Shown in pieces: positions 1 to 64,000 of a stretch of DNA of 64,000 nucleotides (position 1 is the first letter of the stretch; each line of letters opens with the position of its first letter). The stretch comes from Flavobacteria bacterium MS024-3C. GTDB taxonomy: Bacteria > Bacteroidota > Bacteroidia > Flavobacteriales > Flavobacteriaceae. The stretch covers positions 186,001-250,000 of the forward strand of contig ABVW01000001.1 of assembly GCA_000173115.1 (NCBI GenBank), read 5' to 3'. The translations under genes and the position numbers were made by a program. The notes beneath the pieces are model-generated. The model was not told the DNA's origin, made no database searches, and worked only from the letters and a program-made list of their open reading frames with translations.

Positions 1-469
1 AAAAATAGCATCGGCATATGCCATTGGAAGAGACATACACGTGGGAGATACCATCATTGGAATTAAAGGCCGAGTTGGGTTTGAAGCTGCAGCGGCAATA
101 ATTCTCATCAAGGCCCATAGTCTTTTAGAAAAACACTGTTTGAGCAAATGGCAGTTGCACCAAAAAGATAGCCTGGCTAGTATGTACGGCATGCTGCTAC
201 ATGAGGGACAGTATTTAGATCCTGTGCTAAGAAATACAGAGGCATTTTTAACAGACAGTCAAAAGACTGTGAATGGAACTGTCTATATAAGCCTACATCC
301 CTACAGATTTACCCTAGACGGAATTACTTCTGAAAACGACTTAATGGGGGCTGGTTTTGGCACCTATGGAGAAGAGAACAAGGCTTGGTCTGCTCAAGAC
401 GCAAAGGGCTTTATTAAAATTTTATCTAATGCAGGACGAATTTACAAGCAGGTAAACGATTTTAAATAG
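1..469 (+). CDS. argG: Argininosuccinate synthase, C-terminal part (5' end outside window)
   Basis: Joins citrulline and aspartate with ATP to form argininosuccinate, the penultimate step of arginine synthesis, in the cytoplasm. The frame is open from base 2, and the apparent GTG start at 41 is an internal valine: the residues before it (IASAYAIGRDIHV) continue the reading frame smoothly. Only about 155 residues are visible. They carry the family's C-terminal oligomerisation region, with the motifs GIKGRVGFEAAAA, EGQYLDP and AGFGTYGEENKAW. It is followed after 99 bases by argC on the same strand and is part of the arginine operon. The family assignment is firm; the missing N-terminal ATP-binding half cannot be judged. 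Confidence 0.93.
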   Translation, partial: KIASAYAIGRDIHVGDTIIGIKGRVGFEAAAAIILIKAHSLLEKHCLSKWQLHQKDSLASMYGMLLHEGQYLDPVLRNTEAFLTDSQKTVNGTVYISLHPYRFTLDGITSENDLMGAGFGTYGEENKAWSAQDAKGFIKILSNAGRIYKQVNDFK

Positions 470-568
470 CGCTAGTATTAATGAATAGACACCCCTATAT
501 CCAAGCAAAAGGAATGAGGTGTAAATTGAAAATGAATCTCCTGAGGAGGCTCGAAAAATAAAAAAGAT

Positions 569-1567
569 ATGATTCAAATTGGTATTATTGGCGGTTCAGG
601 ATATACAGGTGGAGAACTCATCAGATTACTCATTAACCACCCGGCGGCAGAAATAAACTTTGTGTATAGCCGCACCAAAGCGGGCGAACCTCTTTACAGG
701 GCTCATGAAGATTTATTAGGCACTACAGACCTGTGTTTTACAGACAGCGTAGATCCCACTATTGATCTGGTCTTTTTGTGTTTAGGACATGGTCATTCTA
801 AAGATTTCCTAGAAAAAAATCCATTTTCTGATGCCACGAAAATAATTGACCTGAGCACAGATTTTAGGGCCCAGGCGAATGCCTCATTATTGGGTAAAAC
901 ATTTGTTTACGGACTGCCAGAAAAAAACAAATCTGCCATAGAAAATGCACAATTTATAGCCAATCCTGGATGTTTTGCCACTGCCTTGCAGTTGGCCCTT
1001 TTGCCTTTGGCAAAGGCCCAAAAATTGAGCCATCCGGTGCATATTAACGGCACCACAGGAAGCACAGGTGCTGGAATTATCCCAGGAGAAACCACCCACA
1101 ATAGCTGGAGAAACAACAACCTTTCGTGGTACAAAGCATTTAACCACCAACATTTGGGCGAAGTGAGGGAACAATTGTCATTTGCAGGGACTGATGGCAC
1201 TGCGGCCACTAGGACTGAATTACCTCCATTTTATTTTATACCAAACAGGGGTGCTTTTTCAAGAGGCATATTCGCCACGCTGTACACGGAATACCAGGAT
1301 ACTATTGAAGCAGCTAAAGCACTTTACAATGCGTATTACGAAGGAGCACCTTACACCCATCTTTCTGAATTCCCTATAGACCTAAAGCAAGTTACCAATA
1401 CCAATCAATGCCACATTCACTTGCACAAACATGAAAATCAGTTACTGATTACAGTAGCCATTGATAATTTATTAAAAGGAGCTAGTGGGCAGGCCGTGCA
1501 AAATATGAACCTCATTTTTGGGTGGGAAGAAACACTGGGATTACAACTCAAAGCCAATAGGTTTTAA
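569..1567 (+). CDS. argC: N-acyl-gamma-glutamyl-phosphate reductase
   Basis: Reduces N-acylglutamyl-5-phosphate to the semialdehyde with NADPH, the third step of arginine synthesis. The 332 residues begin with the Rossmann motif GGSGYTGGELIRLL at 8-21. The catalytic cysteine is Cys135 in NPGCFATA, followed by the TGSTGAG segment. The length is normal for the family. The start ATG at 569 is followed directly by the conserved MIQIGIIGGSGYTG opening. In Bacteroidota the acyl group may be succinyl instead of acetyl (see argF'). It lies between argG and proC on the same strand. Confidence 0.95.
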   Translation: MIQIGIIGGSGYTGGELIRLLINHPAAEINFVYSRTKAGEPLYRAHEDLLGTTDLCFTDSVDPTIDLVFLCLGHGHSKDFLEKNPFSDATKIIDLSTDFRAQANASLLGKTFVYGLPEKNKSAIENAQFIANPGCFATALQLALLPLAKAQKLSHPVHINGTTGSTGAGIIPGETTHNSWRNNNLSWYKAFNHQHLGEVREQLSFAGTDGTAATRTELPPFYFIPNRGAFSRGIFATLYTEYQDTIEAAKALYNAYYEGAPYTHLSEFPIDLKQVTNTNQCHIHLHKHENQLLITVAIDNLLKGASGQAVQNMNLIFGWEETLGLQLKANRF

Positions 1568-1613
1568 AAAAATCGCAAAGGGCCCTAACATATCATAGTA
1601 AAAGTAAAAAGTC

Positions 1614-2414
1614 ATGAAAATAGGAATTATAGGAGCGGGAAATTTAGGCCAATCCATTGCCAAAGGAATTTTGCAATCGGACGGAGCTACAAGTATGTAT
1701 CTATCCAAAAGAAATGTGGCTTCCTTAGAAGCATTCAAAGCGTTTAGTCAGGTAACACTTAGCACAGATAATGTAACATTAGTGAAACAGTCAGACATTC
1801 TCATTTTTGCAGTACAACCGGGACAGTTCAAAGGCATCTTAGCAGAGATTAAAGAATTTCTAACAGAGAAACATGTGGTAATCTCTACCATTACTGGCTT
1901 TTCTATTCAAAAGATAGAAGCGCTTATTGGCGCCCATCACTTCATTATTAGGGCCATGCCTAATACCGCTATTTCTGTGGGAGCGTCTATGACCTGTCTA
2001 TGTGCAAACGAAGTGGGAGAAAAAAGAATTGCCATTGCCAAAGCTATTTTTGACAGGATGGGAAAAACCATGTGTATCCCAGAGACAAAAATGCAGGCAG
2101 CCACAGTGATAGGCGCTAGTGGTATTGCCTTTTGGATGCGACTCATCAGAGCCAATTCCCAAGGAGGTGTTCAGCTGGGTTTTGAAGCGCATGATGCTTT
2201 AGAAATGGTCGTTCAAACTGCCTTGGGTGCTGCCATTCTTTTACAGAAAAATAAAAGCCATCCTGAAGCCGAAATAGATCTAGTCACTACGCCTCAGGGC
2301 TGTACTATTTCTGGGCTAAACGAGATGGAAAACTGCGGTTTGAGTGCTGCGTTTATTCAAGGAATACAAAAATCCTTTGCTGCCATTAGCAAAATAACAC
2401 AAGATCAATTATGA
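1614..2414 (+). CDS. proC: Pyrroline-5-carboxylate reductase within the arginine operon
   Basis: Reduces pyrroline-5-carboxylate to proline with NAD(P)H. The 266 residues start with the nucleotide-binding motif GIIGAGNLGQSIAKG and contain the AVQPGQ and RAMPNTA family motifs. The C-terminal dimerisation region holds the usual DALEMVVQTALGAA stretch. The common GSGPAY motif is replaced by GASGIAFWMR around residue 167, a divergent form. Its stop overlaps the argD start (ATGA). The position inside the arginine genes fits a shared glutamate-semialdehyde/ornithine branch, but a proline-specific role is equally possible. The family call is safe; the physiological role is inferred. Confidence 0.85.
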   Translation: MKIGIIGAGNLGQSIAKGILQSDGATSMYLSKRNVASLEAFKAFSQVTLSTDNVTLVKQSDILIFAVQPGQFKGILAEIKEFLTEKHVVISTITGFSIQKIEALIGAHHFIIRAMPNTAISVGASMTCLCANEVGEKRIAIAKAIFDRMGKTMCIPETKMQAATVIGASGIAFWMRLIRANSQGGVQLGFEAHDALEMVVQTALGAAILLQKNKSHPEAEIDLVTTPQGCTISGLNEMENCGLSAAFIQGIQKSFAAISKITQDQL

Positions 2415-3565
2415 AACTTTTTGACGTCTATCCATTATATGATGTGACTCCTGTGAGTGCCAAAGGAGCGGTATTAACAGATATTAATGGTACAGAATAT
2501 TTAGACCTATACGGGGGGCATGCGGTTATTTCTATTGGCCATAGCCACCCCCATTATACCCAATCTATAAAAGACCAATTAGACAAAATTGCCTTTTATA
2601 GCAATGCGGTTCAAAACCCTATTCAAACGGCTTACGCTCAAAAATTAGGGACCTTGTCTGGTTGTGAAGACTATCAATTGTTCTTGTGTAACTCTGGAGC
2701 AGAGGCCAATGAAAACGCCCTTAAAATGGCTTCATTCATCACTGGAAAATCTAAAGTAGTGGCCTTTAAAAACAGTTTTCACGGACGTACCTCAGCAGCA
2801 GTTGCTGTCACGGACAACCCTTCTATTCAAGCCCCAATAAACAAAGGGCACGAAGTGATTTTTATTGCCCTTAATGATGAAGAGGCATTAAAAGAAGCAC
2901 TTTCTGGAGGCGATGTTTGTGCTGTGATTATAGAATCTATTCAAGGAGTAGGTGGCCTGGACCAACCCACGACTCCCTTTTTTAAAACCATTGAAGCCTT
3001 ATGCCAAGAATACCAAGTAATGCTCATTGCAGATGAAGTGCAGTCTGGATTTGGAAGGACAGGTTTGTTTTTTGGTTTTCAACAGCACGGGGTACAACCT
3101 GACCTTATTCCTATGGCCAAAGGAATGGGGAATGGATTTCCGATTGGTGGGGTATTAATTCATACTAAATACAAAGGAATACACGGACAGCTCGGCACCA
3201 CTTTTGGTGGAAATCACTTGGGCTGTAGGGCCGCTTTAGCGGTATTGGAGGTCATAGAGGAAGAGAATCTCATAAACCATGCAAAAGAAATGCATGAATA
3301 TGTGAAAGTACAAATGGCCTCTTTACCTGCTGAAATTATCTTAAAAGGAAGGGGACTCATGCTAGGATTGGCCTTCCCTTTTGAGATTGCTGCACTTAGA
3401 AAAGAACTATTGTATACGCACCATATATTCACTGGAGCTGCTAAAGACAAGAAAGTCTTAAGAATTCTGCCCGCTCTCAATATTACAAAAGCACAAATAG
3501 CACAATTTTTTACTGCATTAAAAAAGGTGTTAGACAAACCCGAAAACCAGTCTTACTTTAAATAA
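2411..3565 (+). CDS. argD: N-acylornithine aminotransferase
   Basis: PLP-dependent class III aminotransferase that converts N-acylglutamate semialdehyde to N-acylornithine. The 384 residues show the family hallmarks: LCNSGAEANENALKMA for phosphate binding, IADEVQSGFGRTG holding the PLP aspartate, and the Schiff-base lysine Lys237 in MAKGMGNGFPIGG. The start ATG overlaps the proC stop by four bases, suggesting translational coupling. The last 11 codons plus stop are echoed by a second, non-coding copy 50 bases downstream (see repeat at 3530-3620). Ornithine aminotransferase is a possible alternative, but the operon context favours ArgD. Confidence 0.92.
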   Translation: MKLFDVYPLYDVTPVSAKGAVLTDINGTEYLDLYGGHAVISIGHSHPHYTQSIKDQLDKIAFYSNAVQNPIQTAYAQKLGTLSGCEDYQLFLCNSGAEANENALKMASFITGKSKVVAFKNSFHGRTSAAVAVTDNPSIQAPINKGHEVIFIALNDEEALKEALSGGDVCAVIIESIQGVGGLDQPTTPFFKTIEALCQEYQVMLIADEVQSGFGRTGLFFGFQQHGVQPDLIPMAKGMGNGFPIGGVLIHTKYKGIHGQLGTTFGGNHLGCRAALAVLEVIEEENLINHAKEMHEYVKVQMASLPAEIILKGRGLMLGLAFPFEIAALRKELLYTHHIFTGAAKDKKVLRILPALNITKAQIAQFFTALKKVLDKPENQSYFK

Positions 3566-3620
3566 CCACTAAAGAAATATTAGACAAACCCGAAATTCAA
3601 TCTTACTTTAAATAACAACT
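3530..3620 (+). repeat. Tandem partial duplication of the argD 3' end (50-bp period)
   Basis: Bases 3530-3570 (argD codons from Leu-Asp-Lys-Pro to the stop, plus a few bases) reappear at 3580-3620 with four mismatches in 41 positions. The second copy would read LDKPEIQSYFK-stop against LDKPENQSYFK-stop in the gene. It fills nearly the whole argD-argF' gap and ends next to the argF' start. It probably arose by replication slippage or unequal exchange and may spread upstream ribosome initiation sites apart. Confidence 0.9.
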
Positions 3621-3621
3621 T

Positions 3622-4593
3622 ATGAAGCATTATTTATCCCTTCAAGACATACCAGACTTTGACAAAGCTATCTTAGAGGCCATAGCGCTAAAAAAAGATC
3701 CTTTATCTGAGAAATCAATAGGCCGAGATAAAACCTTGGGACTATTGTTTTTTAACGCCAGTCTAAGAACGAGAATAAGTACTCAAAAAGCAGCTAAAAA
3801 CTTGGGTTTAGAAGTTATAGTGATGAATTTTTCGCAAGAAGGTTGGCAGTTGGAATACGAAGACGGGGCAGTCATGAATACTGGAAAAGCAGAGCATATT
3901 AAAGAAGCTGCTGGGGTACTATCTGGTTATTGCGACCTGATTGGCATAAGGGCATTTGCTGAATTACAAAGCCGTGAAGAAGACCAAAAAGAAAAAGTAC
4001 TTCTAGGTTTTGCCACACATGCTAGCGTACCTATCATCAATTTAGAAAGTGCACTTGGTCACCCCTTACAAGGGTTTGCAGACGCCATAACAATCACAGA
4101 GCAATTAGGAGAAAAAGTATTGCCTAGCTTAAATAAAGAAGGCCATGTCCCTAAGGTGGTACTGAGTTGGGCGCCACACCCAAAGGCACTACCACATGCA
4201 GTAGCCAATAGTTTTATAGTCGCCATGAAACGACTCAATGTTGCTTTCAGTATTACCCACCCAAAAGGCTATGAACTAGATCCAAAGATTACTGGAGACA
4301 CGCCTATTGAACACCATCAAGATACCGCATTAAAGGGAGCAGAAATTGTCTATGTAAAAAACTGGAGTAGTTTTAAAGACTATGGGAAAGTGATGGTTGA
4401 AGACCCCTCTTGGACCATCACTTCTGAAAAGATTGGAAATGCGCAGTGCATGCACTGTTTGCCAGTGAGAAGAAATGTAGTGATCGCAGACAATGTTTTA
4501 GATTCAGACAAAAGTTTGGTTTTGGAACAAGCCAACAACAGGACCTATGCAGCCCAGTGGGTGCTCAGAGAATTACTTAAAACAATGCCTTAA
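3622..4593 (+). CDS. argF': N-acylornithine carbamoyltransferase (argF' type, probably N-succinylornithine)
   Basis: Transfers the carbamoyl group to an N-acylated ornithine, giving N-acylcitrulline; this replaces classical ornithine carbamoyltransferase in Bacteroidota and Xanthomonas. The 323 residues include the carbamoyl-phosphate motif SLRTR at 47-51, FSQEGWQLEYEDGAVM at 70-85 and HCLPVRR near the C-terminus. Position 90 is Ala in the string GKAEHIKEAAG. In the two studied subfamilies this site is Glu (Xanthomonas, acetyl) or Pro (Bacteroides fragilis, succinyl), and an Ala substitution in the Xanthomonas enzyme was reported to give succinyl activity. That suggests N-succinylornithine here. 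The alignment was done by eye. Confidence 0.88.
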   Translation: MKHYLSLQDIPDFDKAILEAIALKKDPLSEKSIGRDKTLGLLFFNASLRTRISTQKAAKNLGLEVIVMNFSQEGWQLEYEDGAVMNTGKAEHIKEAAGVLSGYCDLIGIRAFAELQSREEDQKEKVLLGFATHASVPIINLESALGHPLQGFADAITITEQLGEKVLPSLNKEGHVPKVVLSWAPHPKALPHAVANSFIVAMKRLNVAFSITHPKGYELDPKITGDTPIEHHQDTALKGAEIVYVKNWSSFKDYGKVMVEDPSWTITSEKIGNAQCMHCLPVRRNVVIADNVLDSDKSLVLEQANNRTYAAQWVLRELLKTMP

Positions 4594-4603
4594 ACCCGTT
4601 CTT

Positions 4604-5389
4604 ATGAAAGATCAAAAAGAAACATTGTCGGTGGTTAAAATAGGTGGAGGTGTTATTGAAGACCCTCAAGCCCTAAAGTACTTTTGTCAGGCTTTTAGTC
4701 AAATACCTGGTCCTAAAATACTGGTTCATGGAGGGGGTAAATCTGCCACCGCCTTGGCAGAAAAATTAGGCATCCCTACCAAAATGATTAACGGCAGAAG
4801 GTGTACGCCTAAAGACAGTTTGGAAGTCATTACCATGACTTATGCCGGTACGGCCAACAAAACCATTGTTTCTCAATTACAGGCAGACCAATGTAATGCC
4901 CTGGGTCTAAGTGGCGCAGATGCCAATAGTATAAGTGCTACAAAAAGAAACCCAAAGCCTATAGATTACGGGTTTGTGGGGGATCATTTAAAAGTAAATG
5001 CCTCCCTTATAAAAACCCTTTTGTCACATGGGATTTGCCCCGTCTTTTGCGCCATTACCCACGACGGTAACGGACAATTACTCAATACCAATGCAGACAC
5101 CATCGCAGCAGAAATTGCCATAGCCATGGCAGACAATTATGAAACACACTTATGGTATTGCTTTGAGAAACAAGGCGTATTGGTAAGTGAAGCACCCTTA
5201 GAAGTACTGGTAAGTTTGAGTCCTAATGAAATGAAGCAACTCATAAATGATGGGGTTATTCACTCAGGAATGATCCCTAAACTCTCTAATGGATTTCATG
5301 CCTTAGAAAAAGGAGTCCATAAAGTAGGAATTGGAAATGAAGATATGTTGGCCAACAAAGGGCCCTTTACATTATTAAAAAAGAATTAA
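4604..5389 (+). CDS. argB: N-acylglutamate kinase
   Basis: Phosphorylates N-acetyl- or N-succinylglutamate, the second step of arginine synthesis. The 261 residues carry the amino-acid-kinase motifs VVKIGGGVI at the start, LVHGGGKSAT for the gamma-phosphate, GLSGADANSI, and NTNADTIAAEIA near the middle. A longer reading frame starts at 4547 inside argF', but the ATG at 4604 lies 10 bases after the argF' stop and gives the normal family length, so it is preferred. The stop directly abuts the argE start. It may use N-succinylglutamate, in line with the argF' subtype. Confidence 0.93.
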   Translation: MKDQKETLSVVKIGGGVIEDPQALKYFCQAFSQIPGPKILVHGGGKSATALAEKLGIPTKMINGRRCTPKDSLEVITMTYAGTANKTIVSQLQADQCNALGLSGADANSISATKRNPKPIDYGFVGDHLKVNASLIKTLLSHGICPVFCAITHDGNGQLLNTNADTIAAEIAIAMADNYETHLWYCFEKQGVLVSEAPLEVLVSLSPNEMKQLINDGVIHSGMIPKLSNGFHALEKGVHKVGIGNEDMLANKGPFTLLKKN

Positions 5390-6460
5390 ATGAAGTACAT
5401 AGACACCTATGAAAAAGAGGCCATTCAATTATTAAAATCACTGATTGAAACCCCTTCTTTTTCTTCAGAAGAAGCACATACAGCCAAGCTTATTGAGGCA
5501 TGGTTTGAGCAAAAAGGAATCTCCTACCAACAGAGTGGGCACAATAGATATGCCTTTAACAAGCATTTTGATCCTAAAAAACCTAGTTTGCTATTAAATT
5601 CACATCACGATACTGTAAAACCCAATAGCGCCTACACACTAGACCCTTTCAAGTCCATTGAAAAGGACGGAAAAATTTACGGTCTTGGCAGCAATGACGC
5701 AGGAGGCTGCTTGGTTTGTTTACTGAGCACTTTTGCACATTTCTACGAGCGTAAAGATTTAAAACACAACCTTATTATAGTCGCTTCTGCAGAAGAAGAA
5801 AGCTCAGGCCCTAATGGCTTAAACTCCGTATTACCCCTGCTACCAAAAATAGATATGGCCATTGTAGGAGAACCCACCCAAATGCATTTGGCCATTGCAG
5901 AAAAAGGCCTCGTTGTTTTTGACGGAGTCATAAAGGGAACACCCTCACATGCGGCGCACCCTAATTCGGACCAAGCCATTTATAAAACTGCTGGGGTGTT
6001 AAATTGGTTCGAAACATATGCATTTGAAAAAGTGTCTGATTTCTTAGGGCCGGTTAAGATGACCGTGACACAGATTCAAGGGGGTAGCCAACACAATGTA
6101 ATCCCAGCAGAAGTAAAACTGGTGGTAGATGTAAGGGTCAATGATTGTTATTCAAATGCAGAAATAAATGAGTTGCTGCAAAGAGACGCCCCGCTGGAAT
6201 TAAAAGCGAGGAGTTTGAGGCTTGGGTCCTCTAGCGTAAGGCCAGACCACCCCTTGGTAATCGCCGGAAAGAGTATGGGCAGGGAAACCTATGGATCTCC
6301 CACACTTTCTGACCAGGCAGCTATTTCGGGTCCTTCACTGAAATTAGGGCCTGGAGACAGCAGCAGATCACACACGGCAGATGAATTTATTTACAGCGCA
6401 GAAATTGGCCAGGGCATTGAAATATACTGCTCACTTTTAGAAACTTATTTAACACAATAA
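5390..6460 (+). CDS. argE: N-acylornithine/N-acylcitrulline deacylase, M20 family
   Basis: Zinc metallohydrolase that removes the N-acyl group. With argF' in the operon, the likely substrate is N-acylcitrulline, giving citrulline for ArgG. The 356 residues follow the M20 plan: HxD metal ligands in NSHHDTV (His72, Asp74), the bridging Asp in GSNDAGG, the catalytic glutamate pair in SAEEESSG, a central dimerisation domain starting near VFDGVIKGTPSHAAHP, and the late metal His in SRSHTADEF. The ATG follows the argB stop with no spacer. The nature of the acyl group (acetyl or succinyl) cannot be read from the sequence. Confidence 0.88.
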   Translation: MKYIDTYEKEAIQLLKSLIETPSFSSEEAHTAKLIEAWFEQKGISYQQSGHNRYAFNKHFDPKKPSLLLNSHHDTVKPNSAYTLDPFKSIEKDGKIYGLGSNDAGGCLVCLLSTFAHFYERKDLKHNLIIVASAEEESSGPNGLNSVLPLLPKIDMAIVGEPTQMHLAIAEKGLVVFDGVIKGTPSHAAHPNSDQAIYKTAGVLNWFETYAFEKVSDFLGPVKMTVTQIQGGSQHNVIPAEVKLVVDVRVNDCYSNAEINELLQRDAPLELKARSLRLGSSSVRPDHPLVIAGKSMGRETYGSPTLSDQAAISGPSLKLGPGDSSRSHTADEFIYSAEIGQGIEIYCSLLETYLTQ

Positions 6461-6465
6461 CGCCT

Positions 6466-7752
6466 ATGAAACTTTGGGATAAAGGGGGTAGCACCCACGA
6501 AAAAATTGATTTTTTTACCGTCGGAAATGACAGGGCGCTGGACCAATTTTTAGCAGCTTATGATATAAAAGCATCCATAGCGCATGCAGAAATGTTAGCC
6601 ACCGTAGGCTTACTTGAAGCAGAGGAAGCCGATCATTTGGTGACGGCATTAATGCAAATTAACAAGGAAATTACAGCGGGTACTTTTAAAATTGAGACTG
6701 ATTTTGAAGACGTCCATTCCAAAATAGAATTTCTACTCACGGAGCGATTGGGAGACGTGGGGAAAAAAATTCATGCAGCAAGATCCAGAAACGATCAAGT
6801 ACTGGTGGCCATGCAATTGTTTTTAAAAGATCAAATTCAGGAGATCAAAACGGGGAGTCAAGACTTATTTAACCTATTAATTTCGTTGGCCGACAAACAC
6901 GCTGGGCTCATTTTACCGGGATATACTCACTTACAGGTGGCCATGCCTTCTTCCTTTGGTCTTTGGTTTTCTTCCTATGCAGAAAGTCTTGTAGACGACG
7001 TTTATTTTCTAGAAGCTGCCCATAAAGTATGTGATCAAAACCCCCTAGGAAGTGCTGCCGGATATGGAAGTTCTTTTCCTATAAACCGAAAAATGACTAC
7101 GGAAAAACTGGGTTTTAGCACCCTTAAATACAATGTAGTAGCCGCACAAATGGGTAGGGGGAAAACAGAGAAGGCTATGGCATTTGGCATGAGCGCGGTG
7201 GCAGCTACCTTGGGAAAATTAGCCATGGATATTTGTCTTTATATGAGTCAAGACCTCAATTTTATAAGTTTCCCAGACCAACTCACTACTGGATCAAGCA
7301 TTATGCCCCATAAAAAGAATCCAGATGTATTTGAATTGATCAGGGCTAAATGCAATAAAATTCAAAGCCTCCCAGCCCAGCTGAGTCAATTAACCGCAAA
7401 TTTACCAAGTGGGTACCACAGGGATTTACAGCTTTTAAAAGAGGTATTACTGCCTGCCATCACAGAATTACAAAGTTGTTTAGATATCATGCATTTTGCC
7501 TTAAAGGAAGTTATTCCAAATACCACTTTGGGTCAAAACCCAAAATACGACGCTATGTACTCTGTAGACAGCCTCAATGAAATGGTGCTTCAGGGAATGC
7601 CCTTTAGAGAAGCCTACAAAGCAATGGGTGCTTTGATTGCAGAAGGAGCCTACCAACCCAAAAAGGACCTCAACCACACCCATTTAGGCAGTATGGGGAA
7701 TTTGTGTTTGGAGGAGATTAAAGCGAAAATGGACCGCGCATGTAACTTTTAA
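6466..7752 (+). CDS. argH: Argininosuccinate lyase
   Basis: Splits argininosuccinate into arginine and fumarate, the last step of the pathway. The 428 residues show fumarase/aspartase superfamily motifs: SRNDQV near 108-113, GYTHLQVAMP near 152-161, and the signature loop GSSIMPHKKNPD near residue 275, which carries the catalytic serine. The length is slightly short but within the Bacteroidota range. It starts five bases after the argE stop, is the last gene of the operon, and is followed by a strong terminator. Confidence 0.95.
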   Translation: MKLWDKGGSTHEKIDFFTVGNDRALDQFLAAYDIKASIAHAEMLATVGLLEAEEADHLVTALMQINKEITAGTFKIETDFEDVHSKIEFLLTERLGDVGKKIHAARSRNDQVLVAMQLFLKDQIQEIKTGSQDLFNLLISLADKHAGLILPGYTHLQVAMPSSFGLWFSSYAESLVDDVYFLEAAHKVCDQNPLGSAAGYGSSFPINRKMTTEKLGFSTLKYNVVAAQMGRGKTEKAMAFGMSAVAATLGKLAMDICLYMSQDLNFISFPDQLTTGSSIMPHKKNPDVFELIRAKCNKIQSLPAQLSQLTANLPSGYHRDLQLLKEVLLPAITELQSCLDIMHFALKEVIPNTTLGQNPKYDAMYSVDSLNEMVLQGMPFREAYKAMGALIAEGAYQPKKDLNHTHLGSMGNLCLEEIKAKMDRACNF

Positions 7753-7776
7753 TAAAGCCTGGTTATTACCTAAATC

Positions 7777-7816
7777 AAAAAGAGCGGCCTTTTATGTAAA
7801 AGGCCGCTCTTTTTAT
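7777..7816. terminator. Bidirectional rho-independent terminator between argH and rluB-like gene
   Basis: A perfect inverted repeat AAAAGAGCGGCCTTT / AAAGGCCGCTCTTTT with a short loop, flanked by A runs on the left and T runs on the right. It can therefore stop transcripts coming from argH (plus strand) and from the pseudouridine synthase gene (minus strand), whose 3' ends face each other here. Confidence 0.92.
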
Positions 7817-7832
7817 GGGTTAAAAATGAGGC

Positions 7833-8837
7833 TTATTGTATCATTTTTAAGTTGATAATTTCTTGTTCTGTAAGGGTGCGCCATTGTCCTCTAGGTAGGT
7901 CTTTTTTGGTAAGACCAGCATAGACAACCCTGTCTAATTTAATGAGCTCATAACCCAAGTGATCGAACAATCTTTTGATGATGTTATTTTTTGCGCTTAA
8001 AATTTCAATACCTACTTCAGTAGCTGGAGATCCCTCAATATTTGAAATTTCATGAACACGAACGGGTCCATCTTCAAGCACAATTCCTTTCCTTACCTTC
8101 TCTAAATCGTCCGCTTTAAGTGATTTACTTAAAGTAGCATGGTATATTTTTCTAAAACCATTTTTTGGTTTTGTCAATTTGGTTTGTAATTCCCCATCGT
8201 TGGTAAAAAGCAACAATCCAGAGGCTGATTTATCTAAACGACCCACTGGCTTAATTTTAGACTTAGTGGCATTTGCAACAAGTCCTAAGGCAGATTTTGG
8301 TTGAGAAGCATCCGTGGCGGAGCTATCAAAATCTTTGGGCTTGTTTAATAAAATATAGGCTCTCTTTTCTGGGTTCAAAACAACTCCGTCAAAACTAACC
8401 ACATCTGAAAGCGCTACTTTATAACCCATTTCAACCACTGCTTTTCCATTGACTTTTATACTTCCAGCAGCTATAAAAATATCTGCCTCTCTTCTAGAAC
8501 AAACCCCAGAATTAGAAATGTATCTATTTAAACGGATCGAATTGTCGTCTCCTTTTTTGGCAGGTTTAGCGGGTGTTTTAGTTGCTAATTGTGGTCCTTT
8601 TGCTTGTGAGCCAGCTCCAAATGTATCTCTATTGACTGTTTTTCTGTAGCCTTTTTTATTTGACCCGCTAGGCTTTAAACGTGCATTAGGAGAAGAATCC
8701 TCAGAACTGCTTTTACCCAATGAACTATTGTTCCCTTTATGAGAAGGGGAATTTCCCCTAGCACCACTCGTTTTTTTAAAAGTTCCAGATCCGCGTCCAG
8801 ATGCTTTTTTATCGCCGTCAAAATTATTACGCCCCAT
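7833..8837 (-). CDS. RsuA/RluB-family 23S rRNA pseudouridine synthase with low-complexity N-terminal extension
   Basis: Converts a uridine of rRNA to pseudouridine. Residues 1-100 are a Ser/Gly/Lys/Asn-rich, presumably disordered and basic extension. An S4 RNA-binding domain follows from about 101 (IRLNRYISNSGVCSRREAD), then the catalytic domain with Asp202 in VGRLDKSASGLLL. RluB, which acts on the large subunit, is the closest match; RluE/RluF or RsuA are alternatives. The start at 8837 is supported by a TAnnTTTG element just upstream. It is convergent with argH. Confidence 0.87.
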   Translation of the reverse strand: MGRNNFDGDKKASGRGSGTFKKTSGARGNSPSHKGNNSSLGKSSSEDSSPNARLKPSGSNKKGYRKTVNRDTFGAGSQAKGPQLATKTPAKPAKKGDDNSIRLNRYISNSGVCSRREADIFIAAGSIKVNGKAVVEMGYKVALSDVVSFDGVVLNPEKRAYILLNKPKDFDSSATDASQPKSALGLVANATKSKIKPVGRLDKSASGLLLFTNDGELQTKLTKPKNGFRKIYHATLSKSLKADDLEKVRKGIVLEDGPVRVHEISNIEGSPATEVGIEILSAKNNIIKRLFDHLGYELIKLDRVVYAGLTKKDLPRGQWRTLTEQEIINLKMIQ

Positions 8838-8853
8838 TTGTTGTTATTTTGTG

Positions 8854-8861
8854 CAAAGGTA
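8854..8861 (-). promoter_or_regulatory. Putative -7 promoter element of the pseudouridine synthase gene
   Basis: The minus strand reads TACCTTTG, an exact match to the Bacteroidota -7 consensus TAnnTTTG, 17 bases before the ATG. It implies a very short leader. No clear -33 TTG was found at the ideal distance. Confidence 0.5.
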
Positions 8862-8885
8862 GTGTATTGTTTTAGATTGGAGCGA

Positions 8886-9791
8886 TTAAATAAACCTGCC
8901 CAGCAACAGCTCTGGATCTATGAGTAAAATACCGAATACGCCCCCAACAATGATGAATTTTAAAAGGTTGTGAATGTTCAAATACTGCTTTTTTTCTTTG
9001 GCCAACCACAGGCCAACAATTGCGGCAATCAGTAAAACAAATACGCCTTTAAAATACCAGTCCATATAACCCACATTGAATTTAGTGATTAATAAATAGG
9101 TGGGAAATACCGTAGCTACAAGTAATATACTCACGCAATACTTAGAAAATCTAGTCCCATAAGTAACCGCCACAGTCTTATAATCTTGGGTGAGGTCTCC
9201 TGTAAGGTTTTCTAAATCTTTCACCATATCTCTGGCAAGCACTAATAAGAATAGAAAAATTGCTTGGACAAAGATCACCGGAGCTAAATTTTTATGGTAT
9301 ACAAACACCGTGAAAAAAGGCGTAATCGCCAGACAGGCAGAAACAACATTACCCAAAAAAGCCATTCTCTTTAGTTTGTGAGAATACAGCCAAATACCAA
9401 AAATATAAGCAGAAAAAAAAACCACCGCTCTAAAGGAGACTGCACTGGCCATAAAGACAGCCAAAAAATTACCCGTAAAATAAGCGGTAATTTTAGCGCG
9501 TTGTGATATGTGTCGGTCTAAGAGTGTTTTCCTAGGTCTATTGATCAGGTCCTTTTCTGCGTCATAAAAGCTATTGATAATATAACCACTGCCTATCACA
9601 ATAGCTGTGGAAAGTACTAATAATGCCAAATGAGGATCTAAAATAATTTCTTTTAAAGATTTATTTGGCGCTAGAATAAATATTGAACATAGGTATTGTG
9701 CCAGCACAATTAGGGCTATGTTATACCCCCTAAGTACAGAAAAGAATGCGAGTCCCTTTAAAGCGAATCGCGATAGAGGACTTTGAGACAT
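8886..9791 (-). CDS. UbiA-family prenyltransferase (geranylgeranylglycerol-phosphate geranylgeranyltransferase-like)
   Basis: Integral membrane prenyltransferase of 301 residues with about eight hydrophobic segments. The two aspartate-rich motifs of the UbiA superfamily are present: NSFYDAEKDLINRP, near residues 69-82, and DMVKDLENLTGDL in the second half. Related Bacteroidota genes are usually annotated as DGGGP synthase-like, after the archaeal ether-lipid enzyme. It ends an operon with two mevalonate-pathway genes, which fits an isoprenoid-diphosphate substrate. The acceptor is unknown; menaquinone or heme prenylation is less likely from this context. Confidence 0.78.
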   Translation of the reverse strand: MSQSPLSRFALKGLAFFSVLRGYNIALIVLAQYLCSIFILAPNKSLKEIILDPHLALLVLSTAIVIGSGYIINSFYDAEKDLINRPRKTLLDRHISQRAKITAYFTGNFLAVFMASAVSFRAVVFFSAYIFGIWLYSHKLKRMAFLGNVVSACLAITPFFTVFVYHKNLAPVIFVQAIFLFLLVLARDMVKDLENLTGDLTQDYKTVAVTYGTRFSKYCVSILLVATVFPTYLLITKFNVGYMDWYFKGVFVLLIAAIVGLWLAKEKKQYLNIHNLLKFIIVGGVFGILLIDPELLLGRFI

Positions 9792-9800
9792 AGCTTAGAA

Positions 9801-10739
9801 TTAAAAATTATAAACAACTTCTAAGTGGTAATCCTTTAAAGCCTTTTGGGCTTTTTCAAGATCTGGTGCAAAACCTAAGATGTAACCTCCACCTCCAGAA
9901 CCACAAAGTTTTAAGTAGTAATCATTCGTTTTTAATCCCTCTCGCCACAGTTCGTGAAATTCAGTAGGAATCATTGGTTTAAAATGGTCTAATACAACCT
10001 TAGACAATTGGCGCATATTAGAAAATAAGGAATGAACATTTCCATTCACAAAATCATCCACACAAGCATCTGTATGCTTAATAAATTGGTCTTTAAGCAT
10101 GTTTCTAAAACCTTCCTGCTTCATTTGTTCCATAAACAATTGAACCATGGGGGCTGTTTCTCCAACCTGGCCTGAATCTAATAAGAATACAGCACCCTTT
10201 CCAGCCGTGTGCTGAGATGGAATGGCTGTAGAAGCTATATGGTCTTGAGCGTGTATTAATATGGGCAAGCTCAAATAAGAATTCAATGGATCTAAGCCGG
10301 AAGATTTTCCGTGAAAAAAAGATTCCATGGTCCCAAAAAGTTGTTTTAATTGCAGTAATTTTTCTCGGGTTAAATTCTCTAAAACCGTTATTTTATGCTG
10401 CGCATAGTTGTCATAAATAGCAGCAACTAGTGCGCCACTACTTCCAATACCGTATCCCTGAGGAATGGTGGAGTCAAAATACAATCCATTGGAAATATCT
10501 GCTTTTAGTTGTTTTAAATCAAAAGAAAACAACTTAGGGTTCTTTGATTGCAAATCTGCTAAATGTACTGCAAAACCTGCTAAGCTGGAATTTGAGCTGG
10601 GGTTCCCTTCTTCAGAATTCTTGGGAATGATTAGCGCTCCCATTGCAGCATTATAGGGTATTGAAAGGCCTTTAGAGTCTTTGATAATCCCATACTCTCC
10701 AAAAAGTAAAATCTTTGCGTAAAAAAGGGGACCTTTCAT
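9801..10739 (-). CDS. GHMP kinase, mevalonate kinase-like
   Basis: Predicted ATP-dependent kinase of the mevalonate pathway, 312 residues. It opens with AKILLFGEYGII, as mevalonate kinases do. The ATP-binding motif PQGYGIGSSGALVAA lies near 96-110, and the C-terminal GHMP motif LCGSGGGGYILGF near 280-292. It sits 13 bases downstream of diphosphomevalonate decarboxylase and 9 bases upstream of the prenyltransferase. It could be mevalonate kinase or phosphomevalonate kinase; the sequence alone does not settle this, and no second kinase is in the window. Confidence 0.82.
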   Translation of the reverse strand: MKGPLFYAKILLFGEYGIIKDSKGLSIPYNAAMGALIIPKNSEEGNPSSNSSLAGFAVHLADLQSKNPKLFSFDLKQLKADISNGLYFDSTIPQGYGIGSSGALVAAIYDNYAQHKITVLENLTREKLLQLKQLFGTMESFFHGKSSGLDPLNSYLSLPILIHAQDHIASTAIPSQHTAGKGAVFLLDSGQVGETAPMVQLFMEQMKQEGFRNMLKDQFIKHTDACVDDFVNGNVHSLFSNMRQLSKVVLDHFKPMIPTEFHELWREGLKTNDYYLKLCGSGGGGYILGFAPDLEKAQKALKDYHLEVVYNF

Positions 10740-10752
10740 AGGGTGTTATTTT

Positions 10753-11868
10753 TTAAGGTTGTACGGTGTGAGATATGCTTCCACTTCCAACCTGGTCACA
10801 AATATACTGTCCATTTTGACAATAGGCAACTAATTCGTTTTCAATAAATTGAAGCACTTGAACTTTATGCATTTCTGGATACAGCAAATGTACATTTGCA
10901 CCTGCGTCTAGTGTGAAACAAACAGGCAAAGCAGTGTTTTTTCTAAAATTCCAAATTTTTTCAATGATAGATAAAGTGCCAGGCTTCATCAATATAAAAT
11001 AAGGACTACTGGTCAGCATCATAGCATGAAGTGTTAATGCCTCTGACTCCACTACACTTATAAAAGTTTCCATATCTCCTGAGACCAAAGCCTCAGTCAA
11101 TAGAGCCAATTGATCATGGGCCTGTTGAAACCTAGCTTTAGCGAAGGGATGGTCTTTCATTAAACCATGGCCCACAGTACTACTCACTACTTTCTCTCCT
11201 TTGTCTACCAGTAAAATAGTATCCTGAAAGTTCTTAAAAATAGGGGCTAATACTTTATTGAATGGCACAGCAACTAAGTCTTGACTGGCTTTAAAGCCTG
11301 GTGTTTTACCCCATTGCATGAGCGGGCCGCTAATGCTTCTCGCAGCACTTCCTGATCCCAATCTTGCCAAAAAGGATGCTTTTGCATAAAAGGCTTCTGA
11401 AAAAACGTTTTGATCATTGGGAGGAAACTCATCCGACAATTCTAACAAACAAAGTGAAAGTGCTGCCATAGCACTTGCAGATGAAGCTATTCCACTTGAA
11501 TGGGGAAAGGTGTTTTCACTGTTAATCACCAAATGATATGTTTTTAAAAAGGGTAAATAATCAAAAACCCTTGCAAAAAAAGAGGCTATTTTTGGATGAA
11601 AATCTGGTTTGGGAGCCCCCTCAAAAGAAAATTCAAAAGAGAAGGCCCCAGTGCTTTTATCACTAAGCATGCTTTGATCAACCAAGGTCACTGATGTTTT
11701 GGTATTACAGTGATTTAGGGTAAAACTAATTGATGGATTGGCTGGAATCTGAGGGTCGTATTTTCCCCAATATTTAACCAAAGCTATGTTGCTTGGAGAC
11801 GCCCAAGTCACTGTTTTATTGGTCTGAACAAGGTGTTGCGATGAAGGTATAAAGCCAACAGCTTCCAT
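10753..11868 (-). CDS. mvaD: Diphosphomevalonate decarboxylase
   Basis: ATP-dependent decarboxylation of mevalonate 5-diphosphate to isopentenyl diphosphate, in the cytoplasm. The 371 residues contain the diagnostic ASPSNIALVKYWGK near 24-37, the phosphate loop SSGIASSASAMAAL, and GSGSAARSISGP. First gene of a three-gene minus-strand operon (mvaD, GHMP kinase, UbiA). The start at 11868 has an exact TATATTTG element 16 bases upstream. The family call is firm; mevalonate use is well known in Flavobacteriia. Confidence 0.92.
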   Translation of the reverse strand: MEAVGFIPSSQHLVQTNKTVTWASPSNIALVKYWGKYDPQIPANPSISFTLNHCNTKTSVTLVDQSMLSDKSTGAFSFEFSFEGAPKPDFHPKIASFFARVFDYLPFLKTYHLVINSENTFPHSSGIASSASAMAALSLCLLELSDEFPPNDQNVFSEAFYAKASFLARLGSGSAARSISGPLMQWGKTPGFKASQDLVAVPFNKVLAPIFKNFQDTILLVDKGEKVVSSTVGHGLMKDHPFAKARFQQAHDQLALLTEALVSGDMETFISVVESEALTLHAMMLTSSPYFILMKPGTLSIIEKIWNFRKNTALPVCFTLDAGANVHLLYPEMHKVQVLQFIENELVAYCQNGQYICDQVGSGSISHTVQP

Positions 11869-11883
11869 AAAAATATTTTAAAG

Positions 11884-11891
11884 CAAATATA
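11884..11891 (-). promoter_or_regulatory. Putative -7 promoter element of the mevalonate operon
   Basis: The minus strand reads TATATTTG, an exact TAnnTTTG match, 16 bases upstream of the mvaD ATG. No convincing -33 TTG was seen at the ideal distance. Confidence 0.5.
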
Positions 11892-11949
11892 GGGTATATG
11901 AATCTATTATGTGGAAGCTATTAATCAATATAAATAAACAAAGCGTCCA

Positions 11950-11957
11950 TATTTTTG
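11950..11957 (+). promoter_or_regulatory. Putative -7 promoter element of the tspO gene
   Basis: TATTTTTG, an exact TAnnTTTG match, 32 bases before the TTG start of tspO. A -33 TTG is not evident. Confidence 0.4.
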
Positions 11958-11988
11958 GTATTTTAGTGTTCTTATAAAATATGAGAAA

Positions 11989-12462
11989 TTGAAAAAAACC
12001 ATCTACTACATCTTCATCTCCGTAACGATCTGTCTTTTGGTGGGCTTTTTATCTAGTTTTGCTACCCAAAGTTCTGTGAATGGTTGGTATCTAGGCCTTG
12101 AAAAGCCTTTTTTTAACCCACCCAATTGGGTATTTGCACCGGTATGGAGCTTGTTGTATATTATGATGGGTGTAGCCGCAGGATTGGTTTGGGCAAAAGG
12201 ATATTACCATGTATGGGTAAAGACAGCCCTCTACCATTTTTTATTCCAGCTCTTACTCAATGCACTCTGGTCCATTACATTTTTCGGATTAAAAAATCCT
12301 TTAATGGCCTTGGTAGTAATCTTAGGACTCAATGTGTTGCTGCTGTTTACTTTTAAATGGTTTAAAATAGTCCTTCCAAAAGCGGCCTATTTACTCCTTC
12401 CATACATGGCTTGGGTGGGTTTTGCCACTGCCTTAAACGCCGCTATTTGGTGGCTTAATTAG
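11989..12462 (+). CDS. tspO: TspO/MBR family membrane protein
   Basis: Small membrane protein of the translocator/peripheral benzodiazepine receptor family, which binds porphyrins and sterol-like ligands. The 157 residues form five transmembrane segments and have the Trp/Pro-rich signature GLEKPFFNPPNWVFAPVW near residues 34-51. The reading frame begins with TTG at 11989; no in-frame ATG gives the first helix. An out-of-frame ATG at 11981 (Met-Arg-Asn-stop) overlaps this TTG. Its 3' end overlaps the convergent flavoprotein gene by eight bases. Confidence 0.88.
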   Translation: MKKTIYYIFISVTICLLVGFLSSFATQSSVNGWYLGLEKPFFNPPNWVFAPVWSLLYIMMGVAAGLVWAKGYYHVWVKTALYHFLFQLLLNALWSITFFGLKNPLMALVVILGLNVLLLFTFKWFKIVLPKAAYLLLPYMAWVGFATALNAAIWWLN

Positions 12463-13702
12463 ATTCTTTTAGGCTTTGCACCATTCCTTTAGCGGCTAAA
12501 TAAGCAGTGGTCCAAGCGTTCTGAAAATTAAACCCTCCTGTAATGGCGTCTATATTTAAAAGCTCCCCTGCAAAATATAAGCCTGGGAATTTTTTGCTTT
12601 GAGCATCTGTAAATGAGACTTCTTTTAACTTAATTCCACCAGCAGTCACAAACTCCTCTTTAAAAGTACTCTTCCCATTCACTTCGAATTCCGAAGTACT
12701 TAGGCCTTCTGACAAGGATTGAAGTTGGCTTTTAGTGATATTGGCCCAAATTAAATCCGAAGGAATTTCTAGATGCATTAACAAGCTTTGCCACAAACGT
12801 TTGGGAAGTCCAAAAGGGACCCATTTGAACAGGGTTTTTTTAGGGTCTTTTTTCTTTAAAGCATGCAGTGCTTCAAGGACCTCTTGCGCATGTTTATATT
12901 GGGGTAAGAAATTGACACTTATAGTAAAGTTGTAATCCAATCCATATAACAAACGCGCACCCCAAGCAGAAAGCTTTAAAATAGCCGGACCGCTCAGTCC
13001 CCAATGGGTAATTAGTAAGGGACCCTTTGCATAAAGGGCTTTTTTCTGCTTTAGGCCGGGCAGTTTTAAATGCACCAGTGCAGGGGTACTTAAACCAGCC
13101 AAACCTTCGATTCTTGGATCTTTTATATTAAAAGTAAACAAAGAGGGCACTGCAAGTTCTACCCCATGTCCCAATTCCTCGAGCATGCGTGTCATTTTGG
13201 GACTACTCCCGGTAGCCATTAATACCTTTTTTGCAGAAAAAGTTTCTGTTGCAGTGAGAATATTCCAACCAGACCCAACTATGGGTTCAATGGCTTTAAC
13301 CACTGTTTTTGACTGTAAGGCAATGCCCAGTTTTTCTCTCAAAGAAGTAAAACAATCTATGATTGCTGCAGAAGTATTGGCTACAGGAAACATTCTTCCA
13401 TCTGATTCAATTTTTAAAGGAACCCCCTGTGATTCAAAAAAAGCAATCACTTCTTTTGGACCATAATGATGAAATGGTCCCAGTAGGGCTTTTTCACCTC
13501 TGGGGTAATGGGACGCTAAAAAATCTGGTTCCAAGGCGTCGTGGGTGACATTGCACCTACCCCCACCTGAAATTTTTACTTTCTGTAGGCCCATAGCTCC
13601 TTTTTCAAAAAGGGCAATTCGCAAAGTAGGGTTCAGCAATGCGGTCTGAATGGCCGCATAATACCCCGCTGCACCCCCTCCTATAATGGCCACGTCTACC
13701 AT
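12455..13702 (-). CDS. BaiN/HI0933-like flavoprotein (NAD(P)/FAD-dependent oxidoreductase)
   Basis: FAD-binding oxidoreductase of 415 residues. The N-terminus has the dinucleotide motif AIIGGGAAGYYAAI at 5-18, followed by KVKISGGGRCNVTH, typical of the HI0933/YhiN/BaiN family, and the C-terminus has FAGELLNIDAITGGFNFQ, also typical. The substrate is unknown for most members. The start codon overlaps the stop of the upstream glycerophosphodiesterase by one base (TAATG), so it belongs to the pgmB-GH65-GDPD operon by position. A direct role in maltose use is not evident. Confidence 0.85.
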   Translation of the reverse strand: MVDVAIIGGGAAGYYAAIQTALLNPTLRIALFEKGAMGLQKVKISGGGRCNVTHDALEPDFLASHYPRGEKALLGPFHHYGPKEVIAFFESQGVPLKIESDGRMFPVANTSAAIIDCFTSLREKLGIALQSKTVVKAIEPIVGSGWNILTATETFSAKKVLMATGSSPKMTRMLEELGHGVELAVPSLFTFNIKDPRIEGLAGLSTPALVHLKLPGLKQKKALYAKGPLLITHWGLSGPAILKLSAWGARLLYGLDYNFTISVNFLPQYKHAQEVLEALHALKKKDPKKTLFKWVPFGLPKRLWQSLLMHLEIPSDLIWANITKSQLQSLSEGLSTSEFEVNGKSTFKEEFVTAGGIKLKEVSFTDAQSKKFPGLYFAGELLNIDAITGGFNFQNAWTTAYLAAKGMVQSLKESN

Positions 13703-14481
13703 TAAAAAGTACGGTCAGGATAGTTGGTAAAAACAGCGTCTACGCCAAGTGTCTTTGTGTTTTTTAAATCTTCTGGAGTATTCACCGTCCAGGTATATAC
13801 CTTAAAACCGGCTGCATGAATTTGAGCCACAATAGTGGCATCCAAGTCTTTGTAATAAGGATTAATCGCCACCGCGCTCAGTTGTTTAGCCACAGGTATG
13901 GCTTCTAAAGGTGGTCCCTCTGTAAGTACTCCAATGGAAATTTTCGGGAGCAATTTCCTTGTTTCGAACAATAGTGCCCAATCAAAACTAGAAATCAAAA
14001 GACCTTCTTCTTCCCAAGTGCCGTGCGAAAGATACGATTTTAGCAAACTAGCAACAGGAGCTGCTGTATTTGGACCCTTAAGCTCAATGTTTAAAGCAGC
14101 TTTTCCCGCCAATTGATCTAGAACAGTTTTTAAAAGTGGTATGCTATGTCCTCCTTCTAAAACCACTTCTTGCAGTGCTTCCCAGGTAAAGGAAGTAATA
14201 GGTCCCGTAGCATTAGACAAGCGATCCAATTCATTGTCGTGAAACACAACCAATTCTCCACTAGCAATCTGAAAAACATCTATTTCTATCATAGCTGCGC
14301 CTAGCGCTACCGCTTTATTAATAGAGGCCAACGTATTTTCAGTTTCATAACCCATGGCACCCCTGTGTCCAATCATCATAGGGTTTTCTACTTTTTCCAT
14401 ATTACACGCATGTATTAACACCAACAAAAAAACCCATAAAAACCTATTGATCAGTATATGACTTAAAAATTGCTTTTTCAT
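13702..14481 (-). CDS. Glycerophosphodiester phosphodiesterase, predicted lipoprotein
   Basis: Hydrolyses glycerophosphodiesters to glycerol-3-phosphate and an alcohol. The 259-residue protein starts with a long signal peptide ending in a lipobox (VLIHAC, Cys26), so it is probably membrane-anchored in the periplasm or on the surface. GDPD motifs are complete: GHRGAMGYETENT (His39, Arg40, Glu48), EIDVF near 71, and VFHDNELDRLS. The C-terminus has the usual YTWTVNTPEDL and VFTNYPD. The start overlaps the stop of the GH65 gene (ATGA), implying coupled translation. Its combination with maltose phosphorylase is unusual. Confidence 0.9.
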   Translation of the reverse strand: MKKQFLSHILINRFLWVFLLVLIHACNMEKVENPMMIGHRGAMGYETENTLASINKAVALGAAMIEIDVFQIASGELVVFHDNELDRLSNATGPITSFTWEALQEVVLEGGHSIPLLKTVLDQLAGKAALNIELKGPNTAAPVASLLKSYLSHGTWEEEGLLISSFDWALLFETRKLLPKISIGVLTEGPPLEAIPVAKQLSAVAINPYYKDLDATIVAQIHAAGFKVYTWTVNTPEDLKNTKTLGVDAVFTNYPDRTF

Positions 14482-16790
14482 GACCGTACTACTTCACAAG
14501 GTGTTCCAGGATAAAGCACCTGTCTGCTTCCAGAAACCCTAATAGACATTTCAGTGTCTCCATTGAGTTCAAAAATAGTTTTATCAGGGCCAACACTAAC
14601 CTGAATGATTCTATTTCTAAAATTGAGTTTAAAGGAATAGTTCTTCCACTGCTTTGGGATTCTAGGGGTAAAAGAGAGTTTGTCTTCTACAATCCTCATT
14701 CCAGCAAAACCCTCTACTATACTCATCCAAGTACCCGCCATGGAAGTAATGTGAAGTCCTTCCTCTACCTCCTTATTATAATCGTCTAAATCCAATCTAG
14801 ACGTTCTGAGATAAAAATTATAGGCCTGTTCCATGCGCCCTAACTTAGCTGCTTGAATGGAATGCACACAAGGAGAAAGTGAAGATTCATGTACCGTAAA
14901 TGGTTCATAAAAATCAAAATGTCGCTCCAGAGCGTCCAAACTAAATTGGTCTTCAAAAAAATAGAACCCTTGAAGTACGTCTGCCTGCTTTATGTAGGGT
15001 GACCTTAAAATCCTGTCCCAACTCCACTTTTGATTGATGGGTCGGTCTAATTTGCTCAATTCAGTTACAGGAAGTAACTCCTTATCTAAGAAACCATCTT
15101 GTTGTAAAAATACATCCAAAGTCTGGTCTTTAGGAAAATACATGTTTTTAGAGACTTTCTGCCACTGATCCACCTCAGCACTTTTCAACTTAGTGATGCC
15201 CATAATCCTGTTGTAATCTTCAGGATATCCGTCTTTGACCTTTTGAATTTGAGTGGTCGCATAAGCAATACACCAGCGCGCCAAGTAATTGGTGTACCAG
15301 TTGTTATTGACATTATTTTCATATTCATTTGGACCTGTAACCCCAAGAATTACATAGGCATTTTTAGCAGTTGAAAAGGTAGCCCTTTGGTGCCAAAATC
15401 TGGCAATTCCTATCAGCACTTCCAATCCCATCTCTGGAATATAACTATAGTCCCCTGTGTACCTATAATAATTAAAAATAGCAAAAGCTATAGCGCCATT
15501 TCTATGAATCTCCTCAAAAGTGATTTCCCACTCATTGTGGCATTCTTCTCCATTCATTGTCACCATAGGATACAGTGCTGCACCATTAGAAAACCCTAAT
15601 TTAGCGGCATTTTCAATGGCTTTATCCAGTTGATTGTACCTATACTGAAGTAGGTTCCTAGCTACTTTTTGGTCTTTTGTAGCCATATAAAAAGGAATGC
15701 AATAGGCTTCCGTATCCCAATAAGTGCTCCCCCCGTATTTCTCCCCAGTAAATCCTTTCGGACCTATATTTAAAGTGGCGTCTTTTCCAGTATAGGTTTG
15801 ATTGAGTTGGAATATATTAAACCGAATCCCTTGTTGGGCTTTTACATCTCCTTCTATGACAATGTCTGCCCTATCCCAAATAGCTTTCCATGCATTTGCA
15901 TGAGCTGTTTTTAAGGCCTCAAAACCGGCCGATGTCGCTCTGCCAACAACCTCAAAAACAGCTGCTTCCAAAGTGCCTGTCACTTTACGATCTAAAATAT
16001 AACCCCCGTATTTATAGGTAGTGAGCGTATCTCCACTTGTCAAGCTTGCTTTATAAAGGTGTCCCACGGCCAATTCACCCTCCATGGTCTGGGTGGGCTG
16101 TATTCTTTTAGCGGTATTTAAATAAACTTCTGTGGCTTGGTAGGTCGCTGTTTTAAAGTTTGTTTTATTGGTCTGGGCTGCTATAAAAGCGGTGTTTTCT
16201 TTTGCATTTACCGAAGTGGTTTGCCAAAAGGCGTCGTCCCAATTGGAATCTTCATTCTTCACACCACTATCCAGAAAACTTTTGACCTCAATGTCTGCAA
16301 CACCTTCCAATAAGGTGACTTTATATTCAATGGCGCCAATAGTATCTTGAGCCAAACTTAAAAAACGACTGCTTTCTATACTCAGACGAATTCCGTCTGC
16401 TAGTGTGACTTCAAAATAGCGCAATAATAGGCCTGTTTGCATCTGAAGTTCTCTTCTAAATGAGTGCACTTCTTTAGCGGTATATAAGTCTAAATCCTGG
16501 CCGTTAACTTTAATGTAAATACCAATCCAACTAGGCGCATTCAGTACCTTGGCAAAATACTCTGGATAGCCATTTTTCCACCATCCTACCCTAGTCTTAT
16601 CTGGATAATACACCCCACCCATATAACTGCCCTGAAAAGTTGGGCCTGAATAATACTCTTCAAAATTGGCTCTTTGGCCCATAGCGCCATTACCAATACT
16701 AAAAAGACTTTCAGAAGATTTTACACGACTTGGATCAAAACCCTCTTCGATTAAGGACCAAGCATTTGGAAGGATATAAGATTGATTCAT
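14478..16790 (-). CDS. Glycoside hydrolase family 65, probable maltose phosphorylase
   Basis: Splits maltose with phosphate into beta-glucose 1-phosphate and glucose, in the cytoplasm (no signal peptide). The 770 residues have the usual N-terminal beta-sandwich, an (alpha/alpha)6 barrel and a small C-terminal beta domain. The catalytic Glu is probably Glu489 in TGPNEYENNVNNNW. Residues 418-426 read HNEWEITFE, which I recall as the loop that sets maltose specificity in Lactobacillus maltose phosphorylases; kojibiose or trehalose phosphorylases differ there. The neighbour beta-phosphoglucomutase uses its product. It starts seven bases after the pgmB stop. Confidence 0.9.
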   Translation of the reverse strand: MNQSYILPNAWSLIEEGFDPSRVKSSESLFSIGNGAMGQRANFEEYYSGPTFQGSYMGGVYYPDKTRVGWWKNGYPEYFAKVLNAPSWIGIYIKVNGQDLDLYTAKEVHSFRRELQMQTGLLLRYFEVTLADGIRLSIESSRFLSLAQDTIGAIEYKVTLLEGVADIEVKSFLDSGVKNEDSNWDDAFWQTTSVNAKENTAFIAAQTNKTNFKTATYQATEVYLNTAKRIQPTQTMEGELAVGHLYKASLTSGDTLTTYKYGGYILDRKVTGTLEAAVFEVVGRATSAGFEALKTAHANAWKAIWDRADIVIEGDVKAQQGIRFNIFQLNQTYTGKDATLNIGPKGFTGEKYGGSTYWDTEAYCIPFYMATKDQKVARNLLQYRYNQLDKAIENAAKLGFSNGAALYPMVTMNGEECHNEWEITFEEIHRNGAIAFAIFNYYRYTGDYSYIPEMGLEVLIGIARFWHQRATFSTAKNAYVILGVTGPNEYENNVNNNWYTNYLARWCIAYATTQIQKVKDGYPEDYNRIMGITKLKSAEVDQWQKVSKNMYFPKDQTLDVFLQQDGFLDKELLPVTELSKLDRPINQKWSWDRILRSPYIKQADVLQGFYFFEDQFSLDALERHFDFYEPFTVHESSLSPCVHSIQAAKLGRMEQAYNFYLRTSRLDLDDYNKEVEEGLHITSMAGTWMSIVEGFAGMRIVEDKLSFTPRIPKQWKNYSFKLNFRNRIIQVSVGPDKTIFELNGDTEMSIRVSGSRQVLYPGTPCEVVRS

Positions 16791-16797
16791 GGTAATT

Positions 16798-17448
16798 TTA
16801 AGCGATTAATGATTGAACAAATGATGGGGTAATTTCAGCAGTAGAAGCAAAACAATGGTCTGCTTTAAACAATATTGCCGGGTCTCCAATAGCGACGCAG
16901 ACCATTTGGGCTGCTTTTGCAGCAGCCACACCTGCCAGAGCGTCTTCAAAAACCACACAGTTCTCAGGGGCCACTCCCAATCCTTTGGCTGCAGTGAGAA
17001 AGACCTCTGGATCTGGTTTGGCTTTAGCTACCTCATTACCGTCTACCAGCACATCAAAGTAAGACAAAAGCCCTACCTTTTTCAAAATGGGCTTAGCATT
17101 TTTACTGGCTGACCCTAAAGCAATAGGTATTTTTTGTGCCTTTAAAGCAGTTAGTATTTCTGTTATACCTGGAAGAATTTCACTGGCATTCATATTTGAA
17201 ATAAGGCTTAAATAGTGGTCATTTTTTTCTGTAAGCCAATGTTCCTTTTCCTCTTGTGTAGCCTTGTATTGGGCCATTTCTAAAAGCAGTTCTAAAGAGC
17301 GGACTCTAGATACTCCTTTAAATTGCTCGTTGTCTTGTTCTGTGAAATTGTATTGGAGGTTTTTGGCCAATGACTGCCAGGCTTTAAAATGATACTTGGC
17401 TGTGTCTACTATGACTCCGTCTAAATCGAATATAAATCCTTTAGGCAT
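16798..17448 (-). CDS. pgmB: Beta-phosphoglucomutase
   Basis: HAD-superfamily enzyme that converts beta-glucose 1-phosphate to glucose 6-phosphate. The 216 residues begin with the phospho-acceptor motif FDLDGVIVDTAKYHFKAW (Asp8, Asp10). The GSASKNA motif and KPDPEVFLTAA follow, then FEDALAGVAAAKAA for Mg binding. The length is standard. It directly precedes the GH65 gene, whose product is its substrate. A 19-bp tandem repeat lies immediately upstream of its start codon. It is cotranscribed with, or just downstream of, the LacI-type regulator. Confidence 0.93.
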   Translation of the reverse strand: MPKGFIFDLDGVIVDTAKYHFKAWQSLAKNLQYNFTEQDNEQFKGVSRVRSLELLLEMAQYKATQEEKEHWLTEKNDHYLSLISNMNASEILPGITEILTALKAQKIPIALGSASKNAKPILKKVGLLSYFDVLVDGNEVAKAKPDPEVFLTAAKGLGVAPENCVVFEDALAGVAAAKAAQMVCVAIGDPAILFKADHCFASTAEITPSFVQSLIA

Positions 17449-17451
17449 TAT

Positions 17452-17489
17452 GCTGTTCTTTATACTGTTAGCTTTTCTTTATACTGCTA
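17452..17489 (-). repeat. 19-bp tandem duplication in the pgmB leader
   Basis: On the minus strand the 12-mer CAGTATAAAGAA occurs twice with a 19-base period (plus coordinates 17456-17467 and 17475-17486). The similarity extends to about 16 of 19 positions per unit. The second copy ends just before the pgmB ATG. Possibly a regulator site or a slippage product. Confidence 0.8.
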
Positions 17490-17518
17490 TATGAAATAAA
17501 TCTTTTTGGGCTGCTGAG

Positions 17519-18535
17519 CTATAAGGTAGAGGCGCGTTCTATTAAAGTGGGTTGTAACACTGTGGTGGTAAAAGTGGCTTCATCAGATTCCGTCTCTACT
17601 TTTTCGATAAGCATTCTAGCTGCTTCTTCTCCCATCAATTCACCGTGTTGGGCTATAGCGGTGAGTGAAGGCATGGCAAATTTAGAGAGCAATCCATCTG
17701 TAAAACCAATAAATGAGATGTCTTCAGGAATGCGTTTGTTCATTCCATGTACCAATCTCATAGCGTGCATGGCGAATATTTCGTTGACGCAAAGAACGGC
17801 ATCGACCTCTTGGGTCTTAAAAAAAGAATCAAACGCGGTAGCCTCTACCTCCATGGAAGGCATCTTTAGGATCAAAGACTCTTCTAAGGGAATATTGTAA
17901 TGGGCCAAGGCCTTTTTATAGCCATCCGTCCTAGCCTTTCCTACGCTTAAATAGTCATCTGTGGTGATTAAAGCAATCTTTTTCTTGCCGCTCTCTACAA
18001 ACTTTTTAACCGCTAAAAAAGCCCCTTGAGCGTCGTCTATAACCACTTTGTCACATTGAATACGCTCCGTTACACGATCAAACATGACCATAGGAATACC
18101 CTGATCTGTAACTTCTTTAATATGGTTGTAGTCACTTTTTTGCTGGGTTTCTGTAGAAAGAGACATAATAAATCCGTCTATTGACCCATTGGCAAGGAGC
18201 TCCATATTGATCACTTCTCGCTCATAGCCCTCGTTAGAAACACAAACCAATACATTATAGCCCTTCGCGTTGGCATACTTTTCTATCCCGAGAATAACCG
18301 TCGTAAAAAAATGGTGTACAATATCTGGAATAATCACCCCAATATTCTTGGTGCGCCTATTTTTTAAACTCACCGCAATATTATTGGGCTTGTAATTATA
18401 CAACTTGGCAAAGGCTTGAATCTTGTCTTTAGTATCCCTACTAATTTCTTCGCTATTTTTAAGTGCTTTAGACACCGTAGAAATAGACACTTCTAATTCT
18501 CTCGCAATGTCCTTGAGGGTGATTTTTGGTTTCAA
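17519..18535 (-). CDS. LacI/PurR-family transcriptional regulator
   Basis: Sugar-responsive DNA-binding regulator, 338 residues. Residues 4-50 form the LacI helix-turn-helix and hinge (ITLKDIARELEVSISTVSKAL, then YNYKPNNIAVSLK). A periplasmic-binding-protein-like ligand domain follows, opening with NIGVIIPDIVHHFF and containing DGFIMSLS and GFTDGLLSKFAMPSLTA. It is placed between the maltose-phosphorylase operon (same strand, downstream) and susC (divergent). A LacI-type palindrome lies in the divergent region. In Flavobacteriia such regulators commonly control maltose-type loci; the ligand here is not known. Confidence 0.92.
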   Translation of the reverse strand: MKPKITLKDIARELEVSISTVSKALKNSEEISRDTKDKIQAFAKLYNYKPNNIAVSLKNRRTKNIGVIIPDIVHHFFTTVILGIEKYANAKGYNVLVCVSNEGYEREVINMELLANGSIDGFIMSLSTETQQKSDYNHIKEVTDQGIPMVMFDRVTERIQCDKVVIDDAQGAFLAVKKFVESGKKKIALITTDDYLSVGKARTDGYKKALAHYNIPLEESLILKMPSMEVEATAFDSFFKTQEVDAVLCVNEIFAMHAMRLVHGMNKRIPEDISFIGFTDGLLSKFAMPSLTAIAQHGELMGEEAARMLIEKVETESDEATFTTTVLQPTLIERASTL

Positions 18536-18678
18536 AAGATTTCAGAATTTAGTGCAAGTTAATATTCTTATGTATAAGGTTAAACAATTCAAAGGCAATT
18601 TTGGGGCATAGGTTAAGAAAAGGTTAAAAAAAACAGGGGTAATGACAAGAAAATTAGTGACCATTATTATTAATTTCC

Positions 18679-18686
18679 TATATTTG
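18679..18686 (+). promoter_or_regulatory. Putative -7 promoter element of susC (distal)
   Basis: TATATTTG, an exact TAnnTTTG match, 216 bases upstream of the susC ATG. The LacI-type operator lies about 105 bases downstream of it. A weaker, closer candidate TATGTTTA is at 18853-18860, so the real start is uncertain. Confidence 0.4.
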
Positions 18687-18790
18687 AAGGGATTTTATGT
18701 TAAAATATCAATTGCAGAACAATTTTTTACGAGCTTAATAATGTAATGCTAAGTGTGTTGTCACATTGACAATATGCGATAGTTATTAAC

Positions 18791-18806
18791 ACGAAACCGT
18801 TTTCGT
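18791..18806. promoter_or_regulatory. LacI-family operator
   Basis: ACGAAACCGTTTTCGT is a 16-bp palindrome with one mismatch between arms and a central CpG, the standard layout of LacI/PurR operators. It lies 96 bases before susC and 256 bases before the divergent regulator gene. This strongly suggests direct control of susCD by the adjacent LacI-type protein. Confidence 0.75.
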
Positions 18807-18901
18807 AACTTTTTTACCCTGTTTTTGTTTCCTGTTTAACAGAAAATTTACATATGTTTAACGCTTAAACTAAAATTAACTAAACTTAAAATTAACTATT
18901 T

Positions 18902-21832
18902 ATGAAAATTATGCTACTCAAAAGCTTTTTGTTAGTTGGAGCCATTATGTGCTTTGGCTTGGCAAAAGCACAGACAGTATCTGGTAATGTTTCTGACGAC
19001 AATGGTCCTTTATTAGGAGCATCTGTTGTTGTTAAAGGTACTGCCAATGGAACAACAGCAGATTTTGATGGTAACTTTACCATTCAAGCTGGAAGCGGCG
19101 ACACTTTGGTGTTCTCTTATGTAGGGTACACCGCACAAGAAGTTGCTGTAGGAAACCAAACTACTATTAACGTAGTGATGGTAGCCAACAATGAATTGGA
19201 TGAAGTAATCGTTACAGGTTATGGAGGTCAAAAAGAAAAGGAGATTACTTCAGCAGTTGTATCTGTAGGAGAAGAAGAGTTTAACCAAGGACAGGTAAAC
19301 GACCCTTCTCAATTACTACAAGGTAAAGTTGCTGGTCTTCAGATCTACAACAAAGGAGGAAACCCTAACGCTGGTGCTCAGATTCGTTTGAGAGGTCTAT
19401 CTACAGTTGGAGCAAATGCTTCTCCATTAGTAGTTATAGACGGAGTTATTGGGGCGTCTTTATCCAACGTAGATCCAAACGATATTGCTAACATTAGTGT
19501 TTTAAAGGATGCTTCTGCAGCTGCAATCTACGGATCTCGTGGTTCATCTGGGGTTATTCTTGTTACGACTAAGTCTGGTGTTGCTGGAGAAACGAAGATT
19601 TCTTACAATGTGCAGTATTCTTCTGCTGAAAGATTAAACACAATAGACGTTATGTCTGCAGATGAGTTTAGAGCTGCTGGCGGTCGTGATTTAGGTGCAA
19701 CAACCAGCTGGTTGGATGAGGTTACAAGAACTGCTGCAACTAAGATCCACAACGTTTCTATGTCAGGTGGTAATGGTTCCACTAGCTACCGTGTTTCTGC
19801 CAACTACAGAGATGTAGAAGGCATCTTAGTAAACAACGGGTTTACTCAAATGAATGCGCGTTTAAACTTCTCTACAAGAACTTTAAATGACAAATTAAAA
19901 ATTGAGTTCTCTTCTTCTTTCACAGACAGAAACCAACAAAATGGATTCAGTGAAGCATTGCGTTATGCTACTTTGTATAACCCAACTGCACCTGTTTTAG
20001 CTGAAAATGCACCTTATGCATTTAACGGTGACCAATTTGGTGGTTATTTTGAAACTTTAGGCTTGTTTGATTCATTCAACCCTGTTTCTATTGCCAACCA
20101 AAACATTAACGATGGTAAAAAAGTAGAGTACAACTACTCTGCAAACTTCACCTACAGCTTAACAGATGATATTGATGTTCATTTCAATGCTGCGAACCAA
20201 TTGTCTAAATACGGAAACAGATTGTACTACAGAGGAACTTCACTTTGGAATGGTGGTGCTGCATCTCCTTCTAGAAAAGGTTCTGCTACATTGTACAACG
20301 ATGAGTACACTTTTAGATTATACGAAGCTTATGCTACTTGGAATAAGTCTTTTGGTAACTCTAACTTAGTATTAACTGGAGGTTATTCTTACCAAAAGCA
20401 AAACTTTAACTCTCACTCAGTAACTGTTGGAGATTTCCCAACAGGTGATTTTGACTATATTAATGCTATTGAGTTAGGTCAAGATTTATTAAACCAAGGT
20501 TTTGTAGGTGCTAACTCTGATATGGCTCCAGACAATGAAATTGAAGCATACTTTTTAAGAGCAAACTTAACGATTGGAGACAATTTATTTGTAAATGCTT
20601 CTGTGAGAAGAGAAGGTTCTACTAAATTTGGTGAAGGTAACAAATACGGTACTTTCCCTGCAATTGGACTAGGAACTGATTTAAATAAATACTTAAATCT
20701 TGAAGGTGTAAACCAATTAAAAGCTAGACTTTCTTACGGGGTAACTGGTAACGTACCTGCAGGAAATGGATTATCTCAAGAAGTGAGAGGATTTGGATGG
20801 GCCGGTGGTGGTACATCTGGAGGAAATACTTTCCTAGTAAGGGCTGCAAACCCAGACCTAAAATGGGAAGAAAAATCTGAGATTAACTTCGGTTTAGATT
20901 TTAACACAGACAGATTGTCTGCTTCTTTAGACATCTACGAGCAAACTTCTAGTGATTTTATTTTAGACAGACAAGTAGATGCTACTGTTTATGGATTTGA
21001 CAGGAGATTTGAAAATGCAGGTCAAGTAACTTCTAAAGGAGTTGAGTTGGCTGTAAACTATGACTTAGTAAAAGGAGATGGTGTGAACTATAACACTGGA
21101 ATTGTTTGGTCTAGAAATCAAACTATCTTGGATGATTATGTATCTGAACAAGAGCGTTTTGCTAACTTAGGTGCACCTGGTCAAAATGATACTTACGCAA
21201 TCCGTGTTAAAGTAGGGGAAGAAATTGGACAGATCTATGCACCAGTATGGGATGGAACTGTAACCAACGGTTCTCAAAACTTTGTTGATGTTAACGGAGA
21301 TGGTGTAATTAACACCAACCAAGCTAATATGTTAAACGACGACGCAGATTTTGCTGTTGTTGGAAGAGGAACTCCAGACTTTGAATTGGGTTGGACAAAC
21401 CAGATTACTTTTGGTGAGTGGTCTATTAATGCATTCTTTAGAGGAGCATTTGGACACAGCTTAGTAAATACATTCCGTGTATTTTACGAACCAAGAGTTG
21501 GTTCACAAAAATCGTATAACTACATCAATACTGAGTTAGCTAACCCAGAAATTACCAACGCACAATTCTCTTCTTTATATGTTGAGAAAGCAGATTTCTT
21601 TAAATTAGACAACTTAACCGTAGCAAGAAACTTAAACTTAAATAGCAGTCTTATAGACAGAGCTACTTTATCTTTAAACGTTCAAAATGCTTTTGTTTTG
21701 ACAAAGTATACTGGATCTGATCCAGAACCGTCTTTATCAGACAATGGAAATGTGTTGGCTCCAGGTATGGACAGAAGAAATAACTTCTATTCTGCTCGTA
21801 CATTTACTGTAGGACTTAACATTAACTTTTAA
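18902..21832 (+). CDS. SusC/RagA-family TonB-dependent outer membrane transporter
   Basis: Outer-membrane barrel importing oligomers or glycans with its SusD partner. The 976 residues have a signal peptide (cleaved after about KAQ), a carboxypeptidase-D-like domain near 24-100 (SGNVSDDNGPLLGASVVVKG), the SusC signature ELDEVIVTGYG, and a plug domain with GLQIYNKGGNPNAG and LKDASAAAIYGSRGSSGV. The C-terminal barrel ends in FTVGLNINF. It is followed by susD after a 13-base A-rich gap. The substrate cannot be read from the sequence; the LacI operator and maltose phosphorylase suggest an alpha-glucoside. Confidence 0.95.
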   Translation: MKIMLLKSFLLVGAIMCFGLAKAQTVSGNVSDDNGPLLGASVVVKGTANGTTADFDGNFTIQAGSGDTLVFSYVGYTAQEVAVGNQTTINVVMVANNELDEVIVTGYGGQKEKEITSAVVSVGEEEFNQGQVNDPSQLLQGKVAGLQIYNKGGNPNAGAQIRLRGLSTVGANASPLVVIDGVIGASLSNVDPNDIANISVLKDASAAAIYGSRGSSGVILVTTKSGVAGETKISYNVQYSSAERLNTIDVMSADEFRAAGGRDLGATTSWLDEVTRTAATKIHNVSMSGGNGSTSYRVSANYRDVEGILVNNGFTQMNARLNFSTRTLNDKLKIEFSSSFTDRNQQNGFSEALRYATLYNPTAPVLAENAPYAFNGDQFGGYFETLGLFDSFNPVSIANQNINDGKKVEYNYSANFTYSLTDDIDVHFNAANQLSKYGNRLYYRGTSLWNGGAASPSRKGSATLYNDEYTFRLYEAYATWNKSFGNSNLVLTGGYSYQKQNFNSHSVTVGDFPTGDFDYINAIELGQDLLNQGFVGANSDMAPDNEIEAYFLRANLTIGDNLFVNASVRREGSTKFGEGNKYGTFPAIGLGTDLNKYLNLEGVNQLKARLSYGVTGNVPAGNGLSQEVRGFGWAGGGTSGGNTFLVRAANPDLKWEEKSEINFGLDFNTDRLSASLDIYEQTSSDFILDRQVDATVYGFDRRFENAGQVTSKGVELAVNYDLVKGDGVNYNTGIVWSRNQTILDDYVSEQERFANLGAPGQNDTYAIRVKVGEEIGQIYAPVWDGTVTNGSQNFVDVNGDGVINTNQANMLNDDADFAVVGRGTPDFELGWTNQITFGEWSINAFFRGAFGHSLVNTFRVFYEPRVGSQKSYNYINTELANPEITNAQFSSLYVEKADFFKLDNLTVARNLNLNSSLIDRATLSLNVQNAFVLTKYTGSDPEPSLSDNGNVLAPGMDRRNNFYSARTFTVGLNINF

Positions 21833-21845
21833 AAAAAAAAAAATT

Positions 21846-23453
21846 ATGAAAACTTTTAACAAAATACTTTTAGGTATAGGACTCGTAAGTTTAACTTACT
21901 CTTGTACTGATTTAGAGGAAGATTTGGTAGGGGATTTAACTACTGACTTTACTGTAGACGGGGTAACAAACCAGTCTTTCAGCGGTAGTGCTTTTACTGT
22001 ATCTGACGGACTAACTTCTGCTTTCGGAGCCTTGAGAGGAACTGGAACTGCAGGACACGGAGGGTACTTCTCTGTACAATCTGTTTCTTCAGATGAAATG
22101 GCCGTAACCCAAAAAGGGGGTGACTGGTATGACGGTGGAATCTGGTTAGACATTCACAGACATACGCAAACAGCGGCTAACGGTCCAATCAAAGACACTT
22201 GGAATGGTGGTTATAACGCTATTGCACAAGTGAACAACTCTATTGAAAATGGAAACCTAGACGCTAACTTAACTGCGCAAGCTAAAGTATTGCGTGCTTA
22301 CTTGCACTGGAGGTTATTAGACCTTTATGGACGTATTCGTTATGTAGATGAGAATGGTGCTTCTGCACAATTATCAAGATCTGCTGGTTTTGCTCGTATT
22401 GAAGGAGAAATTCTATCTGCTTTAGGCGTTGCTTCTGTTTCTGCAGCAATGGACTTAAGCGGGTCTGCATTAACTAAAGGAGACGTTAAGTACAGAATTA
22501 ACCAATTTGCTGCTTTAGGTATCTTGGCCAAACTATACTTAAACGCTGAAGTTTACACAGGTACTGCAAGATGGCAAGAAGCGCATGACGCAGCTGACTA
22601 CATTATTTCTAATGGTTCTTACAGATTGTCTGACAGTTCAGTTTCTGTGCCAAACCCGTCTAAGAGACCAGCGGTTTCTTCGGATGCAGAAAGCTTAACA
22701 GGCTATGCAGCAGTTTTCTCTCCTGCAAACTATGACAACCCAGAAATTATCTGGTCTGTTGAATATGACGAAGCTACAGCTGGAGGAATGAATTTCCACC
22801 AAATGTCATTACACTACGCGTCTCAGTTTACTTACTTATTCCAAGACCAACCTTGGAATGGTTACTCTGCTTTAGAGGAGTTTTACAACTCTTATGAAGA
22901 CGGAGATGCTCGTAAAGACGCTAACTTTATCATTGGTGCACAAACAGACTTCGGTGGAAGTGTTGTAGTAGATTTAGCTTCTGACACTCAAGATCCTGCC
23001 ATTACTTACTCTGCTTCAATCAATGAATTAGAGCCAAATGCGGGAAGAACAGATGGTGCAAGATTAGGGAAATTCTCTTTCAAAAACTTTGCTAGACCAG
23101 ACTTAGATAATGACTACCCAATTGTGAGATTAGGAGATGTTTACTTAATGAGAGCAGAAGCAAAAGCTAGAGTAGCAGGAGACTGGTCTATGGCTGCAGC
23201 AGACGTAAACACAGTAAGAGCAAGAGCAGGTGTTTCTGCACTTGGATCTATCACTGCAGATTCTTTCTTAGCAGAAAGAGGACGTGAAATGTTTATGGAA
23301 AGTTCTAGAAGATCTGACTTAATCCGTTTTGGAAAATGGAATTCTACATGGTGGGAAAAAACAAATTCTGATGCTTACAGAATTGTAATGCCTATCCCTG
23401 CAGATGCTATTCAAAACTCTAACGGAGCATTGACACAAAACCAAGGATACTAA
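21846..23453 (+). CDS. SusD/RagB-family surface lipoprotein
   Basis: Substrate-binding lid of the SusCD importer, on the outer surface. The 535 residues start with a lipoprotein signal (LTYSC, Cys20) followed by TDLEED, an acidic stretch that may serve as a surface-export signal. The TPR-like core has AKVLRAYLHWRLLDLYG, and the C-terminal part has YPIVRLGDVYLMRAEAKARV and RGREMFMESSRRSDLIRFG, all typical of RagB/SusD. A terminator follows directly, so susCD form a separate transcript or a strongly expressed upstream part of the locus. Confidence 0.94.
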   Translation: MKTFNKILLGIGLVSLTYSCTDLEEDLVGDLTTDFTVDGVTNQSFSGSAFTVSDGLTSAFGALRGTGTAGHGGYFSVQSVSSDEMAVTQKGGDWYDGGIWLDIHRHTQTAANGPIKDTWNGGYNAIAQVNNSIENGNLDANLTAQAKVLRAYLHWRLLDLYGRIRYVDENGASAQLSRSAGFARIEGEILSALGVASVSAAMDLSGSALTKGDVKYRINQFAALGILAKLYLNAEVYTGTARWQEAHDAADYIISNGSYRLSDSSVSVPNPSKRPAVSSDAESLTGYAAVFSPANYDNPEIIWSVEYDEATAGGMNFHQMSLHYASQFTYLFQDQPWNGYSALEEFYNSYEDGDARKDANFIIGAQTDFGGSVVVDLASDTQDPAITYSASINELEPNAGRTDGARLGKFSFKNFARPDLDNDYPIVRLGDVYLMRAEAKARVAGDWSMAAADVNTVRARAGVSALGSITADSFLAERGREMFMESSRRSDLIRFGKWNSTWWEKTNSDAYRIVMPIPADAIQNSNGALTQNQGY

Positions 23454-23472
23454 TCCTTCGTTTATATCTTAT

Positions 23473-23504
23473 AAAAGGCGGCCCATTAGGGCCGCTTTTT
23501 TTTT
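23473..23504 (+). terminator. Rho-independent terminator after susD
   Basis: AAAAGGCGGCCC-ATTA-GGGCCGCTTTTT stem-loop (one G-T pair) followed by a run of T, starting 20 bases after the susD stop. It separates susCD from the downstream lipoprotein genes. Confidence 0.88.
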
Positions 23505-23548
23505 GAACATTTTTTAAAAAGAGTCCTGAAATTAAGGAGGCTAGCCGC

Positions 23549-23579
23549 TTGAAATAAAGAAGAATTTTAGGTATATTGC
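23549..23579 (+). promoter_or_regulatory. Putative promoter of the VCBS/ASPIC lipoprotein operon
   Basis: A TTG at 23549-23551 and TATATTGC at 23572-23579 (seven of eight positions match TAnnTTTG) are separated by 20 bases, the ideal spacing for the Bacteroidota housekeeping sigma factor. The start codon is 45 bases downstream. Confidence 0.5.
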
Positions 23580-23624
23580 CCCTCAAACCAACCTCCCTTA
23601 ACCACTTAAATAACAATACAATTC

Positions 23625-26600
23625 ATGCCAAAAACAAGCCATATAGCTAAGGTTGTTTTGCTAGGTCTGTACACACTCTTTATTTTGAGCTGTAAAGATA
23701 CTAGTTCACGATTTGAACTCATGAAACCCAGTACAACTGGTGTGGCGTTTAACAATGAATTAAGTTATACCGAGGCATTTAATCCTTATACATATAGGAA
23801 CTTCTACAACGGTGCTGGAGTGGCTCTTGGTGACATAAACAACGATGGTCTTATAGATATTTACTTCACCGGAAACTTAGTGGACAATGCGCTGTATTTA
23901 AACCGTGGTAATTTCAATTTTGAGGAAATTGCACAAACTGCAGGAGTAGCCTGTGAAAACATCTGGTCTTCTGGCGCAACATTTGTAGACATAAACCAGG
24001 ATGGATGGCTAGACCTGTATGTATGTAAATCGGGTATGCCAGGCGGTAAAAACAGACACAACGAATTGTTCATTAACCAAAAAGACAATACATTTAAAGA
24101 AGCTTCGGCAGAATACGGCTTGGATATTACTGGACTATCTGTACAGGCTGCTTTTTTTGACTACGACCTAGATGGAGACCTTGACTGTTACCTACTCAAC
24201 AATTCTATGCGGTCTGTTGGCGCGTATGACCTTATTGAAAATCAAAGGAATATTCCAGACACAGAAGGGAATAGACTTTTAGAAAACAGGAATGGGTATT
24301 TTGTGAACGTTTCTGAAGAGACCGGTATTTATTCCAGTAAAATTGGCTTTGGTCTAGGCATTACCCTATCGGACTTCAACAACGATTTATGGCCAGATCT
24401 TTTTATCTCAAACGACTTTTTTGAAAAAGACTACCTATACATCAACAATCAGAAAGGAGGCTTTGATGAGATGGGAGACACTTATTTTAACGCCACTTCT
24501 ATGGGCTCCATGGGAGCCGATGCCGCCGATATTGACAATGACCTAAACACAGATTTAATGGTCACAGAAATGTTACCAGAGCGCTTGTCTAGAAAAAAAC
24601 TAAAAGCTTCTTATGAAAGTTGGGACAAACACCAATTGGCAAAAAGCAAAGGCTACGGCAACCAATTTCCAAGGAATGTACTCCAACGAAATATGGGGGC
24701 AAATGATTTTGCTGAAATTTCGAGAATTGCTGGAGTAGACGGATCCGAATGGAGTTGGGCGGCACTGTTCTTTGACATGGACAACGATGGCTTGAAAGAC
24801 CTTTATATTAGCAACGGTATTCATAAAGACCTCTTAGATAGAGATTACTTAACCTTTATGGCCAATGATGAAAAGGTGCGCCAACTCATAGAAGAAGACA
24901 ATGACGTATTGAGTAAGCTTATAGATGTTATGCCTTCTGCTGCAGTACCAAATGGTGCATATAAAAACAAAGGCGGTTTTCAATTTGAAAACATACGGGA
25001 ATTATGGGGCTTTGAAACGCCGAGCTTTAGCAATGGAAGTGCCTACGGGGATTTAGACAATGATGGAGATCTAGACCTTGTGGTCAACAACATTAACGCG
25101 CCTGCCTTTGTTTATAAAAACAACAGTACAGAAAACAACTATGTGCAAATTAGCTTAAGGGGGTTTGAAAAAAATACCTTTGGTATAGGTAGCAAAGTAA
25201 TCGTACACCAAGAAGGGCAAAAGAGTATGCTGGAACAATTTCCTTCCAGAGGGTTTCAGAGTGCTATTAGCCACAGGCTTCACTTTGGTTTAGGAAAAAA
25301 CAGTCGTATAGACAGTGTTGAAATACTTTGGCCAGATCAAAAACGATCTGTTTTGAAAGAAGTGGCTGCAAACCAACAGCTTTATATTGACTATGCTACA
25401 GTAGAAAAAATAGGGCCAGTTGCCCCCAAAGGGAAGAATGAAACAATTCCACTAGTTTCATCAAAGAAACAAAACACCTATTCTTTGGACAACAAAGTTC
25501 CTTTTGGATTTACCCATAAAGAAAATGGCTTTATAGACTTTAACCAAGAGCGTTTATTGCCACAAATGTACAGCAATGAAGGACCTGTCATTATAAAAGG
25601 AGACCTCAATGGAGACCAGCTGCCAGACTTCTTTTTTGGGGGTGCCAAAGACCAAGCTTCAGAATTATGGCTAAGCGATGGAGAAAAATATCAGTCAAGC
25701 TCAAAAACTGAATTTGAAAAAGACGCCATGAGTGAAGACACTAAGGCCATTTTTATAGACATTGACAATGACGGAGATTTAGACCTTTATGTAGGAAGTG
25801 GTGGAAAAGCATATTCTAAGTTTTCATTTAACCTTCATGATAGAATATACACAAACAATGGAAATGGCACTTTTACGAAGCAAGCCAAAACACTATTTTC
25901 AAGACCTTTTTCTACAGGGGCACTTACAGCTGCTGATTTTGATAATGACGGAGATACAGACTTATTTGTAGGAGAAAGATACCAAGTGGAAACCTATGGC
26001 AAAGATGGTCAGGGATTTATTTTAAGAAATGACGGCGCAGGAAATTTTACCGAAGAAGCGCCTGAAGTATTTTCACAAATAGGTATGCTTACAGATGCAA
26101 AGCACTTGGATGTAAACAAGGATGGATTAGAAGACATTATTCTCATAGGAGAATGGATGTCTCCAAAAGTGTTTATAAACGTTCAAGGTGCCTTTACTGA
26201 AGCCAGCGAAAGCTTTGGGACGGCAAAGGACCAGGGATTGTGGGCAACGCTAGAAATTGCCGATTTAAACGCAGACGGACACCAAGATCTTGTGATGGGA
26301 AACATTGGGGAAAATAGCTTTTACAAAAAAGGGATGAAAATGTTTGTGAAAGATTTTGATGGAAATGGTACTGCAGAACAAATCATGACCTATCATGAAA
26401 GCGGAGCAGATTATCCCATCTTAGACAGAGACGAACTCTTTAAGCAAATTCCCTTTTTAAAGAAAAAATACCTTTATTACAAAGACTACGCCAATGCAAA
26501 TATGATTGATCTGTTTGGAGCGGACGTTTACCAAACAGCTTTAATAAAAGAGCTTCATGTATTGAGCAGCGCAATTTACTGGGGCAGTGACAACACTTTC

Positions 26601-26912
26601 ACAAGAGACAACTTGGCGACAGAAATACAATACTCAAATGTGGGTAGTATTCTTTTAGAAGATTTTGACAACAACGGAAAATTAGATATTATACTAGGTG
26701 GAAATCAGTCTAAAATAAAACCCCAATTTGGACCATTAGAATCTTCAAATGGATGGATCTTAAAACAACAAAAGAACGGTATATTTGAAAAACCAGAATC
26801 TTTGGGTGTAAAAGGAGAAATTAGATCCATAGTAAGCTTTAAAAATAAAGACCAATATTCAATAATTTTAGGTATAAACAATGACAGCATTAAAATCAAA
26901 AACATTCAATAG
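23625..26912 (+). CDS. VCBS-repeat/ASPIC-UnbV lipoprotein 1
   Basis: Large predicted surface lipoprotein, 1095 residues. The signal peptide ends in a lipobox (LFILSC, then KDTSS). The N-terminal half is a beta-propeller made of FG-GAP/VCBS repeats with calcium-binding loops such as DINNDGLIDIYF and DYDLDGDLDCYLLN. An ASPIC/UnbV domain lies in the middle (about 505-590: GIGSKVIV, SRGFQSAISHRLHFGLG, ILWPDQKR). A second set of repeats (DFDNDGDTDLFVGERY) fills the C-terminal half. The function is unknown; such proteins are thought to bind ligands or partners. First gene of a run of three paralogues. Confidence 0.88.
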   Translation: MPKTSHIAKVVLLGLYTLFILSCKDTSSRFELMKPSTTGVAFNNELSYTEAFNPYTYRNFYNGAGVALGDINNDGLIDIYFTGNLVDNALYLNRGNFNFEEIAQTAGVACENIWSSGATFVDINQDGWLDLYVCKSGMPGGKNRHNELFINQKDNTFKEASAEYGLDITGLSVQAAFFDYDLDGDLDCYLLNNSMRSVGAYDLIENQRNIPDTEGNRLLENRNGYFVNVSEETGIYSSKIGFGLGITLSDFNNDLWPDLFISNDFFEKDYLYINNQKGGFDEMGDTYFNATSMGSMGADAADIDNDLNTDLMVTEMLPERLSRKKLKASYESWDKHQLAKSKGYGNQFPRNVLQRNMGANDFAEISRIAGVDGSEWSWAALFFDMDNDGLKDLYISNGIHKDLLDRDYLTFMANDEKVRQLIEEDNDVLSKLIDVMPSAAVPNGAYKNKGGFQFENIRELWGFETPSFSNGSAYGDLDNDGDLDLVVNNINAPAFVYKNNSTENNYVQISLRGFEKNTFGIGSKVIVHQEGQKSMLEQFPSRGFQSAISHRLHFGLGKNSRIDSVEILWPDQKRSVLKEVAANQQLYIDYATVEKIGPVAPKGKNETIPLVSSKKQNTYSLDNKVPFGFTHKENGFIDFNQERLLPQMYSNEGPVIIKGDLNGDQLPDFFFGGAKDQASELWLSDGEKYQSSSKTEFEKDAMSEDTKAIFIDIDNDGDLDLYVGSGGKAYSKFSFNLHDRIYTNNGNGTFTKQAKTLFSRPFSTGALTAADFDNDGDTDLFVGERYQVETYGKDGQGFILRNDGAGNFTEEAPEVFSQIGMLTDAKHLDVNKDGLEDIILIGEWMSPKVFINVQGAFTEASESFGTAKDQGLWATLEIADLNADGHQDLVMGNIGENSFYKKGMKMFVKDFDGNGTAEQIMTYHESGADYPILDRDELFKQIPFLKKKYLYYKDYANANMIDLFGADVYQTALIKELHVLSSAIYWGSDNTFTRDNLATEIQYSNVGSILLEDFDNNGKLDIILGGNQSKIKPQFGPLESSNGWILKQQKNGIFEKPESLGVKGEIRSIVSFKNKDQYSIILGINNDSIKIKNIQ

Positions 26913-27477
26913 TATTTTCTCTTTTGCCCTCTTAGGAATGCTTTTAATCAGCCTTGGCTCGTGTCAGTCTAAATACGATCGCACCGTAAAAAAAGAAATG
27001 GCCTCTGGAAATAGAATAGACAGCCTGCAATTTAATTTGTATTTCGGAGACAGTAAAAAAGACTTTTTCGCCAAGTGTTGGGAACTAAACAAAAAAGGAC
27101 TTATTAAACAGGGACCAAAAAACCAGTTCGTAGCCTACGAACTAAAAGGTACTTCTGAAACTTCCATGACCCACCTTTTTTATGGAATTTTTAATGAAGA
27201 AAAACAGATGGTAGGTCTGGATATGGAGTTTGCCTATGACGGATGGTCTCCATGGACAGAAAAGCTTCAGTCGGATAAATTGTTATTTGTTGCCATGGAT
27301 ACCCTCAAAAAATGGTACCCTGGAAATGATTTCTTCCTTTTAGAAAATGCGCAACTAAATACACCTACCTACGTTAAAATTGACGGAAACAGACAAATAA
27401 TCATTCATGCCCAAGGAGATAAAGATGTCAAGGTTACTTTAGAAGACCTCAGACATAAGTTTCCTACATTTAAATAA
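26881..27477 (+). CDS. Small unknown lipoprotein between ASPIC/VCBS genes
   Basis: 198 residues with a lipoprotein signal peptide (LLISLGSC, then QSKYDRT). I do not recognise a domain. The mature part is mixed alpha/beta with motifs such as YFGDSKKDFFAKCWELNKKGL and a C-terminal KDVKVTLEDLRHKFPTFK. The start ATG lies 32 bases inside the upstream gene, in another frame, and no later Met gives an intact signal peptide, so the overlap seems real and suggests coupled translation. It starts the stretch leading into VCBS protein 2 (four-base gap). Probably a partner of the adjacent surface lipoproteins. Confidence 0.8.
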   Translation: MTALKSKTFNSIFSFALLGMLLISLGSCQSKYDRTVKKEMASGNRIDSLQFNLYFGDSKKDFFAKCWELNKKGLIKQGPKNQFVAYELKGTSETSMTHLFYGIFNEEKQMVGLDMEFAYDGWSPWTEKLQSDKLLFVAMDTLKKWYPGNDFFLLENAQLNTPTYVKIDGNRQIIIHAQGDKDVKVTLEDLRHKFPTFK

Positions 27478-27481
27478 ACCT

Positions 27482-30400
27482 ATGAAAAAAGCCATTTTTA
27501 GCAAACTTCCCTTTACGCTAGCTCTGCTATGTGTGGCGATGATTGTAGTGAGTAGTTGTGAAGAGAAGACCAATACCTTATTTGAAATTCAGGACAATCG
27601 CTCCATTGGTATGGCCTTTGAAAACACTTTAGAATTCTCCAATGAATTCAATGTCTACACCTACCGAAACTTTTATAACGGAGGAGGTGTGGCTATTGGA
27701 GATATAAACAATGATGGCTGGGCAGACGTTTACCTAACCGCAAATCAAAAGTCCAACCAATTATTTTTAAATAAAGGAGATTTTAAATTTGAAAATATCT
27801 CAGAATCTGCTGGAATAGGCGGAAATAAGGCTTGGTCTACCGGAGTGACAATGGTAGACATTAACGCAGACGGTTTTTTGGATATTTATGTGTGTAATTC
27901 TGGTGATGTATCTGGAGACAGCAAACAAAATGAATTATTCATCAATCAAAAAGACAATACTTTCAAAGAAGAGGCAGCCGCTTATGGCTTAGCAGACAAA
28001 GGTTTTTCTACCCATGCTTCTTTTTTTGATTACGACAAGGACGGAGATCTAGATGTATATCTGTTAAACAACTCCTACCAAGCGATTGGAAGCTTTGACC
28101 TCAGAAGAAATGAAAGACCCAAAAGAGATGTCTTGGGTGGCGACAAACTGCTCGAAAATCAAGATGGAATTTTTGTAGATGTAAGTGAAAAAGCAGGTAT
28201 TTACGGGTCTGTAATTGGCTTTGGATTGGGGGTTACTGTGGGTGACGTAAACAACGATGGCTGGGAAGATATTTACGTGTCTAATGATTTTTTTGAAAGA
28301 GATTATTTATACATCAATAATAGGGATGGTAGCTTTAAAGAAACGCTTACTGCTTCCATAAACTCTATTTCTGGCGCTTCTATGGGGGCAGATATGGCAG
28401 ATATAAACAACGATCAAAAAGCAGATATTTTTGTTACTGAAATGCTTCCTTCCAATTACGAAAGACTAAAATCAGTGACCACATTTGAAAATTGGGACAA
28501 ATACACTTACAACGTTAAAAATGGCTATTACCACCAATACACTAGAAACACCCTCCAACTAAATAACGGAGACAATACATTTAGTGAGATTGGTAGATTG
28601 GCGGGTGTAGAAGCTTCAGATTGGAGTTGGGGTGCATTGTTTTTTGACATGAACAACGACGGTTTAAAAGACCTTTTTATTGCCAACGGAATTTACAGAG
28701 ACCTTACAGACCAAGACTACCTTCAATACGTTTCCAGTGACGAGGTCATTAATTCCATTGTGATTAACAACCAGGTAGACTACGCCAGATTAATCGATAT
28801 TATTCCTTCTAATCCCATCGAAAATCAGGCGTATAAAAACTTAGGGGACCTAAAATTTAACAGAGATATTTCTCTTGGATTAGAGACCAAGGGCTTTTCT
28901 AACGGTGCCGCTTATGGAGATTTAGACAATGACGGCGATTTAGATTTGGTCGTTAACAATGTAAATATGCCGCTATTTGTTTACAAAAATACCAGTGAAA
29001 ACGAAACAAACAACCACTTTATTCAGTTTAATTTAAAAGGAACTGGCAAGAACACATTTGCTGTAGGAACATTAATTGAGGTATCTCAAGATGGCAATGC
29101 ATATAGCGTTGCACAACAGCCCATAAGAGGCTTTCAATCTAGTATGGACCAAAGACCACATATTGGTTTGCCCTCTGACAATGCAGTTCAAGTAAAAGTC
29201 ACTTGGCCAAACGGTATGGTAACCATTAAAGATGGGGTACAAACCAATCAACTGCTTCAGTTGGAGATGGGTGACGGCGTGGTCAATACTAATTTTTCTG
29301 AAACTCCAGATGCAATTATTTTCTCAGAAATGGATACTATTCCCGTTTATGTTCACCAGGAAAACAATTTCATTGATTTTAATAGAGACCGTCTGTTGCA
29401 TCATATGATGAGTACCCCAGGGCCTAAATCTGCTATTGGAGACCTTAATAACGACGGAATTCAGGATGTCATTATTGGGGGGAGTAAAGGATTTGAAACA
29501 GCGGTATTGCTCGGAGATATTGACGGCCAGTTTAAGCCTTCAAAAGAATTTATCTTTTCAAAAGATTTGGCAGCTGAAGTAACCGCTATTGCACTATTAG
29601 ATGCAGACGGCGACGGCGATTTAGATATTTATTTAGGGAATGGAGGCATAGAATTTTCGAAATTTGCTTCAGAATTGGCAGATCAATTATACCTCAATAA
29701 TGGTGCTGGAATATTTAGTCCTTCTCCACATATGTTACCCACTGCAAGTACTTATTTCAATACATCTGTAGTACGTTCAGGAGATTTTGACCAAGATGGT
29801 GACACGGATTTATTTGTAGGCGAAAGATCTATTACCGCCGCATATGGTGTACCAGTAAATGGTTATTTATTGCGCAATGATGGTACTGGAATATTCGAAG
29901 ATCAGACAGCCATACTTGCACCAGAATTTAGTGAAATTGGCATGATTACAGATGCGAATTTTAGTGACATAGATGCAGATGGTGATATAGATTTAGTGGT
30001 AGTAGGAGAGTTTATGGGTATTGAGATATTCTTAAATGATCAAGGATCTTTCACAAAAAAATCGACCGAATTACAGCATGAAAAAGGCTGGTGGAGTGCC
30101 TTGAAAATCACAGATATAAATCAAGATGGTTTTCCTGATTTAATTGTGGGAAACCATGGAGAGAACTCCAGATTTAAAGCAAGTAAAGAGCAACCCATCT
30201 GTCTTTTTGTTCAGGATTTTGACCAAAATGGGGCCTTAGACCCTGTAATGGGTTTTACTGCAGCGGACGGTAAAGTATACCCTTACAACTTAAGGCACAA
30301 TCTAATCGATCAGATGAAAGGACTTAAAAAGAAGTTTCCAGATTACAGCAGCTTTAAAAATGCAGATTTAAATGCTATTTTTTCAGAAGAAGCTTTAAAC

Positions 30401-30790
30401 CTGAGTACAAAAGCAACGGCCATTGAATTAAAAACTTCTATTTATATCAATGATGGAAATGGAGGATTTACCTCTATAACACTTCCTAAGCAGGTTCAAA
30501 TGTCCCCAATATTTGCCATTGAAACGGGAGATTTTGATTTAGATGGCGACACAGACATAGTCCTTGGCGGAAACTTATTTAGGGTAAAACCAGAAGTGGG
30601 CAGGTACGACGCTAGCTTTGGAACATTTTTAGAGAATACTGGAAATGACACCATTGGTGCACCCATATTTAAAGCCACTCCAGGAAACAAAGGATTAAAA
30701 GTAACCGGAGAAGTGAGGTCTATTCAAAAGACCAACAATACCCTATTATTTGTTAGAAACAGTGATGCTATTTTGAGATATAAATTCTAA
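27482..30790 (+). CDS. VCBS-repeat/ASPIC-UnbV lipoprotein 2
   Basis: Paralogue of the gene at 23625, 1102 residues, with the same layout: lipobox IVVSSC followed by EEKTN, N-terminal VCBS propeller (YRNFYNGGGVAIGDINNDGW, DYDKDGDLDVYLLNNS), ASPIC/UnbV domain near 509-597 (KNTFAVGTLIEV, RGFQSSMDQRPHIGL, WPNGM) and a C-terminal propeller (DFDQDGDTDLFVGERS, DFDLDGDTDIVLGGNL). Asp/Asn-rich loops imply calcium binding. It begins four bases after the small lipoprotein gene and ends one base before the next paralogue, so the genes are surely cotranscribed. Molecular function unknown. Confidence 0.88.
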   Translation: MKKAIFSKLPFTLALLCVAMIVVSSCEEKTNTLFEIQDNRSIGMAFENTLEFSNEFNVYTYRNFYNGGGVAIGDINNDGWADVYLTANQKSNQLFLNKGDFKFENISESAGIGGNKAWSTGVTMVDINADGFLDIYVCNSGDVSGDSKQNELFINQKDNTFKEEAAAYGLADKGFSTHASFFDYDKDGDLDVYLLNNSYQAIGSFDLRRNERPKRDVLGGDKLLENQDGIFVDVSEKAGIYGSVIGFGLGVTVGDVNNDGWEDIYVSNDFFERDYLYINNRDGSFKETLTASINSISGASMGADMADINNDQKADIFVTEMLPSNYERLKSVTTFENWDKYTYNVKNGYYHQYTRNTLQLNNGDNTFSEIGRLAGVEASDWSWGALFFDMNNDGLKDLFIANGIYRDLTDQDYLQYVSSDEVINSIVINNQVDYARLIDIIPSNPIENQAYKNLGDLKFNRDISLGLETKGFSNGAAYGDLDNDGDLDLVVNNVNMPLFVYKNTSENETNNHFIQFNLKGTGKNTFAVGTLIEVSQDGNAYSVAQQPIRGFQSSMDQRPHIGLPSDNAVQVKVTWPNGMVTIKDGVQTNQLLQLEMGDGVVNTNFSETPDAIIFSEMDTIPVYVHQENNFIDFNRDRLLHHMMSTPGPKSAIGDLNNDGIQDVIIGGSKGFETAVLLGDIDGQFKPSKEFIFSKDLAAEVTAIALLDADGDGDLDIYLGNGGIEFSKFASELADQLYLNNGAGIFSPSPHMLPTASTYFNTSVVRSGDFDQDGDTDLFVGERSITAAYGVPVNGYLLRNDGTGIFEDQTAILAPEFSEIGMITDANFSDIDADGDIDLVVVGEFMGIEIFLNDQGSFTKKSTELQHEKGWWSALKITDINQDGFPDLIVGNHGENSRFKASKEQPICLFVQDFDQNGALDPVMGFTAADGKVYPYNLRHNLIDQMKGLKKKFPDYSSFKNADLNAIFSEEALNLSTKATAIELKTSIYINDGNGGFTSITLPKQVQMSPIFAIETGDFDLDGDTDIVLGGNLFRVKPEVGRYDASFGTFLENTGNDTIGAPIFKATPGNKGLKVTGEVRSIQKTNNTLLFVRNSDAILRYKF

Positions 30791-30791
30791 A

Positions 30792-33700
30792 ATGAAAAAA
30801 CACCTATTATTGCAGTTAATTAAAAACACTTTATGGCTCGCAGCCTTATATGCTGGGCTTCAAAGTTGTGAATCCCAAAAAGAGGTTTCGCCAGTATATT
30901 TTAATTCTATTACAGCAGAACAAAGTGGGGTAGATTTTGAAAATACTTTAACCCCTAGTGCAGATTTAAATATCATAGAATACCTCTACTTCTACAACGG
31001 CGCAGGAGTAGCCATTGGTGATTTAAACAACGATGGATTAGAAGACCTATTTATCACTGGAAATCAAGTTCAGGACAGGGTGTATGAAAACTTAGGAGGA
31101 CTTAAATTTAAAGACCAAACAGCTGCTGCAGACATAAACACTCAAAACAGTTGGTCTAATGGGGTTACCCTGGCAGACGTAAATAACGACGGCTTATTAG
31201 ATGTTTATGTATCTGTTGTAGGAAATTATAAGACCCTTAAAGGACACAACAAACTGTTCCTAAACCAAGGTGATTTTAAATTTAAAGAAATTTCAAATGA
31301 AGTACATATCGCCTTTTCAGGATTTGGAACCCAAGCGAGTTTCTTTGATTATGACAACGATGGAGACTTGGACCTTTACTTACTTAACCATACCGTTCAC
31401 ACGCCAAGAAGCTATGGAAAAACAGAAAAAAGGACAGAAAAAGATGTGCTTTCAGGAGATTTATTATTTGAAAACACCTTAGAAACAGGTGTTTTAAATT
31501 TTGTAGATGTCACTCAGGCAGCAGGAATTTACAACAGCCCCTTAGGCTATGGGTTGGGCTTGGCTACCGCAGATTTAAATAAAGATGGGTTTATTGATAT
31601 TTACGTTGGAAATGATTTTCACGAAAACGATTATATCTATCTCAATAACGGTGACAAAACCTTTAGAGAAGCTAGTGCGAAAATGACCAGCAATAGCAGC
31701 AGATTTACCATGGGATTAGACGCTGCAGACCTTAATAACGACGCGTTAATTGATGTATTTACATTAGATATGATGCCCGATCAAGCATCTATACGCCTTA
31801 AATCTGGTGGAGAAGATTCAGATAAAGTGGCTCAAATCAAGGAGGGTTTTGGATTTCAGACACAGTATTCCAGAAATAATTTTCAATTAAACAACGGACA
31901 AGGGGCTTTTCAAGAAATAGCCCTTCTCACAGAAACTTACGCCACAGACTGGAGTTGGTCTGCGCTTATAGAAGACTTTGACAACGACGGGCTATCTGAT
32001 ATTTTTATCAGCAACGGTATTTACAGAAGGCCAAATGATTTAGATTATATTAATTACCTGAGTAACGTAAACTTTAGTCAGTACAAGCAAGACCAACAAA
32101 ACCTTTTAGAAAAAAAACTCATTGAGGAAATGCCCCAATTAGAAATTGCCAATGTGTTGCTTCATAACCAAGGGGGATTTAAATTTAACAAACACTCAGA
32201 AGCAGCAGGTTTAAAAAACAACTATTCCAATGGTGCTGCCTATGCAGATTTAGATTTAGATGGAGATATAGACTTGGTGGTTAATAATATTAATAGCCCC
32301 TTAGAGATATTAGAAAACACCCAGGATCCAAGTATGCACAATTTTGTAGGGATAAAGTTGGTGCCTTCAGCAGAAATAAAAAACACTAGTGGTGCTAAGC
32401 TAACCCTATTTTCAGGACAACAGGTCTGGTATAAAGAGCTGAGTGCTACAAGAGGCTACGCATCGGCTTCCAGCCAAAATATTCACTTTGGAATTGGGAA
32501 AAATACCACTATTGATTCCTTAACTATTACGTTTCCTATTGGCGGGAAACAAACTGTTGAAAATATTTCAATTAATGACTATCAAGAAATAAGTGCGATT
32601 ATAGACTCAAGAATATCGCCAACCAAAACAGACAAAAACAATACGGCTGCCGTTGTAGACTTTCCATTTACCCACCAAGAAAATAAATATTACGACTACG
32701 AAAGAGAGCCTTTAATGCTGGAAAAACTGTCTACAGAAGGACCTTGTTATGTGCATGAAGACTTTAATGGAGATGGCTTAAAAGACTTATTTATTGGCGG
32801 TGCTAAATACCAAGAAAGTGCTTTTTATACGCAAAATGAAGCAGGCACTTTTACTGCAGAGATTAAAGCAGTCATTAGGGAAGACGCGCTTTATGAAGAC
32901 GTAGACGCTGCCGCCATAGATTTTGACAATGACGGAGATTTAGACCTCTATGTTATGAGTGGCGGAAATGACAGTCCTGAAGGAGACATACAATTGGTAG
33001 ACAGACTTTACATAAACGACGGAAAAGGAAATTTCACCAGATCTAAAGCCAATTTACCTATGGCCAATGGAGGGAGTATTTCTGTGGCAGATTTTGACAA
33101 TGACGGCTTCTCAGATTTATTTTTAGGGTTTAGGTCTGTCCCCGGAGCCTATGGTATTTCTCCCTCTAGTGTCATTTTAAGAAACACCCAGAAAGGGAAT
33201 TTTGAGCTTTTGGCTCGTAAAGATTATGGCATGATTACAGACAGTGCTTGGGGGGATATTAACCAAGACGGATTATTGGATTTGGTGCTGGTTGGAGACT
33301 GGATGCCCATTACTGTTTTAATTAACAAAGATGGTAGAAACTTTGAGAACCAGACTGAAGCATTGGGCTTGGCCAATACACAAGGCTTATGGAATACTGT
33401 TTTATTACAAGATCTAAATGGAGATGATAAACCAGAAATAATTGCAGGAAATGCTGGTTTAAATATGAAAATTAAGGCTTCTGCAAACAAGCCTGTAGAA
33501 ATATATCTTGAAGATTTTGACAGAAATGAACAACTAGACCCTACGATATTTCATACTTTCGAAGGAGAGCACATCCCATTTGCTTCCAAAGATATGCTCA
33601 GCAAGCAAATGCCTATGCTCAAAAAGAAGTTTACTTCCTACACCTCCTTTTCTAAGGTGAGAGAAATTGGTCAGCTTTTCGACAACCTACCTGCAGACTT

Positions 33701-34067
33701 AGAAACCAAATACCTCAAAGAGCTGCGCTCTATGGTGTACCTAAATAACACTACTTTCCAAGGAATACCTTTGCCTATTGAAGCCCAAATGAGCAGTATT
33801 GAAGACTTTTATATAGACAAGCAATCCGCTAATCTAAAACTCTATTATGTGGGGAATTATAAAGGTTTTGTCACAGAATTAGGAAATTCTCCTGCAAATA
33901 CTGGAGGAATACTATCCGGATTTAATGGAAATACATTCACTAAAAACAACACTTTGCCCCTACCCCCTTTTATGGAAGCAAGGACAATTGGGCCTTTAAA
34001 TAATAACAAATTATTGGTGCTTTTCAACAATGACAGCGCCAAAACTATTGACTTAAACCATAAATAA
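30792..34067 (+). CDS. VCBS-repeat/ASPIC-UnbV lipoprotein 3
   Basis: Third paralogue, 1091 residues, lipobox AGLQSC followed by ESQKEV. N-terminal propeller with FYNGAGVAIGDLNNDGLEDL and DYDNDGDLDLYLLN; the ASPIC/UnbV domain near 514-603 (NTSGAKLTLFSG, RGYASASSQNIHFGIG, TFPIGGK); C-terminal propeller with DFDNDGDLDLYVMSGGN and DFDNDGFSDLFLGF. It differs most from the other two at the N-terminus. It is separated from VCBS 2 and from the haloperoxidase-like gene by one base each. The three proteins may form a hetero-oligomer on the cell surface; this is inference. Confidence 0.88.
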   Translation: MKKHLLLQLIKNTLWLAALYAGLQSCESQKEVSPVYFNSITAEQSGVDFENTLTPSADLNIIEYLYFYNGAGVAIGDLNNDGLEDLFITGNQVQDRVYENLGGLKFKDQTAAADINTQNSWSNGVTLADVNNDGLLDVYVSVVGNYKTLKGHNKLFLNQGDFKFKEISNEVHIAFSGFGTQASFFDYDNDGDLDLYLLNHTVHTPRSYGKTEKRTEKDVLSGDLLFENTLETGVLNFVDVTQAAGIYNSPLGYGLGLATADLNKDGFIDIYVGNDFHENDYIYLNNGDKTFREASAKMTSNSSRFTMGLDAADLNNDALIDVFTLDMMPDQASIRLKSGGEDSDKVAQIKEGFGFQTQYSRNNFQLNNGQGAFQEIALLTETYATDWSWSALIEDFDNDGLSDIFISNGIYRRPNDLDYINYLSNVNFSQYKQDQQNLLEKKLIEEMPQLEIANVLLHNQGGFKFNKHSEAAGLKNNYSNGAAYADLDLDGDIDLVVNNINSPLEILENTQDPSMHNFVGIKLVPSAEIKNTSGAKLTLFSGQQVWYKELSATRGYASASSQNIHFGIGKNTTIDSLTITFPIGGKQTVENISINDYQEISAIIDSRISPTKTDKNNTAAVVDFPFTHQENKYYDYEREPLMLEKLSTEGPCYVHEDFNGDGLKDLFIGGAKYQESAFYTQNEAGTFTAEIKAVIREDALYEDVDAAAIDFDNDGDLDLYVMSGGNDSPEGDIQLVDRLYINDGKGNFTRSKANLPMANGGSISVADFDNDGFSDLFLGFRSVPGAYGISPSSVILRNTQKGNFELLARKDYGMITDSAWGDINQDGLLDLVLVGDWMPITVLINKDGRNFENQTEALGLANTQGLWNTVLLQDLNGDDKPEIIAGNAGLNMKIKASANKPVEIYLEDFDRNEQLDPTIFHTFEGEHIPFASKDMLSKQMPMLKKKFTSYTSFSKVREIGQLFDNLPADLETKYLKELRSMVYLNNTTFQGIPLPIEAQMSSIEDFYIDKQSANLKLYYVGNYKGFVTELGNSPANTGGILSGFNGNTFTKNNTLPLPPFMEARTIGPLNNNKLLVLFNNDSAKTIDLNHK

Positions 34068-34068
34068 A

Positions 34069-35403
34069 ATGAAAGTAATCAAATTACTTCTTTTATGTAG
34101 TGCAGTATTCTTAAGCCTACTGGGCTGTGAAGAAAATAACACCTATAAAGCGCGCTTAAAAGATCCTCAGCTATTCCACAATAGCATGCAACAACTATCT
34201 GACGTGATCGTTTACGATATTTTTTCTCCTCCTGTAGCTTCAAGGGTATATATGTATCCTACTATCGCGGCCTATGCTATCATGCAAAAACAGTATCCTA
34301 ATAAATACGAGGATATGGCGGGGCAACTCAGCGACTTTAAAACCATACCGGAAATAAACGACCCAAACATTCATGCAGAATTGGCTGCCATTCACGCCTT
34401 TTTAAAAGTAGGTACTGCCTTAATTTTTTCAGAAAATAAAATAATAGAATACAGAGATTCCCTTTACGCTAGCCTAGAACAAGACGGACTTCCTTCAAGT
34501 GTAAAAGAAGCTTCATTGGCATATGGGGACTTAGTTGCTGCGCATATTTTGGCGTGGGCAGATACCGATTTTTACAAACAAACCAGAACCTATCCTAAAT
34601 ATACCATCCAGGAGGGTACTGCTTTTTGGAAGCCTACACCACCAGATTATATGGAAGGCATAGAGCCGCACTGGAATAAAATAAGAACACTAGTTTTAGC
34701 TACGGCGGATCAGTTTGAACCAGCCCCGCCTTATCCTGTAGACATGAGCAAAGACAGTCCATTTTACCAAGAGTTAATGGAGGTGTATGAATTGGGTGAA
34801 AAAATAGATGGCAGCACAGAGGCCACAGAAATTGCCAGCTTCTGGGACTGCAATCCTTATGTGTCACACCATAGAGGGCACGCCATGTTTGCTACAAAAA
34901 AAATCACCCCAGGAGGGCACTGGATTGGGATTACTAAAATTGCTGCGAAACAGGCACAAAGTAATATGGATGAAAGTATTAACGCCTATGCAAGGGTATC
35001 TATTGCCCTATTCGACGGGTTTATTTCATGTTGGGACACCAAATGGAATACTTTAATTGTAAGACCAGAGACCATTATTAACGAGTTTTTAGATGAAACT
35101 TGGTTGCCTTTGCTTCAAACACCTCCTTTTCCAGAATATACCTCTGGACATTCTGTAATCTCAAGGGCTTCTGCCGTAGCACTCACTGACATTTATGGTG
35201 ACACCTTTTCATTTGCAGACACCACAGAAGAGGTCTATGGATTAGGCGTGAGGTCTTATGACTCATTTATTGCGGCCTCAGAAGAGGCTGCTGTGTCTAG
35301 ACTTTATGGAGGGATTCATTATAGAAGGGCTATAGACGAAGGGGTAAAACAAGGAGATGCTGTAGGTAAATTCTTGGTAGAGAAATTAAAGACCTTAAAA
35401 TAA
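34069..35403 (+). CDS. Vanadium-dependent haloperoxidase / PAP2-superfamily lipoprotein
   Basis: 444 residues, signal peptide with lipobox SLLGC (Cys20) and EENN after it. The C-terminal half has the vanadate/phosphate-binding signature of the superfamily: Lys325 and Arg332-Pro in KWNTLIVRP, Ser359-Gly-His361 in EYTSGHS, and SRLYGGIHYRRAID (Arg411, His417). These fit a vanadium haloperoxidase or an acid phosphatase of the PAP2 family; the length favours the former. It is cotranscribed with three VCBS/ASPIC lipoproteins and precedes a sodium:solute symporter. Whether it oxidises halides or removes phosphate is not decidable from the sequence. Confidence 0.85.
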   Translation: MKVIKLLLLCSAVFLSLLGCEENNTYKARLKDPQLFHNSMQQLSDVIVYDIFSPPVASRVYMYPTIAAYAIMQKQYPNKYEDMAGQLSDFKTIPEINDPNIHAELAAIHAFLKVGTALIFSENKIIEYRDSLYASLEQDGLPSSVKEASLAYGDLVAAHILAWADTDFYKQTRTYPKYTIQEGTAFWKPTPPDYMEGIEPHWNKIRTLVLATADQFEPAPPYPVDMSKDSPFYQELMEVYELGEKIDGSTEATEIASFWDCNPYVSHHRGHAMFATKKITPGGHWIGITKIAAKQAQSNMDESINAYARVSIALFDGFISCWDTKWNTLIVRPETIINEFLDETWLPLLQTPPFPEYTSGHSVISRASAVALTDIYGDTFSFADTTEEVYGLGVRSYDSFIAASEEAAVSRLYGGIHYRRAIDEGVKQGDAVGKFLVEKLKTLK

Positions 35404-35444
35404 AGTATATTAGACAAAAATAATCATCAACCAAATTATCACAT

Positions 35445-37034
35445 ATGTTAGGAATTTTATCTTTTGTTGGGTTTACCCTTTTGGTAGCCGTTGTAGCTTA
35501 TTTTGCCACTAGAAAAACCAACGAACAATCTTCAGATGGCTATTTTCTTGGCGGAAGAAGTTTAACTGCTGGCGTAATAGCGGGTTCACTATTACTCACC
35601 AATTTGTCCACCGAACAAATCGTAGGGCTCAATGGCTCTGCCTATGAAAGTGGTTTATCTGTAATGGCCTGGGAAACCCTCGCCGCTATAGCTATGGTAG
35701 TTACCGCTATTTTTTTATTGCCCAGATATTTAAAAGGAGGGCTTACAACAGTTCCGCAATTTTTAGCGACCCGTTTTGACGTCACTACAAAAACAATTAC
35801 CTCTGTACTTTTCCTAACAGGATATGTAGTGGTTTTACTGCCTGTAATTTTATATTCAGGGTCTGTAGCCATTAGTGGGATGTTCAACATTCCGGAACTA
35901 TTAGGTGTCACTGAGACAGAAGCTTTATGGATTTGTGTCTGGGGCATAGGGATTACAGGTGGAATATATGCGGTATTTGGTGGTTTAAAAGCCGTTGCTG
36001 TATCTGATTCTATAAATGCCATTGGCCTTTTGATTGGGGGACTTATGATTCCTCTTTTTGGCCTTATGGCTATTGGAGACGGAAATGCTTTAGAGGGTCT
36101 AAATATTTTGGTACAAGAAAACCCAGACAAGTTTAAATCCATGGGTAGTGAATCCGACCCAGTACCTTTCCACACTATTTTTACAGGGATGATGCTCGTG
36201 CAATTATTTTATTGGGGAACCAACCAACAAATTATTCAACGAGCACTCGCAGCCAAAAACTTAGCGGAGGGCCAGAAAGGACTTATGTTGGCCGCATTTA
36301 TTAAAGTATTGGGTCCTTTATTGGTGGTATTACCCGGACTCATTGCCTATCATTTATTCGAAGGGGGCCTTGAAAAGGCCGATACCGCCTACCCTATGCT
36401 CGTAGCAGAAGTATTGCCTGAAGCCTTGGTTGGGTTTTTTGCCGCAGTACTCTTTGGGGCCATTTTAAGCTCCTTTAACTCTGTGCTCAATAGCTCCGTT
36501 ACCCTATTTGGTGTAGACATTTACAAACAACACATTAACCCAGAAGCCAGTGAGCTTCAAATGGTTAAAAACGGAAAACGCTTTGGGCTAGTTTTAGCGA
36601 TTGCTGCTATGTTTATAGCACCATTAATTGCTAATGCCGGAACATTATTTGACTACCTTCAAGAAGTGAACGGAATTTATAGTATTCCCATCCTGACCAT
36701 TATTTTCGTGGGTTACACCACTAAAAGGGTTCCTGCAATAGCAGCTAAAGTCGGTGTTGTATCAGGCTCACTATTGTATATCATTAGCCAGTTTGTACTT
36801 CAGCCAATGGTAACAGACAATGGGGGAACTTACCCACATTATTTGGACGTTATGGCCATATTATTCTTGCTCAATACGGCAATAATGTTAGTGATTGGTC
36901 AATTAAAGCCTATGGCAACTCCTTACGAATTGAGCTATACCAAACAAGTAGACATCCTTCCTTTTAAATACGTCAAAGAGGTTGGAATAGCCATCTGTGT
37001 TTTGGTGATTGGCGTATACTTATACTTTGCCTAA
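35445..37034 (+). CDS. Sodium:solute symporter (SSS/SLC5 family)
   Basis: Inner-membrane sodium-coupled transporter, 529 residues with about 14 transmembrane segments. SSS hallmarks are YFLGGRSLTAGVIAGSLLLTN near residues 32-52, GGLKAVAVSDSINAIG, and FGAILSSFNSVLNSS. The type resembles SGLT-like sugar symporters of Bacteroidota. It is 41 bases after the haloperoxidase-like gene and ends with a terminator, so it is likely the last gene of the locus and would carry the released product into the cell. The substrate is probably a sugar or polyol. Confidence 0.9.
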   Translation: MLGILSFVGFTLLVAVVAYFATRKTNEQSSDGYFLGGRSLTAGVIAGSLLLTNLSTEQIVGLNGSAYESGLSVMAWETLAAIAMVVTAIFLLPRYLKGGLTTVPQFLATRFDVTTKTITSVLFLTGYVVVLLPVILYSGSVAISGMFNIPELLGVTETEALWICVWGIGITGGIYAVFGGLKAVAVSDSINAIGLLIGGLMIPLFGLMAIGDGNALEGLNILVQENPDKFKSMGSESDPVPFHTIFTGMMLVQLFYWGTNQQIIQRALAAKNLAEGQKGLMLAAFIKVLGPLLVVLPGLIAYHLFEGGLEKADTAYPMLVAEVLPEALVGFFAAVLFGAILSSFNSVLNSSVTLFGVDIYKQHINPEASELQMVKNGKRFGLVLAIAAMFIAPLIANAGTLFDYLQEVNGIYSIPILTIIFVGYTTKRVPAIAAKVGVVSGSLLYIISQFVLQPMVTDNGGTYPHYLDVMAILFLLNTAIMLVIGQLKPMATPYELSYTKQVDILPFKYVKEVGIAICVLVIGVYLYFA

Positions 37035-37064
37035 CAGCTTAATAAACACTCAGATACTGTATTT

Positions 37065-37095
37065 AAAGCGCGGCCTAAAGGCCGCGCTTTTTTTT
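37065..37095 (+). terminator. Rho-independent terminator after the symporter gene
   Basis: Perfect 11-bp stem AAAGCGCGGCC / GGCCGCGCTTT, four-base loop TAAA and a T run. It marks the end of the susCD-linked locus. Confidence 0.93.
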
Positions 37096-37131
37096 AACGT
37101 CCTTTTAAAACATTAAGAGCGGCTTCTTTTA

Positions 37132-37139
37132 TACCTTTG
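37132..37139 (+). promoter_or_regulatory. Putative -7 promoter element giving a leaderless transcript
   Basis: TACCTTTG, an exact TAnnTTTG match, ends five bases before the ATG at 37144. Transcription would start at or next to the start codon. Confidence 0.5.
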
Positions 37140-37143
37140 TTGT

Positions 37144-37791
37144 ATGGGTCACAAAAAATTAAGCTATTTTTTTCTATTCCTACTCATAGGCTGTGGTTCC
37201 TTATGGGCACAAGAAAACACCAGTAAACGGGTAAAAATAGGTGACAACAAAAAAGAAAAATCAGGGGAAACACCTTTTAAACTGCCCCCTCCAAACAGCA
37301 AAAACACCCCTGAAAAACTCTTGTATCCTGTAGCGGAAACCTTAGAAAAAAACGGTATTAAAATGCTTCCTGACAGAACTTTGGTCCAAGCAGGCGCTTA
37401 CTTAAAAATAGACCCAAAAATACGAGAAAAAGAAAGCAAAAAAGCCAAAAATTACTTTGGCAATGTGAATTTAGGTGCTGTAAAAACGGTGTCTAAATTT
37501 GTTGGTGTGGTGTGTAGGGACCACGAATACGTAGATGGAGACCGTGTAAGAATATACCTCAACGGCGACATTGTAGCACAGAATCTTTTCCTAACTGCTG
37601 GTTTTCAAGGAGTTAATGTAGACCTCAAAGAAGGTGTAAACACCCTAGTTTTCGAAGCTTTAAATCAAGGTGCCTCTGGACCAAATACAGCTCAGGTAGA
37701 CGTTTATGACGAAAAGGGAAACCTAGTACACCAAAACATCTGGAACCTTTCCACTGGGGCTAAAGCTACTATGGTTCTGGTGAGAGAATAA
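37144..37791 (+). CDS. Unknown secreted protein
   Basis: 215 residues with a signal peptide (hydrophobic core FFLFLLIGCG, cleavage near SLWAQ). A basic, charged segment follows (SKRVKIGDNKKEKSG) and then a beta-rich domain with KNYFGNVNLGAVKTV, CRDHEYVDGDRVRIYLNG, GVNVDLKEGVNTLVFEALN and ATMVLVRE. I do not recognise the family; the beta-sandwich-like pattern and the repeated 'DGDRV.IYLNG' suggest an adhesion or carbohydrate-binding fold, which is speculative. It has its own promoter and stands between two operons. Confidence 0.75.
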   Translation: MGHKKLSYFFLFLLIGCGSLWAQENTSKRVKIGDNKKEKSGETPFKLPPPNSKNTPEKLLYPVAETLEKNGIKMLPDRTLVQAGAYLKIDPKIREKESKKAKNYFGNVNLGAVKTVSKFVGVVCRDHEYVDGDRVRIYLNGDIVAQNLFLTAGFQGVNVDLKEGVNTLVFEALNQGASGPNTAQVDVYDEKGNLVHQNIWNLSTGAKATMVLVRE

Positions 37792-37841
37792 GAACCCTCC
37801 AAATTGTAAATCAGTAGCGACTTTTTAAGTTTTAAAAAAGC

Positions 37842-40013
37842 CTATTCCCCCGGATGGTAGCTTCGCTGAGCATCTTTTAACACGGCTTCTTTATAAAAAA
37901 GTACTTCCTTAAAATTAGCCTCTGCATAACGAGACAGCTGGTCTCCAAAATGGGGCGAATTTAGATCGCCACTCTGCCCGCCAGCTAAAATACTTTTTGC
38001 TTGTAGTTTTTCTCCAAAAGAAACTACTGCAACAAAACTATTACCTCTGGTTCCGTAAATCTTCTTTGTATTATTGGTGTACCTAGCGCCATAAGCTGCC
38101 AAGGCACCCCATCTACCAGAGGCAAAACCAATAGGGGTACTGGGCAATGAATCATTAAATGCTTGTCTGGGGTCTCCGTTGAGCCTTTGGTATCTATTCA
38201 CACTGCCCCAAGGGGTATTCCAGGTGCCAAAATCTGTATTGAGCTGTTGTAGCGTTTCTTCAAAAATAGCCAAACGTTCTTTTTCAGGAGAGCCACTACC
38301 AAAATAGGTCATGAGTTCCATGTCTGACATGGCAAAAGGGCGCACTCCTTTTTGACCGTAGCGGGTACCGTAAAAATGAGCCAAAGTCATGGCTACCGAA
38401 TCTTCAGAAGTTTTAAAATCCCATTGCCTCAATATTTCAATGGCTGCATTCATTTCTCCAACAGAACTACCCCATTGGTCAAATGCCTTCACTAAACCCG
38501 GAATTAAAGCCTCAAATGCAGGTAAAAATGGGTCATGAGCTAGGGTGATAAGTCCGTCCAAATCAATTTTATTTATCTCACTTAGCAGTGAAATGGCGTG
38601 TACCCCTCTAAAATTTTCTTGGTCTTTAGACATATATACCGGATAATCCTCAGGTTTAGGACTGTATTGTAACGCCGCCGTATAAGGAGTTGAATTACAA
38701 TTTTGCAACCAACCGTTCTCTGGATTCAATAGTAATATATTCTCCTCTACATTATGTAGCCCCTGCCAATCAGTGGCTGGATTACTACCATCTACGGGTT
38801 GGGAAAAGTCAAAAGCTACATCTCTTTTAGGTACAAAATTTCCATGGAAATAAGCAATATTACCCTCTGCGTCTGCATAAACCGTATTGTTCGATGAATT
38901 GGTTCTCAAATCCATCATTGCTTTAAAGCCTTTATAATTGTTCTGCTTTGTTCTGATAAATGATTGTTTTAATGCGGTCACAGGGTCCCACATCATAGCA
39001 GAGGCAACCCATTGCCCCGCTTCCATATGGGTAATTGGACCGTGGTGGGTACGGTACTTGGGAAAAGATTTTTCTTGAATAATCCCCAAAGAATCTTTGA
39101 ATTTTAGCCTTACTTCGGATACAGACACTTCTCTTTGTTCTTCCCCGTATAAATAAAATAAGCCCGCTTCATTTTGAGTAATGGTCTCCAAGTATTCATC
39201 CATCACGTCTGTATAAGTGGAGGTATGCATCCAAGCTGTTTTCTCATTAAATCCCTGATATACAAAAAATTGTCCCCAAGTAACTGCACCATAAGCTGCC
39301 AAACCTTCTTCGCTATTTACATGCACTTCTCCCCTAAAGAAAAATGAGGTATGGGGATTAATTAAAAGCATGGCGTCTCCGCTTTTTGTATGGGATCCAG
39401 AAATGGCTATCCCATTTGATCCAGCTGGTTCCTCCTCAGATGCAGCTAGAGCAATAGCTAAGGCTTCTTCTTTTGGAAGGGCAGCAGCATTTTCATAAAA
39501 GGCACGTATCTTTTTTTCAGAAATACGTTCAATATCTCCCCCAATAGACCCCTCTGAAAAATACATAGGCATCCATGGTTCAAAATGATCAATGAGTTTT
39601 GGACGGACGTCTGGATGTGTTTTTAAATAGAAATTTATTCCATCTGCAAAAGCCATACAAAGGGCTTTAATGTCCTCAGGAGCGTTTTCGTACATGGCTT
39701 TAGCCTCATCTGTAGTCATAAATAATTTAGCCCTGAGGTCTGAATAGATGGCACTTTCCCCTTCCACCTCTGCCAACCTTCCAATGGCCCATATATAATT
39801 GTCTTCTACCCGTTGAAAATCATCTTCGCACTGGGCGTATAATAAACCAAAAACAGCATCTGTGTCTGTCTTTCCATATATGTGGGGTACCCCAAATGAA
39901 TCCCTGATAATAGTGGTTTGTGCTGCATGCTTCTCCTGACGCGTGGAGGCAGTGTCTTGAGGCTCAGAACAGGCGGTAAGCAATAGGAATAAAAAAACAA
40001 AAATAGGTTTCAT
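37842..40013 (-). CDS. Penicillin acylase-family (Ntn hydrolase) lipoprotein
   Basis: Amide hydrolase of the penicillin acylase/acyl-homoserine-lactone acylase group, 723 residues, with a lipobox LLLTAC (Cys15). The protein should self-cleave before the N-terminal nucleophile Ser199 in the string AGSNGIAISG, giving an alpha chain of about 180 residues and a beta chain of about 525. Supporting motifs are RDSFGVPHIYG near 37-47 and NTPWGSVNRYQRLNGDP near the C-terminus. The substrate is unknown: AHL acylase, beta-lactam acylase or another N-acyl amide are all possible. It is divergent from an ABC exporter. Confidence 0.87.
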   Translation of the reverse strand: MKPIFVFLFLLLTACSEPQDTASTRQEKHAAQTTIIRDSFGVPHIYGKTDTDAVFGLLYAQCEDDFQRVEDNYIWAIGRLAEVEGESAIYSDLRAKLFMTTDEAKAMYENAPEDIKALCMAFADGINFYLKTHPDVRPKLIDHFEPWMPMYFSEGSIGGDIERISEKKIRAFYENAAALPKEEALAIALAASEEEPAGSNGIAISGSHTKSGDAMLLINPHTSFFFRGEVHVNSEEGLAAYGAVTWGQFFVYQGFNEKTAWMHTSTYTDVMDEYLETITQNEAGLFYLYGEEQREVSVSEVRLKFKDSLGIIQEKSFPKYRTHHGPITHMEAGQWVASAMMWDPVTALKQSFIRTKQNNYKGFKAMMDLRTNSSNNTVYADAEGNIAYFHGNFVPKRDVAFDFSQPVDGSNPATDWQGLHNVEENILLLNPENGWLQNCNSTPYTAALQYSPKPEDYPVYMSKDQENFRGVHAISLLSEINKIDLDGLITLAHDPFLPAFEALIPGLVKAFDQWGSSVGEMNAAIEILRQWDFKTSEDSVAMTLAHFYGTRYGQKGVRPFAMSDMELMTYFGSGSPEKERLAIFEETLQQLNTDFGTWNTPWGSVNRYQRLNGDPRQAFNDSLPSTPIGFASGRWGALAAYGARYTNNTKKIYGTRGNSFVAVVSFGEKLQAKSILAGGQSGDLNSPHFGDQLSRYAEANFKEVLFYKEAVLKDAQRSYHPGE

Positions 40014-40091
40014 TTCAATGGGTTTTTTAAAGTGTTAGCTATTTAATCTTCAAGAAGATAGTGGTGGTTTTTTTTCTAAATCAATAGCTAG

Positions 40092-40113
40092 AAAGGTACA
40101 AAAAAGTACCTTT
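40092..40113. promoter_or_regulatory. Perfect inverted repeat in the acylase/ABC exporter divergent region
   Basis: AAAGGTAC - AAAAAA - GTACCTTT, eight-base arms with a six-base spacer, 23 bases before the ABC transporter ATG. The right arm overlaps a near-consensus -7 element (TACCTTTA, 40107-40114). Candidate operator or leader hairpin. Confidence 0.6.
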
Positions 40114-40136
40114 ACCCTATAGATCAAAAAACACAA

Positions 40137-41909
40137 ATGACTCCAAATAAAAAAAGCCATACAACAAAAGACAAAAGCAAACCCAAAGTTTCTATTTTAC
40201 AAGCCTTTACAACCATTATTTGGCCCAGAAGAAAAATGGTTTTTGTAGGTTTATTACTAATAGTCATAAGTAAAATAGCCAGTTTTGTTGCGCCACTGTC
40301 TTTAAAAGTTTTGATGGATGAAATTATTCCTAACAAGGAATTGGACAGACTTAAAATATTGATTGCCGTTGTTATAATAGCCATTCTGGTACAAGCGATC
40401 ACTTCATTTTTACTGACAAAAATTCTCTCTGTACAGGCCCAATACCTCATTGCGGAATTGAGGGCTCAAGTGCAAAAGAAAATTCTGGGCCTGCCCATTC
40501 GATTTTTTGACAACACCAAATCTGGGGCTTTAGTCTCACGGATAATGACCGATGTAGAAGGGGTTAGAAATTTAATTGGAACAGGCCTTGTGCAATTGGT
40601 AGGTGGTACCATCACAGCCGTAGCCTCTCTAATTTTGTTGCTGCAAATAAGTGTGTCTATGACCTTATTCACACTCATACCTTTGGCTATTTTCGCCATC
40701 ATTGCTCTGAAAGCTTTTAAAGTAATTAGACCTATTTTTAGGGCTAGAGGAAAAATCAATGCAGAAGTAACGGGAAGGCTTACAGAAACACTTGGAGGTA
40801 TTCGAGTGATTAAGGGATTTAATGCAGCAGAACAAGAGGCCTTGGTTTTTGAAAAAGGGGTGCACGAATTGTTTGTCAATGTAAAGAAGAGTCTCACCGC
40901 TACAGCTTTTATGACCTCATCTGCCACATTTTTATTAGGGCTGGCCACTACAGGCATCATGGGAATTGGCGGATACAAAATTATGATGGAAGCCTTGACC
41001 TTAGGAGAATTCCTGAGTTTCACCTTCTTATTAGGGCTCATGGTAGCACCTATTGTTCAAATGAGTAATATTGGAAGCCAACTTACAGAAGCTTTAGCTG
41101 GCCTAGACCGAACGGAAGAGCTCATGAACGAAACTGGTGAAGCAGAGGATCCTTTGCGTACCATCCAACTAAAAAAGCTTCAAGGAGCATTAAGCTTTAA
41201 AGAGGTGTCTTTTGCCTATGAAGAGGAAAAAGATGTATTACACAGCATTAGTTTTAACGCAGCAGCAGGAGAAACCATTGCCCTAGTGGGTAGTTCAGGT
41301 TCTGGAAAATCTACCATAGCTGGCTTAGTGGCTACTTTTATTAATCCCGATCAAGGAGAGATTACCATAGATGGCCACCCGCTTAGGAAAGTGACCTTAG
41401 AGAGTTATAGAAAACAATTGGGTGTGGTATTGCAAGATGAATTCCTTTTTGAGGGGACTATTAAAGAAAATATTTTATATGCCAGACCTAATGCCTCAAA
41501 TGAAAGTCTTTTAGAAGCAGTCAATGCTGCTTATGTCAATGAATTTACCGATCGTTTTGACGCTGGTTTAGACACTTTAATTGGCGAGAGAGGCGTGAAA
41601 TTATCTGGCGGTCAAAGACAGAGAATTGCCATAGCTAGAGCTATTTTAGCGAACCCATCTATCTTGATATTAGATGAAGCAACCTCTAACTTAGATACAG
41701 AAAGTGAGGCGCTTATTCAAAAAAGTTTGGCTACTCTCACTGAAGGCAGAACTACTTTTGTCATTGCTCACAGGCTAAGTACCATTAGAAAAGCCCATAA
41801 AATTCTAGTGATTGAGGGAGGTAAAATTGCGGAGCAAGGGACTCACGACCAACTGATCGAGGCCAAAGGAAGGTATTTTGACCTGTTTACCTACCAGGCA
41901 AAAATTTAA
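40137..41909 (+). CDS. ABC transporter, MsbA-like half-exporter (fused membrane and ATPase domains)
   Basis: Homodimeric exporter of 590 residues. Residues about 30-330 form a six-helix type I exporter membrane domain with the RIMTDVEGVRNLIGTG coupling region. The ATPase domain has Walker A GSSGSGKST near 386-394, a Q-loop in VVLQDEFLFEG, the signature LSGGQRQRIAIA near 489, Walker B ILILDEATS and the H-loop AHRLST. Substrate could be lipid A, another lipid or a drug. It is divergent from the acylase gene and convergent with the ferredoxin gene. Confidence 0.92.
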   Translation: MTPNKKSHTTKDKSKPKVSILQAFTTIIWPRRKMVFVGLLLIVISKIASFVAPLSLKVLMDEIIPNKELDRLKILIAVVIIAILVQAITSFLLTKILSVQAQYLIAELRAQVQKKILGLPIRFFDNTKSGALVSRIMTDVEGVRNLIGTGLVQLVGGTITAVASLILLLQISVSMTLFTLIPLAIFAIIALKAFKVIRPIFRARGKINAEVTGRLTETLGGIRVIKGFNAAEQEALVFEKGVHELFVNVKKSLTATAFMTSSATFLLGLATTGIMGIGGYKIMMEALTLGEFLSFTFLLGLMVAPIVQMSNIGSQLTEALAGLDRTEELMNETGEAEDPLRTIQLKKLQGALSFKEVSFAYEEEKDVLHSISFNAAAGETIALVGSSGSGKSTIAGLVATFINPDQGEITIDGHPLRKVTLESYRKQLGVVLQDEFLFEGTIKENILYARPNASNESLLEAVNAAYVNEFTDRFDAGLDTLIGERGVKLSGGQRQRIAIARAILANPSILILDEATSNLDTESEALIQKSLATLTEGRTTFVIAHRLSTIRKAHKILVIEGGKIAEQGTHDQLIEAKGRYFDLFTYQAKI

Positions 41910-42039
41910 CGTATCAATGTTGCGTTAATTGTTCCACTTAGAAAAAAATCCCACTACCTTATTGTCTGTGTACTTGAACTATTGTACCCTATAGCTTAGA
42001 CCAGCGAATGGTACATCCCTTTTTTTAAAACAGTCCTAA

Positions 42040-42372
42040 CTATTCCTCAGGGGCCAAGGTTATTTTTAATCCTTCTAAATTTTCTGTAATAGGAATTTGA
42101 CATCCTAATCGGCTGTTGTCTTGCAGGTGAAATGCTTCAGACAACATGGCTTCTTCTTCCTCAGACATTGGCTCTAAATGATGGCTGGAGGTCACATAAC
42201 ACTGACAGGAAGCGCACATGGCCATTCCGCCACATATCCCTATAGTTCCCTCTGGAGCCAATTCATAGGATCGCACCAATTCCATTAGATTCATGTTCAT
42301 ATCTGTAGGTGCCAACACTGTATGGGATTGGCCTGTTCTATCTACAATGGTCACTTGAATATCCTGTGCCAT
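42040..42372 (-). CDS. 2Fe-2S ferredoxin, adrenodoxin type
   Basis: Electron carrier of 110 residues. The four cluster ligands are visible: Cys47, Cys53 and Cys56 in ICGGMAMCASC and Cys91 in LGCQIP, the CX5CX2C...C pattern of adrenodoxin/ISC ferredoxins. It sits two bases downstream of a ferredoxin-NADP reductase gene on the same strand, so the two likely form an electron-transfer pair. The partner is unknown, but a nearby NifU-like gene and a Mrp-like gene make Fe-S cluster biogenesis plausible. Confidence 0.9.
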   Translation of the reverse strand: MAQDIQVTIVDRTGQSHTVLAPTDMNMNLMELVRSYELAPEGTIGICGGMAMCASCQCYVTSSHHLEPMSEEEEAMLSEAFHLQDNSRLGCQIPITENLEGLKITLAPEE

Positions 42373-42374
42373 AC

Positions 42375-43433
42375 TTATTCTATTTTTTTAACAACTGCCT
42401 TAGGGGCTTCTTTTTTAGTTCCGTCAAATCCCGTAACACCTCCTACAGTAGTGTATTTCATGACGTACCTTTTGTTGGGAAATATACGGCCGTAAGCACT
42501 TTGACACATAAGCGTAGCTTCATGAAAACCACAGAGAATTAATTTTAGTTTTCCTGGATAGGTGTTGACATCTCCAATGGCATACACGCCAGGTATATTA
42601 GTCATATAATCCAATGTATTGTCTACCACAATGGCATTTTTTTCTATTTCGAGACCCCAGGCGCCAATAGGCCCTAACTTAGGAGATAAACCAAAGAGCG
42701 GAATAAAGGCGTCTACTGTTAATTCAATAGGGGCTTCTTCTCCTGTTTTTTGAATATACACTTTATTTAAGTGGGTGTCTCCCGCTAAACCAATCACTTC
42801 TGCTGGAGTAATTAAATTTATTTTACCTGAATTTTTAAGGGCCTGCACTTTCTCTACTGAATCTAGAGCACCTCTAAATTCAGACCTTCTGTGTACCAAC
42901 GTAACCTCACTAGCCACCTCTGCTAAAAAAATACTCCAATCTAATGCTGAATCTCCTCCACCTGCAATAAGCACTTTTTTATCTCTATAAACTTCAGGGT
43001 CTTTAATCATATAAGAGACTCCTTTGTCTTCCCAGGATTCAATTCCTTCTATAAGTGGTTTTTTGGGCTCAAAACTTCCGAGTCCTCCCGCAATTGCTAC
43101 TACTTTAGTGTGGTGCGCTGTCCCTTTATCCGTAGTGACAATAAAACTACCGTCCAATTGTTTGTCAATTTTTTCTGCGCGTTCTCCAAGGGTAAAACCT
43201 GGAGAAAAAGGTTTTATTTGTTCCATGAGATTGTGCACCAAGTCTCCCGCCAATACTTCAGGAAAACCTGGGATATCATAAATAGGTTTCTTGGGGTACA
43301 ATTCTGAAAGTTGTCCTCCTGGCATTGGAAGGGCGTCTATTATATGGCATTTAAGCTGTAATAATCCCGCTTCAAATACAGCGAAAAGTCCTGTAGGTCC
43401 CGCGCCAATGATGAGTATGTCTGTCTTTATCAT
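42375..43433 (-). CDS. Ferredoxin--NADP reductase, thioredoxin reductase-like
   Basis: Flavoenzyme moving electrons between NADPH and ferredoxin. I use the inner Met (MIKTDILIIGAGPTG), giving 352 residues, since it places the FAD motif IIGAGPTG where the family has it; an upstream Met at 43457 would add eight residues. Other motifs are PGGQLSELYPKKPIYD, an NADPH-binding IAGGGDSALDW and the C-terminal AIGDVNTYPGKLKLI. There is no redox CxxC, which separates it from thioredoxin reductase. Next to its ferredoxin partner. Confidence 0.9.
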   Translation of the reverse strand: MIKTDILIIGAGPTGLFAVFEAGLLQLKCHIIDALPMPGGQLSELYPKKPIYDIPGFPEVLAGDLVHNLMEQIKPFSPGFTLGERAEKIDKQLDGSFIVTTDKGTAHHTKVVAIAGGLGSFEPKKPLIEGIESWEDKGVSYMIKDPEVYRDKKVLIAGGGDSALDWSIFLAEVASEVTLVHRRSEFRGALDSVEKVQALKNSGKINLITPAEVIGLAGDTHLNKVYIQKTGEEAPIELTVDAFIPLFGLSPKLGPIGAWGLEIEKNAIVVDNTLDYMTNIPGVYAIGDVNTYPGKLKLILCGFHEATLMCQSAYGRIFPNKRYVMKYTTVGGVTGFDGTKKEAPKAVVKKIE

Positions 43434-43489
43434 AGCAATTGTAAAAACGTACTGCAAAATGCAGTGCGCTATATTAAAATATTCAAATT

Positions 43490-43497
43490 CAAAAATA
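43490..43497 (-). promoter_or_regulatory. Putative -7 promoter element of the reductase-ferredoxin operon
   Basis: The minus strand reads TATTTTTG, an exact TAnnTTTG match, 57 bases upstream of the preferred start. Supports a transcript separate from the upstream nifU-like gene. Confidence 0.4.
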
Positions 43498-43591
43498 GCC
43501 TCTAATGGGGTTATATCTCATGACATTTGTCAGCAAATCTCTCAGGACTAAGCAGGCCATATTTCGAGATATTTGTGCCCCTAATAAATGC

Positions 43592-43831
43592 TTAGTCTTC
43601 GAGATTAATCACTTGTTCAATCTGAGGGGCATACTTTTTAATGGTGAGTTCTACCCCACTTTTTAAGGTCATTTGATTTACTGAGCAGCCTACGCATGCG
43701 CCCATTAACCTTACTTTAACCGTGTTACCCTCAATGCCTTCTAAGGCAATGTCTCCTCCATCTGATTGTAAAAAAGGCCTAATCTCATCTAGGGCTTTTT
43801 CTACTTGCTGTAACAATTCATCTGCTGTCAT
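43592..43831 (-). CDS. NifU-like C-terminal domain protein (Fe-S scaffold)
   Basis: Small scaffold or carrier for Fe-S clusters, 79 residues, consisting only of the NifU C-terminal domain. The conserved core is present: FLQSDGGDIALEGIEGNTV followed by LMGACVGCSVNQMTLK with the cluster cysteines Cys46 and Cys49. It is 47 bases downstream of the Mrp-like gene on the same strand, a common pairing in Bacteroidota. The length is normal for the single-domain type. Confidence 0.92.
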   Translation of the reverse strand: MTADELLQQVEKALDEIRPFLQSDGGDIALEGIEGNTVKVRLMGACVGCSVNQMTLKSGVELTIKKYAPQIEQVINLED

Positions 43832-43878
43832 GGACTAAAATTTAAGTATCAATGTCGCTACCACAATAGGGGGGCGTT

Positions 43879-45021
43879 TTATTTCTTAGGCTTTACTGCG
43901 GAACAGCCAGCCATAGTCGTTATTTTTATAGCTTCTGTAGGCGGTAAATCAGTGTGTCTTACGACCAATTCCCTCACTACATTTCTAGTAATCTCCTCAA
44001 AGGCTTCTTTTAAAGGCCCTTCTTCTTGAAGTGCAGCAGGTCTTCCAACGTCTCCAGCTTCTCTAATGCTCTGTACCAAAGGCACTTCTCCCAAGAAAGG
44101 AATTTTTAAATCTGAGGCCAAATTTTGGGCCCCTTCTTTTCCAAAAATATAGTACTTATTGTCTGGTAATTCTTCTGGCGTAAAATAAGCCATGTTTTCA
44201 ACCACTCCTAATACAGGCACATTAATGGCTTCTTGCATGAACATGGCGACACCTTTTCTGGCATCGGCCAAGGCCACCTCTTGAGGCGTGCTCACCACAA
44301 CAGCACCGGTAACCGGTAGGGATTGCATAATACTGAGGTGAATGTCTCCAGTACCTGGCGGAAGATCCAATAATAGGAAATCCAATTCCCCCCAATGGGC
44401 GTCAAAAATCATTTGATTCAAGGCTTTAGCGGCCATAGGACCACGCCAAATTACCGCCTGATTGGGTTGCGTAAAAAAACCTATAGAAAGTACTTTAACA
44501 CCATAATTTTCAACGGGTTTCATTTTAGACTTTCCGTCTATATTAACTGCCAATGGCTTTTCTGCAGAAACGTCAAACATCAAGGGAATGGATGGGCCGT
44601 AAATATCTGCGTCTAAAACACCTACTTTAAAACCCATTTTAGCAAGAGTGACGGCTATATTTGCCGTTACGGTAGATTTTCCAACACCTCCTTTTCCAGA
44701 AGCAATAGCCACAATATTTTGGATGCCTGGAATGGGTTTGCCTTTAATTTCATTGGATGCGGCTTTTGGCGGAGTAACGACCTTAACGTTCACCGTTATT
44801 TTAGCCTTTTCATATACCTCAGAATGAATGATTTTAAGTACCTCTACCTCCGTCTTTTTACGTGCTTGTAAACTTGGATTAGCAATACTAATATCTACTG
44901 TTACCTCATCGCCAAAAATCTGGACATTAGTGACAGCACCACTTTCAACTAGGTTAACACCCTCACCAGGTGCAGATATTTTAGATAATGCCTCTAATAC
45001 GGCTGCCTTTTTTATTTGCAT
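43879..45021 (-). CDS. Mrp/NBP35-family P-loop ATPase
   Basis: ATPase linked to Fe-S cluster transfer, 380 residues. Residues 1-100 resemble the MIP18/DUF59 domain; the ATPase starts with the deviant Walker A GKGGVGKST near 110-118, then DADIYGPSIP and LLLDLPPGTGD. The segment ENMAYFTPEELPDNKYYIFG stands where ApbC/NBP35 proteins have the CxxC that bridges a cluster; here there is none. The only cysteine of the whole protein is Cys373 in TTMAGCS near the C-terminus. It is followed by the NifU-like gene. Confidence 0.9.
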   Translation of the reverse strand: MQIKKAAVLEALSKISAPGEGVNLVESGAVTNVQIFGDEVTVDISIANPSLQARKKTEVEVLKIIHSEVYEKAKITVNVKVVTPPKAASNEIKGKPIPGIQNIVAIASGKGGVGKSTVTANIAVTLAKMGFKVGVLDADIYGPSIPLMFDVSAEKPLAVNIDGKSKMKPVENYGVKVLSIGFFTQPNQAVIWRGPMAAKALNQMIFDAHWGELDFLLLDLPPGTGDIHLSIMQSLPVTGAVVVSTPQEVALADARKGVAMFMQEAINVPVLGVVENMAYFTPEELPDNKYYIFGKEGAQNLASDLKIPFLGEVPLVQSIREAGDVGRPAALQEEGPLKEAFEEITRNVVRELVVRHTDLPPTEAIKITTMAGCSAVKPKK

Positions 45022-45056
45022 ACTACGCTTGCTTGTGACCTAGGGCCTATTTTGTT

Positions 45057-45068
45057 GGGGAATTCCCC
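45057..45068. promoter_or_regulatory. 12-bp perfect palindrome in the mrp leader
   Basis: GGGGAATTCCCC, 36 bases upstream of the Mrp-like start codon and downstream of the -7 element, hence within the predicted 5' leader. Candidate operator for a dimeric regulator. Confidence 0.55.
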
Positions 45069-45090
45069 TAATTAAACTGATTCTAAATTA

Positions 45091-45098
45091 CAAAGATA
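45091..45098 (-). promoter_or_regulatory. Putative -7 promoter element of the mrp-nifU operon
   Basis: The minus strand reads TATCTTTG, an exact TAnnTTTG match, 70 bases upstream of the Mrp-like gene and just past the 3' end of the alkyltransferase-like gene. Confidence 0.45.
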
Positions 45099-45102
45099 CA
45101 GC

Positions 45103-45453
45103 TTATCCCTCAGATTTTAAAGCCAAATTAGGGTCCCAAAAATAGCTTTCTAGACCCACTATTTCATTTTCTAAAACCACCACTCCTTCACTCTCTAAAA
45201 GTTGCTGCATGAGATTGGTTCCATCAAAATGATGCTTTCCTGTAAGTAAGCCATTTCTGTTTACCACCCTATGCGCAGGAATACTCATATCTCCATGAGA
45301 GGCGTTCATGGCCCAACCGACAATTCTGGCAGAACCCCTACTGCCTAAATAGGCCGCTATAGCACCATAAGAGGTCACTCTGCCGTAAGGAATGAGTCGC
45401 ACAACAGCATATACTTTATCAAAAAATGAAAGGGTCTTAGGACTGTGTTTCAT
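45103..45453 (-). CDS. Alkyltransferase-like protein (ATL), MGMT fold without catalytic Cys
   Basis: DNA-repair protein related to O6-methylguanine methyltransferase, 116 residues. It keeps the MGMT DNA-binding core (IPYGRVTSYGAIAAYLG, then SARIVGWAMNAS), but the active-site PCHRV reads PAHRV with Ala60. Such ATL proteins bind O6-alkylguanine, do not repair it themselves and recruit nucleotide excision repair; other bacterial ATLs carry Trp or Ala here. The start overlaps the 3' end of the LysE gene by 17 bases. Confidence 0.9.
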   Translation of the reverse strand: MKHSPKTLSFFDKVYAVVRLIPYGRVTSYGAIAAYLGSRGSARIVGWAMNASHGDMSIPAHRVVNRNGLLTGKHHFDGTNLMQQLLESEGVVVLENEIVGLESYFWDPNLALKSEG

Positions 45454-46075
45454 GGTATATCCTAAATAAGGTCACGGAGGCTAAAAACAACATCAGTCCA
45501 GCCAATATATAATTTGCTTTGGAAGAAAAAACCCTGTTTTTCTTTTGCAATTTTTTAAAATACACTGTGTATAGATACAGCACAGAAAATGTGCCTGCTG
45601 CAGTAGCTACCATAAAAACAAGGGTGTCTTCTAAAGTAAATGAGATCCATCCAGAGGCTTTCCACATGGCATTCAGCCCACTGTAATAAGGGATACTTAA
45701 TAAATTTACTGCCGCGAGAAACATCCCCTTAAAAAAACTACTTCGTTTCTTTACTTTTAAAAAACCTGTCTTGGGTTTTTTTTGGCCTCTGGCCGACACA
45801 AAGAAGTATACTGAAAAAGCACAAAAAACACCTACAGCTACCTTCATTAAAAGGGCAATAACTTCTGGGTGGCTAAATAAAAATTTAGAAATTAAAACAG
45901 CTACATAAGCTTGAATAAGTACCACAACTACAACCCCTAAACTAAATATATAAGCGTTGTTGGGCCCTTTTTCTACACTAATTTTAGCAGCGCTCATATT
46001 TAAGAGACCAGGAGGTACTGTTGCCATAAAAGCAGCGGAAAAAGTAACAAAAAAAAGCACCAGTAAATGAGACAT
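45437..46075 (-). CDS. LysE/RhtB-family amino acid exporter
   Basis: Membrane exporter of amino acids or derivatives, 212 residues with six hydrophobic helices. The N-terminus carries the family motif VPPGLLNMSAAKISVEKG near residues 20-37, with the usual PPGP replaced by PPGL. The substrate is unknown. The promoter region carries two adjacent palindromes that may be the operator of an unlinked regulator. Its 3' end overlaps the alkyltransferase-like gene. Confidence 0.85.
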   Translation of the reverse strand: MSHLLVLFFVTFSAAFMATVPPGLLNMSAAKISVEKGPNNAYIFSLGVVVVVLIQAYVAVLISKFLFSHPEVIALLMKVAVGVFCAFSVYFFVSARGQKKPKTGFLKVKKRSSFFKGMFLAAVNLLSIPYYSGLNAMWKASGWISFTLEDTLVFMVATAAGTFSVLYLYTVYFKKLQKKNRVFSSKANYILAGLMLFLASVTLFRIYHETQS

Positions 46076-46081
46076 AAATGA

Positions 46082-46109
46082 CGTTTAAACGCTTAGTGAA
46101 TTTCACTAA
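46082..46109. promoter_or_regulatory. Two adjacent perfect palindromes before the lysE-type gene
   Basis: CGTTTAAACG (46082-46091) is followed after one base by TTAGTGAATTTCACTAA (46093-46109; eight-base arms around one T). They lie 7 and 18 bases upstream of the LysE-type start codon. The larger one has the size of a TetR/MarR/HTH dimer site. Confidence 0.6.
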
Positions 46110-46128
46110 ATGTTATCTAATATATAGA

Positions 46129-46812
46129 TTAGGAAAAACTAAAACGCAAATATGTAATGGGTTTTCCTACGGCAAGATACTGATTTTCATAGAAAGTCTG
46201 AATACCCAATACTTCTTCTGGACTGCCTTCATTCTTGTAGACATCATGATTGGCATAAGCGATTGGAAGTCCCATACCTTGTAATAGACCTAAGGTATAG
46301 CCATGCATATATTCAGAATCAGTTTTTAAGTGAACACATCCTGAAGGGCTTAAAATTTGCTTGTACCTATCCAAAAAAACAGGATTGGTCAATCGGTGTT
46401 TGGTTCGCTTGTATTTTATTTGAGGATCTGGAAAAGTAATCCAAATCTCTGCCACTTCCTGGGTGAAAAATAAATGTTCTACGAGTTCAATTTGGGTTCT
46501 AATAAAAGCCACATTAGGGAGCGTTTCCTCTAAAGCTGTTTTAGCCCCACGCCAAAATCTTGCCCCTTTTATGTCAATTCCAATAAAATTTTTATTCGGA
46601 TACCGCTTGGCCAAACCAACTGTGTACTCTCCCTTACCACAGCCCAATTCCAAGACTATTGGATTGTTGTTTCCAAAAAAATGGGCCCATTGCCCCTCTT
46701 TCCCTAAGCTTTTGTTTAATACTTCTTCCCTTGAAGGTTGAAACACATTGGTGAATGTTTCATTTTCCTTGAACCTTTTTAACTTGTTTTTACTTCCCAA
46801 AGCAGTCATCAT
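46129..46812 (-). CDS. trmB: tRNA (guanine-N7)-methyltransferase
   Basis: Methylates G46 of tRNAs with S-adenosylmethionine. The 227 residues hold the SAM motif LELGCGKGEYTVGLAKRYP near 54-72, FIGIDIKGARFWRGAK, and the substrate motif WITFPDPQIKYKRTKHRL. Starts with two Met codons; the second (46809) is equally possible. A TAnnTTTG element lies 13 bases upstream. The length is normal. Confidence 0.93.
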   Translation of the reverse strand: MMTALGSKNKLKRFKENETFTNVFQPSREEVLNKSLGKEGQWAHFFGNNNPIVLELGCGKGEYTVGLAKRYPNKNFIGIDIKGARFWRGAKTALEETLPNVAFIRTQIELVEHLFFTQEVAEIWITFPDPQIKYKRTKHRLTNPVFLDRYKQILSPSGCVHLKTDSEYMHGYTLGLLQGMGLPIAYANHDVYKNEGSPEEVLGIQTFYENQYLAVGKPITYLRFSFS

Positions 46813-46824
46813 TTAAAGATCTGG

Positions 46825-46832
46825 CAAAGCTA
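46825..46832 (-). promoter_or_regulatory. Putative -7 promoter element of trmB
   Basis: The minus strand reads TAGCTTTG, an exact TAnnTTTG match, ending 13 bases before the trmB ATG, implying a leader of only a few bases. Confidence 0.45.
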
Positions 46833-46861
46833 AGAAAATATAAGGTGAAAATTTTTGGTAA

Positions 46862-47917
46862 TTAGGCCTGGAAATTTTCTGTCTTTTCCAAGGTAAAAGA
46901 AAACTCTGAACCTACATCTACCACACTTTCTACATAAATCTTTTCTCCGTGGGCTTCTAGAATATGCTTTACAATGGCGAGACCCAAACCTGAACCTCCT
47001 TCTGCCCTGCTACCACTCTTGTCTACACGAAAGAAGCGTTCAAAGAGTCTTGGAATATTAGCCTTCTCAATCCCTTCTCCATTGTCTGTAATACGCACGA
47101 TTACTTTATTTTTAATCAGGTTTTCAATAGACACTTCCGTTGTCCCATTTTCATGCCCGTACTTAATAGCGTTTATAATGAGGTTAATAAGTACTTGTTG
47201 GATCTTATTCTTGTCTGCTTTTACATAAATTGGAGCGCTATATGCCTTGTCAAAAGACAAGGTAATGTGCTTTTTTTTTGCCCTAATCTCTAACATTTCA
47301 AAAGCCTGCAGAACCAATTCTACAATATCAAAAGCAACAGGGTCTAAATTTAAATCGCCCACTTCTAATTTAGTGATTAAATCCAAGTCTTTAATAATAT
47401 AAGTTAAACGATCTACTCCCTTTGCTGCGCGCTCTAAATACTTTTTCAAAAGGGTTTTGTCATTCATCGCGCCATCTAAGAGGGTTAAAATATAACCTTG
47501 CACCGTAAAAAGAGGGGTTTTTAACTCGTGAGACACATTACCTAAATAATCCTTTCTGTATTCTTCTCTAATTTTAAGTGTGTCTATTTCTACTTTTTTG
47601 TTTTGTGCAAAACGCTCAATTTCTTCAGTAAGCGTTCTCATGTCAGTGGTTACAGGAATATTTGCTAAAGATTTAGACTCTAATAAAGACACCTCATCAT
47701 ATATCTTTTTAATCCTACGGTAAATAAACTGCTCTACTCTGAGCTGAATGACTACAAAGCAAATGAAAAAACTAAGCAATAAATAAACTGCCAAAACACC
47801 CCACACTAATGAATTTACTGCATCTAGAAGTAGCCCTAAAGCCAGCGTGAGTAAAATAGAAATGATCAAAGAAGACCGCAGTGCAAAGCGATAAGATTTC
47901 TTTAGTTTAATTGCCAT
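46862..47917 (-). CDS. Sensor histidine kinase, PhoR-like
   Basis: Membrane-bound sensor kinase, 351 residues. Two hydrophobic helices near the N-terminus (about 13-30 and 34-56) are separated by only a few residues, so there is almost no periplasmic sensor. A linker then leads to HisKA with the phospho-acceptor His in LGNVSHELKTPLFTVQGY, and the ATPase domain has NLIINAIKYG, RITDNGEGI and GSGLGLAIVKHI. It is six bases after the response-regulator gene. The short-sensor layout resembles PhoR, which senses phosphate through the Pst transporter. The role is inferred. Confidence 0.9.
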   Translation of the reverse strand: MAIKLKKSYRFALRSSLIISILLTLALGLLLDAVNSLVWGVLAVYLLLSFFICFVVIQLRVEQFIYRRIKKIYDEVSLLESKSLANIPVTTDMRTLTEEIERFAQNKKVEIDTLKIREEYRKDYLGNVSHELKTPLFTVQGYILTLLDGAMNDKTLLKKYLERAAKGVDRLTYIIKDLDLITKLEVGDLNLDPVAFDIVELVLQAFEMLEIRAKKKHITLSFDKAYSAPIYVKADKNKIQQVLINLIINAIKYGHENGTTEVSIENLIKNKVIVRITDNGEGIEKANIPRLFERFFRVDKSGSRAEGGSGLGLAIVKHILEAHGEKIYVESVVDVGSEFSFTLEKTENFQA

Positions 47918-47923
47918 AGGTTG

Positions 47924-48616
47924 CTAAAGTACGAACTTATAGCCAACTCCTTTAACGGTTTTAAAGTTGTTGTCACCAATTTTCTCTCGGAGTTTCCTAA
48001 TGTGAACATCAATCGTTCTGCCACCTACAACCACTTCGTTGCCCCAAACCTTATCTAAAATAACCTCTCTTTTAAATACTTTATTTGGCTTAGAGGCCAA
48101 TAAAGCGAGGAGCTCAAACTCCTTTCTAGGTAAGACCATTTCAATGCCTTTGTGGACAATTTTATATTCCTCTCTATTGATGATAAGATCGCCTACACTT
48201 GTAATATCTTCTGCTTCAGCAGTTACAGCTCCTTCTTTAAATCTTCTGAGTAAAGCCTTTACCTTACTGACCAAAACTTTAGGCTTAATAGGTTTGGTAA
48301 TATAATCATCTGCGCCAGCATCAAAACCAGCCACCTGAGAATAATCCTCTCCTCTAGCGGTTAGAAACGCAACAATGGTATTTTCAAGGCCAGGGGTTGC
48401 TCTAATTTTTTCGCATGCTTCTATACCGTCCATCTCAGGCATCATTACATCTAAAATAATTAAATGGGGTTGTTTCTTCTTGGCTTTAGCCACCCCTTCA
48501 ACACCATTGCTGGCTGTGTACACTTGGTATCCTTCTGCAGATAAATTGTAGCTCACAATTTCTAAAATATCTGGCTCGTCGTCTACTAAAAGAATCTTAA
48601 TGTCTTTGTTGTTCAT
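47924..48616 (-). CDS. Response regulator, PhoB/OmpR family
   Basis: Two-domain transcription factor, 230 residues. The receiver domain has ILLVDDEPDILEIV, the phospho-acceptor Asp in LIILDVMMPEMDGIEAC, and the conserved Lys in DYITKPIKP. The C-terminal winged helix has LPRKEFELLALLA, VWGNEVVVGGRTIDVHIRKLR and GVGYKF. It is the first gene of a pair with the PhoR-like kinase. A TTAACA-type repeat array lies in the divergent region upstream of a TonB receptor gene, supporting a PhoB-like role. Confidence 0.92.
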   Translation of the reverse strand: MNNKDIKILLVDDEPDILEIVSYNLSAEGYQVYTASNGVEGVAKAKKKQPHLIILDVMMPEMDGIEACEKIRATPGLENTIVAFLTARGEDYSQVAGFDAGADDYITKPIKPKVLVSKVKALLRRFKEGAVTAEAEDITSVGDLIINREEYKIVHKGIEMVLPRKEFELLALLASKPNKVFKREVILDKVWGNEVVVGGRTIDVHIRKLREKIGDNNFKTVKGVGYKFVL

Positions 48617-48639
48617 GGTTTGAAAACATGGTTAGTGCT

Positions 48640-48647
48640 CAAAAGTA
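48640..48647 (-). promoter_or_regulatory. Putative -7 promoter element of the phoB-phoR-like operon
   Basis: The minus strand reads TACTTTTG, an exact TAnnTTTG match, 24 bases upstream of the response regulator ATG. Confidence 0.45.
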
Positions 48648-48674
48648 AATATAATACTTATATCCCAGACGGGC

Positions 48675-48710
48675 TTAACATTGATTTAATCTGTTAACAT
48701 TTAGATAACC
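48675..48710 (+). promoter_or_regulatory. Pho-box-like array of TTAACA hexamers
   Basis: Four related hexamers: TTAACA (48675), TTAATC (48686), TTAACA (48694) and ATAACC (48705). Within each pair the period is 11 bases, one helical turn, as in PhoB/PhoP boxes. The array lies between the PhoB-like gene and the TonB receptor gene. A -7-like TTTATTTG follows at 48764 with no -33 element, as expected for an activator-dependent promoter. Confidence 0.55.
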
Positions 48711-48790
48711 ATTCCCCTTTAAATTCTTAATCTAGTCCTAACCTTTAAGAAAGCATATATCACTTTATTTGCACAAAATTTAAACGCATC

Positions 48791-51622
48791 ATGAGGCACT
48801 TATTAAGTATGTTATTTTTTCTAGTAAGTTCAGTTGTCTTAGGACAACAAACTGCTAGTGTTGTTGGAGCACTATCTGACAAAGAAAACAATAACGAACC
48901 ATTGCCTTTTGCCAATATCCTTATTCAAGGAACAACCATTGGGACTACATCAGATTTTGACGGTTTATATGAGTTGCCAAATATCAGTCCTGGAAACTAC
49001 ACCATTATATTTAGCTATTTGGGATATGAAACAGTGACTGTTGAGAATGTTTTGGTTTCAGAAGGAAAAGTAACCACTCTTAATGTTCCTATGGGGGCTT
49101 CTGAAGGGGTTGCATTAGATGAAGTAGTTATTACAGTGAGTGCTAAAAAAGATTCTGAAACAGCACTTTTATTAGATCAGAAAAGAGCCACTACAATTAA
49201 AACTTCCATTGGCGCTCAAGAATTGGCTAGAAAAGGGGTAGGTGATGTAGGTACAGCTGTAACTAAAACAACTGGTATCTCAAAACAAGAAGGTTCAGGA
49301 AATATTTTTGTAAGAGGTCTTGGAGATAGGTACAACATTACCACGCTGAACGGATTGCCTTTACCTTCAAACAACCCATCAAAAAAAAATATTGACCTTG
49401 GCCTATTTTCTACAGATATTGTAGAATTTATAGGAATTGACAAAACCTATAGTGCTGAAAATTATGGAGATTTTTCGGGCGCAAATATTGATATTGTATC
49501 CAAGGATTACAAAGGAGACGGATTTGTTAGCTTAAAAGTTGGTACCGGAATTAATTCAGAGGCATCTGGTGTAGACACATTCTTTTTAAATGAGGGTCCA
49601 AATCAGCATGGATTTTATACTAAAAACTACCCAGCATTCCCGCTAAATAATTACAATTTTGTAACAAGTTGGGACAGAACACAGGCTAACGAACCTATTA
49701 ACACTAGTTTTAGCTTAAAGGCGGGAGATTCCTATATTTTGGGAGAAGAAACCAAATTGAATGTTTTTGGTGTAGCCTCATTTGACAATGGATACAGCTA
49801 TAAAGAAGGAGTTACTAGGGGTTCTGTAACCGTAGGTGGTATTGCAAGAAGAGATTATGATTACCAAACATATGAGTACAACACCAATAGTACGGCCATG
49901 GCTAATATTGGACTCAGACACAGGAAAAATTACATCCAATACAATAGTTTATTTGTAAACACCTCTGCGCAAAATCAGCAGGAATATCGCGGGGTTATAG
50001 ATGCATTTGACTATGCACCCGAGGGTGGTGCCTTTGTTCAACGTGCTTCTTATGAAAGAACATCTCTTTGGGTAAATCAATTATTAGGGAAACATGAATT
50101 AAATGAAAACCTGGATTTAAATTGGGGACTCTCCTTTAACCTTATTGAAAATAATATACCCAACAGAAGGCAAAATACAATTTCCCCAAGTAATTGGGAC
50201 ATTCCAGAAGGACCAAAATCATTTGCCGAAACATTAAACGGTGCAGACAACCATAGATTTTACCAAACTTTGGATGAAAATGAAATGGCTGCTAATTTAA
50301 ACGGAGTATATAAATTCAAATACAATGAAGACATAGGAAAACATGAAGGTAAATTGAGTTTTGGATACCAAGGAAAAATGAAAGAAGTAGATTTTGGGGC
50401 CACCCAATTTAACTTCAGAATTACCAAAAGAGACGCCAATAACAAAAGGATTGTTCATCCTTTAATCACTGATGTGTACAATCTTGACAATTACTTTAAT
50501 TTAGAAAATAGATTGGCTGGATTATTTTCAATTGAAACATTTAGAGGAAATATAAATACACCAAATGCTTTAGACCCACAGACTTATTTTGGGAAACAAG
50601 ATATACATGCGGCGTTTGCCAATTTAGAATTAACCATAAACCAAAAATCTAGCTTTGTATTTGGTTTAAGGGCAGAAGACATTACTCAAGAAATAAGCTG
50701 GAGTACTTCTCTAGATCCAAATGGAGACACCAGTACATTAAATACTTTTGAAATACTTCCTGCTTTAAGTTTTAAATATGCTGTTTCTGAAAACCAAAAT
50801 TTAAAATTCGCGGCAAGTAAAACATACACATTACCTCAGTTTAAAGAAAGGGCTTTGTTTCAATTCGAAGAGGTTACTCAAGTTTATTTTGGAAATCCTA
50901 GCTTATATGCTTCTAAAGATTACAATCTAGATTTAAAATGGGAGTTATTCCCTTCTAATTCTGAAGTTATTGGATTAGGAATTTTTGGTAAATACATCCA
51001 AGATCCAATCAACGATGTAACTGTAAACTCCGCTACCAATGATATTAGTTATGTAAACACAGGGGACAGCGCTAAAGCATTTGGAGCAGAATTCGAACTA
51101 AGGAAAGATTTATTCTCAAGTGAGAAAGAAACAGCAAAAGCTTTTCTAAAAACCAATTTAAGTTTTGGCCTTAACGTATCTTACCTTCACACCAATCAAG
51201 AGTTGGATGGTGATAAGGTTATTGAAGAAACTACTGCTGCAGATATTCTGGCCCTTAGTATAGATTTCACTAACGAATCAGATAGCTTGTCAGGAGCCTC
51301 TGACCTATTAATCAACGGAGACCTTAGTTTCTCTAAACAATTTGCAGAAGACAAAGACCTTATGGCTACCGTAGCTTTCAACTATTTCTCAGACAGAATA
51401 TATGCACTCGGAACGGAAGGAAAAGGAAACTTAGTAGACAAAGCAGTCGCCACGCTAGATGTTGTTTTTAAAGCTTCCCTTAACAAACACTTAAGCATTG
51501 GCCTAAATGGAATGAATCTCCTAAATCCAAACATAGTAAGATCTCAAGAAGTGCAAAATGTAGATGTACTTACTTACAAAAAAGGAACCAATGTTAATTT
51601 ATCGCTATCGTATAACTTTTAG
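48791..51622 (+). CDS. TonB-dependent receptor with carboxypeptidase-like N-terminal domain
   Basis: Outer-membrane transporter of 943 residues. Signal peptide (SVVLGQ), a carboxypeptidase-D-like domain near 24-105 (PLPFANILIQGTTIGT and DFDGLYELPNISPGNYTI), a plug domain (NIFVRGLGDRYNITTLNGLP), and a 22-strand barrel ending in NVNLSLSYNF. It is not of the SusC type and has no SusD partner. It is divergent from the PhoB-like gene with a Pho-box-like array between them, and precedes a secreted lipoprotein. Phosphate or phosphorylated-compound uptake is a reasonable guess, not shown. Confidence 0.9.
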   Translation: MRHLLSMLFFLVSSVVLGQQTASVVGALSDKENNNEPLPFANILIQGTTIGTTSDFDGLYELPNISPGNYTIIFSYLGYETVTVENVLVSEGKVTTLNVPMGASEGVALDEVVITVSAKKDSETALLLDQKRATTIKTSIGAQELARKGVGDVGTAVTKTTGISKQEGSGNIFVRGLGDRYNITTLNGLPLPSNNPSKKNIDLGLFSTDIVEFIGIDKTYSAENYGDFSGANIDIVSKDYKGDGFVSLKVGTGINSEASGVDTFFLNEGPNQHGFYTKNYPAFPLNNYNFVTSWDRTQANEPINTSFSLKAGDSYILGEETKLNVFGVASFDNGYSYKEGVTRGSVTVGGIARRDYDYQTYEYNTNSTAMANIGLRHRKNYIQYNSLFVNTSAQNQQEYRGVIDAFDYAPEGGAFVQRASYERTSLWVNQLLGKHELNENLDLNWGLSFNLIENNIPNRRQNTISPSNWDIPEGPKSFAETLNGADNHRFYQTLDENEMAANLNGVYKFKYNEDIGKHEGKLSFGYQGKMKEVDFGATQFNFRITKRDANNKRIVHPLITDVYNLDNYFNLENRLAGLFSIETFRGNINTPNALDPQTYFGKQDIHAAFANLELTINQKSSFVFGLRAEDITQEISWSTSLDPNGDTSTLNTFEILPALSFKYAVSENQNLKFAASKTYTLPQFKERALFQFEEVTQVYFGNPSLYASKDYNLDLKWELFPSNSEVIGLGIFGKYIQDPINDVTVNSATNDISYVNTGDSAKAFGAEFELRKDLFSSEKETAKAFLKTNLSFGLNVSYLHTNQELDGDKVIEETTAADILALSIDFTNESDSLSGASDLLINGDLSFSKQFAEDKDLMATVAFNYFSDRIYALGTEGKGNLVDKAVATLDVVFKASLNKHLSIGLNGMNLLNPNIVRSQEVQNVDVLTYKKGTNVNLSLSYNF

Positions 51623-51715
51623 TTAATACAAGGATTACTTATTGATAAAACTACATTAACGGCTACTTTAACTAGTGGTCGTTCTTTTGTTAAAGAAATT
51701 TAATACAATCTAAAA

Positions 51716-52936
51716 ATGAAAAAAAGTATTTTAAAATCTGTAGCGTTCTTATCGATAGTTACATTAATGGCATCATGTTCTAAGGATGAAACACCAAACA
51801 AAGACAATGACGGTATTCAAAATGGAAACGAAACTGGAATAGATTGTGGCGGATCTACAGGTGTTACTTGTCCTGATTCAGAACCATCTGAAGGTGACGG
51901 CGATACAAACGCCAATACTTCAGAAAATTTAGAAGGGGAACTTTCAGAAGCTAAAACACTAGACGCTTCTAAAGCATACAATCTAACAGGGTCATACATT
52001 ATTAAAGACGGTGGTAAATTAACCATTCCTGCTGGGACGGTAATCATAGCTACTGGTGGAACCTCTTCTTATATTGCCGTGGCACAAGGAGGTCAAATAT
52101 TCGCAAACGGTACTGCCGCCAATCCAGTTGTAATGACTTCTGGAGCAGCAAACCCTACTTCTAGTGACTGGGGTGGTTTAGTGCTTTGTGGAAAAGCACC
52201 AACTAATGTTGGGAGTACGGCTACGTCTGAAGTAGGAGACCTTACTTATGGAGGAACTGTTTCAGATGATAATTCTGGTGTACTTAAATACCTCAGAGTT
52301 GAATACACAGGGGCTGCATTTAATTCTTCTAAAGAATTTAACGGAGTATCTTTCTTTGGGGTAGGTTCAGGAACTACAGTAGAATATGTTCAGTCTTATA
52401 ACGGCGGAGATGACGGTATTGAATTCTTTGGCGGAACAGTAAACGGTAAATATCTGGTGTCTACCAATTCTGAAGACGACGGTATTGACTTCGCAGACGG
52501 ATGGCAAGGTAATGGAGAATACTGGTATATCTCCGGTGCTGCTAAAGCCGGTATTGAAGGATCTAACAATGGAGACAATAGTGGTGTAACACCACTAACA
52601 ACAACAACACTTTCAAACATTACCGTAGTAGGTCCTGTAACAGAAGGGGCCCTATATTTTAAAGAAGGTGGCGGGAAATTCACCATTAACAACTTTTATA
52701 CTAAAGGAATTAACCTAGGAGTCAAAGTAAAAGATACGGATACAGATGCAGCCAATAGAATTGAAGCTGGAGATCTAAAGATCACAAACATGCAGTTTGA
52801 CGCGCCTGTTGATGGCTACAAAACTACAGATTACACAGGAGCTACTCAAAACTTTATTACAGTAGGAGAAAATACCGGCGCTGGAAATAGTGCTGCCGCC
52901 CCCGCTTGGACAGCTGGCTGGACCAAAGGCCTATAA
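51716..52936 (+). CDS. Secreted lipoprotein, probable right-handed beta-helix
   Basis: 406 residues, lipobox LMASC (Cys21) followed by SKDETPNKDNDGIQNGNETG, an Asp/Asn-rich low-complexity linker, and a Cys-containing GIDCGG segment. The rest has Gly/Asn-rich repeats with parallel beta-helix character (IPAGTVIIATGGTSSYIAV, NGGDDGIEFFGGTVNGKYL, NSEDDGIDFADG). I recognise the type as a common Bacteroidota partner of TonB receptors, but its exact role is unknown. It lies 93 bases after the TonB receptor gene and is followed by a terminator and a stand-alone T9SS sorting domain. Confidence 0.83.
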   Translation: MKKSILKSVAFLSIVTLMASCSKDETPNKDNDGIQNGNETGIDCGGSTGVTCPDSEPSEGDGDTNANTSENLEGELSEAKTLDASKAYNLTGSYIIKDGGKLTIPAGTVIIATGGTSSYIAVAQGGQIFANGTAANPVVMTSGAANPTSSDWGGLVLCGKAPTNVGSTATSEVGDLTYGGTVSDDNSGVLKYLRVEYTGAAFNSSKEFNGVSFFGVGSGTTVEYVQSYNGGDDGIEFFGGTVNGKYLVSTNSEDDGIDFADGWQGNGEYWYISGAAKAGIEGSNNGDNSGVTPLTTTTLSNITVVGPVTEGALYFKEGGGKFTINNFYTKGINLGVKVKDTDTDAANRIEAGDLKITNMQFDAPVDGYKTTDYTGATQNFITVGENTGAGNSAAAPAWTAGWTKGL

Positions 52937-52975
52937 TGACCTAAAAGCATCATTTAGCTTTCATTACTAAGTTTT

Positions 52976-53003
52976 AAACCCGGCTGGAAGCCGGGTTTTT
53001 TTT
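52976..53003 (+). terminator. Rho-independent terminator after the beta-helix lipoprotein gene
   Basis: Perfect stem AAACCCGGCT / AGCCGGGTTT with a GGA loop followed by a T run. Confidence 0.93.
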
Positions 53004-53045
53004 GCCCAATGCAAAAATTAAGACTCTAGTTGACAAGTATTTAAG

Positions 53046-53074
53046 TTGGTCCGAACAAAAAAAATGTATCTTTA
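53046..53074 (+). promoter_or_regulatory. Putative promoter of the stand-alone T9SS-domain gene
   Basis: TTG (53046-53048) and TATCTTTA (53067-53074; seven of eight match TAnnTTTG) with an 18-base spacer, about 20 bases before the TTG start codon. Confidence 0.4.
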
Positions 53075-53094
53075 TTGTGTAAAAAATATTTTTT

Positions 53095-53400
53095 TTGAAA
53101 AAAGTCGCCTACATACTTTTGCTTTTTGCCTTTTCTGTTGGTTTTGCACAGCAAAATGAGTCAGCAGAAATTCCTGGACTAAAGATTTATCCCAATCCAG
53201 TGACCCAAGGCAAAGTGTTTATTGAGACAGACCTAAGCACACCAAAAAAAATCATTTTATTTGATGTCTTTGGTACCCCTGTACTCGAAAAGGTACTCAA
53301 AACAAAAGAACTGGCCCTTCCCAAAATTAAGCCTGGTATTTACGTGATTAAAATCTTTGCAGAAGCTAAAAGTAGCACCAGGAAATTAGTGATCAAATAA
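53095..53400 (+). CDS. Stand-alone type IX secretion C-terminal sorting domain protein
   Basis: 101 residues: a signal peptide (MKKVAYILLLFAFSVGFA) followed directly by a type A T9SS sorting domain. The diagnostic motifs are LKIYPNPVTQGKVFIETD, ILFDVFGTPVLEK, LPKIKPGIYVIKIF and the C-terminal TRKLVIK. There is no cargo domain. It begins with TTG. Short CTD-only proteins of this kind have been linked to T9SS signalling (PorA) in Porphyromonas, so a regulatory or adaptor function is possible here. Its neighbours are a beta-helix lipoprotein and tyrS. Confidence 0.85.
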   Translation: MKKVAYILLLFAFSVGFAQQNESAEIPGLKIYPNPVTQGKVFIETDLSTPKKIILFDVFGTPVLEKVLKTKELALPKIKPGIYVIKIFAEAKSSTRKLVIK

Positions 53401-53468
53401 CGGTATTCCAAGTGCCGCTTTCAAAGCCCATTTTTGACAATCAATCTGCTGTGTTTAGCGAATAAAGT

Positions 53469-53476
53469 TATATTTG
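53469..53476 (+). promoter_or_regulatory. Putative -7 promoter element of tyrS
   Basis: TATATTTG, an exact TAnnTTTG match, 28 bases before the tyrS ATG. No T-box-like leader was seen. Confidence 0.45.
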
Positions 53477-53503
53477 TATTTCTAATGTTATACGGATCAA
53501 ATA

Positions 53504-54799
53504 ATGCTTACAAATTTTATTGCTGAATTGAAATGGAGGGGTATGTTGCATGACGTCATGCCCGAAACTGAGGAACACTTATTAAGTGAAATGCGCGCTG
53601 CATACATGGGCATAGACCCTACAGCAGACTCTTTGCACATAGGTCATTTAGTAGGGGTAATGTTGTTAAAACACTTTCAAATTGCAGGACACAAACCCTA
53701 TGCATTAATTGGTGGAGCTACGGGAATGATCGGTGATCCCTCAGGAAAATCCAATGAGCGAAATTTACTAGATGAAGCCACCCTAAGACACAACCAGGCC
53801 GCATTAAAAGAACAGCTTTCCAGGTTTTTAGACTTTGATTCAGAGGTGTCTAATGCAGCTGTTCTAGTAAACAATTACGACTGGATGAAAGACTTTTCTT
53901 TTCTATCCTTTATCAGAGATGTTGGCAAGCATATTACCGTAAACTATATGATGGCCAAAGACTCTGTAAAAAAAAGACTTTCTTCTGAAGCTGCAGAAGG
54001 CATGTCTTTTACGGAATTCACCTATCAATTGGTTCAAGGGTACGATTTCTTACACCTTTATAAAAATTTCCAGTGCACCCTTCAAATGGGTGGATCTGAC
54101 CAATGGGGAAATATCACTACCGGAACGGAGCTCATCAGGAGGATTGGAGGAGGCAAAGGCTATGCATTAACCTGCCCCCTTATTACTAAAGCAGACGGAA
54201 CCAAATTTGGAAAGACAGAAGGCGGTAACATTTGGTTAGACGCCAACAGAACCTCTCCTTATGTATTTTTTCAATATTGGTTAAATACCTCTGATGTAGA
54301 TGCAGAGAAATACATTAAAATTTTCACCTTACTAGACCAAGAAACCATTGCTAAATTGGTTTCTGATCACCAAGAGGCCCCACATTTAAGGCTGCTTCAA
54401 AAAAATCTTGCAAAGGAAGTGACTACGGCTGTGCATGGAAGTGAAGCATATGAAAATGCCTTAAAAGCCAGTGATATTTTATTTGGAAAAACTACTGCAG
54501 ACGTGGTAAAAACATTAGATACTCAAACCTTTTTAGCTGTTTTTGAAGGGGTTCCTCAAGCGGTACTTCCTTTTTCGAATCTGGTAAATGGATTGGATAT
54601 GATCGCAGCTTTGTCTGCTGAAACTGGTTTTTTAAAATCCAATGGAGATGCCAGAAGAGAATTAAAGCAAAACGCCATTTCAGTAAATAAAGAAAAGGTT
54701 GGGGAAACCTATTTAATTAGTCAAAAAGACTTGATTGATCAGAAGTATGTGTTGTTGCAAAGGGGGAAAAAGAACTACTTTATACTGGTATTTGAATAA
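53504..54799 (+). CDS. tyrS: Tyrosyl-tRNA synthetase
   Basis: Charges tRNA-Tyr with tyrosine. The 431 residues have the class I motif HIGH (45-48 in [10 protein letters not shown]), [30 protein letters not shown] for tyrosine binding, and the KMSKS-type loop in the form KFGKTEGGN near residue 235. A C-terminal S4-like domain follows ([19 protein letters not shown]). The start follows an exact TATATTTG element by 28 bases. Convergent with the LuxE/PaaK-like gene. Confidence 0.96.
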
Positions 54800-54885
54800 A
54801 TTTCTGAAAGTTAATTCGCTTCATGTAGCACCACTCAAAATATTAGATTACAGCAAATATCAAAGCCAGTATTGGCCAAAAAATA

Positions 54886-55923
54886 CTAAGGCACCAATAA
54901 ATTACACCCCCTAATAGCGGCACTGTCAAAACGGCCTAGGATAGAGAAGCTATTGTCACTAAAAGTCTTTCCCAGATCTTGAGTGGCAATAAATGCACAA
55001 GAATGTATGTTGGCAAAATCAATGACGTTAACGCCTCCTGTTTTTCCGTCACCCACAAAGTTAAAAGGATCTTCCGTATCTCTAATCAATATTTTCATCC
55101 ATGGAGGCGTGTCAAAAATACCGTCTCCTTTGGAATAGGCTTGGGACAAAAGTTCCGTCATTCCGTATTCTGAATGAATTTTAGAAACGCCAAAACCACT
55201 GCCTAATTTTTCGTGAAGCGCTTCCCTAATCATTTCTTTTCGCCTTCCTTTCATTCCTCCGGTTTCCATCACTATGGTGTTTTTCAATGACATGCCATAT
55301 TTTTCACTAAAATCCAGTATCGCAAAAGAAACCCCAATTAAAAATATTGGGGCATTTTTAGACTCAAGGTCCAATAAGGTTTTATAAAGCGCTTCGTGGT
55401 CGTGAAGGTAGAAACCAGATTGGGGGTGGCGGCTCTTTTTAATGAGGTCTTCTGCCATATAAATCAATGAAGATCCCTCCCTTTCTAAATAAGCAGGCAA
55501 TAAAGCCAATACACAATAGTTTTCTACTGGACCATAAAAAATCTCAAAAGCCGTCATATAACTTGCTTCATAAAGCGATAAGTCGGGAACAAAATGTTTT
55601 GATGTTTCAGATCCAGTGGTCCCACTAGAAGTAAAATAAAAAAGGGAATCTGTACTTTTATCTAAAGGTTTTATCTCAGCAAAAGCTTTAGCTGGCTCTA
55701 GAGGCAGCTGTGTAATAACCTGGTGGGTTTTAAAGAATGAAATAGGTAAAAAGGGAATATCTTCAATGGTTTGAACTTGCTGAGGTGTTTTTTTGAGTAA
55801 GCGGCAAAATTCGTAATATACCGCATTGTATTTGTATTGAAATGCAAATAGTTCCAAAGCACGGGCTTTAAATGCCTCTTGGGTGTTTTCTAACGAAAAA
55901 GGAGCAGGAAAAATAGCTTTCAT
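54886..55923 (-). CDS. LuxE/PaaK-family acyl-activating or acyltransferase enzyme
   Basis: 345 residues of the LuxE/PaaK adenylate-forming group, cytoplasmic. The phosphate-binding loop reads FTSSGTTGSE near residues 97-106, preceded by LPISFFKTHQV, and followed by ETGGMKGRRKEMIRE near 220 and HSEYGMTELLSQAYS. It is an acyl-protein synthetase (LuxE) type protein rather than a full PaaK, judged by its short length. The substrate and any pathway partners are unknown; the divergent epimerase may be functionally linked. A -7 element just before the ATG suggests a leaderless message. Confidence 0.8.
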   Translation of the reverse strand: MKAIFPAPFSLENTQEAFKARALELFAFQYKYNAVYYEFCRLLKKTPQQVQTIEDIPFLPISFFKTHQVITQLPLEPAKAFAEIKPLDKSTDSLFYFTSSGTTGSETSKHFVPDLSLYEASYMTAFEIFYGPVENYCVLALLPAYLEREGSSLIYMAEDLIKKSRHPQSGFYLHDHEALYKTLLDLESKNAPIFLIGVSFAILDFSEKYGMSLKNTIVMETGGMKGRRKEMIREALHEKLGSGFGVSKIHSEYGMTELLSQAYSKGDGIFDTPPWMKILIRDTEDPFNFVGDGKTGGVNVIDFANIHSCAFIATQDLGKTFSDNSFSILGRFDSAAIRGCNLLVP

Positions 55924-55927
55924 GGGG

Positions 55928-55935
55928 CAAAAATA
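55928..55935 (-). promoter_or_regulatory. Putative -7 promoter element of the LuxE/PaaK-like gene
   Basis: The minus strand reads TATTTTTG, an exact TAnnTTTG match, ending five bases before the ATG: a leaderless transcript is implied. Confidence 0.5.
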
Positions 55936-55949
55936 GGGAATAAAAAACG

Positions 55950-55957
55950 TAATTTTG
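55950..55957 (+). promoter_or_regulatory. Putative -7 promoter element of the epimerase gene
   Basis: TAATTTTG, an exact TAnnTTTG match, ending six bases before the ATG. Together with the element at 55928 it forms a divergent leaderless promoter pair within a 39-base gap. Confidence 0.5.
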
Positions 55958-55962
55958 ATAAT

Positions 55963-56970
55963 ATGATACTCGTTACTGGAGGTACCGGTTTAGTTGGTGC
56001 CCATCTTCTTTTTAGTCTATGTGAAGACCATCAGCTATGTAGGGCTATTTACAGAAATGTAAAAGGATTAGAGGCTGTAAAGAAATTATTTATTTCATCT
56101 GGCGACCTTAACTTAGCGCGCTATAAGACCATAGAATGGGTGCTTGGAGATATATTGGACCTAGAAGGATTAACCCCTGTTTTCAAAGGAGTTAAAACGG
56201 TATATCACTGTGCTGCCCACATCTCTTTTGATCCCAGTGCTTACAAAACCCTTAAATCTGTAAATGTTTCAGGAACAGCTAATATGGTTAATCTTGCCTT
56301 AGACTTTAAGGTAAGTGCTTTTTGTTATGTGAGTTCCATTGCTGCACTTGGAAAATCAGATACGCAAAATCACATTACAGAGGAAACGGATTGGAATATT
56401 AGCGATCCAAATGTATACGCCCTTACTAAGTACGAAGCAGAATTGGAGGTTTGGCGGGGTATTTGGGAGGGACTTCCTGCCACCATTATAAATCCCGGTG
56501 TAATTCTAGGCCCTGGGTTTTGGAAAAAAGGAAGTGGTAAATTATTTTCATTCGCACAAAAAGGCAGTCCATTCTACTTTCCTGGTGGTTCAGGATTTGT
56601 TGGGGTAAAAGATGTTGTGAACTGTATGACACTCAGTGTTAAGGAAGAAAAATGGAAAGAGCGTTTTATCTGTGTTTCAGAAAACCTGACTTACAAAGCG
56701 CTATTTGGAGATATGGCGGAGGGATTTGGTTTAAAAAAACCCACCCATAAACTGCCTTTTTGGATCCTTGAAATCCTTTGGCGCTTAGACTATATTAAGG
56801 GCTTGTTTCTAAAGGGCGACAGAAAAATAACAAAACACACCCTAAAAGGCCTGAGTCGAAGGGATTTTTACGATGCCAGTAAATCCAGTATAACATTAAA
56901 AATGGAATACACGCCCATTAAAAAAGTGGTGATAGGGTGTTGTGACCTGTTTAAGGACAGCATTCAATAG
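55963..56970 (+). CDS. NAD-dependent epimerase/dehydratase (extended SDR)
   Basis: 335 residues, atypical-length extended short-chain dehydrogenase. The NAD motif is VTGGTGLVGAHLL (4-16), an Asp-Ile-Leu-Asp follows near 63-66, the catalytic Tyr152-Lys156 lies in YALTKYEAE, and NPGVILGPGFW is typical of the dihydroflavonol reductase-like group. The substrate is unknown. Its C-terminal codons and stop form the first unit of a seven-copy 17-bp repeat. Confidence 0.88.
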   Translation: MILVTGGTGLVGAHLLFSLCEDHQLCRAIYRNVKGLEAVKKLFISSGDLNLARYKTIEWVLGDILDLEGLTPVFKGVKTVYHCAAHISFDPSAYKTLKSVNVSGTANMVNLALDFKVSAFCYVSSIAALGKSDTQNHITEETDWNISDPNVYALTKYEAELEVWRGIWEGLPATIINPGVILGPGFWKKGSGKLFSFAQKGSPFYFPGGSGFVGVKDVVNCMTLSVKEEKWKERFICVSENLTYKALFGDMAEGFGLKKPTHKLPFWILEILWRLDYIKGLFLKGDRKITKHTLKGLSRRDFYDASKSSITLKMEYTPIKKVVIGCCDLFKDSIQ

Positions 56971-57072
56971 AGGACAATATTCAACAAAGAATGGCTTTCA
57001 AAAAAGGACAGCATTCAACGGAGGATGTGTTTCAACAAAGAAAGGCATTCAATGAAGGATGTCTTTCAATGA
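56954..57072 (+). repeat. 17-bp degenerate tandem repeat, seven units
   Basis: Seven consecutive 17-base units, each built on AGGAnnnnnTTCAAnnn: AGGACAGCATTCAATAG, AGGACAATATTCAACAA, AGAATGGCTTTCAAAAA, AGGACAGCATTCAACGG, AGGATGTGTTTCAACAA, AGAAAGGCATTCAATGA, AGGATGTCTTTCAATGA. TTCAA is invariant. The first unit includes the last codons and stop of the epimerase gene; the others fill the convergent gap to the DUF4296 gene. Too short and regular for CRISPR; no spacers. Confidence 0.9.
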
Positions 57073-57083
57073 AAAACCTTCAT

Positions 57084-57443
57084 TTATTCCAAAGCGCTAG
57101 ACGCTTTAGCGGCCTGGTCGTAAGTAGTTTTTAAGGCCTGGAGGCGTTTCTCTACCCTGCGATATATAACCTCATATTCCAATGGCTTTGAGGCGTAATA
57201 CAAGTCATTTTGAGCGTATACGGTACTGTCTATCTCGTACTTTTTATAGATGTATCCCAGTGGGGTAATAGATTGTGCTTTAAACTGAGACCTGTCTGCA
57301 GCTACTGCTGCATTTAATACAGCCATATCATATACTATAGATTCCATCTGATCCAAAGACAGTACTCTATCTGGTTTAGGCACTACTTGGTTGCTACAAG
57401 AAAGACCAAATGCAAGTAGGGCAAAAAAGAACATTTGCTTCAT
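57084..57443 (-). CDS. DUF4296 lipoprotein
   Basis: 119 residues, lipobox GLSC (Cys16), then a small helical domain with the DUF4296 features LSLDQMESIVYDMAVLNAA and YIYKKYEIDSTVYAQNDLYYAS. The function is unknown; the family is confined to Bacteroidota. It is two bases downstream of the dihydroorotase gene and likely cotranscribed with it. Its 3' end faces the 17-bp repeat. Confidence 0.85.
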   Translation of the reverse strand: MKQMFFFALLAFGLSCSNQVVPKPDRVLSLDQMESIVYDMAVLNAAVAADRSQFKAQSITPLGYIYKKYEIDSTVYAQNDLYYASKPLEYEVIYRRVEKRLQALKTTYDQAAKASSALE

Positions 57444-57444
57444 A

Positions 57445-58782
57445 TTAATCTCTATTAAAATTAAGTCTCATGGCATTTTTATGACCGCTAATCACGCCAC
57501 TATCATAGGCCAAATGCCCGTTGACAAATGTTTTTTGAACACTATTTGAAAAACGTGTCCCTGTAAATGGAGACCAGCCACAAAGGGCGACAATATTTTC
57601 ATTGCTTACAGTCCAAGGACTGTTAGGTTTTACCAAAACCAAGTCTGCATAGTACCCTTCTCTTAAATACCCACGTCTGTCAATATCAAATAAAATAGCT
57701 GGGTTGTGACACATTTTCTGAACCATGGTGGGCAAAGAGAGTATTCCTTGGTCTACTTTTTCTAACATGCCTACCAAAGCGTGCTGTACTAAAGGACCTC
57801 CAGAAGGTGCTTTGGCATACTTCTGTTGTTTTTCTTCTAAAGTGTGGGGGGCGTGGTCTGTGGCAATGATATCTATACGATCATCTAAAAGGGCCTCCCA
57901 CAAGCCTGCTCTGTCATTGGCTGTTTTAACGGCTGGATTCCATTTAATTAAACTGCCTTTCTCTGCATAATCCTCCTCTGAAAACCAAAGGTGGTGCAGG
58001 CATACCTCTGCAGTAATTTTTTTATCTTTTAAAGGAATGTCATTTCTAAATAAAGCGGTTTCTTTGGCTGTGGATATGTGAAATACATGCAGTCTAGCCC
58101 CAGTCTCTTTAGCCAGTGCAACGGCTTTTGAAGAAGACAAATAACAGGCCTCTTCTGAGCGAATTTTAGGGTGGGCATCCATTGGAATGTCTTCACCGTA
58201 ACGCTCAGTAAAAGCGGCCATATTTGCTCTTATAGTTCCCTCGTCTTCACAATGGGTGCAAATCACCAATTCGGTGTTTCTAAAGATGCCTTCTAATACT
58301 TTCTGATTGTCTACGAGCATGTTCCCCGTGGAGGATCCCAAAAATAACTTTACATTAGAAGTAGCGTTTTTATCCAATCGCTTTAATTCCTCTAAATTGT
58401 CATTGGTCCCACCAAATGGGAAGGCGTAATTGGCAAAGGAGCTTTGTGCTCCTAAAGCAAATTTAGCCTCTAAGGCTTCAATCGTGGTGGTTTGCGGATT
58501 GGTATTGGGCTGTTCCATAAAGGTTGTTATACCTCCTGCTACAGCTGCCCTACTTTCCGAATAAATGGTTCCTTTATGGGTAAGACCTGGTTCTCTAAAA
58601 TGGACTTGATCATCTATAATTCCTGGTAACACCCACATGCCATTAGCCTCTACTATGGTAGCATTGGGGTGGGAAAGATCTTTACCTATCTTTTCAATGA
58701 AATGGTCTTTGAGTAAGACGTCGGCCTGAAAGGCCAAACCCTCATTGACTAAAGTGCCATTCTTTATAATCGTATAACCCAT
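57445..58782 (-). CDS. pyrC: Dihydroorotase (class I amidohydrolase)
   Basis: Cyclises carbamoylaspartate to dihydroorotate in pyrimidine synthesis. The 445 residues show the amidohydrolase plan: WVLPGIIDDQVHFREPG at 50-66, VAGGITTFMEQPNT, CTHCEDEGT, LHVFHISTA, and IIATDHAPHT with the catalytic Asp. The first metal ligand of the usual HxH is Gln59 here (QVH), a variant I associate with Bacteroidota dihydroorotases. It is two bases downstream of the glycosyltransferase gene. Allantoinase/hydantoinase is a less likely alternative. Confidence 0.87.
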   Translation of the reverse strand: MGYTIIKNGTLVNEGLAFQADVLLKDHFIEKIGKDLSHPNATIVEANGMWVLPGIIDDQVHFREPGLTHKGTIYSESRAAVAGGITTFMEQPNTNPQTTTIEALEAKFALGAQSSFANYAFPFGGTNDNLEELKRLDKNATSNVKLFLGSSTGNMLVDNQKVLEGIFRNTELVICTHCEDEGTIRANMAAFTERYGEDIPMDAHPKIRSEEACYLSSSKAVALAKETGARLHVFHISTAKETALFRNDIPLKDKKITAEVCLHHLWFSEEDYAEKGSLIKWNPAVKTANDRAGLWEALLDDRIDIIATDHAPHTLEEKQQKYAKAPSGGPLVQHALVGMLEKVDQGILSLPTMVQKMCHNPAILFDIDRRGYLREGYYADLVLVKPNSPWTVSNENIVALCGWSPFTGTRFSNSVQKTFVNGHLAYDSGVISGHKNAMRLNFNRD

Positions 58783-58783
58783 G

Positions 58784-59512
58784 CTAAAAATTATTTTTAT
58801 TAAACACGCTTTGCCATTTGAGCTTTAAAACGCCAATAACGGCTTCGCCCACAATAGCGCTACTCATCTTTGATTTTCCCAACTCCCTGTCTTTAAAAAC
58901 GATGGGAACCTCCTCAATCTTAAAACCTAAAATATGGGCCCTAAATTTCATCTCAATTTGGAAAGCATAACCCACAAATCGCACCCGGTCCAGAGGAATG
59001 GCTTCCAATACTTTTCTGGTGTAACAAACAAATCCTGCCGTTGGGTCATGCACCCTCATGCCTGTAATTAGCTTCACATAAAAAGACGCCCCGTAAGAAA
59101 TTAAGATTCTGTACAAGGGCCAATTCACCACATTAATTCCCTTTTTATAACGAGAACCTACAGATAAATCTGCCCCTTTCTCACAGGCCTCAAATAGGGC
59201 AATAAGGTCCTTTGGTGGATGAGAAAAATCTGCATCCATTTCAAAAATGTAGTCGTATTGTTTTTTTAAAGCCCACTTGAATCCATGAATGTATGCAGTT
59301 CCAAGGCCTCCTTTACCAGTTCTTTCTTCTATGAATAGCTGTCCTGGGTATTGGCTTTGTAAGGATTTAACTTGTGCTGCTGTTCCATCAGGCGATCCGT
59401 CGTCTACAATCAGAACATGGAAGTCCAAGGAAAGTTCAAAAACAGCACTAATAATTTGAGTGATGTTTTCAATCTCATTATAAGTGGGAATAATAACAAG
59501 TCTATTGGACAT
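58784..59512 (-). CDS. Dolichol/polyprenol-phosphate mannosyltransferase-like GT2
   Basis: Transfers a sugar to polyprenyl phosphate at the inner membrane, 242 residues. Family 2 features are VIIPTYNEIENI at 5-16, VDDGSPDGTA, and the DxD-like EMDADFSHPP, followed by DLSVGSRYKKG. No C-terminal membrane helices, so it is the soluble DPM1-like type. The divergent GT39-type gene would use a polyprenyl-linked sugar, so the two may act together. A TAnnTTTG element is 20 bases upstream of the start. Confidence 0.88.
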   Translation of the reverse strand: MSNRLVIIPTYNEIENITQIISAVFELSLDFHVLIVDDGSPDGTAAQVKSLQSQYPGQLFIEERTGKGGLGTAYIHGFKWALKKQYDYIFEMDADFSHPPKDLIALFEACEKGADLSVGSRYKKGINVVNWPLYRILISYGASFYVKLITGMRVHDPTAGFVCYTRKVLEAIPLDRVRFVGYAFQIEMKFRAHILGFKIEEVPIVFKDRELGKSKMSSAIVGEAVIGVLKLKWQSVFNKNNF

Positions 59513-59531
59513 GGATGGACATCTTTAGGCG

Positions 59532-59539
59532 CAAAAATA
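59532..59539 (-). promoter_or_regulatory. Putative -7 promoter element of the GT2-pyrC-DUF4296 operon
   Basis: The minus strand reads TATTTTTG, an exact TAnnTTTG match, 20 bases upstream of the GT2 ATG. Confidence 0.45.
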
Positions 59540-59638
59540 GGACATAAATCGCGTAAAATGAGAATGAAACCTTGGTTTTATGTTTTTTTGTGGGCCTTAA
59601 ATATGAATTCTAAAAGCGAGGCCTGCCTTAATTATTTG

Positions 59639-59646
59639 TAAATTTG
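59639..59646 (+). promoter_or_regulatory. Putative -7 promoter element of the GT39-DUF4271-hemD operon
   Basis: TAAATTTG, an exact TAnnTTTG match, 18 bases before the ATG of the GT39-type gene. Confidence 0.4.
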
Positions 59647-59663
59647 GGGACTAATCAATAATA

Positions 59664-61385
59664 ATGAAAGGGAATAAACAAAAGCTTTTTTGGGGGATTA
59701 TGGTCTTTATTGGCCTAGCCAACACCCTCCAAGCTGTTTTCACTGAGCTTATTTATGACGAGGCTTATTATTGGTATTTTTCCAAACAGCTGGATTGGGG
59801 CTACTTTGACCACCCGCCTATGGTAGCCGCTATGATCGCTCTGGGGCAACTTTTTTTTAAAGGAACTTTAGGCGTAAGAATAATAGGGGTTTTAAGTAGT
59901 TTGGGCGCTTATCTCTTGATTTGGAACACCGTTTCTAAGCCCCATAAAGACAATCATATTGGGTCATTTTTTGTGTTGGTCTGTTCCATGACTTTACTAA
60001 ATGCCTATGGCTTTTTTACCTTACCAGACACCCCTTTACTCTTTTTTACTGCCCTGCTATTTTACCTCCTAAAAAACTTTTTTGAAAAACCCAACTGGGC
60101 GCTTAGTGTATCTTTAGGGCTTGTTATGGCGGCACTTATGTATAGTAAATACAACGCGGTGTTGGTAATTATAGGGGTTATTGTTGGGGTGCCAAGCCTA
60201 TTGAAAAACAAATATGCTTGGGGAGCTGTTGGCGTGAGTCTTTTGGCTTACAGCCCACATTTGTTATGGTTGTATTCCAATGATTTTGTGTCTGTGGCAT
60301 ACCATCTGTTTGAAAGACCCAACAGGGCCTACGACTTTTTTGATTTTGGTTTGGGTTATTTTATAAATCTTATGGCGCTTTTTGGGTTTTGCTTTCCTTT
60401 CATTTATAAAGCATTATTTGGCCTATCTAAAGACACTGCGCTTAAAAAAAGTTTGTTTGGTGTTATTGTTACCGTCCTAGTATTTTTCTTTATTTCGAGT
60501 TTCAATAGGCGCATACAAACCCAATGGATGGTCGTGATTTGTATTCCAACTGTCCTATTGATATTTGACGCCCTGACGCAAAACCCCAAACTCAAAAAAC
60601 AATTGTGGGTGAGTGGCTGGATCAATATTGGGCTAATTGTGTTTTTAAGAATTGGACTTATGTACGAACCCCTTCTACCTATTTCATATGAGGCACATGG
60701 AAATAAGGCATGGACAGCTGCACTAAAAGAAAAAGTAGGAGACCAAATAGTTGTTTTTGAAAATTCCTACAGAAATGCACCTATGTATGCCTTTTACACT
60801 GGTAATAAAGCCTATTCCCTTAATACAATCAATTACCGCCAAAACCAATACAACATAGACGGATCTGAAAATGAGCTCATAGGGGAAAATGTTGCTTACA
60901 TTTCAAAAGACAGTACAGGGGCTTATACAGAAAAAAGTACGGCAGATTTTTCATTTAAAAAAGCAAAAGGCGTTCCCTATTACGGAAGATGGATCTCCTC
61001 ATTTAAGCCTTATAATCAATTAAAAACAGAGTTGGTTCAAGCCAAAGACAGCAGCCTTGTTTTTGAGCTACAAAATCCATATTCTTTCCAAATTTCTATT
61101 GAAGAACTTCGTTTTGGGGTTGCTTTTCTCAATGAATACAAACAATTTCAACACCTTTCTGAATTCGACAGCATCAGAGTTTTTTCTAAAAAACCTAGCC
61201 CTATAAATCCTGACAATCTCAATAGAATATTAATGCCAGGGGAAAAAATGACTCTAGAGGCTAAGTACCTTCTTAAAGACTTAGATTTAACCATGGGCTA
61301 TTTCAAACTTAGCTGTTCTGCCCATTCAATGCCTTTCTTACTGGGAGCTAAGTCACACAAAATAGCAACATGGAAGCTGAATTAA
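59664..61385 (+). CDS. GT39/ArnT-like integral membrane glycosyltransferase
   Basis: Membrane glycosyltransferase using a polyprenyl-phosphate sugar donor, 573 residues. The acidic first loop reads LIYDEAYYWYFSKQLDWGYF and DHPPMVAAMIALG, typical of ArnT/PMT enzymes (GT-C fold). About ten hydrophobic helices cover residues 1-340; the C-terminal 230 residues are a soluble, probably periplasmic domain. The acceptor (lipid A, protein or another sugar) is unknown. Its 3' end overlaps the next gene by 16 bases. Confidence 0.86.
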   Translation: MKGNKQKLFWGIMVFIGLANTLQAVFTELIYDEAYYWYFSKQLDWGYFDHPPMVAAMIALGQLFFKGTLGVRIIGVLSSLGAYLLIWNTVSKPHKDNHIGSFFVLVCSMTLLNAYGFFTLPDTPLLFFTALLFYLLKNFFEKPNWALSVSLGLVMAALMYSKYNAVLVIIGVIVGVPSLLKNKYAWGAVGVSLLAYSPHLLWLYSNDFVSVAYHLFERPNRAYDFFDFGLGYFINLMALFGFCFPFIYKALFGLSKDTALKKSLFGVIVTVLVFFFISSFNRRIQTQWMVVICIPTVLLIFDALTQNPKLKKQLWVSGWINIGLIVFLRIGLMYEPLLPISYEAHGNKAWTAALKEKVGDQIVVFENSYRNAPMYAFYTGNKAYSLNTINYRQNQYNIDGSENELIGENVAYISKDSTGAYTEKSTADFSFKKAKGVPYYGRWISSFKPYNQLKTELVQAKDSSLVFELQNPYSFQISIEELRFGVAFLNEYKQFQHLSEFDSIRVFSKKPSPINPDNLNRILMPGEKMTLEAKYLLKDLDLTMGYFKLSCSAHSMPFLLGAKSHKIATWKLN

Positions 61386-62023
61386 GATTTCATAACATAC
61401 CCGACTGGGTTATTGGACTGTTATGGCTCTCCTTGGTGCTGATCAGTCTTTCAAAAATGGCTTATCCGCAAAGACATCTGTCATTTTCAAATTTAATTAA
61501 CCACAATAAATACGTTTTTGTCTACAATAAAAAACAAGCTTTTCTTCATCCTTTTCAATGGCTATGGGGATTCTTCGCTATGATTAATTGTAGCCTATTC
61601 ATTTTCTTTTTTGCGCCCATTTTGTTCGAAAACGCTGCAATAAACGGACTTAATTATTGGCACTATTTTGCGCTTATAGGGGTGTTTGTTGTTGTTAAAC
61701 CAATACTTCAGAACATACATGGATGGTTGTTTGGAAACAAAAAATTGCTCAACGAAATTATTTTTAAGAAAAATAGCTTCTTTAATTACTGCAGTATGAT
61801 CTTATTCACTGCAAATATCTTATTCGCATTTGTTCCTTTAAATGCTAAATTTCTGTTTTACAGCAGCTTATTTTTATGTATCATCGTGACACTCATTGGG
61901 TGGATCTTAATATTAAGAAATTATCAAAAGTATATCTTACATAATGTATTCTATTTTATTTTGTACCTTTGCGCTCTTGAAATAGCGCCGTTTTTAATAA
62001 TTGTAAGCATTTTTAATACGTGA
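61370..62023 (+). CDS. DUF4271 membrane protein
   Basis: 217 residues with about six transmembrane helices. The sequence corresponds to the Bacteroidota DUF4271 family by its position and hydrophobic pattern (WHYFALIGVFVVVKPILQNI, YCSMILFTANILFAF). The function is unknown. It overlaps the upstream glycosyltransferase by 16 bases and is followed by hemD after four bases; DUF4271-hemD pairs are common in the phylum. Confidence 0.8.
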   Translation: MEAELRFHNIPDWVIGLLWLSLVLISLSKMAYPQRHLSFSNLINHNKYVFVYNKKQAFLHPFQWLWGFFAMINCSLFIFFFAPILFENAAINGLNYWHYFALIGVFVVVKPILQNIHGWLFGNKKLLNEIIFKKNSFFNYCSMILFTANILFAFVPLNAKFLFYSSLFLCIIVTLIGWILILRNYQKYILHNVFYFILYLCALEIAPFLIIVSIFNT

Positions 62024-62027
62024 TTCC

Positions 62028-62774
62028 ATGAAGGTAAAAACAATTTTAGTCTCACAGCCAGAACCAAAGATGGAGAACTCTCCATATGCAAGGCTTATTG
62101 ACAAAGAAAAAGTAAAGGTAGATTTCAGGCCTTTCATTCATGTAGAAGGCGTAGACGCTAAAAGCGTTAGACAACAAAAAATAGACTTGAGTCAATTCAC
62201 GGCAATTATTTTGACGAGTAGAAATGCGGTAGACCACTATTTTAGACTGGCAGAAGAAATGAGGTTTAAGGTGCCAGACAGTATGAAATATTTCTGCCAA
62301 TCAGAGGCGGTGGCTTATTACCTTCAAAAATATGTTGTGTATAGGAAACGCAAGATTTATGTAGGTAAAATGAATTTTACAGACCTAGTGCCCCTATTTA
62401 AAAAATACAAGGAAGAAAAATACTTACTCCCTTCCTCTGACGTTTTAAAACCTACAGTTCCTGAAGCTTTAGACCAATTACAACTCGATTGGAAAAGAGG
62501 GATTTTTTATAAAACTGTTATTAGTGACTTATCCGATCTAAGCGACGTCTTATATGACGTACTGGTTTTCTTTAGCCCTTCAGGAATAGAATCACTGCTT
62601 AAAAACTTCCCTGAGTTTAAACAAAACAATACCCGAATTGCTGTTTTTGGAAACTCTACCATTAAAGCAGCCACAGATGCTGGACTTAGGATTGATATTA
62701 AAGCACCCACGCCTGAAACACCTTCTATGACTATGGCGCTTCAAAAGTACATCAGCCTAGAGAATAAGAAATAA
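62028..62774 (+). CDS. hemD: Uroporphyrinogen-III synthase
   Basis: Cyclises hydroxymethylbilane to uroporphyrinogen III in heme synthesis. The 248 residues have the loose family pattern: TILVSQPEPKMENSPYARLI at the start, AIILTSRNAVDHYF near 60-73, and VLVFFSPSGIESLLKNF near 180, followed by FGNSTIKAATDAGL. The family is poorly conserved, so the assignment rests on these segments and on pairing with DUF4271. Confidence 0.82.
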   Translation: MKVKTILVSQPEPKMENSPYARLIDKEKVKVDFRPFIHVEGVDAKSVRQQKIDLSQFTAIILTSRNAVDHYFRLAEEMRFKVPDSMKYFCQSEAVAYYLQKYVVYRKRKIYVGKMNFTDLVPLFKKYKEEKYLLPSSDVLKPTVPEALDQLQLDWKRGIFYKTVISDLSDLSDVLYDVLVFFSPSGIESLLKNFPEFKQNNTRIAVFGNSTIKAATDAGLRIDIKAPTPETPSMTMALQKYISLENKK

Positions 62775-62828
62775 TTGTTTTGTTCATAACTTATTTTAAG
62801 TAATTCTTTAAAAATATAACAATTCGCT

Positions 62829-62855
62829 ATTTTTAAGAACGTATAAACCCGTTCT
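62829..62855 (+). promoter_or_regulatory. Near-consensus -7 element and hairpin before the saccharopine dehydrogenase-like gene
   Basis: TATTTTTA (62829-62836) is followed by AGAACG (62836-62841) and CGTTCT (62850-62855), a perfect six-base inverted repeat with an eight-base loop ending one base before the ATG. It could mask initiation or bind a regulator. Confidence 0.35.
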
Positions 62856-62856
62856 C

Positions 62857-64000
62857 ATGTTGCGAAATATTCTTTTAATTGGTGCTGGAAAATCTACTGC
62901 TTACCTCATTGATTATCTATTAGATCACTCAGATAAGGAGCGTATCTCACTTTGTATATTAGACAGAGAGACCGCTCATATTCCCAATCATATTGCGTCA
63001 CATCCTGCCCTAACTATTGTCACTGGATCTGTTACTGATCCCGTTATTAGACAAAAACAGATTGCATTAGCAGATATTGTAATCTCTATGCTTCCTGCGC
63101 ATATGCATTTTTTGATTGCCAAGGACTGCCTGACCCTTGAAAAACATTTGGTCACTGCATCTTACGTGAGTCCTGAATTAAAAGAAATAGAAGAGGAGGT
63201 GAAAGAAAAGGGATTGATTTTCCTAAATGAAATGGGGGTAGATCCTGGAATTGATCATATGAGTGCTATGGCATTTATGGACCAAATAAAAAATAAAGGT
63301 GGGGAAATTAAATTATTTGAATCTTTCACAGGAGGCTTGGTAGCGCCCCAAGAAAAACCAAATTTATGGGACTATAAATTCACATGGAATCCAAGAAATG
63401 TGGTCATTGCAGGGCAGGGTGGGGCCGCTAAATTCATTCAAGAAGGCACCTACAAATACATCCCTTATCATAAATTATTTAGGCGTACAGAATTCATGCA
63501 CATTAAGGGTTATGGGAAATTTGAGGCCTATGCCAATAGAGACTCTCTAAAATACAGGACCGCTTATGGTTTAGAAAAAGCGCTCACTTTATATAGGGGA
63601 ACCATGAGAAGGGTTGGCTTTTCAAAGGCTTGGAATATTTTTGTGCAATTGGGCCTCACAGATGACAGTTACCACATTAAAGAGAGTGAACAAATGAGCT
63701 ACAGGGCATTCATTAATTTATTTCTGCCCTATTCCCCAACAGATAGTGTGGAGTTAAAAGTCAGGCATTATCTAAAAATTGACCAAGACGACATTATGTG
63801 GGACAAGCTCATGGAGCTTCACCTATTCAGTGACCAGCATTTTTTAACTATAAAAAATGGTACTCCTGCCCAGCTGCTCCAAGAAATATTAGAAGCCCAT
63901 TGGAACCTTGGATTGGAGGAGAAAGACATGGTGGTCATGTACCATAAAATAGGCTATGCATACCAAGGGGAAATGCGACAATTAGACGCTCATATGGTGG
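62857..64000 (+). CDS. Saccharopine dehydrogenase-like oxidoreductase (3' end outside window)
   Basis: At least 381 residues, reading frame open to the window end. The N-terminus is a Rossmann fold (ILLIGAGKSTAYLIDYLL), followed by DIVISMLPAHMHFLIAKDC, NEMGVDPGIDHMSAMAF, and WDYKFTWNPRNVVIAGQGG, all typical of the saccharopine dehydrogenase C-terminal family. The enzyme could serve lysine metabolism (alpha-aminoadipate or saccharopine route) or a related reduction. The start ATG at 62857 lies one base after a small hairpin. Confidence 0.9.
   Translation, partial: MLRNILLIGAGKSTAYLIDYLLDHSDKERISLCILDRETAHIPNHIASHPALTIVTGSVTDPVIRQKQIALADIVISMLPAHMHFLIAKDCLTLEKHLVTASYVSPELKEIEEEVKEKGLIFLNEMGVDPGIDHMSAMAFMDQIKNKGGEIKLFESFTGGLVAPQEKPNLWDYKFTWNPRNVVIAGQGGAAKFIQEGTYKYIPYHKLFRRTEFMHIKGYGKFEAYANRDSLKYRTAYGLEKALTLYRGTMRRVGFSKAWNIFVQLGLTDDSYHIKESEQMSYRAFINLFLPYSPTDSVELKVRHYLKIDQDDIMWDKLMELHLFSDQHFLTIKNGTPAQLLQEILEAHWNLGLEEKDMVVMYHKIGYAYQGEMRQLDAHMV

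Follow-up and report, generated by a model that had tools for sequence, protein, structure and literature searches.

The end of an epimerase-like gene in Flavobacteria bacterium MS024-3C runs into an array of seven imperfect 17-bp units, arranged head to tail without a single insertion or deletion (unit table), which is very probably an ordinary, neutral, lineage-specific imperfect minisatellite grown by slippage or misalignment from the gene end itself. Nothing points to a new kind of element, and the array is otherwise ordinary. Coordinates (Table 1) refer to the window, that is, the whole 64,000-nucleotide stretch of DNA that was analysed, and follow a unit phase in which the array occupies 56953-57071, equivalent to 56954-57072 in the phase of the first-pass annotation.

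Table 1. Features of the array and its flanking genes, in window coordinates.
Feature	Coordinates	Strand	Basis
NAD-dependent epimerase/dehydratase-like gene, 335 aa	55963..56970	+	ORF; Pfam NAD_binding_4 and Epimerase
Array, seven 17-bp units	56953..57071	no strand	consensus RAGRA-N5-TTCAA-N2; TRF and unit table
Unit 1, gene-end unit common to sister species	56953..56969	+	aligned against the four sister sequences
Six extra units, 102 bp, not in sisters	56970..57071	no strand	gap lengths 113 nt vs 11, 11, 11, 10 nt
Ancestral spacer remnant between stop codons	57072..57083	no strand	alignment to the short spacer of the sisters
DUF4296 gene, 119 aa, convergent partner	57084..57443	-	ORF; Pfam PF14129
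Amidohydrolase-family gene, 445 aa, next in conserved gene order	57445..58782	-	ORF; Pfam PF01979; synteny

Unit design, internal order, and gene context

The first-pass annotation had described a seven-copy 17-bp repeat running from a stop codon into the intergenic gap, and the unit table bears this out, with all units in perfect register. Unit 1 comprises the last codons of the epimerase-like gene together with the first two bases of its stop codon; in the earlier phase the ORF end at 56970 falls inside this unit, in agreement with the statement that it encodes the last codons and the stop, while TTCAA occupies positions 10-14 of 7/7 units, and five of the seven begin with AGGA, as most had been said to do, the remaining two beginning with AGAA. 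In the phase adopted here, columns 2, 3, 5, and 11-15 are invariant and variation falls mostly in columns 6-10 and 16-17; pairwise identities range from 9 to 15 of 17 (unit matrix), and units differ on average at 5.3 of 17 positions, or about 31%. The earlier statement that the array is not a protein repeat is supported, the only frames to cross it, of 37 and 47 aa, being chance-like.

A higher-order period of 51 bp, absent from the first-pass annotation, accompanies the 17-bp unit: units 1-3 are similar to units 4-6, TRF scores the array at 137 for period 51, 88 for period 34, and 71 for period 17, and the self-match falls from 52/68 at lag 51 through 63/85 at lag 34 to 65/102 at lag 17. The array lies far beyond chance, which is excluded as its source. 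TTCAA-N12-TTCAA occurs six times in the window, all within the array, against 0.60 expected (0/100 shuffles reach six); the lag-17 match of 0.64 exceeds the 0.49 that 2000 dinucleotide shuffles of the array reach at most over lags 10-39; and when 119-bp pieces are taken by sliding along the window (3758 in all), the best self-match is the array site.

The contig search returned 34 loci, of which 32 (L031-L062) combine the epimerase-like, DUF4296, and amidohydrolase-family genes (the last of which we take to be dihydroorotase-like), as L010 also does; the other two of the 34 (L063 and L064) are partial epimerase matches without the neighbour genes. Flavobacterium, Gramella, and unclassified Flavobacteriaceae are among the records with matching loci, the four nearest of which are metagenome bins. 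The bin G007, labelled Sediminicola sp. Ww92, carries two diverged whole epimerase/DUF4296/amidohydrolase loci on different contigs (L031 and L032), which suggests a mixed bin. Elsewhere, a Flavobacteriaceae genome holds a 12-bp unit, ACAATTTCAATG, in 7.4 copies at 97% identity (L058 2810-2898), ending about 100 bp upstream of the match to the epimerase homologue.

Probable growth from one unit to seven

The array was compared with four sister sequences drawn from three genomes (two from G007 and one each from G003 and G011), at an epimerase protein identity of 86-88%. All four keep the convergent gene pair and an identically placed epimerase stop, and in the alignment each has the gene-end unit alone, with no array. 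Counted on the aligned sequences, the gap between the two stop codons is 113 nt here versus 11, 11, 11, and 10 nt in the sisters, so that relative to three of the four the gain is of exactly six units (113-11 = 102 = 6 x 17). In the alignment, unit 1 corresponds to the gene end of the sisters, and the 12 nt just ahead of the DUF4296 stop correspond to their short spacer. Because the sisters are single-unit and the gap is longer by exactly six units, the array is, on parsimony, probably a gain in this lineage from one gene-end unit, and the earlier proposal that the repeat grew out of the gene end is thereby supported. That the site is a variable-number locus, as had also been suggested, is plausible on the species-level copy number of seven versus one. 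A minisatellite repeats a unit of roughly 10-60 bp head to tail; the array does so with seven copies of 17 bp, and its copy number differs between lineages, with one unit in the four sister sequences and seven here.

The reverse course, in which an ancestral array was lost in the sisters, is extremely unlikely. Absence in the sisters alone gives no direction, and the gap of the outgroup G005 is long too; nevertheless, that gap holds an unrelated 21-bp repeat built on the DUF4296 stop, and loss would need exactly the extra units to have gone in all four sister sequences, down to a similar spacer of 10-11 nt.

Growth within this lineage would have begun with the tandem duplication, via replication slippage or misalignment, of 17 bp lying over the epimerase gene end. 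The array may first have reached about three units and then, through duplication of a 51-bp block, six or seven, after which the copies would have drifted; units 1 and 4 are identical at 15/17 bases, which, together with the 52/68 match at lag 51, indicates that a three-unit block was probably duplicated. The codons and stop would stay with the first copy, and the additional ones would land between two convergent genes, where they hurt neither promoter nor reading frame, so that growth would be tolerated.

Two further cases indicate that gene-end duplications recur. In the genome that carries the array (G000), the last 30 bp of a gene at L084 8547-9908, stop included, are duplicated at L084 9878-9938 (G000:C21:299878-299938), a duplication absent in three sister genomes, where a single copy is present. 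In G005, a different species within the genus (57% identity), the 21-bp repeat in the same convergent gap (2.4 copies, L010 2625-2675) spans the DUF4296 stop (ORF 2658-3026) and is independent of the 17-bp array; of 12 genomes from the genus, one matches its pattern. G000 has many small tandem arrays, with 20 in 264 kb at a TRF score of at least 50. An enrichment of such arrays at stop codons was considered and set aside, as the numbers are too few to claim (3/20 in the 264 kb of G000 versus 0.88 expected, and 1/7 in 200 kb of G003 versus 0.35 expected, all on simple longest-ORF gene calls). A separate repeat in G000, with a 29-bp unit in 2.9 copies at 100% identity (L082 11959-12043; G000:C21:171959-172043), is located downstream of a tRNA-Phe gene (11715-11788), at a distance of about 170 bp; given that its copies are identical, it is probably very recent.

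Folding, protein binding, and inversion

Three features were counted against a neutral minisatellite. All seven units are exactly 17 bp long despite a divergence at which a few indels could have been anticipated; TTCAA is unchanged in 7/7 units while the preceding 5 bp vary; and the full array, as + strand RNA, gives a good fold (-30.5 kcal/mol, with z -3.1 relative to plain dinucleotide shuffles). With respect to the second, the clustering of invariant columns is not significant, a run of five being reached in 2311/20000 column permutations.

The folding invites an account in which the array serves as an RNA 3'-end structure, the GRA-N5-TTC segments of different copies pairing into a long imperfect hairpin that would end or protect both convergent mRNAs; the predicted fold does set units 2:7, 3:6, and 4:5 opposite each other. 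This account is quite improbable, as the structure, significant under plain shuffles, was rejected under controls that respect the units. On the + strand, 345/1000 sequences fold at least as well when permutation is confined to the five central letters of each unit, as do 637/1000 when unit order is shuffled, and 53/1000 reach the observed energy when columns are shuffled across units (the closest control); on the - strand, the central-letter, column, and unit-order controls give 401, 185, and 487 of 1000, respectively. The fold thus does not exceed what the unit forces, and it stems mainly from the GRA...TTC unit shape. The terminator scan places no terminator-like site inside the array, its nearest site (57109-57121, +) lying inside the DUF4296 gene and matching the consensus weakly, and no Rfam match was obtained up to E = 1 across 55500-58800. 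Moreover, the sisters manage with convergent genes 10-11 nt apart and no array, which leaves the first-pass suggestion of a transcription buffer unsupported.

The same GRA-N5-TTC core is quasi-palindromic, and it is conceivable, though unlikely, that template switching there left units 3, 5, and 7 core-inverted relative to units 1, 2, 4, and 6, making the array a fossil of slippage plus quasi-palindrome inversion and, by chance, a self-complementary RNA that may protect or end convergent transcripts. Flipping the cores lifts column agreement in the 5-bp centre from 20 to 23 of 35, but a gain of at least 3 arises in 193/2000 permutations, so that the inversion is not significant.

The invariance of TTCAA in 7/7 units at an exact spacing of 17 bp would also suit a protein-binding array, as the first-pass annotation had proposed, with TTCAA as the core that a regulator or nucleoid protein would recognize. 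We regard this as very unlikely: the array lies between two gene ends rather than upstream of a gene, the conservation does not exceed its controls, and the array is the sole place of its kind in its own genome while being absent from the sisters and from 396/397 family genomes searched. Specifically, a three-unit pattern with TTCAA fixed matches this locus alone in its own genome (64% complete) and 1 of 12 genus genomes, namely this one; three GRA-N5-TTCAA units are found in 1 of 397 family genomes, again this one, and in 0 of the 329 with a completeness of at least 90% and a contamination of at most 5%. Candidate second copies were likewise dismissed, as BLAST against the same genome returns the array itself plus eight short matches with E of 0.055 or higher. 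An iteron-like element would be conserved in relatives or lie near a replication or promoter region, a description that the array does not fit. A promoter-like match inside it (57001-56974, -) is one of 6 in the region versus 7.1 expected and was attributed to chance.

Comparison with other repeats

In CRISPR arrays, repeats of about 23-47 bp alternate with unique spacers of comparable length, whereas the 17-bp units here are contiguous and vary mainly over stretches of 5 and 2 bp. Closer in setting are the intergenic VNTRs of Flavobacterium psychrophilum, described in the portions of the source drawn on here as having units of 4-9 bp and as being used for telling isolates apart (PMC4501049). 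Both are short tandem repeats in flavobacterial intergenic gaps; the present array differs in its 17-bp unit and its diverged copies, and its copy number was compared between species.

The repeats of archaeal Borgs are portrayed, in the sections of the source used, as fast-evolving, absent from a close relative, and either intergenic or beginning with a unit inside the end of a gene, the intergenic unit lengths being mostly not divisible by three (PMC9879509). The array is alike in being fast-evolving and not in a close relative, with its first unit in a gene end and a unit length not divisible by three; however, Borg units, according to those sections, are perfect and scattered genome-wide, whereas the units here are about 31% different and form the single such array in the genome (PMC9879509). 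Borg-type repeats are perfect units without SNPs, and the present units, at identities of 9-15 of 17, are not. No paper on the 17-bp array is among the literature matches listed.

As a probably neutral minisatellite, the array provides a clean before-and-after case of origin from a gene end, in which the sisters are single-unit and the added length is a whole number of units.
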